Shown: positions 1-36,364 of the stretch, in pieces | How the letters are laid out: each line of letters starts with the position of its first letter | How positions within the stretch are numbered: position 1 is the stretch's first letter | Assembly: GCF_001179925.1 (NCBI RefSeq) | Contig: NZ_CVSF01000065.1 | Span: 1 to 36,364 of the forward strand | Direction of reading: 5' to 3' | DNA from: Candidatus Pelagibacter communis | GTDB lineage: Bacteria; Pseudomonadota; Alphaproteobacteria; Pelagibacterales; Pelagibacteraceae | Length of the DNA: 36,364 nt | Notes under the pieces: model-generated | Told to the model about the DNA's origin: nothing | What the model saw: the letters and a program-made list of their open reading frames with translations, nothing else | Database searches by the model: none | Program-made: the position numbers and the translations under genes

Positions 1-1
1 A

Positions 2-517
2 GATGGAAATTTAAAAATTAAAAATATTTCACCAAAAATAATTAAAACTGAACTAAATATCCTTAAAAAGATAGGTTCAAAAATAATAGTAAAAAAAAAT
101 GAAGTCCAAATTATTGGAAATAAAAAAATTAAAAACATGAAAATTAAAACAGCTCCATATCCAGGATTTCCAACTGATTTACAGGCACAAATGATGGTAT
201 TATTATGTAAAGCCAACAAAAGTTCAATTATCCAAGAGGATATTTTTGAAAACAGATTTATGCATGTTGCAGAATTAAACCGAATGGGAGCTAAAATTTT
301 AATCAGTGGTAATAAAGCAATAGTTGAAGGAAATATTGATTTTGCACCAGCTGAATTAATGGCGACCGACTTAAGAGCCTCAGTTTCATTAATATTAGCG
401 GCATTAACAGCAAAAGGAAAATCGATTATTAATAGAATCTATCATCTTGATAGAGGTTATGAAAATATTGAAAAAAAATTAAAAAAGGTTGGTGCTAAAA
501 TTAGAAGAGTGAATTAA
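2..517 (+). CDS. murA: UDP-N-acetylglucosamine 1-carboxyvinyltransferase, 3' part (5' end outside window)
   Basis: MurA transfers enolpyruvate from PEP to UDP-GlcNAc, the first committed cytoplasmic step of peptidoglycan synthesis. The reading frame is open from base 2, so this is the C-terminal part of a gene entering from the left; an internal ATG at 137 is not the true start. Family-typical stretches are visible: [12 protein letters not shown], the segment with ATDLRAS, and the C-terminal [13 protein letters not shown] followed by a Lys/Arg-rich end. The catalytic Cys loop lies outside the window. The stop codon overlaps the ATG of the next gene by one base, so murA is translated just ahead of a DUF2948 gene and hisD, an order common in alphaproteobacteria. 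Identification is firm; only the 5' limit is unknown. Confidence 0.95.
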
Positions 518-918
518 TGGATAAGAAATATTTAGCGAAAATTATTGCTACAGATAATGAGGGTCTTCAAATGATTTCGGCTTGTTGTGCAGGTGCAAAA
601 GTTAAGATCTCAGATATCAAATTTTTACAATCAAATAAAATATTTCTGCTTTCCGTACAGAGAAAAAAAATTGAAACTGGCAAGGAAAATCAAAAAATTA
701 ATAGTATCTGTAAATTTGATTATGTTGATCATGTTAAGTCAAAAAATATTGATCAAAAAAATCAAGATTTAGTAATAGAATTAATAGGAATTAATTATCT
801 AAAGAATAAAGAGAATTACGAAATCAATCTTATATTCAATAATAATTCTCATATTTCTTTAACGACAGAGACTATTGAAGTAAGACTAGAAGATCAAAGT
901 GAGGTAAAAAATTTATGA
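517..918 (+). CDS. DUF2948 family protein
   Basis: A 133-residue protein of unknown function. Its N-terminus (LAKIIATDNEGLQMISACC) and the following KVKISDIKFL segment resemble the DUF2948 family, which in alphaproteobacteria lies between murA and hisD, as here. No membrane segment, signal peptide or catalytic motif is visible. The C-terminal half ends in an acidic stretch with IEVRLED. It starts inside the murA stop region (one-base overlap) and its TGA overlaps the hisD ATG (ATGA), so the three genes are probably translationally coupled. The family call rests on remembered similarity plus gene order. The function is not known and none is proposed. Confidence 0.75.
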   Translation: MDKKYLAKIIATDNEGLQMISACCAGAKVKISDIKFLQSNKIFLLSVQRKKIETGKENQKINSICKFDYVDHVKSKNIDQKNQDLVIELIGINYLKNKENYEINLIFNNNSHISLTTETIEVRLEDQSEVKNL

Positions 919-2198
919 AAATATTAAATAGTAAATCCAAGAATTTTGATCGGCAATTAGATTTATTATTGTCAAAAAGAAAAAATAAAATTCAATCTAA
1001 CTCTGTTTCAGTAATTAAGATAATCAAAGATGTTAAAAAAAATGGAGATAAAGCTTTATTAAAATATGAAAAAAAATTTAATAAAAATTCAATAATAGTT
1101 CCAACTTTAAAAAAGATTTCCAAATCAATTAAAAGTTTAGATAAAAAAGTAAAAAAGGCTATAGATGTTGCCTTTGATCGTATTTATAAATTTCATTCAT
1201 TACAAAAAATTAAAGATATTTCCTATATTGACAGATTTAAAAACAAACTTGAGTACAAGTATTTACCTATTGAATCTATCGCAATATACGTTCCTGGTTC
1301 GTCCGCATCCTATCCTTCGAGTGTGTTAATGAATGCTATACCAGCAATGGTAGCAGGAGTAAAAAGGATCATAATGATCAATCCAAGTAATAAAGGAAAA
1401 CAAAATCCTGGAGTTTTGTATGCAGCAAGAAAATGTAAAATCAAAGAAATTTATTCTATTGGAGGTCCATCCGCTATTGCAGCAGCAGCTTACGGAACAA
1501 AAAATATTAAACCAGTAAATAAAATTGTTGGACCTGGAAATGCCTATGTTGCTGCAGCTAAGAAAGAGGTTTTTGGAGATGTTGGAATTGAAGGAATGAC
1601 TGCTGGACCATCCGAGGTTACCATTGTATGTGATAAACATTCAAATCCTGTTTGGATAGCTAGTGATTTGATCGGTCAAGCAGAACACGACTTGCTAGCT
1701 CAATGTATTTTAATTTCTAGAGATAAGAATTTGATTTACAAAGTTAAGACAGAAATTTTTAAACAATTAAGAAAACTTCCAAGACAATCTGTTGCTAAGC
1801 AAAGCATTATGAATAATGGAATTTTAATATATGTTAATTCCGATAAAAAAATTATTGAGATTGTTAATAGAATTGCACCAGAACATCTAGAACTGAATAT
1901 AAAAAATTATAAATCATTTGTTCCCAAGATTAAAAATGCAGGATCAATTTGTTTAGGTAAATATGCAGTGATGGCAATGACAGATTATAATGTTGGAACT
2001 AATCATGTTTTACCAACAAATGGATCAGCAAAATATTCTTCAGGCATAAGTGTAAACGAATTTTATAAAAGAATTTCTTATATTAACTTATCAAAAAAGG
2101 GTATTGAAAGTCTTGGACCATCAGTTATAACTCTTGCAAATTATGAAGGGTTGGCAGGACATGCACAATCAATAAAAAAAAGAATTAGGAGAAATTAA
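915..2198 (+). CDS. hisD: histidinol dehydrogenase
   Basis: HisD catalyses the last two steps of histidine synthesis, NAD-dependent oxidation of L-histidinol to L-histidine, using Zn2+. At 427 residues it has normal length. Visible family motifs in order are [16 protein letters not shown], the [19 protein letters not shown] segment, GMTAGPSEV, the zinc-ligand region IGQAEHD, the catalytic pair in [20 protein letters not shown], and the C-terminal [10 protein letters not shown]. It begins in an ATGA overlap with the DUF2948 gene and is followed 2 bases later by infA. It is not in a his operon; hisZ and hisG lie about 2.3 kb downstream. Confidence 0.97.
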
Positions 2199-2200
2199 AT

Positions 2201-2419
2201 TTGTCAAAACAAGATCTACTTGAATTCAAAGGTAAGGTTATAGACTTATTACCAAACGCAATGTTTAGAGTTCAATTAGAAAAAAATGGTCATATTGTAA
2301 CAGCGCATACTGCAGGTAAACTTCGAAAAAATAGAATCAGAGTTTTACAAGGAGACAGTGTGACAGTTGAAATGACCCCTTATGATCTCACTAAAGGTAG
2401 AATAATTTTTAGGGGATAA
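2201..2419 (+). CDS. infA: translation initiation factor IF-1
   Basis: IF-1 binds the ribosomal A site of the 30S subunit during initiation. The 72-residue protein is one OB-fold, with typical stretches [21 protein letters not shown]-like, [19 protein letters not shown] and [13 protein letters not shown]. The start is a TTG at 2201, supported by an AGGAGA Shine-Dalgarno element 8 bases upstream inside the end of hisD; the protein begins M-S-K-Q-D as expected. It follows hisD after 2 bases, and a tRNA-Phe gene begins 7 bases after its stop, so infA mRNA and tRNA probably share a transcript. Confidence 0.97.
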
Positions 2420-2426
2420 TTTATAA

Positions 2427-2501
2427 GGCTGAGTAGCTCAGGAGTAGAGCAGAGCCCTGAAAAGGCTTGTGTCGGAGGTGCGAATCCTTCCTCAGCCACC
2501 A
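2427..2501 (+). tRNA. tRNA-Phe (GAA)
   Basis: A full cloverleaf can be drawn: a 7-bp acceptor stem (GGCTGAG with CTCAGCC), D stem GCTC/GAGC, anticodon stem GAGCC/GGCTT with loop CTGAAAA (anticodon GAA, Phe), variable GTGTC, T stem GGAGG/CCTTC with one G-T pair, discriminator A and an encoded CCA. It begins 7 bases after infA and is probably processed from that transcript. The odd point is the T loop, which reads TGCGAAT instead of the near-universal TTCGAAT, giving G rather than U at position 55. Confidence 0.93.
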
Positions 2502-2543
2502 CCACTTTTCACCTTGAAATAATTAAAAAAGAAATTTATTTTC

Positions 2544-2549
2544 TATAAT
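2544..2549 (+). promoter_or_regulatory. possible -10 box of the cold-shock gene
   Basis: A perfect TATAAT lies 31 bases before the cold-shock ATG. No convincing -35 hexamer stands 16-18 bases upstream; the nearest TTGAAA is 24 bases away. The placement would give a leader of about 24 bases. In such A+T-rich DNA chance matches are common, so this is tentative. Confidence 0.4.
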
Positions 2550-2579
2550 ATAAATAACAAAAAAGGATTAAAAAAAAAG

Positions 2580-2792
2580 ATGAGTACAATTCAAGGAAAA
2601 GTAAAATGGTTTAATGGTAAAAAAGGTTATGGTTTTATCGAAAGAGATGACAAAGAAAAAGACGTATTTTGCCATGCTTCAGCAGTTAAAGCAGCTGGTA
2701 TGAGATATTTAAATGAAGGTGATAAACTGGAATTTACATTAGAAGATGGACCTAAAGGCCCTTCTGCAGTAAATTTAAAAAAATTAGACTAA
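2580..2792 (+). CDS. cold-shock domain protein (CspA family)
   Basis: A 70-residue single cold-shock domain, expected to bind single-stranded RNA or DNA and act as an RNA chaperone. Visible motifs are [19 protein letters not shown], containing the RNP1-type KGYGFI, then DVFCHASAV at the RNP2 position (usually VFVH, here VFCH), and a C-terminal [16 protein letters not shown]. An AAAAGGA Shine-Dalgarno-like element lies about 12 bases upstream of the ATG. The gene appears monocistronic, with its own candidate -10 box and a strong intrinsic terminator 20 bases after the stop. Confidence 0.95.
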
Positions 2793-2811
2793 TTTTTTTA
2801 ATTAATTTTAA

Positions 2812-2845
2812 AGGCGTTTATCTATTTAGGTAGACGTCTTTTTTA
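2812..2845 (+). terminator. intrinsic terminator after the cold-shock gene
   Basis: An 11-bp stem (AGGCGTTTATC against GGTAGACGTCT, with three G-T pairs) closes a 6-base loop TATTTA and is followed by a run of T interrupted once by A. It is the clearest intrinsic terminator in the window. Confidence 0.85.
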
Positions 2846-2888
2846 TTTTAAGGTTGATTAATTTTAAATTTTGTCTAAAAAACCGTCC

Positions 2889-2990
2889 ATGATTAAAAAC
2901 ATGACTATTTACGAATTCAATAATAGTACTCTCAGATCAACTGCAAGAGGAACTAGCAGAGGTGTGCATAATCATTTCCATGCTGGCTAA
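2889..2990 (+). CDS. possible 33-aa small protein, or part of a small RNA
   Basis: Between the cold-shock terminator and tRNA-His is a short open frame starting MIKNMTIYEF and ending RSTARGTSRGVHNHFHAG. A second ATG at 2901 would give 29 residues. No good Shine-Dalgarno element precedes either start. The 2930-3000 part is visibly richer in G+C than the surrounding spacer, and the stop codon falls in the loop of a hairpin (2980-2999), so the same bases could instead encode a structured small RNA. I do not recognise the peptide. The call is weak without comparison to related genomes. Confidence 0.3.
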   Translation: MIKNMTIYEFNNSTLRSTARGTSRGVHNHFHAG

Positions 2991-2999
2991 AGCTAGCAT
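2980..2999 (+). terminator. hairpin, possible end of a small transcript
   Basis: ATGCTGGC pairs with GCTAGCAT (8 bp, one G-T pair) around a TAAA loop, followed by only three T before a mixed A/T stretch. It could terminate or stabilise a transcript covering the small ORF-like element just upstream. The short T run makes terminator function uncertain. Confidence 0.4.
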
Positions 3000-3011
3000 T
3001 TAATTACATAT

Positions 3012-3017
3012 TATAAT
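3012..3017 (+). promoter_or_regulatory. possible -10 box for tRNA-His / hisS
   Basis: A perfect TATAAT stands 40 bases before the tRNA-His gene. No good -35 hexamer is visible at the proper distance, where the hairpin at 2980-2999 lies. If used, it would drive tRNA-His together with hisS, hisZ and hisG. Confidence 0.4.
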
Positions 3018-3057
3018 TTTAAATCCACATAAAATAAGATAAAAACAAAAAGGATAT

Positions 3058-3132
3058 GCCCGGGTGGTGTAATGGTTAGCACGGAAGTTTGTGGAACTTT
3101 AAGTTTGAGTTCGACTCTCAGCCCGGGTACCA
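3058..3132 (+). tRNA. tRNA-His (GTG), lacking G-1 and with A73
   Basis: The cloverleaf has acceptor GCCCGGG/CCCGGGT with a G1-U72 pair, anticodon stem GAAGT/ACTTT with loop TTGTGGA (anticodon GTG), T stem TTGAG/CTCAG with loop TTCGACT, discriminator A73 and an encoded CCA. Most bacteria use an extra G-1 paired with C73 as the main histidine identity element. Here the base before G1 is T and base 73 is A, the derived state known for many alphaproteobacteria, in which HisRS changed with it. The CCA ends 4 bases before the hisS ATG. Confidence 0.95.
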
Positions 3133-3136
3133 AAAA

Positions 3137-4534
3137 ATGAATATAGAAAATAAATTAATTCCCGGGTTACCCCCAGGATTTGAAGATAGATGGAATAAAA
3201 AACTTCTTCTCAAAAAAAGACTAATTAAAGTCATTGAGAAAAATTTTATAAAATATGGGTTTGACCCATTAGAAACTCCATCATTTGAAATAAGTGAAAA
3301 TATAGGATCCTTTCTTGCAGAGGATGATGGTAATCCTATGTCTGATGTATTTTCATTTAGTGATGGTGAAAAAAATATTACTTTAAGATATGATTTATCC
3401 AGTCCACTAGCAAGGTTTGTTGCTCAAAATAACCAAGAGCTTCCCTCTGTATATAAAAGATATGCTATTCAAAATGTGTTTAGAAATGAAAAGTCAGGTA
3501 ATGCACGTTATAGAGAATTTACTCAAGCAGATTGTGATATTGTAGGTAATGTAAATTCAGCTCAGGCAAATGCTGAATTATGCAATCTTGTTGCAAGTAC
3601 ATTAATTGAATGTGGTTTAAACAAAGATCAGTTTACTATCAATGTTAGTAATAGAAAAATTATTCAAGGTTTAATTCAAGATTTAAAAGTTCCTCAGGAT
3701 AAAGCCATCAAAGTAATGAGAGCTATTGATAAATTAGATAAGCCAGGTTTTGGTTTAAATGGAGTTGAAGATCTTTTGAAAAAAGAGAGAAAAGATAAAA
3801 GTGGCGCTATTACTAAAGGAGCTAATTTAAACGATGATCAAGTTTCTCAGATATTAGGTTTTTTAAGCATCAAAGATTTAAATCAATTAAAACAAAAATT
3901 TAAAAACTCCCTAACTCAAGAAGGAATTAGAGAACTAGAAGATTTATTCGAAATTTTAAATTTTGGTGAATATCCTAATCAAGTGAAAACCAATTTTACT
4001 ATTGTAAGGGGTCTTGATTATTATGATGGTTTTTGTGTTGAAACTAATCTAAATTTTAAAGCCAAAAATAATAAGGGCAAAGAAGTCGATATCGGAAGTA
4101 TCTGTTCAGGCGGACAATACAATAAACTAATATCAAGATTTAAAGGATTAGATATACCAGGGACCGGTATCAGTATTGGTGTTGATAGATTATTATTTGT
4201 AATGAGTCAATTAGATCAGGTAGAAATCGATCAACAGAAACCCGTGATTGTTTGCGTAATGGACGAAAAATATTTAAAAAATTATTATAAAATTTTAGAA
4301 ACTTTAAGAAAAAATAATATTAATTCTGAGATTTTTTTAGATAGTAAAAAAAACCTTGGTAAACAATTAACTTATGCAAACAAAAAAGAATGTCCCGTTG
4401 CGGTGATTTGTGGTGAAAACGAATTTAGGGATAATAAAATCACATTAAAGAATCTCCTTGGAATTAAAGGAGAAAATAATCAGAGTACATTTCCAAAGGA
4501 AGATCTTATCAATGAAATCAAAAAATATATCTGA
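3137..4534 (+). CDS. hisS: histidine--tRNA ligase
   Basis: Class II aminoacyl-tRNA synthetase charging tRNA-His. The start is ATG 3137 (protein begins MNIENKLIPGLPPGFEDRW, 465 aa). An in-frame start at 3089 lies inside the tRNA-His gene and is rejected. Visible parts are motif 2 (QNVFRNEKSGNARYREFTQAD), the histidine-binding RGLDYYDGFCVET, motif 3 (GTGISIGVDRLLFVM) and a C-terminal anticodon-binding domain. Only 4 bases (AAAA) separate the tRNA CCA from the ATG, with no room for a Shine-Dalgarno element except within the tRNA. The 3' end overlaps hisZ. The partner tRNA has the derived alphaproteobacterial identity, so this should be the co-adapted HisRS type. Confidence 0.96.
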   Translation: MNIENKLIPGLPPGFEDRWNKKLLLKKRLIKVIEKNFIKYGFDPLETPSFEISENIGSFLAEDDGNPMSDVFSFSDGEKNITLRYDLSSPLARFVAQNNQELPSVYKRYAIQNVFRNEKSGNARYREFTQADCDIVGNVNSAQANAELCNLVASTLIECGLNKDQFTINVSNRKIIQGLIQDLKVPQDKAIKVMRAIDKLDKPGFGLNGVEDLLKKERKDKSGAITKGANLNDDQVSQILGFLSIKDLNQLKQKFKNSLTQEGIRELEDLFEILNFGEYPNQVKTNFTIVRGLDYYDGFCVETNLNFKAKNNKGKEVDIGSICSGGQYNKLISRFKGLDIPGTGISIGVDRLLFVMSQLDQVEIDQQKPVIVCVMDEKYLKNYYKILETLRKNNINSEIFLDSKKNLGKQLTYANKKECPVAVICGENEFRDNKITLKNLLGIKGENNQSTFPKEDLINEIKKYI

Positions 4535-5564
4535 TAGGATCCTTAGTTCAGTTAAGTCGAGAGGATTTAAACACATTGAATTACCCTCAGTAGTTGAGGC
4601 AAATCACATTGTACAGAGATCAGGTGAGAGCTTTAGGAAGTTTATATTTTCATTTATAGACAATACAGGCAATGAATTATGTCTTAGACCCGATCTGACA
4701 ATAGTCTCATGTCTTAGATATTTAGAAAATAATTTCAAAGGTAAAGAAAAAATATTTTATAATGGGCAAGCCTACAGAAAATCCAAAAATAAAAAAGACT
4801 CGATAATTCAAAATCAAGTTGGTTTTGAAATTATTGGATCTCAAGATGAAAAAAATGATGACAAAGAAATAATAAATACATCTCTTAAGTCTCTTCAAAA
4901 TTTTAAGTTTTCATCAGGCACTCTAACACTTGGTAATGTTGAAATCTTTAATCTTTTAATTTCAAAATTAGATATACCAAAAAGATGGAAATTAAGACTT
5001 TCAAGACATTTTTGGAGAGAAGACTATTTTAATGATTTGCTTAAAAGATTAGAAACCAATTCTGATGTAGATCCCACAATTGTTGAGGTAGATAAAAAAC
5101 GTTATCTCAAAATGTTAAAAAATGATAAATCATTTATTGTTGCAAGTAGAACAATTAAAGAAATTTTAGATAGATTTGATAAAAAAATTAAAGATCCAAG
5201 AAGAGCCCGAGAAGGAAGAAATATTTCAAAAATTATTAGGGAATTTTTAAGAATAAAATGTCCAATAAATAAAGCTGCTTATAAACTGAATAAATTTTTT
5301 AAAAAAAATAGAATTAATCTAATTGTTGATCAAAAGTATTTTCCTATTTCAAAAAATAAGTTTTCCAAGCTCAATGTAGTTTTCTCAACAGCCTTTGGTA
5401 GACAATTAGAATATTACACCGGAATGGTCTTTAAAATAGACATCAAATCCAATTCAAAAATTATTAATTGTTGTAATGGTGGACGTTACGACAAGTTGAT
5501 CTCAGATCTTGGTTCCAAAAAACAAACACCAGCAGTTGGAGCTGCTATAAATCTTAACCATTAA
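4512..5564 (+). CDS. hisZ: ATP phosphoribosyltransferase regulatory subunit
   Basis: HisZ is a HisRS-like protein without aminoacylation activity that joins short HisG to form the first enzyme of histidine synthesis and its feedback control. The sequence shows a class II synthetase-like core: ELCLRPDLTI, then QAYR, and near the end RQLEYYTGMVF and GGRYDKLISDLG. The frame also offers an ATG at 4458, but ATG 4512 has an AAGGA element about 11 bases upstream and gives a better N-terminus (MKSKNISDRIL, 350 aa), with a 23-base overlap with hisS. Two bases separate it from hisG. HisRS and its paralogue are therefore encoded side by side. Confidence 0.9.
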   Translation: MKSKNISDRILSSVKSRGFKHIELPSVVEANHIVQRSGESFRKFIFSFIDNTGNELCLRPDLTIVSCLRYLENNFKGKEKIFYNGQAYRKSKNKKDSIIQNQVGFEIIGSQDEKNDDKEIINTSLKSLQNFKFSSGTLTLGNVEIFNLLISKLDIPKRWKLRLSRHFWREDYFNDLLKRLETNSDVDPTIVEVDKKRYLKMLKNDKSFIVASRTIKEILDRFDKKIKDPRRAREGRNISKIIREFLRIKCPINKAAYKLNKFFKKNRINLIVDQKYFPISKNKFSKLNVVFSTAFGRQLEYYTGMVFKIDIKSNSKIINCCNGGRYDKLISDLGSKKQTPAVGAAINLNH

Positions 5565-5566
5565 TT

Positions 5567-6253
5567 ATGAAAAATATTATAAATATAGGAATACCAAGTA
5601 AAGGACGATTAAGAAAAGATATTTTAAAAATTTTTAATAAAAAAAAATTGAAACTTATTTCTGAAAGGGGAGAAAGGGATTTAATTGGATCAATAAAGAA
5701 TAAGCATAATATAAAGATTCTTTATTTACACGCACGAGAGATTATAGAGAGATTAGGAGATGGCTCTTTAGATATTGGCTTTTCTGGATTTGATTTATTT
5801 AAAGAAAGTGAAATTAACGTGCAGAATAAAATTAATGTTATTAAGAGGCTTAATTTTGGAAAAGCTAATTTAGTAGTGGCTATTCCCGATCCTTGGATTG
5901 ATGTTCAAACAATTGCTGATCTTGAGGAAATTGCATTTGAGTTTAGAGATAAAAAGAAAAAAAGATTAAGAGTTGCAACGAAATATCCAAATTTAACTAG
6001 AGATTTTTTATTTTCAAAAGGGGTAACACAATTTAAACTAGTGGATAGTTTAGGAGCTACAGAGTCTTATCCTTTCACTGGTTCAGCAGAATTAATTACC
6101 GACATAACATCTACAGGCGAAACTCTTAGAGCAAACAATTTACGTATTTTAAAAGATGGGGAAATTTTGAGATCTCAAGCATGTATCTTTACATCAAAAA
6201 AAAATAGTAAGAAAAAAGGATTAAAAAATTTTATAGGATTACTTTCCAAGTAG
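5567..6253 (+). CDS. hisG: ATP phosphoribosyltransferase, short form catalytic subunit
   Basis: HisG condenses ATP with PRPP in the first committed step of histidine synthesis. At 228 residues it is the short form, lacking the C-terminal regulatory domain and therefore needing HisZ, which is encoded immediately upstream. Motifs seen are IGIPSKGRLRKD at the N-terminus, GDGSLDIGFSGFDL, and the PRPP-binding region around GATESYPFTGSAELITDITSTGETL. It is last in the tRNA-His-hisS-hisZ-hisG block. Its 3' end overlaps a possible small ORF on the other strand by 15 bases. Confidence 0.95.
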   Translation: MKNIINIGIPSKGRLRKDILKIFNKKKLKLISERGERDLIGSIKNKHNIKILYLHAREIIERLGDGSLDIGFSGFDLFKESEINVQNKINVIKRLNFGKANLVVAIPDPWIDVQTIADLEEIAFEFRDKKKKRLRVATKYPNLTRDFLFSKGVTQFKLVDSLGATESYPFTGSAELITDITSTGETLRANNLRILKDGEILRSQACIFTSKKNSKKKGLKNFIGLLSK

Positions 6254-6361
6254 TTTGTCTTTAAAATAAATAAGAATAATTTTAATAACATCTAAATTTC
6301 TTATTATTGCATAAATACCGATTAAACATATTCCAAAAAATAAAATTAATAATAGATCCAT
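6239..6361 (-). CDS. possible 40-aa single-span membrane peptide
   Basis: Reading the minus strand from ATG 6361 gives a 40-residue frame beginning MDLLLILFFGICLIGIYAII, followed by RNLDVIKIIL and a short Lys-rich end. The first 20 residues are one clear hydrophobic helix. The G-I-Y-x-x-x-R-N-L pattern recalls the first helix of NuoK/MnhC-type subunits, but the protein is far too short to be one. No strong Shine-Dalgarno element precedes it. It fills most of the spacer between hisG and rmuC, running against hisG. It could be a real small membrane protein or a chance frame in A+T-rich DNA. Confidence 0.4.
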   Translation of the reverse strand: MDLLLILFFGICLIGIYAIIRNLDVIKIILIYFKDKLLGK

Positions 6362-6448
6362 TTTAATTCAAACTTTTACATTTAAAATTTATTACGGTAA
6401 ATAAAATATAAATTGAAATATAAAAATAGGAGTATAACGTAGGGAATC

Positions 6449-7504
6449 ATGGATATAATAATATTAGGATTAATAGCAGTTATTTTATTGGTAAATATAG
6501 CTTTATTTTTTAAGTTCAAAAGCAAACCCAACGATGAGGATAGTAAAGATCAAGAAGTCCTTAAAATTAAGGATGACATTAATAATCTTAAAAATTCATT
6601 AGGTGACTCATTTAATAGTATGAGCAAAGAGGTTTCTAAAGATATGACTGCTGCTTTAACTAAAGTAGATGAAAAAGTTGGAAATTTCAATCGACAAGTT
6701 CAACTACTTAATCAAAGCCAAGAGGGGATCACTAAAATTTTAGCTGGAGTTAAAAAATATGGAACTTTAGCAGAGTATTCTTTAGGAGCTCTGATGAAAG
6801 ATTTGCTGCCTGCTTCTCAGTTTATGACTAATGTAAAGATGAAGGAAGATACGAGTGAAAATGTAGAATTTGCAATTAAACTTCAAGGGGACGTTTTAGT
6901 ACCAATAGACTCACATTTTCCAGTTGAAAAGTTTAGAGCAATAACAGATGCTCATGAAGCAGATGATAAAAAAGCAGCAGCGGACGCTAGAACTAAATTA
7001 GCAAGCGCATTTAAAGCTAAAGCAAAAAGTGTTAATGAGAAATATATCGTTCCACCAAAGACAACTGATTTTGCAATTGTTTATGCACCAACTGAAAGTC
7101 TTTATAAAGAGTTAACAGAATATCAAGATCCTAGTACCAAGGAATTACTAACTCAAGAATTAATGAAAAAGTACAAAATTGTAATTTGTGGACCTAATAC
7201 TCTATCAGCTTATTTGCAATCTTTATATATGGGTTTTCAATCATTGAAAGTTCAAAAAGGAGCTACAGAGATATATAATCACTTAAAAACAATCACCACT
7301 AGATTTAGCAAACATTTTGACAATATCATTGTGCTTAGAAAAAAATTAGAGGAAGCTATGAGCGTGGTTGATAAGTTTGGTACCGATGCAAGATCAATAA
7401 GTAGAACTTTAGAAAATATAAAAGATCCCGAGCAGGTTGAGAAAGCTGTTCAAACAGAAAATGTAGAAAAATTTGTCGAAAGAAATAAACAAACTAAAAA
7501 TTAA
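6449..7504 (+). CDS. rmuC: DNA recombination protein RmuC homologue
   Basis: RmuC proteins limit DNA rearrangements and carry a PD-(D/E)XK-like nuclease fold; their exact biochemistry is poorly known. The 351-residue protein has an N-terminal membrane helix (about residues 3-23, IIILGLIAVILLVNIALFF), a helical, probably coiled-coil section (about 35-100), and the RmuC domain with LAEYSLGALMKDLLPASQF, VLVPIDSHFPVEKFRAI and the Gly-Pro segment VICGPNTLSAYLQSL. It is shorter than E. coli RmuC (475 aa) but near the size of many alphaproteobacterial members. AGGGA lies just before the ATG, with an additional AGGAG further upstream. Its end lies close to the following nuclease gene. Confidence 0.93.
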   Translation: MDIIILGLIAVILLVNIALFFKFKSKPNDEDSKDQEVLKIKDDINNLKNSLGDSFNSMSKEVSKDMTAALTKVDEKVGNFNRQVQLLNQSQEGITKILAGVKKYGTLAEYSLGALMKDLLPASQFMTNVKMKEDTSENVEFAIKLQGDVLVPIDSHFPVEKFRAITDAHEADDKKAAADARTKLASAFKAKAKSVNEKYIVPPKTTDFAIVYAPTESLYKELTEYQDPSTKELLTQELMKKYKIVICGPNTLSAYLQSLYMGFQSLKVQKGATEIYNHLKTITTRFSKHFDNIIVLRKKLEEAMSVVDKFGTDARSISRTLENIKDPEQVEKAVQTENVEKFVERNKQTKN

Positions 7505-7541
7505 TTTCTTTTTTCAAAAAATACCGATTATAAGAAATCAC

Positions 7542-8228
7542 ATGCGTTGGAATAAGAAATACAATTATCCAAGATCTACTAAATCAATATTTGGAGGTTC
7601 AAGACATTACACAGTCAATCAAGAAAATCTTCCTTCAGTAACAACAATTTTAAAGGCAACTGAATCTGAGGAAAAAAAGGCAAAATTAGAGGAGTGGAAA
7701 AAAAGAGTGGGATATAAACAGGCAGAAGTTATTTCTAGGGAGGCAACTAATAGAGGAAGTTCAATGCATGATTATTTAGAAAAATTTTTATTAGGAAAAT
7801 TAAATTTAGATCTGCTTGGTGATAATTCTCGAGAAAGGATGATGGCTGATCAAATAATCGAAAATGGATTAAGAAATAAATTAAGTGAGATTTGGGGGTG
7901 TGAAGCAACTTTATATTATCCAGGAAAATATGCAGGTGCTGCAGATTGTATTGGTATTTATGAAAATAAAGAGAGCTTAATAGATTTTAAAAATGCAAAC
8001 AAGCCAAAAAAAGATGAGTGGATAGATGACTATTATTTACAATGTGCTGCTTATGCAATGGCACACAACATAGTTTATGGAACAAATATTATACAAGGTG
8101 TAATTCTTTTATGTACTAAAGATAATATTTTTCAAAGATTTATAATTGATGGAGAAAGATTTAAAAATTATCAAAATCAATTTATGCAAAAAGTAGAACA
8201 ATTTTACTCACAAAGGTTAGCAAATTGA
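7542..8228 (+). CDS. PD-(D/E)XK (RecB-type) exonuclease, MGME1-like
   Basis: A 228-residue protein that looks like a RecB-family nuclease close to mitochondrial MGME1 and some phage exonucleases. Visible are LPSVTTILKAT near the N-terminus, RGSSMHDYL (His76), Glu121, GAADCIG (Asp135), the D-x-K motif DFK (Asp148, Lys150) followed by ANKPKKDEW, and YLQCAAYA (Gln167). This matches the motif order H...E...D...(D/E)xK...Q. The frame extends upstream into rmuC to 7473, but ATG 7542 gives the natural N-terminus. Its TGA overlaps the TTG start of the ExoI-like gene. It is expected to degrade or trim DNA ends, probably single strands; no substrate can be read from the sequence. Confidence 0.75.
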   Translation: MRWNKKYNYPRSTKSIFGGSRHYTVNQENLPSVTTILKATESEEKKAKLEEWKKRVGYKQAEVISREATNRGSSMHDYLEKFLLGKLNLDLLGDNSRERMMADQIIENGLRNKLSEIWGCEATLYYPGKYAGAADCIGIYENKESLIDFKNANKPKKDEWIDDYYLQCAAYAMAHNIVYGTNIIQGVILLCTKDNIFQRFIIDGERFKNYQNQFMQKVEQFYSQRLAN

Positions 8229-9673
8229 ATTACGTAGTTTGGGATATTGAAACAGATTCTGCCCAATTAGATTGGGCAACAACTATAGAAGTTGGAGCAA
8301 TACTTTTGGATGAAAACTTTAAAGAAAAAGATAGATTTTCTACTAGATGTAGGATGCCGCAAGACCGTGTTCCATCTGCTACTGCATTATGTATAAATAA
8401 ATCAAATGTAGATTTGATTACTAAGGGCAACTTAAGTCACTATCAAATGATAGGCCAAGTTGAAAAAAAATTTAGAGAATGGTCACCCGCAACATTTATG
8501 GGTTTTTCAAGTATAGGATTCGATGATGAAATTCTTAGGAGGGAGTTTTTCAAATCATTAAGAAAACCTTACCTAATTAACACAGAGGGCAATACAAGAC
8601 ATGATGCTCTTAATATGATCAAAGCTGCGTTTGCTGTTGATGAAAATATTTTAAAAACAGAGTTGAATCCCAAAGGAAATAAATCTATGAAATTAGAGTC
8701 TCTAGCAAGACTAAATGGTTTTGATTCTTCAGGAGCTCATGGAGCCTTATTTGACAGTCAATTAACCGTGAATGTTTTGGGTCTATTAAAGAACAAACAA
8801 CCAGATTTATGGCACGAGTATTTAAAGACTAAAAGTAAAGTCGTCGTTGAAAATTTAATTAAACAAGAAAAAATGTTTACCATTAATGAGAATTTCTTTG
8901 GTAAGAATTATTTATTTTTAGTTGCTCCGCTACATCCAAATTCATGGATGCATCCAGTTTATAAATGGGGACAGGTAGTAAATTTATCTTCAAATATTGA
9001 AGATCTTCAAAAACTTAATTATCAAGATTTAAAAAAGGAAATGAAAAAATCACCTCGTTTTTATAAAACAATAAAATCAAATAAAGCCCCTATAATTTTA
9101 GATAAAAGTTGGGGTTTAAAAGTTGATCCATATAAAAAAATCGGAATTAATTTATTAAATAAAAGAGCAGAATTAATGAAATCTAATGAAAAATTTTCTC
9201 AAGATATATGTAATATTTTAAAAGAGGCGGCAGAGGAAAAAATGGAAACCGCATCCCAAGAGGATTTGGAACCCGAGGAAACAATTTATTCTGGAGGCTT
9301 TGATACATTCAACAAAGATGTTCCATTATTTGAGAAGTTTCACTTTTCTGATTGGAAGGATAGATTAGTTTTATTAGATAAATTTAAAGATGATAGGCTA
9401 GTTGGATTTGGTCACAACTTAATATTTAATGAGGCACCAGAATTTCTACCAAAAGACATTTACAAAAAGATTAAAAGGAGAATTGCTTCTAGAATTTTAA
9501 GTACCAATAAAGAAAAATGGTGGACAGTTTCAGCTTTTTACTCAGAATGCGATGAAATAAGAGAAAACGAAGAAAAAATGTTTGCATTTAAAACAGTTGA
9601 TGAAAAATTAAAATTTTTGGATGGAATCAATGATTATGTTATGAATTTAGAACAAAAATATTCAGACGCATAA
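8225..9673 (+). CDS. sbcB: exodeoxyribonuclease I-like DEDDh 3'-5' exonuclease
   Basis: ExoI degrades single-stranded DNA 3' to 5' in repair and recombination. The 482-residue length matches E. coli ExoI (475). The DEDD exonuclease domain (about 1-185) shows Exo I motif VVWDIETD, Exo II around SSIGFDDEILRREFF, and Exo III AHGALFDSQLTVNVL with the DEDDh His. The rest corresponds to the ExoI C-terminal regions, including the LFEKFHFSDWKDRL and KWWTVSAFYSECDEIRE segments. The start is a TTG at 8225 within a TTGA overlap with the preceding nuclease; CAAAGG sits about 9 bases upstream. Protein starts M-N-Y-V-V-W-D-I-E, which supports this choice. Confidence 0.85.
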   Translation: MNYVVWDIETDSAQLDWATTIEVGAILLDENFKEKDRFSTRCRMPQDRVPSATALCINKSNVDLITKGNLSHYQMIGQVEKKFREWSPATFMGFSSIGFDDEILRREFFKSLRKPYLINTEGNTRHDALNMIKAAFAVDENILKTELNPKGNKSMKLESLARLNGFDSSGAHGALFDSQLTVNVLGLLKNKQPDLWHEYLKTKSKVVVENLIKQEKMFTINENFFGKNYLFLVAPLHPNSWMHPVYKWGQVVNLSSNIEDLQKLNYQDLKKEMKKSPRFYKTIKSNKAPIILDKSWGLKVDPYKKIGINLLNKRAELMKSNEKFSQDICNILKEAAEEKMETASQEDLEPEETIYSGGFDTFNKDVPLFEKFHFSDWKDRLVLLDKFKDDRLVGFGHNLIFNEAPEFLPKDIYKKIKRRIASRILSTNKEKWWTVSAFYSECDEIRENEEKMFAFKTVDEKLKFLDGINDYVMNLEQKYSDA

Positions 9674-9698
9674 TTTAATAAAAAGAAAAAAGTTGTTT

Positions 9699-9728
9699 TT
9701 GACTATTGAAAAATTCATTGAATCTAAT
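9699..9728 (+). promoter_or_regulatory. probable promoter of the thioredoxin gene
   Basis: TTGACT (9699-9704), an 18-base spacer and TCTAAT (9723-9728) form a good sigma-70-type promoter. The predicted transcript start is about 8 bases before the thioredoxin ATG at 9743, giving a very short leader. Confidence 0.55.
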
Positions 9729-9742
9729 ATATCAAATTGATT

Positions 9743-10060
9743 ATGATGAATGATTTTAAAGATGAAGATTTTGAAAATAAAATTAAAAACGAAGATGTTT
9801 CAGTAATCCAATTTAGTGCCAGCTGGTGCATGCCTTGTAAGAATTTAATTCCTATTATGAATAAGTTTTCAGATGAGTACAAAGATAAAGCAGGATTTTA
9901 TTATGCAGATATAGAAGATGGTGGAATTAATACCGGAAGTGCTGCAGGGATAAGAGGTGTACCAACTGTCATAATTTATAAAAAAGGTGTTGAGGTAGAT
10001 AGAAAAGTTGGAGGTGCTCCCGAGAGCCACATGAAAGAGTTTTTAGATAAAAATATTTAA
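9743..10060 (+). CDS. thioredoxin-like protein
   Basis: A 105-residue thioredoxin fold, a dithiol-disulfide oxidoreductase of the cytoplasm (no signal peptide). The active site is SASWCMPCKN (Cys29 and Cys32), so the usual CGPC is CMPC, which would shift redox potential or partners. The conserved cis-proline is in GIRGVPTVIIY. The start could be TTG 9737, ATG 9743 or ATG 9746; ATG 9743 is chosen. In alphaproteobacteria a thioredoxin gene often sits beside folC. Here it converges on folC with a 4-base overlap of 3' ends and has its own promoter. Confidence 0.9.
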   Translation: MMNDFKDEDFENKIKNEDVSVIQFSASWCMPCKNLIPIMNKFSDEYKDKAGFYYADIEDGGINTGSAAGIRGVPTVIIYKKGVEVDRKVGGAPESHMKEFLDKNI

Positions 10061-11325
10061 TTCAAATTTAAAACTTCACCAGCCAGATACAAAGATCCAG
10101 TTATTAAAATTAAATCGTTTTCTTTAAGAGATATTGATTGAATTGCTTCTTTTATACTCTTTTTATATTGAACATTAGGGATATTTTTAAATTTATCTTT
10201 TAAATCTTTTCCACTAATTGCATTGGGTTGATTGGGTATATCAATCGTAGTTAATGAGGCAATATTTTTGAAATACGAAATATATTTTTCATGATCTTTA
10301 TTAGCCATCATTCCTATTATGACATGTTTGTTAGAATTTAAAGATTCAAGATATTCATTTAACACTTTTGATCCTCCGGGGTTATGTGATGAGTCTAGAA
10401 TAAGCTTATTGTGTTTAATCAAATCTTTTAATTTACCAGATTTAATTTCCTCCAATCTAGCGATGTTAGCCGCTTTTTGAACACCATTTATTATGTGTTG
10501 ATCTTTAATCTTAATATTTTCTAAAATTCTTAATGTTGCAATAGCTGTGGATGCATTTTCAAGTTGAAAATGACCATTTAAATTTGGCTTTGGAATTTTT
10601 AAACCACCAAATTTGTCCTCATAGTAAAAGAAATTATTTTCTTTTAAAACAAAACTATAATCTTCATTAAAGAAATATTTATTAGCTCTATTATCATAAA
10701 TATTTTTTTTTATACATTTAATAATTTCATTAGAATTTTGTTTTGCAACAACTATATTGTTTTCAAGTAAAGATGAAGTTTTTTCAAAAATAATTCTCTC
10801 AATAGTCCTATCGTTTTTTGGGAGCCAATCTAAATGGTCTTCACTACAAGAAGTTACTATATTACAAAGATTTTTTTTTAAAATATTTACAGCATCTCCT
10901 CTTCCAAATAGACCAAATTCAGCAATTACAAGATTTTTTTTATATTTTCTACATCCATAAAAGAATGCAGCAGTGAGAGCTTCAAAATATGTTAAAGGCT
11001 GACCATTGTTGATCTCTTCAATTTCATTTAATAAATCTGAGAGATCATCATCACTTATCATCTCATCATTATAGATAAATCTTTCATTTAAATGTTTGAC
11101 GTGAGGTGAGGTATATATATTACATTTAATATTTGCCTCTTTAAGTATTGATCTTAAAAAAGAAATTGTACTTCCTTTTCCGTTTGTTCCACATACTTGG
11201 ATACAATTTATTTCATCTTGAGGATTTCCTAATTTTGCACAAAGGGTTTTAATACGATTTAAACTAAGATCAATTTCTTTAGGATGCAGCTTTTGTAAGC
11301 GATTGACTATTTTCTGAAGTTTCAT
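10057..11325 (-). CDS. folC: dihydrofolate synthase / folylpolyglutamate synthase
   Basis: FolC adds glutamate to dihydropteroate and to folates, using ATP. The 422-residue protein shows HPKEIDLSLNRIKTL, the ATP-binding loop VCGTNGKGSTISFLRS, TSPHVKHLNERF (folate and Mur-ligase-like motif), AEFGLFGRGDAVN, TSCSEDHLDWL, and the C-terminal DSSHNPGGSKVL. The ATG at 11325 lies inside accD, giving a 47-base overlap. A later start is unlikely because the conserved HPKEIDLSL would be lost. It is last in the rpsA...accD-folC operon. Confidence 0.95.
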   Translation of the reverse strand: MKLQKIVNRLQKLHPKEIDLSLNRIKTLCAKLGNPQDEINCIQVCGTNGKGSTISFLRSILKEANIKCNIYTSPHVKHLNERFIYNDEMISDDDLSDLLNEIEEINNGQPLTYFEALTAAFFYGCRKYKKNLVIAEFGLFGRGDAVNILKKNLCNIVTSCSEDHLDWLPKNDRTIERIIFEKTSSLLENNIVVAKQNSNEIIKCIKKNIYDNRANKYFFNEDYSFVLKENNFFYYEDKFGGLKIPKPNLNGHFQLENASTAIATLRILENIKIKDQHIINGVQKAANIARLEEIKSGKLKDLIKHNKLILDSSHNPGGSKVLNEYLESLNSNKHVIIGMMANKDHEKYISYFKNIASLTTIDIPNQPNAISGKDLKDKFKNIPNVQYKKSIKEAIQSISLKENDLILITGSLYLAGEVLNLN

Positions 11326-12214
11326 TTTCTTCAGAATTTATAACAGAATTTTTCTTTAACAATATTGATAATAAAGTTCCAATTATTTTTGATAAATCTT
11401 TTCTTTCAACAATTAAGTCTACAAAACCTGTTTTTTCTACATATTCACTTTTTTGAAAACCTTCAGGAAGCTCCTCTTTAACTGTGCCTTGGATCACACG
11501 GGCACCTGCAAAAGCAATCAGTGCGCCCGGTTCAGCAATATGAATATCTCCTAACATTGCATATGAAGCTGTAATTCCACCGGCGGTGGGGTCTGTAATA
11601 CAAACTAAATATGGAAGATTGTTTTTCTTTAATTCATTAATTGCTAAAGTTGATCTGGTCATTTGAGATAATGAAATTAAACTTTCCATCATTCTCATTC
11701 CTCCTCCGGCGCTAATACATAAAAAAGGCGTTTGGTTTTCGATTGCATGTTGAATTCCATATAAAAAAGCCTCACCCTCAGCTGCAGCCATCGATGCACC
11801 TAAAAAGTCAAAATCTGATGCAACTGCTGTAATTTTGATATTGTTAATAGATCCACTTACAACCATCATTCCGCACTCTAGACCTGTCTTTTTTCTAGCA
11901 TTTTTTAATCTGTCTTTATAAGATTTTGAGTCAGTCCAATTTAAAGGATCATCTTTTGGAATTGGTGTTTTAAATATCTCATAGTTATTTTTTCCAAATA
12001 AAATATCAAATCTTTGTTTTGGATTTATTCTATGATGTTTATTACATTCAGGTTCAGGGCATACCCATAAGTTATCCTCTAAATCTTTTTTTAAAATTGG
12101 TCCCTTACAACAAGATGTCCAATCACTGTTAGCTATATCCTCTTTAGTTGCCCTTTTGTGAATAGCAGATTTAATTTTTTCACCTGCTTTTATTATTTTT
12201 GTTATCCAATTCAT
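11279..12214 (-). CDS. accD: acetyl-CoA carboxylase carboxyltransferase subunit beta
   Basis: AccD with AccA transfers CO2 from carboxybiotin to acetyl-CoA, the first step of fatty-acid synthesis. The 311-residue protein has the crotonase-like core with AVASDFDFLGASMAAAEGE, ISAGGGMRMMESLISL, DPTAGGITASYAMLGDIHIAEP and FAGARVIQGT. The N-terminal zinc ribbon is altered: instead of CxxC...CxxC there is an adjacent pair Cys35-Cys36 and Cys52-x4-Cys57. Many alphaproteobacterial AccD proteins have lost these ligands. ATGA overlap with trpA upstream and a 47-base overlap with folC downstream indicate tight coupling. Its partner accA is unlinked, at 32932. Confidence 0.95.
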   Translation of the reverse strand: MNWITKIIKAGEKIKSAIHKRATKEDIANSDWTSCCKGPILKKDLEDNLWVCPEPECNKHHRINPKQRFDILFGKNNYEIFKTPIPKDDPLNWTDSKSYKDRLKNARKKTGLECGMMVVSGSINNIKITAVASDFDFLGASMAAAEGEAFLYGIQHAIENQTPFLCISAGGGMRMMESLISLSQMTRSTLAINELKKNNLPYLVCITDPTAGGITASYAMLGDIHIAEPGALIAFAGARVIQGTVKEELPEGFQKSEYVEKTGFVDLIVERKDLSKIIGTLLSILLKKNSVINSEENETSENSQSLTKAAS

Positions 12215-13014
12215 TTAATTTTATTTTTCAATCTTTTCACTACATTAGTAACATTTGTGACAGTATTTTGTCTTTTTTTTATTGAGTTAGTTATTTCTTT
12301 ACAAATTGCACTTCCGACAACCAATCCATCGGCTTTTTTGAGAGATTTTATAGTTTTTTCAGTAATTCCAAATCCTATTACTACGTTTTTAGATAAATTT
12401 TGTTTTTTTATTTTTGAATATTCCTCTAATATTTTTTTAGGGGAAACTTTTAATTTCCCTCCAGTCGTAGACAACATACTTATATAATAAATCATATCAT
12501 GAGAATTTTTGATAATTTGTTTTAAACGAGTTTTTGATGTAGTAGGTGAAATAAGTTGAATAAAATTAATGTTTTTTTTTTTACATTTTTTAGCAAAAGT
12601 CTTATTTTCAGGAAACGGTAAGTCAACAACAATTAGACCATCCACTTTAGACTTTTGACATTTTTTAATGAATTTATTTTCGTTATATTGATAAATCATA
12701 TTATAATAACCCATCAAAATAATTGGCTTGTCTTTTTTAAGTTTTTTAAATTTAGCTGCAATTAAAAAAACGTCGTTTATTTTAATTCCATTTTTTATAG
12801 CTCTATAAGCGCTAGTTTGGATTTGACCGCCATCAGCGATTGGTGTGTTATGAGGAAAGCCTAATTCACAAATATCAGCATATTTAGAAATTGATTTTAG
12901 AATTTCTAATGATTTTTTTTTTGTGTTATCTCCAGCAACTGTATATGTGAGTAAAGCTGGTCTATTTTCACTCTTTGTAATTTTAAATGTTTGATGAATT
13001 AAAGAATTATTCAT
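12211..13014 (-). CDS. trpA: tryptophan synthase alpha subunit (divergent)
   Basis: TrpA cleaves indole-3-glycerol phosphate to indole and glyceraldehyde 3-phosphate. The 267-residue TIM barrel keeps both catalytic residues: Glu50 (equivalent to Salmonella E49) in CELGFP and Asp61 (D60) in PIADGGQIQ. The segment between them is HNTP rather than the usual FSDP, so Salmonella alpha-Asp56, which forms a salt bridge to beta-Lys167, is Thr57. Loop 6 reads STTGG where most have GVTGA. The C-terminus is Asn/Lys/Thr-rich. Overlaps are one base with trpB and ATGA with accD. The function in Trp synthesis is well supported by the trpF-trpB-trpA order. Confidence 0.93.
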   Translation of the reverse strand: MNNSLIHQTFKITKSENRPALLTYTVAGDNTKKKSLEILKSISKYADICELGFPHNTPIADGGQIQTSAYRAIKNGIKINDVFLIAAKFKKLKKDKPIILMGYYNMIYQYNENKFIKKCQKSKVDGLIVVDLPFPENKTFAKKCKKKNINFIQLISPTTSKTRLKQIIKNSHDMIYYISMLSTTGGKLKVSPKKILEEYSKIKKQNLSKNVVIGFGITEKTIKSLKKADGLVVGSAICKEITNSIKKRQNTVTNVTNVVKRLKNKIK

Positions 13015-14243
13015 TAATATTTTCCCAACCGCGCTTTCAGTATATCTCTATCTTTTTTTGCATCCCCACAAGAATTTACAATACAAATTGTCTCTTTGCT
13101 TAATTTGGGAGCAATTTTAATCGCCTCTGCAAAAGCGTGACTAGGTTCTAAACTAGGATTTAATTTTTCGAATTTAGTCACTAATTTATATGCATTTAAT
13201 GCTTCTTCATCAGTTGCAAAAGTATATCTTGCTCTTTTTGTATCTTTTAAAAAACAATGAATTGGACTTACTCCAGGATAGTCTAAACCAGCACTAATTG
13301 ACTCTGTTTCGTGAATTTGACCTTCATTATTTTGACAAACATAAGATGCTGCACCGTGTAGGATCCCAATTTTAGCATTTCTACTTAGAGGCGCAGCATG
13401 TAATTTTGAATTTTTTGGACCACCTGCCTCAACACCAATTAATTCAATCTGTTTTTTATTATAATCAATAAATTCACTCCAAAAACCATAAGCAGAACTA
13501 CCACCCCCTACACAATTGATAAGCTTAATTATTTTTGGCATTTTTTTAAATTCTTCAATTAATTGAGATTTTAATTCTCTAGAAATTTGAGCAGTGCTCC
13601 ATCCACAAATTTTTACAAAAATATTTGGTCCAACTGTGGAGCCCACACACATATGAGTATTATCACAGTTAGATACCCAATATCTCATACATTCACTTAC
13701 AGCATCAACTAGTGTTTGACTTCCAGAATAAACAGGCACAATTACCGCACCATTTTTTCTCATTGCATCACAATTAGGTTTTTGTCTTTGTATATCTTTT
13801 GCACCCATAAAAATTTTACATTTAAGGCCAAATTTTTTAGCAGCCATACTTAACATTTTACCTGCATATCCTGCCCCAGTATCCCCTACAATATATTTTT
13901 TACCCATGGCTTTACATATCAAGGCATGGACAGTAGCGTTATATATTTTATGAGCTCCACCATTAGCTTCTGAAACTACTTTTGCCCAAATTTGTGCCCC
14001 TCCTAAGTGGCTCGATAAATTTTCTAATTTTACAAATGAAGTGGGAGAACCGACATAATTTTGAAAGTAAAAATCCCTTTTCTTTATGAATTTTTTATTT
14101 TTTCTAAGTTTTTCAAATTTTATTGTTAGGTCCTCAATTGGTTTTTTGAGAGTTTCAGGAATGAAACTACCACCAAATTTTCCACCCCAAAATCCATATT
14201 TGTCATGTTGATCAATTAAGGGAACGTTTTTTTTAAGTTTCAT
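13014..14243 (-). CDS. trpB: tryptophan synthase beta subunit (strongly divergent)
   Basis: TrpB is the PLP enzyme joining indole and serine. The 409-residue protein has the fold markers: FGGSFIPETL, NGGAHKIYNA with PLP Lys99 (Salmonella K87), the phosphate loop VGGGSSAYG, SISAGLDYPGVSP (D305) and SLEPSHA (E350). But the catalytic loop ETGAGQHG is DTGAGYAG: Glu109 becomes Asp121, Gln114 Tyr126 and His115 Ala127. The usual KRED before the Lys loop is KVVSE, and beta-Lys167 is Val179. It is far from ordinary TrpB1, and from TrpB2, whose Lys loop is TGSHK. It sits between trpF and trpA, one base from each, so it is expected to work with this TrpA. Confidence 0.9.
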   Translation of the reverse strand: MKLKKNVPLIDQHDKYGFWGGKFGGSFIPETLKKPIEDLTIKFEKLRKNKKFIKKRDFYFQNYVGSPTSFVKLENLSSHLGGAQIWAKVVSEANGGAHKIYNATVHALICKAMGKKYIVGDTGAGYAGKMLSMAAKKFGLKCKIFMGAKDIQRQKPNCDAMRKNGAVIVPVYSGSQTLVDAVSECMRYWVSNCDNTHMCVGSTVGPNIFVKICGWSTAQISRELKSQLIEEFKKMPKIIKLINCVGGGSSAYGFWSEFIDYNKKQIELIGVEAGGPKNSKLHAAPLSRNAKIGILHGAASYVCQNNEGQIHETESISAGLDYPGVSPIHCFLKDTKRARYTFATDEEALNAYKLVTKFEKLNPSLEPSHAFAEAIKIAPKLSKETICIVNSCGDAKKDRDILKARLGKY

Positions 14244-14244
14244 A

Positions 14245-14862
14245 TTATAAATTTTTCATTTTATTTAAAAAAATTTCTATTTTAGAAATATCTTTTAATC
14301 CATCAGTTTCTAACCCACCAGATATATCAACAATATGTGCTATTTTTTTTAGATTTTCAAGATTATCATCAATTTGAACATTGCCAGCAATCATAACTTC
14401 TTTATTTAGATTCAATTTTTCTATAAGTGCGTGATCAAATGACATACTATTTTCATATCCCTTACTATCAAATAAATAGATGTCTGTTGTATCAATAAAT
14501 TTTTTATATTCATTTACATCTTCAATATCATTTACAGTTATTGCAGTAATAATTTTTTTTTTATATTTTTCTTTTATTGATTTTATTTTACTAGGTTCAC
14601 AATTATAAAGTTGATAATAATCAAATGGTAGCTCTTTAATCTCCTCTAGAATATCTTGATTAGGATTTACGAGGACTGCAACATAAAAGGAATTTTTTTT
14701 TTCAACTTTCAAAAGATCTTTTAATTTTTTGATATCAACATATCTTTTTGATTTTGGATAATTAACTATAAAGCCTACAAACTGTGGTGGGTAGTTATGA
14801 TTTACTATAAAATTTAATACCTTAGTGTCTGAAACACCACAAATTTTTGATTTTAGGATCAT
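14245..14862 (-). CDS. trpF: phosphoribosylanthranilate isomerase
   Basis: TrpF performs the Amadori rearrangement of phosphoribosylanthranilate in tryptophan synthesis. The 205-residue TIM barrel keeps the catalytic Cys in KICGV (residue 8) and the Asp in YLFDSKGYE. The substrate phosphate region IAGNVQIDDNLENL and VDISGGLETDGLKDISKI corresponds to the usual LAGGL and VDVSSGVE...KD. The sequence is fairly divergent (QLYNC where most have QLHG). It overlaps pyrF by ATGA and is one base from trpB. pyrF before trpF in the ihfB-trpB interval is a known alphaproteobacterial arrangement. Confidence 0.93.
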   Translation of the reverse strand: MILKSKICGVSDTKVLNFIVNHNYPPQFVGFIVNYPKSKRYVDIKKLKDLLKVEKKNSFYVAVLVNPNQDILEEIKELPFDYYQLYNCEPSKIKSIKEKYKKKIITAITVNDIEDVNEYKKFIDTTDIYLFDSKGYENSMSFDHALIEKLNLNKEVMIAGNVQIDDNLENLKKIAHIVDISGGLETDGLKDISKIEIFLNKMKNL

Positions 14863-15533
14863 TGACTTAAATGATCAATTAATGTTTGCATGTTTTTTCT
14901 TATATTGCCCTTAGTGATGGGCCTTCCTATTACAAGCCAATCACTTCCATTTTTATAAGCTTGTTGAGGGGTTAAAGTTCTAATTTGATCATTTGTTTTT
15001 GAATTAAATCTTATTCCAGGTGTAATTATTTCTTTTTTGAAAACTTTTTTTACTATTTTTACTTCTTGAGCGCTACATACAATAGCATCTAATTTTGCTT
15101 TACTTGCCAATCTAGCTTGATCAAGAACTACTTTCTTAATATCTTTATTAAATCCTATTTCTCTTAAAGCTTGATTATCTAATGATGTTAAAATTGTTAC
15201 ACCTACTAATTTAGTTTTTCCAGCAATTTTCTTTGCAGCTTTAATCGCCTTTAATCCTGAACTAATATGAATCGTTAAATAGTTTACTTTTAAATCTTTA
15301 ATTGCTCTAATTGTTGAAATACAGGTATTAGGAATATCGTGAATTTTAAGATCAGCAAAAACAATCTTATTTTTTAATTTAGATATAAAATTTCGTCCAT
15401 TTTTGGAGTTCAAAAATTCCAATCCAAATTTGTAACCAACTTTAATTTTAGAATTTTGTGTTTTACTGATTATTTTTTTTACTTTAGAAATGTTATTACT
15501 GTCGCAAGCTACAAATATTTTATTCTTCTTCAT
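14859..15533 (-). CDS. pyrF: orotidine 5'-phosphate decarboxylase
   Basis: PyrF makes UMP from OMP, the last step of de novo pyrimidine synthesis. The 224-residue protein shows the catalytic DLKIHDIPNT (Asp-Lys...Asp), an N-terminal VACDSNN (usual LALD), TILTSLDNQALREIGF, ITPGIR and the phosphate-binding WLVIGRPITKG. Its start overlaps the end of ihfB by 14 bases and its stop overlaps trpF (ATGA). It lies between a DNA-architecture gene and trp genes through conserved operon order rather than pathway logic. Confidence 0.96.
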   Translation of the reverse strand: MKKNKIFVACDSNNISKVKKIISKTQNSKIKVGYKFGLEFLNSKNGRNFISKLKNKIVFADLKIHDIPNTCISTIRAIKDLKVNYLTIHISSGLKAIKAAKKIAGKTKLVGVTILTSLDNQALREIGFNKDIKKVVLDQARLASKAKLDAIVCSAQEVKIVKKVFKKEIITPGIRFNSKTNDQIRTLTPQQAYKNGSDWLVIGRPITKGNIRKNMQTLIDHLSQ

Positions 15534-15813
15534 TATTTATTTTTTTAAACAAGTCTTTTGACATTTTGAAGTGAATTGTTTTCTTTTCTGGTGTATGGAC
15601 TTTTTCACCAGTTTTAGGGTTTCTTGAAATTCTAGCTTTTTGTTTATTTGTTGAAAAAACACCAAAACCGCGTAGTTCTACTCTTTCACCACGTCTTAAA
15701 GTTTTTTTAATTTCTTTTAATATAATATTCGTAAATTTTTCTAAATCTTTTTTTAAAAAATTTGGATAATTTTGTGAAATTTGTTTAAGAAGCTTTGATT
15801 TTACAATAGCCAA
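15520..15813 (-). CDS. ihfB: integration host factor beta subunit / HU-family protein
   Basis: A 97-residue DNA-bending protein of the HU/IHF family. It shows VELRGFGVFSTNKQ and the DNA-intercalating arm ARISRNPKTGEKVHTPEKKTI, followed by HFKMSKDL. Position directly after rpsA is the conserved place of ihfB in proteobacteria, which supports IHF-beta over HU. The start is a TTG at 15813 (protein M-A-I-V-K-S-K), preceded by AAGAGAAG; no in-frame ATG lies upstream. The acidic C-terminus NNEEE overlaps the pyrF start. Confidence 0.9.
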   Translation of the reverse strand: MAIVKSKLLKQISQNYPNFLKKDLEKFTNIILKEIKKTLRRGERVELRGFGVFSTNKQKARISRNPKTGEKVHTPEKKTIHFKMSKDLFKKINNEEE

Positions 15814-15831
15814 ATTTATCTTCTCTTATAA

Positions 15832-17559
15832 TTATTCTTTATTCTCATCTTTTTTTTTAAGATCCTCTGATAAAGATGAAAAAGGCAAGTTTTTACCTGA
15901 CCCCTCTGACCCATATTTCTCTAAAGCTTCTTTTTTCTCAATCTCTTCAAGAAGTTTTATGCTTAATGTCACCTTTCTTTTTTCAAAATCAAGCTCAGCA
16001 ATTGCACAATCTATTCTTTCACCCCCTGTAAATCTAGAAGGTCTTGCATCAGCTGCATTTATTGCAATTTGTGATTTTTTGATTTGAAAATCCATCTGGC
16101 AATTTTCTGGTCTGACAACTAAGCCTTTATTATCAGTAGATATAATTTTAACAGTAATAATTTGATTTTCTTTTTTGTCTTTGAACCAGTCGAATGGATC
16201 TGTTTGAGTTTGTCTTAATCCAACTCTAATTTTCTGATCAGAAGATTTAATTTCTAAGACTTTAACCTTAATTTTATCTCCTTTTTTATATTTAGCTAGC
16301 TCTTCCTCTCCGTTATTTAAGTATGTTAGATCGTTACAATGTAAGAAAGCATCAATATCTAAATCTCCTACCTTAACAAAAAGGGAATATTCATTTTTAT
16401 TTACCACTTCACCTTCAACAATTGTCCCTTCAGGATATTTTTTATTAAAAGTATCAAAAGGATTTTCTTGTGTTAAACGGTGAGATATAGCTACTCTTCT
16501 TTTTTCTTTGTCTATTTCGGTAATTACACAGTCAATTTCATCTCCAACTTTAAACATTTTTTTCACAGACACATTCTTTTTTGTCCAACTTAATTGACTA
16601 GAATGAAGTAGGGTTGATAAGCCAGGCTCTAATTCACAAAACGCACCGAAATCCATTAACTTAATAACTTTAGCTTTATATACTTTTTTTAATTCATAGT
16701 TTTCAATATGTTCAAAAGGATCTGGTGAAAGTTGTTTTACGGAGCAACCAACTTGTAATTTTTCTTTATCAACAGATATTACTTTTAAATCATGTTTTTC
16801 ACCAATATTAAACACCTCATCTGGATGATTAACTCTAGAATATGAAATTTCTTGTAAATGAACTAATACATCGAGTTCGTTATTCACGTTAAAAAAACAT
16901 CCGAATGAACTATAGCCTTTAACTTCCGCACCTTTAATTATGTCTCCAACTTTGTATTTTTCGATAATCTTTGCCTTGTCCTCTTTTTTAAATGATGAAA
17001 TAATTTCTCTTCGTGAAACGCAAGCATTGCCTCTAACTTTATCTAATTTAATTAATGCAAATTTTTGGGGCTCGTTCATCAAATGACTAATGTCTTTTAG
17101 TGGTTTGTCACTAATTTGTGATCCAGGCAAAAACATTAAAGAGCCAGTATCAATATGCTCTACTATGCAACCACCTTTACATTTAGACGTAATTTTTCCC
17201 ATGATTGGTTCATTTTTTTCATAAGCCTCAACTAATTTATCCCAACCTTTAATTTTTTGTGCTTTACTTGCAGATACTAATATTTCACCATTTTTGTCCT
17301 CTATTTTTTCTAATAAAACTGGAATTGTTTCACCTACTTTAATTTTATCAGTTAAACCCATACTCTTAAGTTCATTAATATCTAACACTGGTTCACTTTT
17401 AAGTCCTTCCACGAAAAGAAATACAAACTTTTCAGTTACTTTATTAATTTTACCATTAATAATTTTTCCTTCTTCGATACTAATTTTAGAAAGTTGGCTA
17501 TTTAATAATTTTTCAAATTCTTTTGACGCTGGACTAGATAAATCTTTATATATTTCCAT
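15832..17559 (-). CDS. rpsA: 30S ribosomal protein S1
   Basis: S1 binds mRNA on the 30S subunit and is needed for most translation initiation. The 575-residue protein (from ATG 17559, MEIYKDLSSPASKEFEKLL) comprises six S1-type OB repeats, visible as recurring GxI/V...GAFCELEPG-like, GFxV and VxIxxxDKEKRRVAIS-like elements; it is close to E. coli S1 (557 aa). An in-frame upstream start at 17595 exists, but ATG 17559 has AGGAA about 10 bases before it and fits S1 N-termini. It heads the operon through folC and has its own promoter. The usual upstream neighbour cmk is absent. Confidence 0.95.
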   Translation of the reverse strand: MEIYKDLSSPASKEFEKLLNSQLSKISIEEGKIINGKINKVTEKFVFLFVEGLKSEPVLDINELKSMGLTDKIKVGETIPVLLEKIEDKNGEILVSASKAQKIKGWDKLVEAYEKNEPIMGKITSKCKGGCIVEHIDTGSLMFLPGSQISDKPLKDISHLMNEPQKFALIKLDKVRGNACVSRREIISSFKKEDKAKIIEKYKVGDIIKGAEVKGYSSFGCFFNVNNELDVLVHLQEISYSRVNHPDEVFNIGEKHDLKVISVDKEKLQVGCSVKQLSPDPFEHIENYELKKVYKAKVIKLMDFGAFCELEPGLSTLLHSSQLSWTKKNVSVKKMFKVGDEIDCVITEIDKEKRRVAISHRLTQENPFDTFNKKYPEGTIVEGEVVNKNEYSLFVKVGDLDIDAFLHCNDLTYLNNGEEELAKYKKGDKIKVKVLEIKSSDQKIRVGLRQTQTDPFDWFKDKKENQIITVKIISTDNKGLVVRPENCQMDFQIKKSQIAINAADARPSRFTGGERIDCAIAELDFEKRKVTLSIKLLEEIEKKEALEKYGSEGSGKNLPFSSLSEDLKKKDENKE

Positions 17560-17610
17560 TAATAAGTTAATTCCTATCTGTTTTTTTAAAAACACGAACT
17601 TTTATATAAA

Positions 17611-17640
17611 ATTATAGACTTCATCAATACTGAATTTGAA
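17611..17640 (-). promoter_or_regulatory. probable rpsA operon promoter
   Basis: On the minus strand, TTCAAA (17635-17640) and a perfect TATAAT (17611-17616) are separated by 18 bases. The predicted transcript start is near 17604, giving a leader of about 45 bases before the rpsA ATG at 17559. It lies in the 129-base spacer between aroA and rpsA. Confidence 0.6.
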
Positions 17641-17688
17641 TTAATTTTTTTTGAAATCATTGAATATTCAGGTTTTTTTTGCAGTATT

Positions 17689-19014
17689 TTAGCTAAACTT
17701 GCCACCTAGACTTTTAATTTTACCCATAAATGTGGGAAAAGAGGTATTAATACTATCCTTTGAAGAAATTGACCAATCACCACCAAAAGCTAGTGCTGCT
17801 ATTACACTTGTCATGAACACTCTGTGATCTTTCAAAAATTTTTTTATGACGATTTTCTTTTTAACTTGTAAATTTGGATTTCCATATATTTTAATACTGT
17901 CTTTTTTCAAAATATTCTTAACTCCTAGTTCATTCAATATCTTTGAACCCCATAATAATCTTGGGCTCTCTTTTTGATCTAATTCTGATAAATCTTTGAA
18001 ATAAGAAATTCCCTTTGCTTTAGCTGCAACTAAAAAAATTAACATAAATTCATCTATTGCTGATGTATTTAAATAAGTTGGGCAGTTAATTGATTTTAAT
18101 GATTTTTTACTTTGTACTAATATATCTGCTATTTTTTCGCCTTTATAAACTTTACGATTTTGTAGTTTAACATTTACTCCCATTTTCATTAATATTTTAA
18201 GAACACCAATTCTTGTAGGATTTACATTAACATTTTTGATTTTTAATTTCGAATTTTTTGATAATGCAGTCAAAACTATAAAAAAAGCTCCAGAACTTAT
18301 ATCTGAGGGAATTTTATAATTTAGTGGTTTTATTTTTTTTTTCCCTTTTATCTTTATCAAATCAATATTCTTTTTTTTATTTACTTTTATTCTTAATTTT
18401 AAAAATTGAAATAATTTTTCAGAATGATTTCTTGATTCTTTTGCTTTTATAATTGTTTCTCCATAAGTATTTAACGCTGCTAACATAACTGCACTTTTGC
18501 ATTGTGCAGAACCTTTGGTTTCATTATATTTTATCGGGTAAGATTGATTTGTACCTTTTACAACGATTGGTAATTTGCCAGAATTAGATTTAAAACTTGC
18601 ACCAAATTTTTTTAAGGGTTTTATTACTCTATAAAAATCTCTTTTAGATAAACTTTTATCCCCGATTATTTTAATTTCATTTTTCGAATGAACTAATAAT
18701 CCCATAATTAATCTTGCTAGAGTTCCAGAATTACCTGCATTAAGAGTGACATTTTTTTTATATTTAAATCCATTTAGACCTAAACCAATTATTTCACATG
18801 TGTCTTTTTTAAAATTAATTTTAATACCTAATTTTTTTAAACAATTAAGAGTGCTAAACACATCCTCAGACTTTAAAATATTTTGAGCGGAGGATTTGCC
18901 AATAGCTTGAGAAGCTAATAACGCCCATCTAATAGATAAACTTTTATCTCCTTCAATTTCTAAAGTTTTATTGAAAGGTTTTATGATCTTTTTAATATGG
19001 ATAACATTATTCAT
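17689..19014 (-). CDS. aroA: 3-phosphoshikimate 1-carboxyvinyltransferase (EPSP synthase)
   Basis: AroA joins PEP to shikimate 3-phosphate in aromatic amino-acid synthesis. The 441-residue protein shows the N-terminal GDKSLSIRWALLASQA, the LNAGNSGTLARLIMGLL motif, SLSKRDFYRVIKPL, GSAQCKSAVMLAAL, and C-terminal DHRVFMTSVIAALAF. GNSGTLARL with Gly at the NAGTAMRP-like loop and the overall pattern resemble the alphaproteobacterial class II group. It follows lptB after 12 bases. In most alphaproteobacteria aroA-cmk-rpsA is continuous; here cmk is not between them. Confidence 0.95.
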   Translation of the reverse strand: MNNVIHIKKIIKPFNKTLEIEGDKSLSIRWALLASQAIGKSSAQNILKSEDVFSTLNCLKKLGIKINFKKDTCEIIGLGLNGFKYKKNVTLNAGNSGTLARLIMGLLVHSKNEIKIIGDKSLSKRDFYRVIKPLKKFGASFKSNSGKLPIVVKGTNQSYPIKYNETKGSAQCKSAVMLAALNTYGETIIKAKESRNHSEKLFQFLKLRIKVNKKKNIDLIKIKGKKKIKPLNYKIPSDISSGAFFIVLTALSKNSKLKIKNVNVNPTRIGVLKILMKMGVNVKLQNRKVYKGEKIADILVQSKKSLKSINCPTYLNTSAIDEFMLIFLVAAKAKGISYFKDLSELDQKESPRLLWGSKILNELGVKNILKKDSIKIYGNPNLQVKKKIVIKKFLKDHRVFMTSVIAALAFGGDWSISSKDSINTSFPTFMGKIKSLGGKFS

Positions 19015-19026
19015 TTTAATTAAGTT

Positions 19027-19803
19027 TTAACTTATTTTGAAAGAGTCACCAAAATATACATTTTTAGCATCTATATTTTGAATTAAGTCTGAGGGAGTTC
19101 CATGTGCAACTACTTTTCCATTATGAATTATTGCAGCAGTATCAACGCATGCTAATAAATCTCTTGCTTGGTGATCGCACAAAATAATAGAGATGTTGTT
19201 AAAAGTTTGAAGATCGACAATGATTTTTTGTAATATCTTTATTGTCATCACATCGAGAGCTGCAAATGGTTCATCCAATAAAAGTATTTTAGGATCAGAA
19301 ATTAAAGCTAAAGCTATAACCAGTTTTTTTTTCTGACCCCCGGATAAAAACTCAGCTTTAATATCTCTAATTGGGTCTAACTCAAAATTAGAAATTAAAG
19401 AGTTTATTTTTTCTTCTCTGTAACTTAAATTTTCAATAGTAATTTCTGCAATTGCCTTAAGATTTTCGTAAACAGTTAAATCATGGAAATAACCACCATT
19501 TTGCGGGACAAAACCAATTTTAAAAGCAAGGGTTCTTTGATAGATTGGAAATTTATTAATATTTTCAGAATTTATAAATATAGAACCGAAGCTTGGATTA
19601 AGTAAGCCAATAATTATATTAAATATTGTCGATTTACCCACTCCGTTTGGTCCAAGCAAACCTAAAATTTGTCCATCACCCAATTCTAAGTTGAGATTAT
19701 CTAAAATTATTTTTCTACCAAATTTAAATGAAATTTTATCCAATTTTAGGATAACTTTTTTTTTTTTAAAAGATTTAATTCTAAATTTTTTAATGTTAGA
19801 CAT
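19027..19803 (-). CDS. lptB: LPS export ABC transporter ATP-binding protein
   Basis: LptB is the cytoplasmic ATPase that, with LptF and LptG, pulls lipopolysaccharide from the inner membrane. The 258-residue protein has Walker A GPNGVGKST, Q-loop FVPQNGGYF, signature LSGGQKKK, Walker B ILLLDEP, and the switch His in LCDHQ. The QKKKL after the signature, where LptB usually has RRR, and a basic N-terminal extension of about 15 residues are minor differences. It is 3 bases from lptC. The lptA gene normally between lptC and lptB is missing. Confidence 0.93.
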   Translation of the reverse strand: MSNIKKFRIKSFKKKKVILKLDKISFKFGRKIILDNLNLELGDGQILGLLGPNGVGKSTIFNIIIGLLNPSFGSIFINSENINKFPIYQRTLAFKIGFVPQNGGYFHDLTVYENLKAIAEITIENLSYREEKINSLISNFELDPIRDIKAEFLSGGQKKKLVIALALISDPKILLLDEPFAALDVMTIKILQKIIVDLQTFNNISIILCDHQARDLLACVDTAAIIHNGKVVAHGTPSDLIQNIDAKNVYFGDSFKIS

Positions 19804-19806
19804 TTT

Positions 19807-20382
19807 TTAATTTTTATTTAGTTGCACTTTATCGTTTTCATTATTCATATAAATATCAATTTTTTTTGTAATTAAATTTATCTTAATATTATCAGATAAA
19901 ATTGAACCTTGCGATCCTTCATAACGAACATTTTCAAATATTTTAGCTATATTATTTTCAAAATCTAGATCAGCCTTATCTGAAAATATTTTATTATTCA
20001 TATATTCAATTGAAACGTTATTTCTAAATTTAGTACTATAGTTATCATTATTATAATCAGCATTATCAGATTTGATTATCAAAGGAATTCTATTTTGGTC
20101 TATAATTAAAGCTTTTACTTTTTGCATTTTGATTATTTCAGAATTGTTAGAATTAATTAGTTCACTTAAATCTGATGTTATAATATATTGTTTATTTTGA
20201 TCTAAATTCACCTCATATTTTAAATTTTTTATTAAATTATTCTCTGTTTTAGAAATTATTTGATCATTTAGATTATCTGATTTGACTATAATTTCATTAT
20301 TTTTAGATAAATATAATTTGTTAAAAAAAAATAAAGTTAATATCACAATAAAAAAAAGAGAAAATTGAACAATTCTTTTCAT
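19807..20382 (-). CDS. lptC: LptC-like periplasmic LPS export protein
   Basis: A 191-residue bitopic protein with an N-terminal membrane helix (about residues 5-24, VQFSLFFIVILTLFFFNKLY) and a periplasmic beta-rich part. The later segments, including NADYNNDNYSTKF and DFENNIAKIFENVRYEG, resemble the LptC/LptA jellyroll that shields lipid A during transport. Gene order kdsD-lptC-lptB supports LptC. The sequence itself is poorly conserved and Asn-rich. Because no separate lptA is present here, this one protein might serve more of the bridge, but its length allows only one jellyroll domain. Confidence 0.75.
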   Translation of the reverse strand: MKRIVQFSLFFIVILTLFFFNKLYLSKNNEIIVKSDNLNDQIISKTENNLIKNLKYEVNLDQNKQYIITSDLSELINSNNSEIIKMQKVKALIIDQNRIPLIIKSDNADYNNDNYSTKFRNNVSIEYMNNKIFSDKADLDFENNIAKIFENVRYEGSQGSILSDNIKINLITKKIDIYMNNENDKVQLNKN

Positions 20383-20390
20383 TAATTAAG

Positions 20391-21356
20391 TTATTTCAAC
20401 GTGTTAATAAGATTATGAATATGGATTACTCCAATAGTTTTTTTCTTATTCTCTTTACTATAAACACATACATTTGTAATTTTTTTTTTATTCATTTGAT
20501 TGAGTATATCAGTGGCTAATGTATTTTTTTCAACAATAATAGGCTTTTTTGTCATAAACGTTTTGATTTTTAAATTATCAATAAATTTCTTTTTTTGAAC
20601 AAGTCTTTTTAAGTCACCATCAGTAAAAACACCTGTATTTAAACCTTGGTCATTTACAACTACTAAAAACCCAAGTTTTTTTGAATTTAAAATTTTTAAA
20701 GCGTTTTTCATAATTTCATTATGATTTACAAAAGGTATTTTATTTTTAATCAACATTACATCAAATGCCGTTTTTAGTTTATTTCCTAAATTTCCTGCAG
20801 GATGAAATTTTTTAAAATCAAGCTTACTGAATTTTTTTTCTCTCATTGAAGCGATAGCTAATGCATCGCCTAAACATAATTGAGCCGTTGTACTTGACGT
20901 AGGTACTATTCCTAATCCAGACTCTTTTACTTCTGGTATAAATAATTTGATGTTTGCAGATTTAAATAGAGTTGAGTCTTTATTTGAAACTATTCCTATT
21001 AAAGTAATCTTATTTAGTTTTGCATATTTTATTATATCTTTTAATTCTTTAGTATTTCCCGAGTAGCTTACTAATATTAATAAATCTTTATTTGTAATTC
21101 TCCCTAAATCTCCATGAGAACAATCATTAGCCGAAATTGAAAAAGATGGACTTCCAACAGAGGATAAAGTAGCAGATATTTTTGAAGCAATTTTTCCACT
21201 TTTTCCTACACCACAAATTATTATTTTAGACTTACATTTTGTTATTGCTTTTACAGCTTCATTAAAAGAGTCATTTATTGAATATTTCAATTTTTTTAAA
21301 GCTTTTATTTGAAGATCAATAACTTCAATTCCAGTTTTACTTATTTGGTTTTTCAT
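20391..21356 (-). CDS. kdsD: D-arabinose 5-phosphate isomerase (KpsF/GutQ family)
   Basis: The enzyme converts ribulose 5-phosphate to arabinose 5-phosphate, the precursor of Kdo in LPS. The 321-residue protein has a SIS domain (about 30-180) with VGKSGKIASKISATLSSVG, NDCSHGDLGRI, VSYSGNTKEL and SSTTAQLCLGDALA, followed by FHPAGNLG and two CBS domains (about 200-320). It fits between rnd and lptC as in other proteobacteria. kdsB for the CMP-Kdo step lies at 26392. Confidence 0.94.
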   Translation of the reverse strand: MKNQISKTGIEVIDLQIKALKKLKYSINDSFNEAVKAITKCKSKIIICGVGKSGKIASKISATLSSVGSPSFSISANDCSHGDLGRITNKDLLILVSYSGNTKELKDIIKYAKLNKITLIGIVSNKDSTLFKSANIKLFIPEVKESGLGIVPTSSTTAQLCLGDALAIASMREKKFSKLDFKKFHPAGNLGNKLKTAFDVMLIKNKIPFVNHNEIMKNALKILNSKKLGFLVVVNDQGLNTGVFTDGDLKRLVQKKKFIDNLKIKTFMTKKPIIVEKNTLATDILNQMNKKKITNVCVYSKENKKKTIGVIHIHNLINTLK

Positions 21357-21361
21357 TTTAT

Positions 21362-21973
21362 TTAGTGTGACCAGATATCATCTTTAAATGAGGCTAAATC
21401 AAGCTCAACCCTTGTTTTTAAAAATTTTATACAATTTTGATAAAGTTCTATTCTGTTTTCTCTTTCCAGTATTTTATTTAATTCATTATGAATTTTATGA
21501 AGATAAATAACATCATTAGCACAATATTTGAGCTGAGCGGGAGTTAATTCTCCCCCAAAATCAGAATTTTGAAATTGTTTACTTATGTCAATATTCATAA
21601 ATTCTTTTATTAATGTTTTCAGTGAATGGTTGTCTGAGTAAGATCGCGCCAATTTAGATGCTATTTTTGTATCTAATATATTGTTAGTGTCAGTTTTTAA
21701 GTAATACTTAATATGCGCCATATCGGCTCTTCCAAAATGAAAAATTTTAGTAACACTATTATCTGAAAGAATCTTAGTTAAATTTGGTGCGTTATAAGTT
21801 TTTCTGTCAAGTTGAACAATATGAGCGTCAGAGTTTCCTGTTGAAAGCTGTATTAAGCACAAAGGATCTCTTCTAACATTTAATCCCATAAACTCACCGT
21901 CTACTGCTATTACATTGCCTAACTTTAAATCATCTGGTAAATCAGTCTTGTGCAATTTAATATCAATATTCAT
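21362..21973 (-). CDS. rnd: ribonuclease D-like 3'-5' exonuclease
   Basis: A DEDDy exonuclease: AVDGEFMGL (Asp, Glu), HFGRADMAHIKYYL, and CANDVIYLHKI with the Tyr/Asp-type third motif. At 203 residues it has only the catalytic domain and lacks the HRDC domains of E. coli RNase D (375 aa), a short type common in alphaproteobacteria. The frame allows a start at 21982 (MLKMNIDI) or 21973 (MNIDI); the shorter is chosen with low certainty. It is divergent from the NDUFA9-like gene, with only 6-15 bases between start codons, so at least one promoter must lie in coding sequence. Confidence 0.85.
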   Translation of the reverse strand: MNIDIKLHKTDLPDDLKLGNVIAVDGEFMGLNVRRDPLCLIQLSTGNSDAHIVQLDRKTYNAPNLTKILSDNSVTKIFHFGRADMAHIKYYLKTDTNNILDTKIASKLARSYSDNHSLKTLIKEFMNIDISKQFQNSDFGGELTPAQLKYCANDVIYLHKIHNELNKILERENRIELYQNCIKFLKTRVELDLASFKDDIWSH

Positions 21974-21988
21974 TTTTAACATATATAT

Positions 21989-22960
21989 ATGAAACCTAAA
22001 AATTGTCTAATTTTTGGTGGGAGTGGTCAGATTGGGAGACACTTAATAAGAAAATTAACCAAAAATAATATTAAAGTAACAGTCGTAACTCGAAACATTC
22101 ATCAAAAAAGTTATATTATCAAAACACAAGGAAACGCAGGATTTATAGATATTGTTGAGGCGAATATTTATGATGAAAAGAAACTTAGGGATTTATTTTC
22201 TAAAGCAGATTATTGTATAAATTTAGTAGGTATTTTATTTGAAAAAAGAAAAGGAAACACATTTTTTAATATTCATACACTTTTTCCATCTTTATTAGCA
22301 AAATTAGCCAAAGAATTTAAATTAAAAAACTTAATTCATTTATCTGCTTTGGGTATAAATGATGCATATGACAGCGATTATGCAAAGAGTAAATTAGAGG
22401 GTGAAAAAAAAATTTTGAATAATTTTCCTCTTGCAACAATTCTTAGACCATCCATAGTGTATTCTGTAGATGATAATTTCACAACTAATTTTATGACAAT
22501 TCTAAATAGACTTCCAGTATTTCCTCTTTATTATTCTGGTAAAACAAAATTTACTCCTATTCATTGTTCAGATTTAACAGATATAATTTTTTATGTTATC
22601 TCAAATAATATTAATTCAAAAATTATTGAATGTGTTGGTCCAGAGATAATTACATTCAAAAACATTATTGAGAGATTATTAAAACTAATTGATAAAAAAA
22701 GAATTTTATTACCTATGCCATTTCCTTTAGCTTCTTTTTCAGCAAAAATTTTTCAATTAATGCCCAATCCATTACTTACGGAAGATCAATTAAGACTCCT
22801 AAAATATGATAATGTACTTTCAAAAAAATATAAAAGTAATTTCGATATAGGAGTACCTAGTAAAAAATTTTTTAATGAAGAAGTGAAAAAATATTGTTAC
22901 ATGTGGCGTGAGGGTGGTCAATTTTCAACTGAAAAGTATTTATCTAACAAAAATTCGTAA
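21989..22960 (+). CDS. NDUFA9-like NAD(P)-binding protein of complex I assembly or structure
   Basis: A 323-residue atypical short-chain dehydrogenase with a Rossmann nucleotide site CLIFGGSGQIGRHL. It has CINLVGILFEKRKGNTF, HLSALGINDAYDSDYAKSKLEGE (the YAxSK element), ILRPSIVYS, and a C-terminal MWREGGQFSTEKYL. These match the complex I NDUFA9 family, an accessory subunit in mitochondria whose bacterial relatives occur in alphaproteobacteria. No nuo genes are nearby in this window. It starts 6 bases from the other possible rnd start and ends 15 bases from gcrA (convergent). Confidence 0.85.
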   Translation: MKPKNCLIFGGSGQIGRHLIRKLTKNNIKVTVVTRNIHQKSYIIKTQGNAGFIDIVEANIYDEKKLRDLFSKADYCINLVGILFEKRKGNTFFNIHTLFPSLLAKLAKEFKLKNLIHLSALGINDAYDSDYAKSKLEGEKKILNNFPLATILRPSIVYSVDDNFTTNFMTILNRLPVFPLYYSGKTKFTPIHCSDLTDIIFYVISNNINSKIIECVGPEIITFKNIIERLLKLIDKKRILLPMPFPLASFSAKIFQLMPNPLLTEDQLRLLKYDNVLSKKYKSNFDIGVPSKKFFNEEVKKYCYMWREGGQFSTEKYLSNKNS

Positions 22961-22975
22961 TAAAAATCAAAAAAA

Positions 22976-23470
22976 TTAAGCAGATTGAATTTTTTTTTCA
23001 ATAAATTCTGGAACCTCTTCTTTATCTGAGGAATCTTCTTTTTTTCCTTTAGGTTGGTAAGCGTATAGCACATGAAGTTTACAATATGAAAAATCTTTTA
23101 ATGAAGTCCTACCGCAAAAATAAAAGTTTTTTTCATCTGGGTGGCCTATTGGCCATTTACAGGAATTTTCATCTAATTCTTCTAATTGTTTTGGATTTTC
23201 AGGTTCAAAATCTTTTTCAATGAGCAATGATCTAAATTTATTTTTTCTAGTTCTTCTTGATTTTATTTTGTTAACTTCAATTGAACTTTCAAAATTCTTA
23301 TTCGATGTAGCTGATCTAGTTTTTATTTTTGCAGATAAATTTAATCTGTGAGCTTTACCAATAACTGCATTCCTGCTAATACCACCAATAATTTCAGCAA
23401 TTTGGCTTGCTGTGTTACCTTTGCCCCATAATTCTTTCAATTTTGCTACTTTTTCATCTGTCCAACCCAT
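22976..23470 (-). CDS. gcrA: GcrA cell-cycle regulator
   Basis: GcrA is an alphaproteobacterial transcription regulator that contacts sigma-70 RNA polymerase and works with GANTC methylation by CcrM. The 164-residue protein begins GWTDEKVAKLKELWGKGNT, then a helix-turn-helix with SQIAEIIGGISRNAVIGKAHRLNL. The C-terminal part has SCKWPIGHPDEKNFYFCG and SYCKLHVLYAYQP. A TTG at 23476 is in frame, but ATG 23470 gives the natural M-G-W-T start. It is transcribed divergently from argD with 181 bases between them. Confidence 0.93.
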   Translation of the reverse strand: MGWTDEKVAKLKELWGKGNTASQIAEIIGGISRNAVIGKAHRLNLSAKIKTRSATSNKNFESSIEVNKIKSRRTRKNKFRSLLIEKDFEPENPKQLEELDENSCKWPIGHPDEKNFYFCGRTSLKDFSYCKLHVLYAYQPKGKKEDSSDKEEVPEFIEKKIQSA

Positions 23471-23483
23471 AATCAATTAACTA

Positions 23484-23518
23484 TATATTGTATTTATTTA
23501 TTTATTAAACACAATATA
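23484..23518. promoter_or_regulatory. inverted repeat in the gcrA-argD spacer
   Basis: TATATTGT (23484-23491) and its exact reverse complement ACAATATA (23511-23518) are separated by 19 bases. The site lies 14 bases upstream of the gcrA ATG, so it may be an operator or part of a promoter. The A+T content makes chance likely. A second shorter dyad, TTCAAT/ATTGAA, is at 23591-23607, closer to argD. Confidence 0.25.
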
Positions 23519-23651
23519 GAGTTATATTTCTTTAATTAACAACGTATTTTTTAAACTTATTAACAATCTTAATTATCAAAAATGATATATTTCAATCGAA
23601 AATTGAATTTTATTAATTTAATTTAAAAAAAATTTTGTAATACTTATTATC

Positions 23652-24818
23652 ATGAGCTTTCTTGCAAAAAATTATAATAGAAAAAAAATCTCTTTTTTGA
23701 GAGGTAAAGGAAGTTATCTTTATACCTCAAATGGAAAAAAATATTTAGATTTTGTTCAGGGTATAGCCGTTAATTGTTTGGGACATGCTCATCCAAGACT
23801 GGTTAAAACTATAAAAAATCAATCAAAAAAACTTTGGCATGTTTCCAATGCTTTTCAAATTCCTGAAGGAGAAAAATTAGCAAAAAAATTGTGTCAAAAA
23901 ACATTTGCTAATTATGTGATGTTTCAAAATAGTGGTGCAGAAGCTACAGAAGCAGCAATAAAGGTAGCAAGAAGATATTTCTATTCTATTGGAAAACCCA
24001 ATAAAAATAGAATTTTGTGTGTAAAGAATTCATTTCATGGAAGAACTATTGCTGCAATTTTTGCAAGTGGATCAAAAAAGATGACAGAAGGATTTGGTCC
24101 AAAAATCCCTGGATTTGATCACTTTGTATTTGGAGATCATAAGTCGTTAAAGAAAAAAATAACAAAAAATACAGCAGCAATTATGGTTGAAACTATTGCA
24201 GGAGAAGGTGGAATTAAAGAAATACCTGATTGGTGTTTAAAGGAACTAAGAAAATTATGCAACAAGAAAAAAATATTACTAATTTTAGATGAAGTACAAT
24301 GTGGAATTTCACGGTCTGGGGATTTTTTTGCTTTTGAAAGCTCAAAAATTAAACCTGATATAGTTCCAATAGCTAAAGGAATTGGAGGTGGATTTCCTAT
24401 TGGTGCAGTTTTAATGAATAAAAAAGTGGCTGTGGGAATGACACCAGGCACTCACGGTTCAACTTTTGGAGGCAATCCATTAGCCATGGCAGTTGCAAAT
24501 ACTGTAATGGATATTGTTTCAAGTAAAAAGTTTTTGAAAAATGTGAAAAACCAATCAAAATTTTTTAATTCAAAATTAAATCAGATTAAAGATAATCATC
24601 CTAATATTATTAAAGAGATAAGAGGCAAAGGTTTATTAATTGGAATGCAGTTATATAAAGATCAAGCAAAATTTATAAATAAATTAATGGATAAAAAATT
24701 ATTAACTATTCGAGCTAATGATAATGTTGTTCGTATTTTACCTCCACTTAATGTTAAAAAAAGCGAGATAATTCAAGCTTTGAAAATAATAGAAAAAGTT
24801 TGTAAAGAATTGAATTAA
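23652..24818 (+). CDS. argD: acetylornithine aminotransferase
   Basis: A PLP class III aminotransferase making N-acetylornithine in arginine synthesis; family members can also make succinyldiaminopimelate in lysine synthesis. The 388-residue protein shows YLDFVQGIAVNCLGHAHP, FQNSGAEATEAAIKVARRY, NSFHGRT, VETIAGEGGIKEIPD, LDEVQCGISRSG and the PLP-Lys motif PIAKGIGGGFPIGA, then THGSTFGGNPLAMAVA. It is one base ahead of argF, forming a two-gene arginine operon as in many alphaproteobacteria. Confidence 0.95.
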   Translation: MSFLAKNYNRKKISFLRGKGSYLYTSNGKKYLDFVQGIAVNCLGHAHPRLVKTIKNQSKKLWHVSNAFQIPEGEKLAKKLCQKTFANYVMFQNSGAEATEAAIKVARRYFYSIGKPNKNRILCVKNSFHGRTIAAIFASGSKKMTEGFGPKIPGFDHFVFGDHKSLKKKITKNTAAIMVETIAGEGGIKEIPDWCLKELRKLCNKKKILLILDEVQCGISRSGDFFAFESSKIKPDIVPIAKGIGGGFPIGAVLMNKKVAVGMTPGTHGSTFGGNPLAMAVANTVMDIVSSKKFLKNVKNQSKFFNSKLNQIKDNHPNIIKEIRGKGLLIGMQLYKDQAKFINKLMDKKLLTIRANDNVVRILPPLNVKKSEIIQALKIIEKVCKELN

Positions 24819-24819
24819 G

Positions 24820-25749
24820 ATGAAACATTTTATACATCTTAAAGATATTCCAGGTCGAGATCTTCGAAAAATCATTACTGATGCAAAACGAAGAAAAATT
24901 TCGCGAAAAAAACTAAATAATCTTGATGTTGATAAAGGAGCGCCTCTAAAGGGTAAACTGTTAATACAAATGTTTGAAAAATCTAGCTTAAGGACTAGAT
25001 TGAGTTTTTACTTAGCAATAAAACAGCTAGGAGGGAGCACACTCACACTTAGACCAGATGAGTTACATCTATCAAAAGGAGGGGAGAGTATAGAGGATAC
25101 AGCAAAAATTTTATCCAATTTTGGAAATGCTTTTATGCTCAGAACCGATAGTGATAAAAAATTAGAGGAATTTAAAAAACATTTGTCGATACCTATAATT
25201 AATGGATTGAGTCCCAGTTCACATGCTACTCAAATTTTATCTGATGTTTTTACAGTTGAAGAAATTAAAAAAAAACCAATATCTAAGCTGAATATTTCTT
25301 GGATAGGAGACTCAAATAATGTTTTAAATTCTTTGATTGCTGCATCTATAAAATTTTCTTTTAAATTAAAAATTGGCTGCCCAAAAAAATATCAACCATC
25401 TAAGAAAATAATGGAATATATTAAAAGAAACAAAAATAAGATTATAATTTATAATGATCCTAAAATGGCTGCATCAAAGGCAGATGTAATTTTCTCAGAT
25501 AAAGTTATATCTATGAATGATAAAGTAAACAAATTGAAAAAATTAAATCATTTTAAAAAATTCAAGATTGATAAAAAATTAATGAGCTTTGCCAAAAAAG
25601 ATTGTGTGTTTCTTCATTGTTTACCAAGAGGAACTGAAGTGGAAGAAAAAATATTTTCAAGCAAACAATCAAAAGTTTGGCAACAAGCTCTTAACAGAGT
25701 TCATGTACAAAAATCTATATTACTTTATTGTTTTGGAAAATTAAGGTAG
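24820..25749 (+). CDS. argF: ornithine carbamoyltransferase
   Basis: ArgF makes citrulline from ornithine and carbamoyl phosphate. The 309-residue protein has the carbamoyl-phosphate motif as SLRTR (residues 56-60, usually STRTR), ESIEDTAKILSNF, HATQ (135-138; usual HPCQ or HPTQ), the GDSNNV loop, ISMND (usual SMG) and HCLPRG. It resembles the alphaproteobacterial anabolic enzyme, with several substitutions at substrate-binding motifs. N-succinylornithine carbamoyltransferases also use SLRTR, but other features here fit ordinary OTC better. Pairing with argD supports a role in arginine synthesis. Confidence 0.9.
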   Translation: MKHFIHLKDIPGRDLRKIITDAKRRKISRKKLNNLDVDKGAPLKGKLLIQMFEKSSLRTRLSFYLAIKQLGGSTLTLRPDELHLSKGGESIEDTAKILSNFGNAFMLRTDSDKKLEEFKKHLSIPIINGLSPSSHATQILSDVFTVEEIKKKPISKLNISWIGDSNNVLNSLIAASIKFSFKLKIGCPKKYQPSKKIMEYIKRNKNKIIIYNDPKMAASKADVIFSDKVISMNDKVNKLKKLNHFKKFKIDKKLMSFAKKDCVFLHCLPRGTEVEEKIFSSKQSKVWQQALNRVHVQKSILLYCFGKLR

Positions 25750-26283
25750 CGGTAATGGATTATCGGAATTTTGATTTAAGTATTTTATTACTGATGCTCT
25801 ATCTTTTTCTTTTCTTAATCCAGCGAAGGCCATCTTTGTACCTTTGATCCATTTTGCAGGTTTAATCAAATATCCATTTAATTCTTCAAAAGTCCATTCC
25901 TTGCCATATGTAGAAAGAGCTTTGGAATATTTATAATCATTTACAGCTCCAACTTGTCTGCCAACAACATTATATAAAGCAGGTCCGATATTATTTTTTC
26001 CTCCTTTTACAATTGAATGACAGGCTGCACATTTTTTAAAAACTTTTTCTCCATGGGCGAGATCTCCTAATGCCATGAGGGCAGCTATATCAATTTTTTC
26101 CTCTGTCGTTTCAGAGCTTAGATCGGATTTTGTAGAAGCTACTTGTTCTACTTCTACTACATAACCTGGATTTTTAGGTTTTTCGACATAAAATACAATA
26201 TCAGAAAGTTTTCCAATACCAATTACTAGAAGCGCAACCATCAATACAGCAGCTACTATTTTATTAATTTCAAAAGAATCCAT
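25741..26283 (-). CDS. membrane-anchored class I cytochrome c
   Basis: A 180-residue protein with an N-terminal uncleaved membrane helix (about 9-32, IVAAVLMVALLVIGIGKLSDIV), a flexible acidic linker (about 40-75), and a cytochrome c domain. The domain has the haem site CAACH, NIGPALYNVVGRQVG, the W-T-F-E-E-L segment, and the Met ligand in KGTKMAFAGL. It resembles CycM/c552, which passes electrons from complex III to terminal oxidase at the periplasmic face. It converges on argF with a 9-base overlap of 3' ends, so no terminator separates them. Confidence 0.93.
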   Translation of the reverse strand: MDSFEINKIVAAVLMVALLVIGIGKLSDIVFYVEKPKNPGYVVEVEQVASTKSDLSSETTEEKIDIAALMALGDLAHGEKVFKKCAACHSIVKGGKNNIGPALYNVVGRQVGAVNDYKYSKALSTYGKEWTFEELNGYLIKPAKWIKGTKMAFAGLRKEKDRASVIKYLNQNSDNPLPLP

Positions 26284-26364
26284 ATTTGATAAATTTTATA
26301 AGAGAACCTATATCATTTAAATTTTAAAATTGCTTATATTTTACTGTACAATTTTGCCCCTCTT

Positions 26365-26370
26365 TATAAT
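26365..26370 (+). promoter_or_regulatory. possible -10 box for kdsB
   Basis: A perfect TATAAT, 22 bases before the kdsB ATG, follows a slightly GC-richer TTGCCCCTC stretch. No convincing -35 hexamer is seen 16-18 bases upstream. Confidence 0.4.
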
Positions 26371-26391
26371 CTAATTAAAAGTAAAGAAACT

Positions 26392-27120
26392 ATGAAAACA
26401 TTAATAATTATACCCTCAAGAATGTCTGCAACTAGATTACCTGGCAAACCATTACTTAAGATTAATGGTCTTTCAATTATATCTCATGTATTTAAAAAAG
26501 CCGAAAGTGCCAACATTGGAGATGTGATTGTTGCAACTGAGGATCAAGAAATTTTAGAGGATGTAAAAAAAAATGGGGGAAATGCTATTTTAACCTCAAA
26601 AAACCACAAAACTGGAACTGACAGAATTTATGAAGCTTTTAGAATAATTAACAGAAAAGACGTTGATTTTGTCATGAATATCCAAGGAGATGAACCTGAC
26701 ATTGAAATAGATGATATTAAAATTTTAGATACGAAAATGAAATCAAATAAATCAAAAATCGGAACTATGGCAGCGGAAATTTTAAATAGAAAAATCTATG
26801 AAAATGAAAATGTAGTTAAGGTAAGAATTGATGAATCATTCAAAAAAAATTCTTTTCCATACGCAAAAAATTTTATGAGAAAAACAAATGATAAAATAGA
26901 TGTTTTTCATCACATGGGAATCTATTCTTATCAAGTTGAAACTCTAAAAAAATTCATTTCATTAGCCCAATCAAAAAATGAGCTTAATAATAGGCTTGAA
27001 CAGTTAAGAGCCATTGATAATGATATTAAGATAAACGTAGCGCTTGCTAATAAATCACCGATAGGTGTTGATACAAAAGAAGATTATCTAGCCATAAAAA
27101 ACATAATGAAATATAAATAA
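26392..27120 (+). CDS. kdsB: 3-deoxy-manno-octulosonate cytidylyltransferase (CMP-Kdo synthetase)
   Basis: KdsB activates Kdo with CTP for LPS inner-core synthesis in the cytoplasm. The 242-residue protein starts LIIIPSRMSATRLPGKPL, a nucleotide-binding signature, and has VATEDQEI, THKTGTDRI-like KTGTDRIYEAF, NIQGDEPDIE (metal-binding Asp), HHMGIYSYQVETL and LEQLRAIDNDIKI. It begins the kdsB-pheA pair (2-base gap) after a candidate promoter. With kdsD it covers two steps of Kdo metabolism in this window. Confidence 0.95.
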   Translation: MKTLIIIPSRMSATRLPGKPLLKINGLSIISHVFKKAESANIGDVIVATEDQEILEDVKKNGGNAILTSKNHKTGTDRIYEAFRIINRKDVDFVMNIQGDEPDIEIDDIKILDTKMKSNKSKIGTMAAEILNRKIYENENVVKVRIDESFKKNSFPYAKNFMRKTNDKIDVFHHMGIYSYQVETLKKFISLAQSKNELNNRLEQLRAIDNDIKINVALANKSPIGVDTKEDYLAIKNIMKYK

Positions 27121-27122
27121 TT

Positions 27123-27953
27123 ATGGGAAAAATTTATTTTCAAGGTACATATGGCGCATACTCTCATTTAGCTTCACTTGCTATTGATCCAAAAGCAGAG
27201 ATTGTTCCATGTAAAACTTTTGATGAATGTTTTCTAAAAGCTTCGAGTGAAAAAGACTCAAAAATAGTTATACCTGAGTCTAATAGAATTACTGGTAATA
27301 TTGGAATTGAATATCTTATTTTTAAATATCGATTAAATATTTATTCTGAATATTTTCAAAAAATTGAACATAATTTACTTGGACATCGAGGTGCAAATTT
27401 AAAAGATATAAAAAATATATTTTCACATGCTCAAGCTTTATCACAGTGTTCTAACTTTATTAAAAAGAATGGTATGGTTGAACATGTTAGAGCTGACACC
27501 GCAGGTTCGGCAGAAATGGTTTCAAAAAATAAAAAAAAAGATGAAGCCGCTATAGCTTCAATTCTAAGTGCAAAAACATATGGGTTAGAAGTAATTCAAA
27601 AAAATATTGAAAATGAACCAGGTAACCTAACAAGATTTTTAGTCATGGGCAAAAATTTGATACAACCTGAGTTTGGTAAAAAAAATTATATAACCTCTTT
27701 TTTATTTAAACTTAAAAGTAAACCAGCTGCCCTTTATCAATCCTTAGGTGGTTTTGCAATTAACGGAGTAAATTTAACTAAGCTTCAAAGTTATCCAGAA
27801 AAAAACACTTTTGACTCTTTCTTTTTTTTGTGTGATCTAGATGGTCATATTGAAGATCCAAAAGTTCAAAAATCACTAGAGGAACTTGGACTTCATTGTC
27901 AGGATTTTCATGTTCTAGGTGTTTTTGAGGCAGATCCTGTTAGAGAAAAATAA
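27123..27953 (+). CDS. pheA: prephenate dehydratase
   Basis: PheA turns prephenate into phenylpyruvate for phenylalanine synthesis. The 276-residue protein has a PDT domain (about 1-185) starting IYFQGTYGAYSHLA, with HAQALSQC, DTAGSAEMV, AAIASILSAKTYGL and the catalytic GNLTRFLVMG. A C-terminal ACT domain follows (about 195-276) with GGFAINGVNLTKLQSYP, where Phe normally binds for feedback inhibition; the classical ESRP is QSYP. There is no chorismate mutase domain. It follows kdsB after 2 bases, and the SRP RNA gene starts 50 bases after its stop. Confidence 0.95.
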   Translation: MGKIYFQGTYGAYSHLASLAIDPKAEIVPCKTFDECFLKASSEKDSKIVIPESNRITGNIGIEYLIFKYRLNIYSEYFQKIEHNLLGHRGANLKDIKNIFSHAQALSQCSNFIKKNGMVEHVRADTAGSAEMVSKNKKKDEAAIASILSAKTYGLEVIQKNIENEPGNLTRFLVMGKNLIQPEFGKKNYITSFLFKLKSKPAALYQSLGGFAINGVNLTKLQSYPEKNTFDSFFFLCDLDGHIEDPKVQKSLEELGLHCQDFHVLGVFEADPVREK

Positions 27954-27966
27954 ATACAATCTTTTC

Positions 27967-27996
27967 TTGTGGATTAGAAAACAATACTGCTATAAT
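27967..27996 (+). promoter_or_regulatory. promoter of 4.5S RNA (and probably dnaX)
   Basis: A perfect TATAAT (27991-27996) stands 7 bases before the first paired base of the SRP RNA, exactly where a -10 box is expected. A weak TTGTGG -35 (27967-27972) is 18 bases upstream. The agreement with the RNA 5' end makes this one of the better promoters in the window. Confidence 0.7.
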
Positions 27997-28002
27997 ACTC
28001 CT

Positions 28003-28086
28003 GGAGGCTAGAGGTGGATGCTGCTTGAACCCGACCAGATCTTAACGGAAGCAGTCGTAGAGACAGTTACTCAGGTTCTAGTCTCC
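28003..28086 (+). ncRNA. ffs: 4.5S signal recognition particle RNA
   Basis: A small bacterial SRP RNA of about 84 bases. The ends pair over 10 bp (GGAGGCTAGA with TCTAGTCTCC). The Ffh-binding domain is clear: CGAC, the symmetric loop CAGA/AGCA, a 3-bp stem TCT/GGA, a TAAC tetraloop, and GTCG. The usual GGAA tetraloop is replaced by UAAC, which fits the URRC class. It is just upstream of dnaX, its usual place in alphaproteobacteria. The RNA ends about 14 bases before the dnaX ATG. Confidence 0.9.
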
Positions 28087-28100
28087 TTAAAAGTAATAAA

Positions 28101-29756
28101 ATGAATAATAATTCAAAAGTTTTAGCTCTTAAATATAGACCCCAAACCTTTGATGATCTTATTGGTCAAGAAGTAGTATCTGAAACTATAAAAAATTCTA
28201 TTAAAGCGAACAAGGTTCCTAATGCTTATCTTTTCACCGGGATAAGAGGAATAGGGAAAACTACAATAGCTAGAATTGTTGCAAAGTCTTTAAATTGTTT
28301 AAATAGTTATAAAAATTTTTGTAATAAAAATTTTTGTGAAAACTGTGAGGCAATTGCTAATTCCAGTCACATAGACGTTCTAGAGATGGATGCAGCTAGC
28401 AAAACTGGTGTGGATGATGTTAGAGATTTAATTGAGTTTTCAAGATATGGCCCAACATCATCAAAATATAAAATTTTTATAATTGATGAAGTACATATGT
28501 TGAGCAAACAAGCATTTAATGCGCTATTAAAAACTTTGGAAGAACCACCTGAATATTTAAAATTTATATTCGCTACAACAGAGATTAAGAAAATACCAAT
28601 CACGGTGGTATCAAGATGCCAGAGATTTGATTTGTCTAGGATCAAGTCAAATGAATTATTTGAATTTATTAAAAAGATTAAAGAAAAAGAAAATGGAAAA
28701 GCCACCGATGATGCTTTAAAATTAATTGTAAAAATTTCAGAGGGATCAGTTAGGGATGCACTTTCTTTATTAGATAGAGCTTTGATAAGTCTAGAGAATG
28801 GAAAAGAATTAGATCTTAATGCTGCTCAAAAAATTTTTGGTTATTTTGATAAATCACAATTGATAGAACTATTTGATCAAATATTTCAAGGAAATGAGAC
28901 TAAGGTCATAGAGAGTTATAGAAAAATTTATAATCAGGGCGTTGAACCAAAAATATTTATAAATGATTTTTTGGAAATACTATATTATTTTAAAAATATA
29001 AACTCTCTTACACTCGAAAGTACAAACTTTTCTTTAAATGATATCGAATTTAATAGAATTAAGGAAATTTCTAATAAAATTGATGATGAGGTATTAATTC
29101 TATTTTGGCAATTTACAATTAGAACTCTCGGGGAATTAGATATTGTATCTAATCAACACTTATCCATTGAAATGTTTTTAATGAGATTAATACATTTAAA
29201 CGGTTTTGTTCCTACCAAAGATATAAAAGATGATGAATTAAAAAAAAATGGAATAAAAAGTGATAAAAATTTTTCTCCATTAAACATACAAAATAAAGAA
29301 ACAGTAAATCAAATTAAGAGTGTGACTCAAGAAAAAAAAATTAAACCGCAATCTCAAATAGAACCAAAAATAACAAATGAAATTATAATAGAATCCTTTA
29401 ATGAATTATTGCAAATTTGTAAAATTAAAAAAGAGATAAAATTAAAGTATCAGCTAGAAAAAAATGTTAATTTAGTAAAATTTGAAAATGGCAGAATTGA
29501 AATTTCTTTTAATGATAATTTGGACAAGGATTTTGTAAAAGAATTATCAGCAAAGCTTTTAGAATGGACTAATCAAAGATGGATTATAAGTTTTAGTAAG
29601 AGTGAAGGAAATATATCAATAAGAGATAAAGAAATAGTTTTACAAAAACGGTTAATTGAAAATGCTAAAAAATCTGATTTTTATAAATCTGTCTTAAAGT
29701 ACTTTTCTGATGCAGAATTAATTGATGTTAAATCGACTAAAAAAGATGATGAATAA
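28101..29756 (+). CDS. dnaX: DNA polymerase III subunits gamma and tau
   Basis: DnaX is the ATPase of the clamp loader; full-length tau also binds polymerase and helicase. The 551-residue protein has KYRPQTFDDLIGQ, Walker A FTGIRGIGKTTIAR, a zinc-binding Cys cluster (CLNSYKNFCNKNFCENC), VLEMDAASKTGVDDVRDL, Walker B IFIIDEVHMLSKQAFNALL, and sensor RCQRFDLSRI. Domain III ends near residue 365, then a Lys/Asn-rich linker (about 370-425) and a tau-specific C-terminal domain. Two A9 tracts in the linker could cause slippage giving gamma-like products. There is no Shine-Dalgarno element in the 14 bases between SRP RNA and ATG. It overlaps ybaB by one base. Confidence 0.95.
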   Translation: MNNNSKVLALKYRPQTFDDLIGQEVVSETIKNSIKANKVPNAYLFTGIRGIGKTTIARIVAKSLNCLNSYKNFCNKNFCENCEAIANSSHIDVLEMDAASKTGVDDVRDLIEFSRYGPTSSKYKIFIIDEVHMLSKQAFNALLKTLEEPPEYLKFIFATTEIKKIPITVVSRCQRFDLSRIKSNELFEFIKKIKEKENGKATDDALKLIVKISEGSVRDALSLLDRALISLENGKELDLNAAQKIFGYFDKSQLIELFDQIFQGNETKVIESYRKIYNQGVEPKIFINDFLEILYYFKNINSLTLESTNFSLNDIEFNRIKEISNKIDDEVLILFWQFTIRTLGELDIVSNQHLSIEMFLMRLIHLNGFVPTKDIKDDELKKNGIKSDKNFSPLNIQNKETVNQIKSVTQEKKIKPQSQIEPKITNEIIIESFNELLQICKIKKEIKLKYQLEKNVNLVKFENGRIEISFNDNLDKDFVKELSAKLLEWTNQRWIISFSKSEGNISIRDKEIVLQKRLIENAKKSDFYKSVLKYFSDAELIDVKSTKKDDE

Positions 29757-30073
29757 TGAATGATTTTACAAAAATACTTGATAAAGCAAGAGAGCTTGAA
29801 GCAAAAGTAAAAGAGAGCCAAGAAAAAATTAAAAATATTAAAGTTGAGGGTGTTTCTGGAAGTAAGTCGGTAAAAGTTACTTTAGATGGAGAAGGAGAAA
29901 TGGTAAAAATAGAAATTGCTAATGAGATGCTCAAAGAAGAAAAATCTATTATTGAGGATTTAATCGTTGCAGCACATAACAATGCAAAAATTCAATTAAA
30001 ATCTATAACTGCAGAAGAAATCTCCAAAGCTACTGGAGGTCTAGGAATTCCTGGTTTTAAATGGCCATTATAA
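29756..30073 (+). CDS. YbaB/EbfC family nucleoid-associated protein
   Basis: A 105-residue DNA-binding protein of the YbaB/EbfC family, which coats and shapes DNA and is always found between dnaX and recR. The N-terminal half is a charged helix (ILDKARELEAKVKESQEKI), followed by the conserved core VEGVSGSKSVKVTLDGEGEM, then ISKATGGLGIPGFKWPL at the C-terminus. The start overlaps the dnaX stop (TAATG) and the stop is 3 bases from recR, so the three genes form one unit. Confidence 0.94.
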   Translation: MNDFTKILDKARELEAKVKESQEKIKNIKVEGVSGSKSVKVTLDGEGEMVKIEIANEMLKEEKSIIEDLIVAAHNNAKIQLKSITAEEISKATGGLGIPGFKWPL

Positions 30074-30076
30074 TCA

Positions 30077-30688
30077 ATGCAAAATATTAATGAAATAGAG
30101 GAATTGATAAAATTGATTTCTAAACTGCCTGGATTAGGACCAAAGTCAGCTAAACGAATTGTATTGAAATTAATGAATAATAGAGATGAGATTATTAAAC
30201 CTATGGCCAATACTTTAGTTCAAGTTTATAAAAATGTTACCCGGTGTAATTTGTGTGGCTCACTAAAATCAATTTCAGAAGGTTGTTTTAATTGTGAAAA
30301 TGTTAAAGAAAAATTTAATAAGATTTGTGTTGTCGAAGACATAGCGGATCAATGGTCAATTGAAAATTCTAATATTTTTAAGGGATATTATCATATTCTT
30401 GGAGGAACCATTGCCTCTGCAGGACATAGAAAGGAAGATCTATTAATCAATTCATTAGTTGAAAGAGTTAACAAAGATAAAATTGAAGAAGTTATTTTAG
30501 CATTGTCTGAAACTGTAGAAGGACAAACTACTGCATATTATATTAGAGATATTCTTAAAAATTTGAAAGTGAGTGTCACAAAATTAGCGAGGGGTATGCC
30601 GATAGGATATTCACCAGAAAATTTGGATGATGGAACTTTACTTTCAGCCTTTAAAAATAGATCAAAGTTAAATTCTAGTTCTGAGTAG
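30077..30688 (+). CDS. recR: recombination protein RecR
   Basis: RecR works with RecF and RecO to load RecA at single-strand gaps. The 203-residue protein has the helix-hairpin-helix [20 protein letters not shown], a zinc finger with [17 protein letters not shown], a Toprim domain starting [14 protein letters not shown], then [25 protein letters not shown] and the C-terminal [20 protein letters not shown]. It is complete and ordinary. Its end overlaps glcB (opposite strand) by 14 bases. Confidence 0.96.
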
Positions 30689-32834
30689 CCTTTTTTTCTA
30701 GTCTGTTTATATGTAGAAGTGGCTCAGTATATCCGGATGGTTGCTCTTTTCCCTTAAAGATTAAATCACACGCAGCTTTAAATGCTATAGATTTTTCAAA
30801 GTTATCACTCATTTTTACATAATCTTTGTCGCCTTCATTTTGTTTATCTACAACTTTTGCCATCTGTTTCATTATTTCTGTAACTTGGATTTTCGTAGTA
30901 ATTCCGTGATGCAACCAATTCGCAATATGTTGGGAGGAAATCCGAAGAGTTGCTCTGTCTTCCATAAGAAAAGTATTTGTTATATCGGGAACTTTTGAGC
31001 AACCGACCCCTTGATCAATCCATCTTACAACATAACCCAATAGAGTTTGTGCAGAATTTGATATTTCAGAATTTATTTCATCAACCGACCAATTGGGTCT
31101 ATCTGCTATTGGAATTGTTAAAAGATCATCTAATTTTGCAGGAGATCTTGAGATTAGTTTCTTTTGCAATTCAAAAACGTCAATTTGATGATAATGCAAA
31201 GCATGTAAAGATGCTGCTGTTGGAGAAGGAACCCAAGCACAGTTAGCACCAGCTTTCAGATGACCAATCTTTTCATCTAACATTTTTTTCATTTCATCTG
31301 GTGCCGCCCACATACCTTTTCCTATTTGAGCCTTACCAGAAAAGCCACATTTTAATCCTAAATCAACATTGTTATTTTCGTAAGCCTGTATCCATTTAGA
31401 AGATTTCATATCACCTTTTTTTATCATTGGGCCTGCTTCCATCGAAGTATGCATTTCATCACCAGTTCTATCGAGAAACCCAGTGTTTTGAAAGACTATA
31501 CGTTTTGACAGAGCTCTAATACATTCCTTAAGATTTGCTGACGTTCTTCTTTCCTCATCCATTAAACCCACTTTAATTGTATTTGGTTTTAATTCTAAAA
31601 CTTTTTCAACTTTAGAAAAAATTAAATCAGTAAAAGCACATTCATCAGGTCCATGCATTTTTGGTTTAACAATGTATATTGACCCAGTTCTTGAGTTTCT
31701 ATTTTTTTTTAAATCATGAAGCGCTGCCGCACTGGTAATAAATGCATCCATAATTCCCTCTGGTACTTCACTCCCGTCTTTTAAAAGGATAGAGGGGTTA
31801 GTCATTAGATGACCGACATTTCTAATTAATAGCAAGCTTCTTCCATGTAATTTTAGTCCTTTACCGTCTCTAGAAATATAACTTCTATCTGGATTTAATT
31901 TTCTTTCTAAATTTTTACCATTTTTTTCAAATTGAATTTTTAAATCTCCCTTCATTAATCCTAACCAGTTCCTGTAGCAAATTACTTTGTCTTCAGCATC
32001 AACGGCAGCAACACTATCTTCATTATCACAAATGGTTGAGATTGCTGACTCTGCTATCACATCACTTATTCCAGCTATGTCATGGGCAGCACTAAAAGCT
32101 CTAGGATTTATAATAATTTCAAAGTGAAGACCATTGTTTTTTAATATGATTGCTTCTGGTTTATTAGCATCACCTCTATGACCTATAAATTTACCAGTAT
32201 CTTTAAGCTTATATTCATAATCATCTTTTAGAATAATCAGGTTTTGATCTATTACTTTTAAACCAGCAATATTTTTCCAGCTTGTCCCATCAATCGGTAT
32301 ATATTTATCAAAAAATTCTCTAACATATTTTATAACTTCTTGTCCTCGATTTGGATCATATCTTTCACTTCCCCCTTCCTCAGATTCAATTATATTTGTA
32401 CCATAAAGACTATCATACAAGCTTACCCAACGTGCATTAGCAGCATTCAAAGCATATCTAGCATTCATAATTGGAACTACTAATTGAGGTCCGGCTATTT
32501 TAGCTATTTCTACATCTACATTTTCTGTTTCAATCTTAAAATCAGAACCCTCATCTTTTAGATAACCAATATCTTTTAAAAATTTTTTATATTCAACTAT
32601 ATCAATTTTGTTTCCTTTTTTTTGAAAATGCCAGTCATCAATTTTTTTTTGTAAATCTTCTCTTATTTTTAAAAGATCTTTATTTTTTAAAGAAAGTTCT
32701 TCAATGCATTGATCAAAACCTGACCAAAACTTTTTAGGTGAGATATTTGTATTGTGTAGAAGTTCATCATTAACAAATCTTAGTAATTCAATTGAAACTT
32801 TTAAGTTGTTAATTGTTTGATAATTAATATTCAT
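30675..32834 (-). CDS. glcB: malate synthase G
   Basis: Malate synthase condenses glyoxylate with acetyl-CoA to give malate. At 719 residues it is the large isoform G. Visible family segments are [18 protein letters not shown]-like [107 protein letters not shown], and [18 protein letters not shown]/17/TAGAAA promoter stands so close that transcription would begin about at the ATG. SAR11 relatives are reported to control glcB with a glycine riboswitch; no such element or leader is visible here. Convergent with recR, divergent from accA. Confidence 0.95.
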
Positions 32835-32840
32835 TAATCT

Positions 32841-32869
32841 TTTCTAAAACTCAAGTAAAATTAAGTCAA
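32841..32869 (-). promoter_or_regulatory. probable glcB promoter, nearly leaderless
   Basis: On the minus strand, TTGACT (32864-32869) and TAGAAA (32841-32846) are separated by 17 bases. The predicted start falls at or within a base or two of the glcB ATG at 32834, implying a leaderless transcript. Confidence 0.5.
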
Positions 32870-32877
32870 TAATTAAT

Positions 32878-32902
32878 AGTGACATGACATTATGTTGTCA
32901 CT
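32878..32902. promoter_or_regulatory. inverted repeat between glcB and accA, probable operator
   Basis: AGTGACA (32878-32884) and its exact reverse complement TGTCACT (32896-32902) flank an 11-base centre that itself contains ACAT/ATGT. It is the most GC-rich part of the spacer. The right arm overlaps the accA -35 hexamer, and the site lies upstream of the glcB promoter, so one regulator could affect both genes. As RNA it could also form a hairpin. Confidence 0.5.
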
Positions 32903-32922
32903 TTTAATTTTTATATGATAAT
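32895..32922 (+). promoter_or_regulatory. probable accA promoter, nearly leaderless
   Basis: TTGTCA (32895-32900) and GATAAT (32917-32922), each one mismatch from consensus, are 16 bases apart. The expected start is about 3 bases before the accA ATG at 32932. The -35 overlaps the right arm of the inverted repeat at 32878-32902. Confidence 0.5.
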
Positions 32923-32931
32923 TAAAAGAAT

Positions 32932-34026
32932 ATGAAAAATTACCTTAATTTTGAAGCCGAAATTAAATCCTTAGAAAATGAATTAGACAAGCTCAAAGAC
33001 CCTTATAACCAGGGTGGATTATCTGAAGTTGATACAAATAAGATTTCTCAAACTCAAGAAGAATTAGATAAAAAATTAAAAGAAATTTATTCCACTTTAG
33101 ATCCTTGGCAAACAACTATGGTAGCAAGACATGAAGATAGGCCTAAGTCAAAATTTTTCATAGATAATTTGTTTGAAGATTTTATCTCACTTGCTGGAGA
33201 TAGATATTATGGGGAAGATAAATCAGTAATCACAGGATTTGCAAAATTCAATGGGCAATCGGTTTTAGTTATTGGTCAAGAAAAAGGTGAAAATCTAGAA
33301 GCTAGAATTGAAAGAAATTTTGGAATGATGAGACCTGAGGGTTATAGAAAATCTATTCGTTTAATGGAGCTAGCAGATAAATTCAATATTCCAATTATTT
33401 CATTTATTGATACTCCGGGAGCATATCCAGGAGTAGGAGCAGAAGAAAGAGGTCAAGCTCAAGCGATAGCAAAATCAATAGAGTGCTGCATGAAATTAAG
33501 GGTTCCAACCTTAAGTGTTATAATAGGCGAAGGCGGTTCTGGAGGTGCAATTGCATTGGCATCATCTAGTAAAATAATAATGTTAGAAAACGCTATTTAC
33601 TCGGTTATATCTCCAGAGGGATGTGCCACAATTTTATGGAGAGATCCTAAAAAAATGTTAGATGCAGCAAAAGCAATGAAGTTATCTGCCAAGGATTTAT
33701 TAGAACTCAAAGTAATAGATGAAATTATTCCCGAACCTTTAGGTGGAGCTCATCGAGACAGAAACTTAATATTGAATAGTGTTAGAGACTCAATTTTAAA
33801 AAACTTAAGTACATTTCAAGAAATGTCATCTGATGAAATTTTAGATCAGAGAAAAAATAAATTTTTGAAGATTGGTAGAAGCAAAGGATTTATTAGTAAT
33901 CCAGAAAGTTTAAGCAGCCTTGATAACAATAAAAATAGCTTTGATCAGTATTTTAAAAATAAAAAAAATATTTATTACGCCACAGGTTTTTTATTAATTG
34001 CCGCACTAGCAATATTTCTACTATAA
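32932..34026 (+). CDS. accA: acetyl-CoA carboxylase carboxyltransferase subunit alpha with C-terminal membrane helix
   Basis: AccA is the partner of AccD in carboxyl transfer to acetyl-CoA. The N-terminal helix (FEAEIKSLENELDKL) and the core are typical: PWQTTMVARHEDRP, DTPGAYPGVGAEERGQ, IGEGGSGGAIALA, SVISPEGCATILWRDPKK. Ordinary AccA ends near residue 320, but this one has 364. The extra piece is a polar Asn/Ser-rich linker (about 320-343) and one hydrophobic helix at the very end (about 346-364, YYATGFLLIAALAIFLL). The added tail would tether the enzyme to the membrane. The 3' end overlaps secA by 6 bases on the other strand. Confidence 0.95.
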   Translation: MKNYLNFEAEIKSLENELDKLKDPYNQGGLSEVDTNKISQTQEELDKKLKEIYSTLDPWQTTMVARHEDRPKSKFFIDNLFEDFISLAGDRYYGEDKSVITGFAKFNGQSVLVIGQEKGENLEARIERNFGMMRPEGYRKSIRLMELADKFNIPIISFIDTPGAYPGVGAEERGQAQAIAKSIECCMKLRVPTLSVIIGEGGSGGAIALASSSKIIMLENAIYSVISPEGCATILWRDPKKMLDAAKAMKLSAKDLLELKVIDEIIPEPLGGAHRDRNLILNSVRDSILKNLSTFQEMSSDEILDQRKNKFLKIGRSKGFISNPESLSSLDNNKNSFDQYFKNKKNIYYATGFLLIAALAIFLL

Positions 34027-36364
34027 AGCACCACAACAATTTTTAAATTTTTTACCTGTGGCATCGCATCTATCGTTTCTTGAAATTTTTTGATCTTTTT
34101 TTAAAATTAAAAGACATTTAGGATTATTTAATATTTCAGTATTATTTTTAGGGTTTTCATCTTCTTTTATTTGCTCAACTACTTTTAAGTTCATTAAAAT
34201 TACGATGAAATCTAATTTTAATTTTTCTAGTAAATTTGAAAAAAGATCAAAAGCTTCTTTCTTGTATTCAATCAACGGATCTCTTTGTCCGTAAGATCTA
34301 AGACCTACGACTTGGCGTAACTGTTCTAAATATTGTATATGTGACTTCCAGTTTAAATCTATTGATTGTAATAAAATTCTTTTTTCTATTTCTTTTGATT
34401 GTTTTTCACCCAAAATTTTAGTTCTTTCATCTCTATTATTATTAAATTGTTTGATTATTCTTTGTCTAAAATCTTGATCTTTAAGTGATATAAGTTCTGT
34501 TAATTGATTTTCGTCAAAACTTTTACCCATTAATAATTTTAATTTAGTATTGAATTCATTGTTTTTAGGATTTGATATTTCTTTAGTTTTTAATTGAATT
34601 AAATCATCAATTATTTCGTTTAAAAAGTCTTCGGAATAAGAAAATATTTGTTCACTTTCCATTGCTTCATTTCTTTGAGAAAAAATTACATGTCTTTGAT
34701 CATTAAGAACATTATCAAACTTAATTAATGTTTTTCTAATATCAAAGTTTCTAGCCTCTACCTTTTGTTGAGCTCTCTCAAGAGCTTTATTAATCCAAGG
34801 ATGATCAATACTTTCTCCGTTCTTTAGCCCTAATTTTTCAAGAATATTGTTCATAGACTCTGAGCCAAATATTCTCATTAAATCGTCTTCAAGACTAACA
34901 TAAAATATCGAACTCCCTTCATCTCCTTGTCTTCCAGATCTACCTCTCGCTTGATTATCAACTCTTCTTGATTCCATTCTTTCAGTTCCAATTACAAATA
35001 AGCCGCCTAGTAATTTTATTTTTTCTTTTTCTTTTCTCAATTGATCTCCGGGGATTGATCCTTTTTTTCCTCCCAATTGAATATCAACACCACGTCCTGA
35101 AATACTTGTAGTAATGATTACTGAGCTTTGTTTTCCTGCATTTGCTATAATTTCAGCCTCGTTTTCATGATTTTTAGCGTTTAAAACTACATGCTTTATT
35201 TTTTCTTTGTCTAGTAATTTTGAGTAAACTTCAGATTTATTAACGCTAGAGGTAAAAACTAATAGTGGCTGTCCTTTTTGATTACATTCATTAATTTTTT
35301 TTATTATTGCATTATTTTTTTCTTCCTCCGTTCTGAATATTTGATCATTAAGATCTTTACGTATCATCGGGTTATTAGTTGGAATTACAACGACAGGTAA
35401 ATTATAAATTTCATAAAACTCTTCTGCCTCTGTTGCTGCGGTACCTGTACAGCCTGATATCTTTTTATATAATTTAAAAAAATTCTGATAAGTTATGGAG
35501 GCTAGAGTATGATTTTCAGCTTGTATCTCAATTTTTTCTTTTGCCTCCAAAGCTTGATGAAGTCCATCTCCAAATCTTCTACCTTCTAAAATTCTACCTG
35601 TTAGTTCATCAATAATTTTTAAACTATTGTCTTTAATAATATAGTCCTTACCTTTTTCGAATAAATGATTAGCTCGTAATGCTTGATTAACATGATGAAC
35701 TAAAGCTAAATTTTCTGGATCATAAAAATTATTGTTTTTTAATATTCCAGCATTTGAAAAAATTTTTTCAACATTGGTTATGCCGTTATTTGTTAATAGA
35801 ATATTTTTATCTTTTTCATCTATCTCATAATCTTTGTTATCTAATTGTTTTACTAATTTATCGATTGCTAAATATTGATTTGTTTTATCCTCAGCAGCTC
35901 CTGAAATTACTAAAGGTGTTCTTGCTTCATCAATTAAACAAGAATCAATTTCATCTACAATTGAATAATGATGTTCTCGCTGAACTTTTTCATTTTTAGA
36001 GAATTTCATATTGTCTCTAAGATAATCAAATCCTAGCTCACTATTGGTAGCATATGTGATATCACAATTATAATTTTTCTTTCTCTCCAAATCATTTTGA
36101 TCATTGTTAATAAAACCCGAGGTTAGACCTAAAAAATTATAAATTTGACCCATTTCTTGCGAGTCTCTTTTTGCCAAATAATCATTCACTGTGACTACGT
36201 GAACACCTTTTTCTTCAAGCGCGTTTAGATAGGCTGATAATACAATAGTTAAAGTTTTACCTTCACCAGTTCTCATCTCTGCAATTTTATTTTCATGCAA
36301 AACAACTCCACCAATCAACTGAACATCATAGTGACGTTCATTTCTAGATCTTTTAGAAGCTTCT
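34021..36364 (-). CDS. secA: preprotein translocase ATPase SecA (5' end outside window)
   Basis: SecA drives secretory proteins through SecYEG. The frame is open to the right edge (upstream residues SKRSRNERHYDVQLIGG), so the N-terminus is missing; the apparent start at 36318 is internal. Seen are Walker A MRTGEGKTL, VDEIDSCLIDEARTPLVISG, GCTGTAATEAEEF, TTSISGRGVDIQLGG and RVDNQARGRSGRQGD, then the helical scaffold. The C-terminus has a SEC-C-like zinc motif, but it reads CDATGKKFKNCC instead of CPCGSGKKYKxCH, so the second Cys is absent. The gene converges on accA. Confidence 0.96.
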   Translation of the reverse strand, partial: EASKRSRNERHYDVQLIGGVVLHENKIAEMRTGEGKTLTIVLSAYLNALEEKGVHVVTVNDYLAKRDSQEMGQIYNFLGLTSGFINNDQNDLERKKNYNCDITYATNSELGFDYLRDNMKFSKNEKVQREHHYSIVDEIDSCLIDEARTPLVISGAAEDKTNQYLAIDKLVKQLDNKDYEIDEKDKNILLTNNGITNVEKIFSNAGILKNNNFYDPENLALVHHVNQALRANHLFEKGKDYIIKDNSLKIIDELTGRILEGRRFGDGLHQALEAKEKIEIQAENHTLASITYQNFFKLYKKISGCTGTAATEAEEFYEIYNLPVVVIPTNNPMIRKDLNDQIFRTEEEKNNAIIKKINECNQKGQPLLVFTSSVNKSEVYSKLLDKEKIKHVVLNAKNHENEAEIIANAGKQSSVIITTSISGRGVDIQLGGKKGSIPGDQLRKEKEKIKLLGGLFVIGTERMESRRVDNQARGRSGRQGDEGSSIFYVSLEDDLMRIFGSESMNNILEKLGLKNGESIDHPWINKALERAQQKVEARNFDIRKTLIKFDNVLNDQRHVIFSQRNEAMESEQIFSYSEDFLNEIIDDLIQLKTKEISNPKNNEFNTKLKLLMGKSFDENQLTELISLKDQDFRQRIIKQFNNNRDERTKILGEKQSKEIEKRILLQSIDLNWKSHIQYLEQLRQVVGLRSYGQRDPLIEYKKEAFDLFSNLLEKLKLDFIVILMNLKVVEQIKEDENPKNNTEILNNPKCLLILKKDQKISRNDRCDATGKKFKNCCGAL

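Follow-up and report, generated by a model that had tools for sequence, protein, structure and literature searches.

Tryptophan synthase genes of SAR11 with changed beta active-site residues and without the alpha-Asp56/beta-Lys167 bridge, found in several forms at one syntenic place

The window, a stretch of 36,364 nucleotides from Candidatus Pelagibacter communis (contig NZ_CVSF01000065.1), carries a tryptophan synthase gene pair in the gene order trpF-trpB-trpA, and the genes and residues at this locus are as follows.

10057..11325, minus strand: folC-like gene after accD, named only by its position and by the accD-folC order in the available part of PMC2395257
11279..12214, minus strand: accD-like carboxyltransferase, the downstream neighbour (PF01039), named by position and by the gene order in the same part of PMC2395257
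12211..13014, minus strand: trpA, alpha subunit, 267 aa (TIGR00262, 209.1 bits; PF00290, 222.6 bits)
12832..12834, minus strand: TrpA Asp61, the catalytic Asp60, kept (alignment and codon check)
12844..12846, minus strand: TrpA Thr57, at the Asp56 position (alignment and codon check)
13014..14243, minus strand: trpB, beta subunit of type I (the window type), 409 aa (TIGR00263, PDB match, AF2 model)
13707..13709, minus strand: TrpB Val179, at the Lys167 position (alignment and codon check)
13860..13883, minus strand: DTGAGYAG loop, TrpB residues 121-128, corresponding to ETGAGQHG at E. coli 109-116
13947..13949, minus strand: TrpB Lys99, the PLP lysine (E. coli Lys87), kept (alignment and codon check)
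14245..14862, minus strand: trpF, phosphoribosylanthranilate isomerase, the upstream neighbour (PF00697, 84.7 bits)
14859..15533, minus strand: pyrF, OMP decarboxylase, a neighbour also swapped in some relatives (PF00215)

Reference positions are those of E. coli TrpB/TrpA (397/268 aa), which we take to be the same in Salmonella. In window TrpB, Glu109 is replaced by Asp121, Gln114 by Tyr126, His115 by Ala127 and Lys167 by Val179, and His86, Lys87, Arg141, Asp305 and Glu350 are kept as His98, Lys99, Arg153, Asp321 and Glu366. Window TrpA has Thr57 for Asp56 and keeps Glu49 and Asp60 as Glu50 and Asp61. An earlier note on this DNA had named these five replacements and the retention of the PLP lysine, beta-Asp305, beta-Glu350, alpha-Glu49 and alpha-Asp60, and all of them held in the alignments and, for the replacements, in the codons, with Arg141 likewise kept. 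Its further change of KRED to KVVSE is present, the actual replacement being from KREDLNHTGAHK-type to KVVSEANGGAHK and of equal length. The register of HMMER alignments against three PDB TrpB chains was identical and gap-free around the changed sites; Glu109 and Lys167 equivalents at shifted positions were looked for and none was found, and they are therefore not displaced.

Window TrpA lies well over the TIGR00262 cut-off of 102.35 bits and, with Glu50 and Asp61, belongs to the TrpA family. Window TrpB scored 388.8 bits against TIGR00263 (388.5 in the genome search), narrowly under the cut-off of 392.45, and its TrpB1-type placement is based on fold and tree and not on this cut-off, which was passed by nine of the TrpBs in 12 assemblies carrying related genes, one of the nine being type III. 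The closest PDB sequence match was LBCA beta (338 bits), and the AF2 model, a predicted single chain with pLDDT 93.5, had P. furiosus TrpB 6am8_C as its top Foldseek match (TM 0.91/0.96), which places the predicted structure in the TrpB fold. Like TrpB1 of Salmonella/E. coli and P. furiosus, window TrpB has this predicted fold, the PLP lysine, Arg141/Asp305, Glu350 and GGGS, and adjoins a trpA with Glu49 and Asp60 in a trp gene cluster. Unlike TrpB1 it has Asp for Glu109, Tyr for Gln114, Ala for His115, Val for Lys167 and Ser for Asn236, so that the TrpB1-type pair of Glu109 and Lys167 is missing, and its TrpA differs from those of TrpB1 partners by Thr for Asp56 and Ser for Gly181. Identity with TrpB2 was rejected, because the TIGR01415 score of 90.4 bits lies far under that model's cut-off (518.85) and the Asp305 position has Asp321, not Arg. 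A viral origin was rejected as well, with only TrpBs of less than 60% identity in phage (20) and plasmid (126) records; a collection of viral contigs contained no relative.

The changed positions are otherwise fixed. Glu109, Gln114, His115 and Lys167 were identical in 53/53 ordinary-type TrpBs of the class and alpha-Asp56 in 51/51 ordinary-type TrpAs, in a set which leans towards conserved forms because it was chosen as the top matches to three TrpB queries. The new residues were just as uniform in all 136 full-length type I rows, the exception being beta-167 (Val in 134, Ile in 2), and since ordinary class members do not vary here either, the sites are constrained in both. The beta catalytic residues were kept in 136/136 type I rows, and alpha-Glu49 and Asp60 in every type I pair but one, which has a gap there. 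Further changes fixed in type I at class-invariant sites, which the earlier note did not list, are beta N171S, N236S, R379D and G380A, and alpha F54H and G181S are fixed likewise in TrpA; beta S377C is not special, being ordinary in the class (50/53).

The window pair is one of several, a situation to which the earlier note had been blind. At a single syntenic place, SAR11 TrpBA has seven motif forms, which fall into four clades, and three of these clades (I/Ib/II, III/V and IV) are rebuilt. In the genus of the window, TrpB identity between clades is only 26-35%, compared with at least 52% between any two of 51 ordinary TrpBs. Window-type sequences group with their near kin as a single clade in the TrpB tree and in the TrpA tree alike (SH-aLRT 100 each), and this clade was not found outside Pelagibacterales in the class samples, in support of the separate TrpAB lineage proposed earlier. 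The check for matching topologies gave 11/31 splits common to both trees, against 3 or fewer in shuffles. All trees were of the quick kind and carry a long-branch warning. A grouping of ordinary SAR11 TrpB with the window clade is not rejected (p-AU 0.20), and the AU tests are compatible with a single or a separate origin of the rebuilt clades and with loss of the bridge once or twice.

An acid at alpha-56 was always paired with Lys at beta-167, with no mixed states in 163 usable pairs, and the earlier claim that both ends changed together is supported. About two independent changes on the tree lie behind this pattern, and the coevolution test, with two changes per site and one or two independent pairs, has too few for power. 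Of the interpretation given at that time, the separate lineage and the use for Trp stand, and the different allostery and serine binding are a suggestion only. The serine carboxylate is held chiefly by backbone atoms of the 110-115 loop. Glu109 stabilises charge on indole N1, according to the part of PMC9512447 at hand, and Asp at this position might still do so.

Across 40 loci like those of the window's genus, trpA and trpB identities were correlated with r=0.97, and trpB with six neighbours at r 0.07-0.51, the highest being trpF (r=0.51, 0/2000 permutations as high). In the closed genome G026, trpB (37%) and trpA (29%) lie between flanks of 82% (rpsA) and 85% (accD); inversely, G001 has trpB of 82% and trpA of 68% between flanks of 32-48%. 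Neighbours are swapped too, as pyrF in G005 (41%) and folC in G024 (29%), and rpsA-ihf (0.82) and accD-folC (0.71) also co-vary in the genus-like loci, so joint movement is not peculiar to trpBA.

A second, ordinary trpB was sought in the window genome, which is 86% complete, and none was found, the next TIGR00263 scores being 32.4 and 14 bits. Each of 12 assemblies of 99-100% completeness had one TrpB (374-406 bits) and all else at or below 40.2 bits. The trpC gene was found in the window's own genome (C41) and in 20/21 genomes searched. Type I trpB is under purifying selection, with dN/dS of 0.04-0.06 in three window pairs; across 13 within-type pairs the trpB values were 0.023-0.076. The earlier view that the pair is still used for Trp is supported by the sole TrpB found, the trpF-trpB-trpA order, trpC and the low dN/dS, and window TrpBA is very probably a working tryptophan synthase. 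TrpB above 37 bits was absent from 23/297 genomes of the order; 16/17 of those tested also lacked trpF, and 7/7 of those at least 90% complete had trpC. They are read as having an assembly gap at the locus, or the block may have been lost.

We consider it highly probable that the window encodes a working, TrpB1-like pair of operon type belonging to a SAR11-confined branch, with a rebuilt pocket and a neutral subunit contact, and that it is a co-adapted unit swapped between trpF and accD. TrpA would cleave indole-glycerol phosphate through the kept Glu50 and Asp61, and the indole would pass to TrpB, where Lys99-PLP would form the aminoacrylate from serine and indole would be added. Asp121 would take the role of Glu109, stabilising the charge on indole N1, with the surrounding pocket altered (KREDLNH to KVVSEAN, Q114Y, H115A, N236S). 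The subunits would meet through neutral Thr/Cys/Ala-Val/Ile in place of the Asp56-Lys167 bridge. As a co-adapted unit, trpB and trpA would travel jointly through SAR11 lineages, trpBA versions replacing each other, presumably by recombination, largely independently of the neighbours.

An even chance is given to plain divergence, in which type I is ordinary in function, E109D and the bridge loss are tolerated drift, and the forms reflect general in-place swapping in SAR11 without selection specific to trpBA. In the genus-like set, five neighbours have comparably divergent forms: identity goes down to 25% for folC, 29% for trpF, 32% for accD, 34% for pyrF and 35% for ihf, versus 26% for trpB and 24% for trpA. 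Type I changed 38/131 class-invariant beta sites, with no significant excess in the COMM domain (14/36 versus 24/95, p=0.136); p was about 0.01 for alpha loop 2 in types III and IV and for COMM in type III, uncorrected for about 20 tests. Lateral transfer in at least 189/204 conserved marine prokaryoplankton genes, with Pelagibacter examples, is described in the available text of PMC12416821. Drift is however opposed by the fixation of the new letters in 136/136 rows at sites invariant in ordinary class members.

That the subunits are uncoupled, TrpB working largely alone and the lost bridge meaning lost mutual activation and channelling, appears unlikely. The bridge is neutral at both ends, the interface sites alpha G181S and beta N171S are fixed in type I, and a change of alpha-Asp56 lowers TrpA activity in the complex, as cited in the portion of PMC6608616 consulted. 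Yet the trpA-trpB correlation and the missing mixed states suggest a kept interface, and R141/D305, a bridge within the beta subunit, is retained. Rather doubtful is a diversifying two-gene cassette, its interface and pocket rebuilt in at least three clades and its versions maintained by selection; natural inhibitors binding the indole tunnel or the interface might, for example, favour whichever version is rare. Known TrpAB inhibitors bind the subunit interface, according to the part of PMC5573416 seen. Inhibitors as the selective agent on trpBA are pure conjecture.

O-phosphoserine has been proposed as the TrpB2 donor. A shift to such a donor, or to an indole compound other than Trp, would fit a pocket altered at several class-invariant sites, but the gene still adjoins trpF, the TIGR01415 score is the low one given above, and, no other TrpB having been found, the cell would need to take up its Trp; we hold this to be very improbable. 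Least credible is that the multi-form pattern is a binning or chimeric-assembly artefact or pure vertical descent, since, although many sampled genomes are in 20-70 contigs, the single-contig genomes show it (G026 with type III amid normal flanks; G001, G009 and G158 with type I amid distant flanks), and a 37% TrpB beside an 85% accD is not expected from vertical descent.

For the preferred reading, a SAR11-confined and jointly exchanged TrpB1-like pair, parts of the background are published. A distinct SAR11/Pelagibacter ubique trpB cluster was reported in 2008 by Kagan and others (PMC2395257) and very likely corresponds to type I/Ib; the available part of that paper is silent on active-site residues, TrpA Asp56/TrpB Lys167, other rebuilt types and joint trpBA swapping. 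According to the accessible text of Merkl 2007 (PMC1854888), TrpB1 alone conserves Lys162, an active-site residue in P. furiosus; by the numbering offset it would be Lys167, and D300 would be 305, so that loss of the Lys has precedent in TrpB2, which according to the same text has Arg at D300 where window TrpB keeps Asp. In-place exchange of conserved Pelagibacter genes, with gyrA as an example, is described in PMC12416821, the portion available not mentioning trp genes. In the present case the genes of both subunits move together, in forms of 26-37% identity. The part of the GapMind paper (PMC7311316) consulted contained nothing relevant. As far as the literature was searched, the seven SAR11 TrpBA motif forms in four clades, three rebuilt, at one syntenic place are new.

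Textbook accounts of the best-studied bienzyme feature both beta-Glu109 and the alpha-Asp56/beta-Lys167 bridge, two elements that a marine group of very high abundance appears to manage without. For annotation, it matters that window TrpB falls narrowly below the curated trpB cut-off. The SAR11 pairs are a natural experiment on which elements of catalysis and of signalling between the subunits are required, and on whether alpha and beta subunits of different forms can be combined; if active, the pairs would be new starting points for TrpB engineering.

The earlier note had named altered residues in TrpB and TrpA of the window, and every one was confirmed: Asp121, Tyr126, Ala127 and Val179 of TrpB (beta-109, -114, -115 and -167 in E. 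coli/Salmonella numbering) and Thr57 of TrpA (alpha-56). They are not an alignment artefact, the alignment of the window TrpB showing no register shift. These sites are invariant in 53 TrpBs and 51 TrpAs of the ordinary type from the same class, Alphaproteobacteria, a set made up of the top matches to three TrpB queries and biased towards conserved forms. In type I, the motif form of the window, the altered letters are fixed in 136 full-length rows except at beta-167 (V in 134, I in 2). The PLP lysine, His86, Arg141, Asp305 and Glu350 are kept in the window TrpB, as are Glu49, Asp60, Tyr175 and Thr183 in TrpA. The genes lie in the following order.

14859-15533, minus strand, pyrF
14245-14862, minus strand, trpF
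13014-14243, minus strand, trpB
12211-13014, minus strand, trpA
11279-12214, minus strand, accD-like gene
10057-11325, minus strand, folC-like gene

Judged from sequence, the window TrpBA very probably functions as a tryptophan synthase. No second TrpB was found by profile search of the window's genome (1.01 Mb in 68 contigs, the window being contig C65; 86% complete), trpC was found in it, and 12 assemblies of 99-100% completeness held a single TrpB each, all else scoring at most 40.2 bits. Within types, dN/dS was 0.023-0.076 for trpB (13 pairs) and 0.038-0.264 for trpA, both rough values with dS often about 1 or above, and solved TrpBs match the predicted fold of the window TrpB. The interpretation proposed earlier was upheld in part, the separate TrpAB lineage by clade and distribution, and the use for Trp by the sole TrpB found, trpC and the low dN/dS. 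Salmonella E109D reportedly retains part of its activity. A passage of PMC9512447 describes the role of Glu109 as stabilising charge on indole N1, and Asp121, one carbon shorter, would probably fill this role in a pocket altered around it.

The window-type TrpB is limited to SAR11 within the samples searched. Of the 80 loci retained from 269 TrpB relatives in public genomes, one (L090) was labelled Alphaproteobacteria only and all the others Pelagibacteraceae, Candidatus Pelagibacter or Pelagibacterales; the assignment of the window to SAR11 is based on these labels. A DNA pattern for DTGAGYAG occurred in 3 of 289 class genomes, the same three being the sole order members in that draw. A TrpB search of 278 class genomes gave a match in 209; the best outside the order reached 333 bits at 43% identity versus 730-940 bits within it, and the top identity outside the order was 45% among the matches listed. 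No close relatives were found in phage, plasmid and viral collections. Some phage-labelled records (in H31-H40; Listeria, Acinetobacter and unnamed) carry an ordinary-looking trpB, perhaps because host DNA was entered under a phage label. The window TrpB was matched in 277 of 297 order genomes, or 274 without three weak matches (~1e-4). In order genomes without TrpB, trpF was also absent in 16 of 17 tested and trpC was present in all 7 checked; either an assembly gap or block loss would account for them.

Several forms of TrpBA were distinguished among 164 distinct pairs, a non-random sample in which the window's closest relatives and rare forms were deliberately sought.

Motif forms of TrpBA in SAR11, with pairs of 164 and fixed changes at the 131 beta sites that are identical in at least 50 of 51 ordinary class TrpBs
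Type I: DTGAGYAG, 142 pairs, 38 changes
Type Ib: DTGAGMFG, 4 pairs, 45 changes
Type II: DTGAGMAG, 2 pairs, 21 changes
Type III: ESGAGQHY/F, 7 pairs, 27 changes
Type IV: ETGASMN/MHS, 3 pairs, 41 changes
Type V: ETGAGAHL, 3 pairs, 34 changes
Type VI (ordinary): ETGAGQHG, 3 pairs, 0 changes

The window's genus includes types I, Ib, II, III and IV. In all seven type III pairs (L194-L196, L211, L290-L292) the catalytic Asp at alpha-60 is replaced by Glu, and the Asp at beta-305 by Gln or Thr; in type V (L202, L133, L134) the Arg141-Asp305 bridge within the beta subunit is altered at both ends (Leu and Asn). Type IV (L141-L143, L197-L199) has a very divergent TrpB, with a stem of 2.19 changes/site in the quick tree and the motif ETGASMN or ETGASMH; its alpha-56/beta-167 contact is neutral. 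In the window's genus, types that belong to different clades have median TrpB identities of 26-35%, against 52% for the lowest pair of 51 ordinary class TrpBs, a contrast not seen for TrpA (25-31% versus a class minimum of 29%). Quick trees of TrpB and TrpA both recover the clades I+Ib+II (100), III+V (98 and 99) and IV (100). The deep joins are weak, a single clade of all rebuilt types having a support of only 20, and grouping of type I with IV (p-AU 0.57), with III/V (0.61) or with the ordinary SAR11 type (0.20) was in no case rejected.

Both sites of the alpha-Asp56/beta-Lys167 salt bridge could be read in 163 of the 164 pairs, the TrpA of L259 having a gap. Neither the alpha-56 acid nor the beta-167 Lys was present in 150 pairs, both were present in 13 and no mixed state occurred, bearing out the claim that both ends changed together. 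On the tree this amounts to two changes per site and one independent pair on supported branches; because these changes are few and the deep joins weakly supported, the pattern is consistent with coupled change and is not proof of it. Changing alpha-Asp56 reduces TrpA activity in the complex, according to a passage of PMC6608616, and part of PMC1854888 gives as conserved in TrpB1 only a Lys that, from the numbering offset, would be the beta-Lys167 equivalent. The neutral site probably still mediates subunit contact.

The two genes probably move as a unit. The pairwise identities of trpB and trpA correlate at r=0.97 over 40 loci of the genus kind, and those of trpB and six neighbours at r=0.07-0.51 over the same loci. 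All eight genes were present in 55 of 61 loci, the other six being excluded. The observed value was reached in 0 of 2000 permutations for trpB-trpF, 2 for trpB-accD and 36 for trpB-rpsA. Since rpsA-ihf (0.82) and accD-folC (0.71) also co-vary and these three trpB-neighbour values beat most permutations, trpBA is the tightest unit and not the sole one. In the single-contig genome G026, trpB (37%) and trpA (29%) lie between rpsA (82%) and accD (85%), and in two genomes of other genera (G001, G158) trpB is 80-82% and trpA 68-71% identical amid genes at 32-54%. The TrpB and TrpA trees have 11 of 31 splits in common, shuffles giving at most 3.

Other genes of the window vary as well. Identity of pyrF is 41-48% in G005, G011, G020 and G024, where most nearby genes are at 60-93%, and 72-79% in G003, G013, G015 and G026; pyrF, too, has swapped forms. 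An exonuclease gene (PF08411/PF00929; 8225-9673) is at 43-54% in G003, G011, G015 and G020 and 79-89% in G005 and G013. Most of the close relatives compared have the folC-like gene at 62-66%; G048 and G206 reach 86%, and some (G024, G040 and G082) are at about 29%. A 191-aa gene (19807-20382) beside an ABC ATPase gene is at 26-36% in all 8 genus-mates compared, its neighbours at 54-86%.

Section 10 of PMC2395257 describes a SAR11 trpB_1 cluster as distinct, with a single copy of trpB and the same gene order, and does not deal with residues, other forms or joint swapping; searches of an open-access collection found no treatment of these three. General exchange of core genes in marine plankton is reported in part of PMC12416821. 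Swapping in place is therefore not in itself new, and neighbours of trpBA at this locus show it as well.
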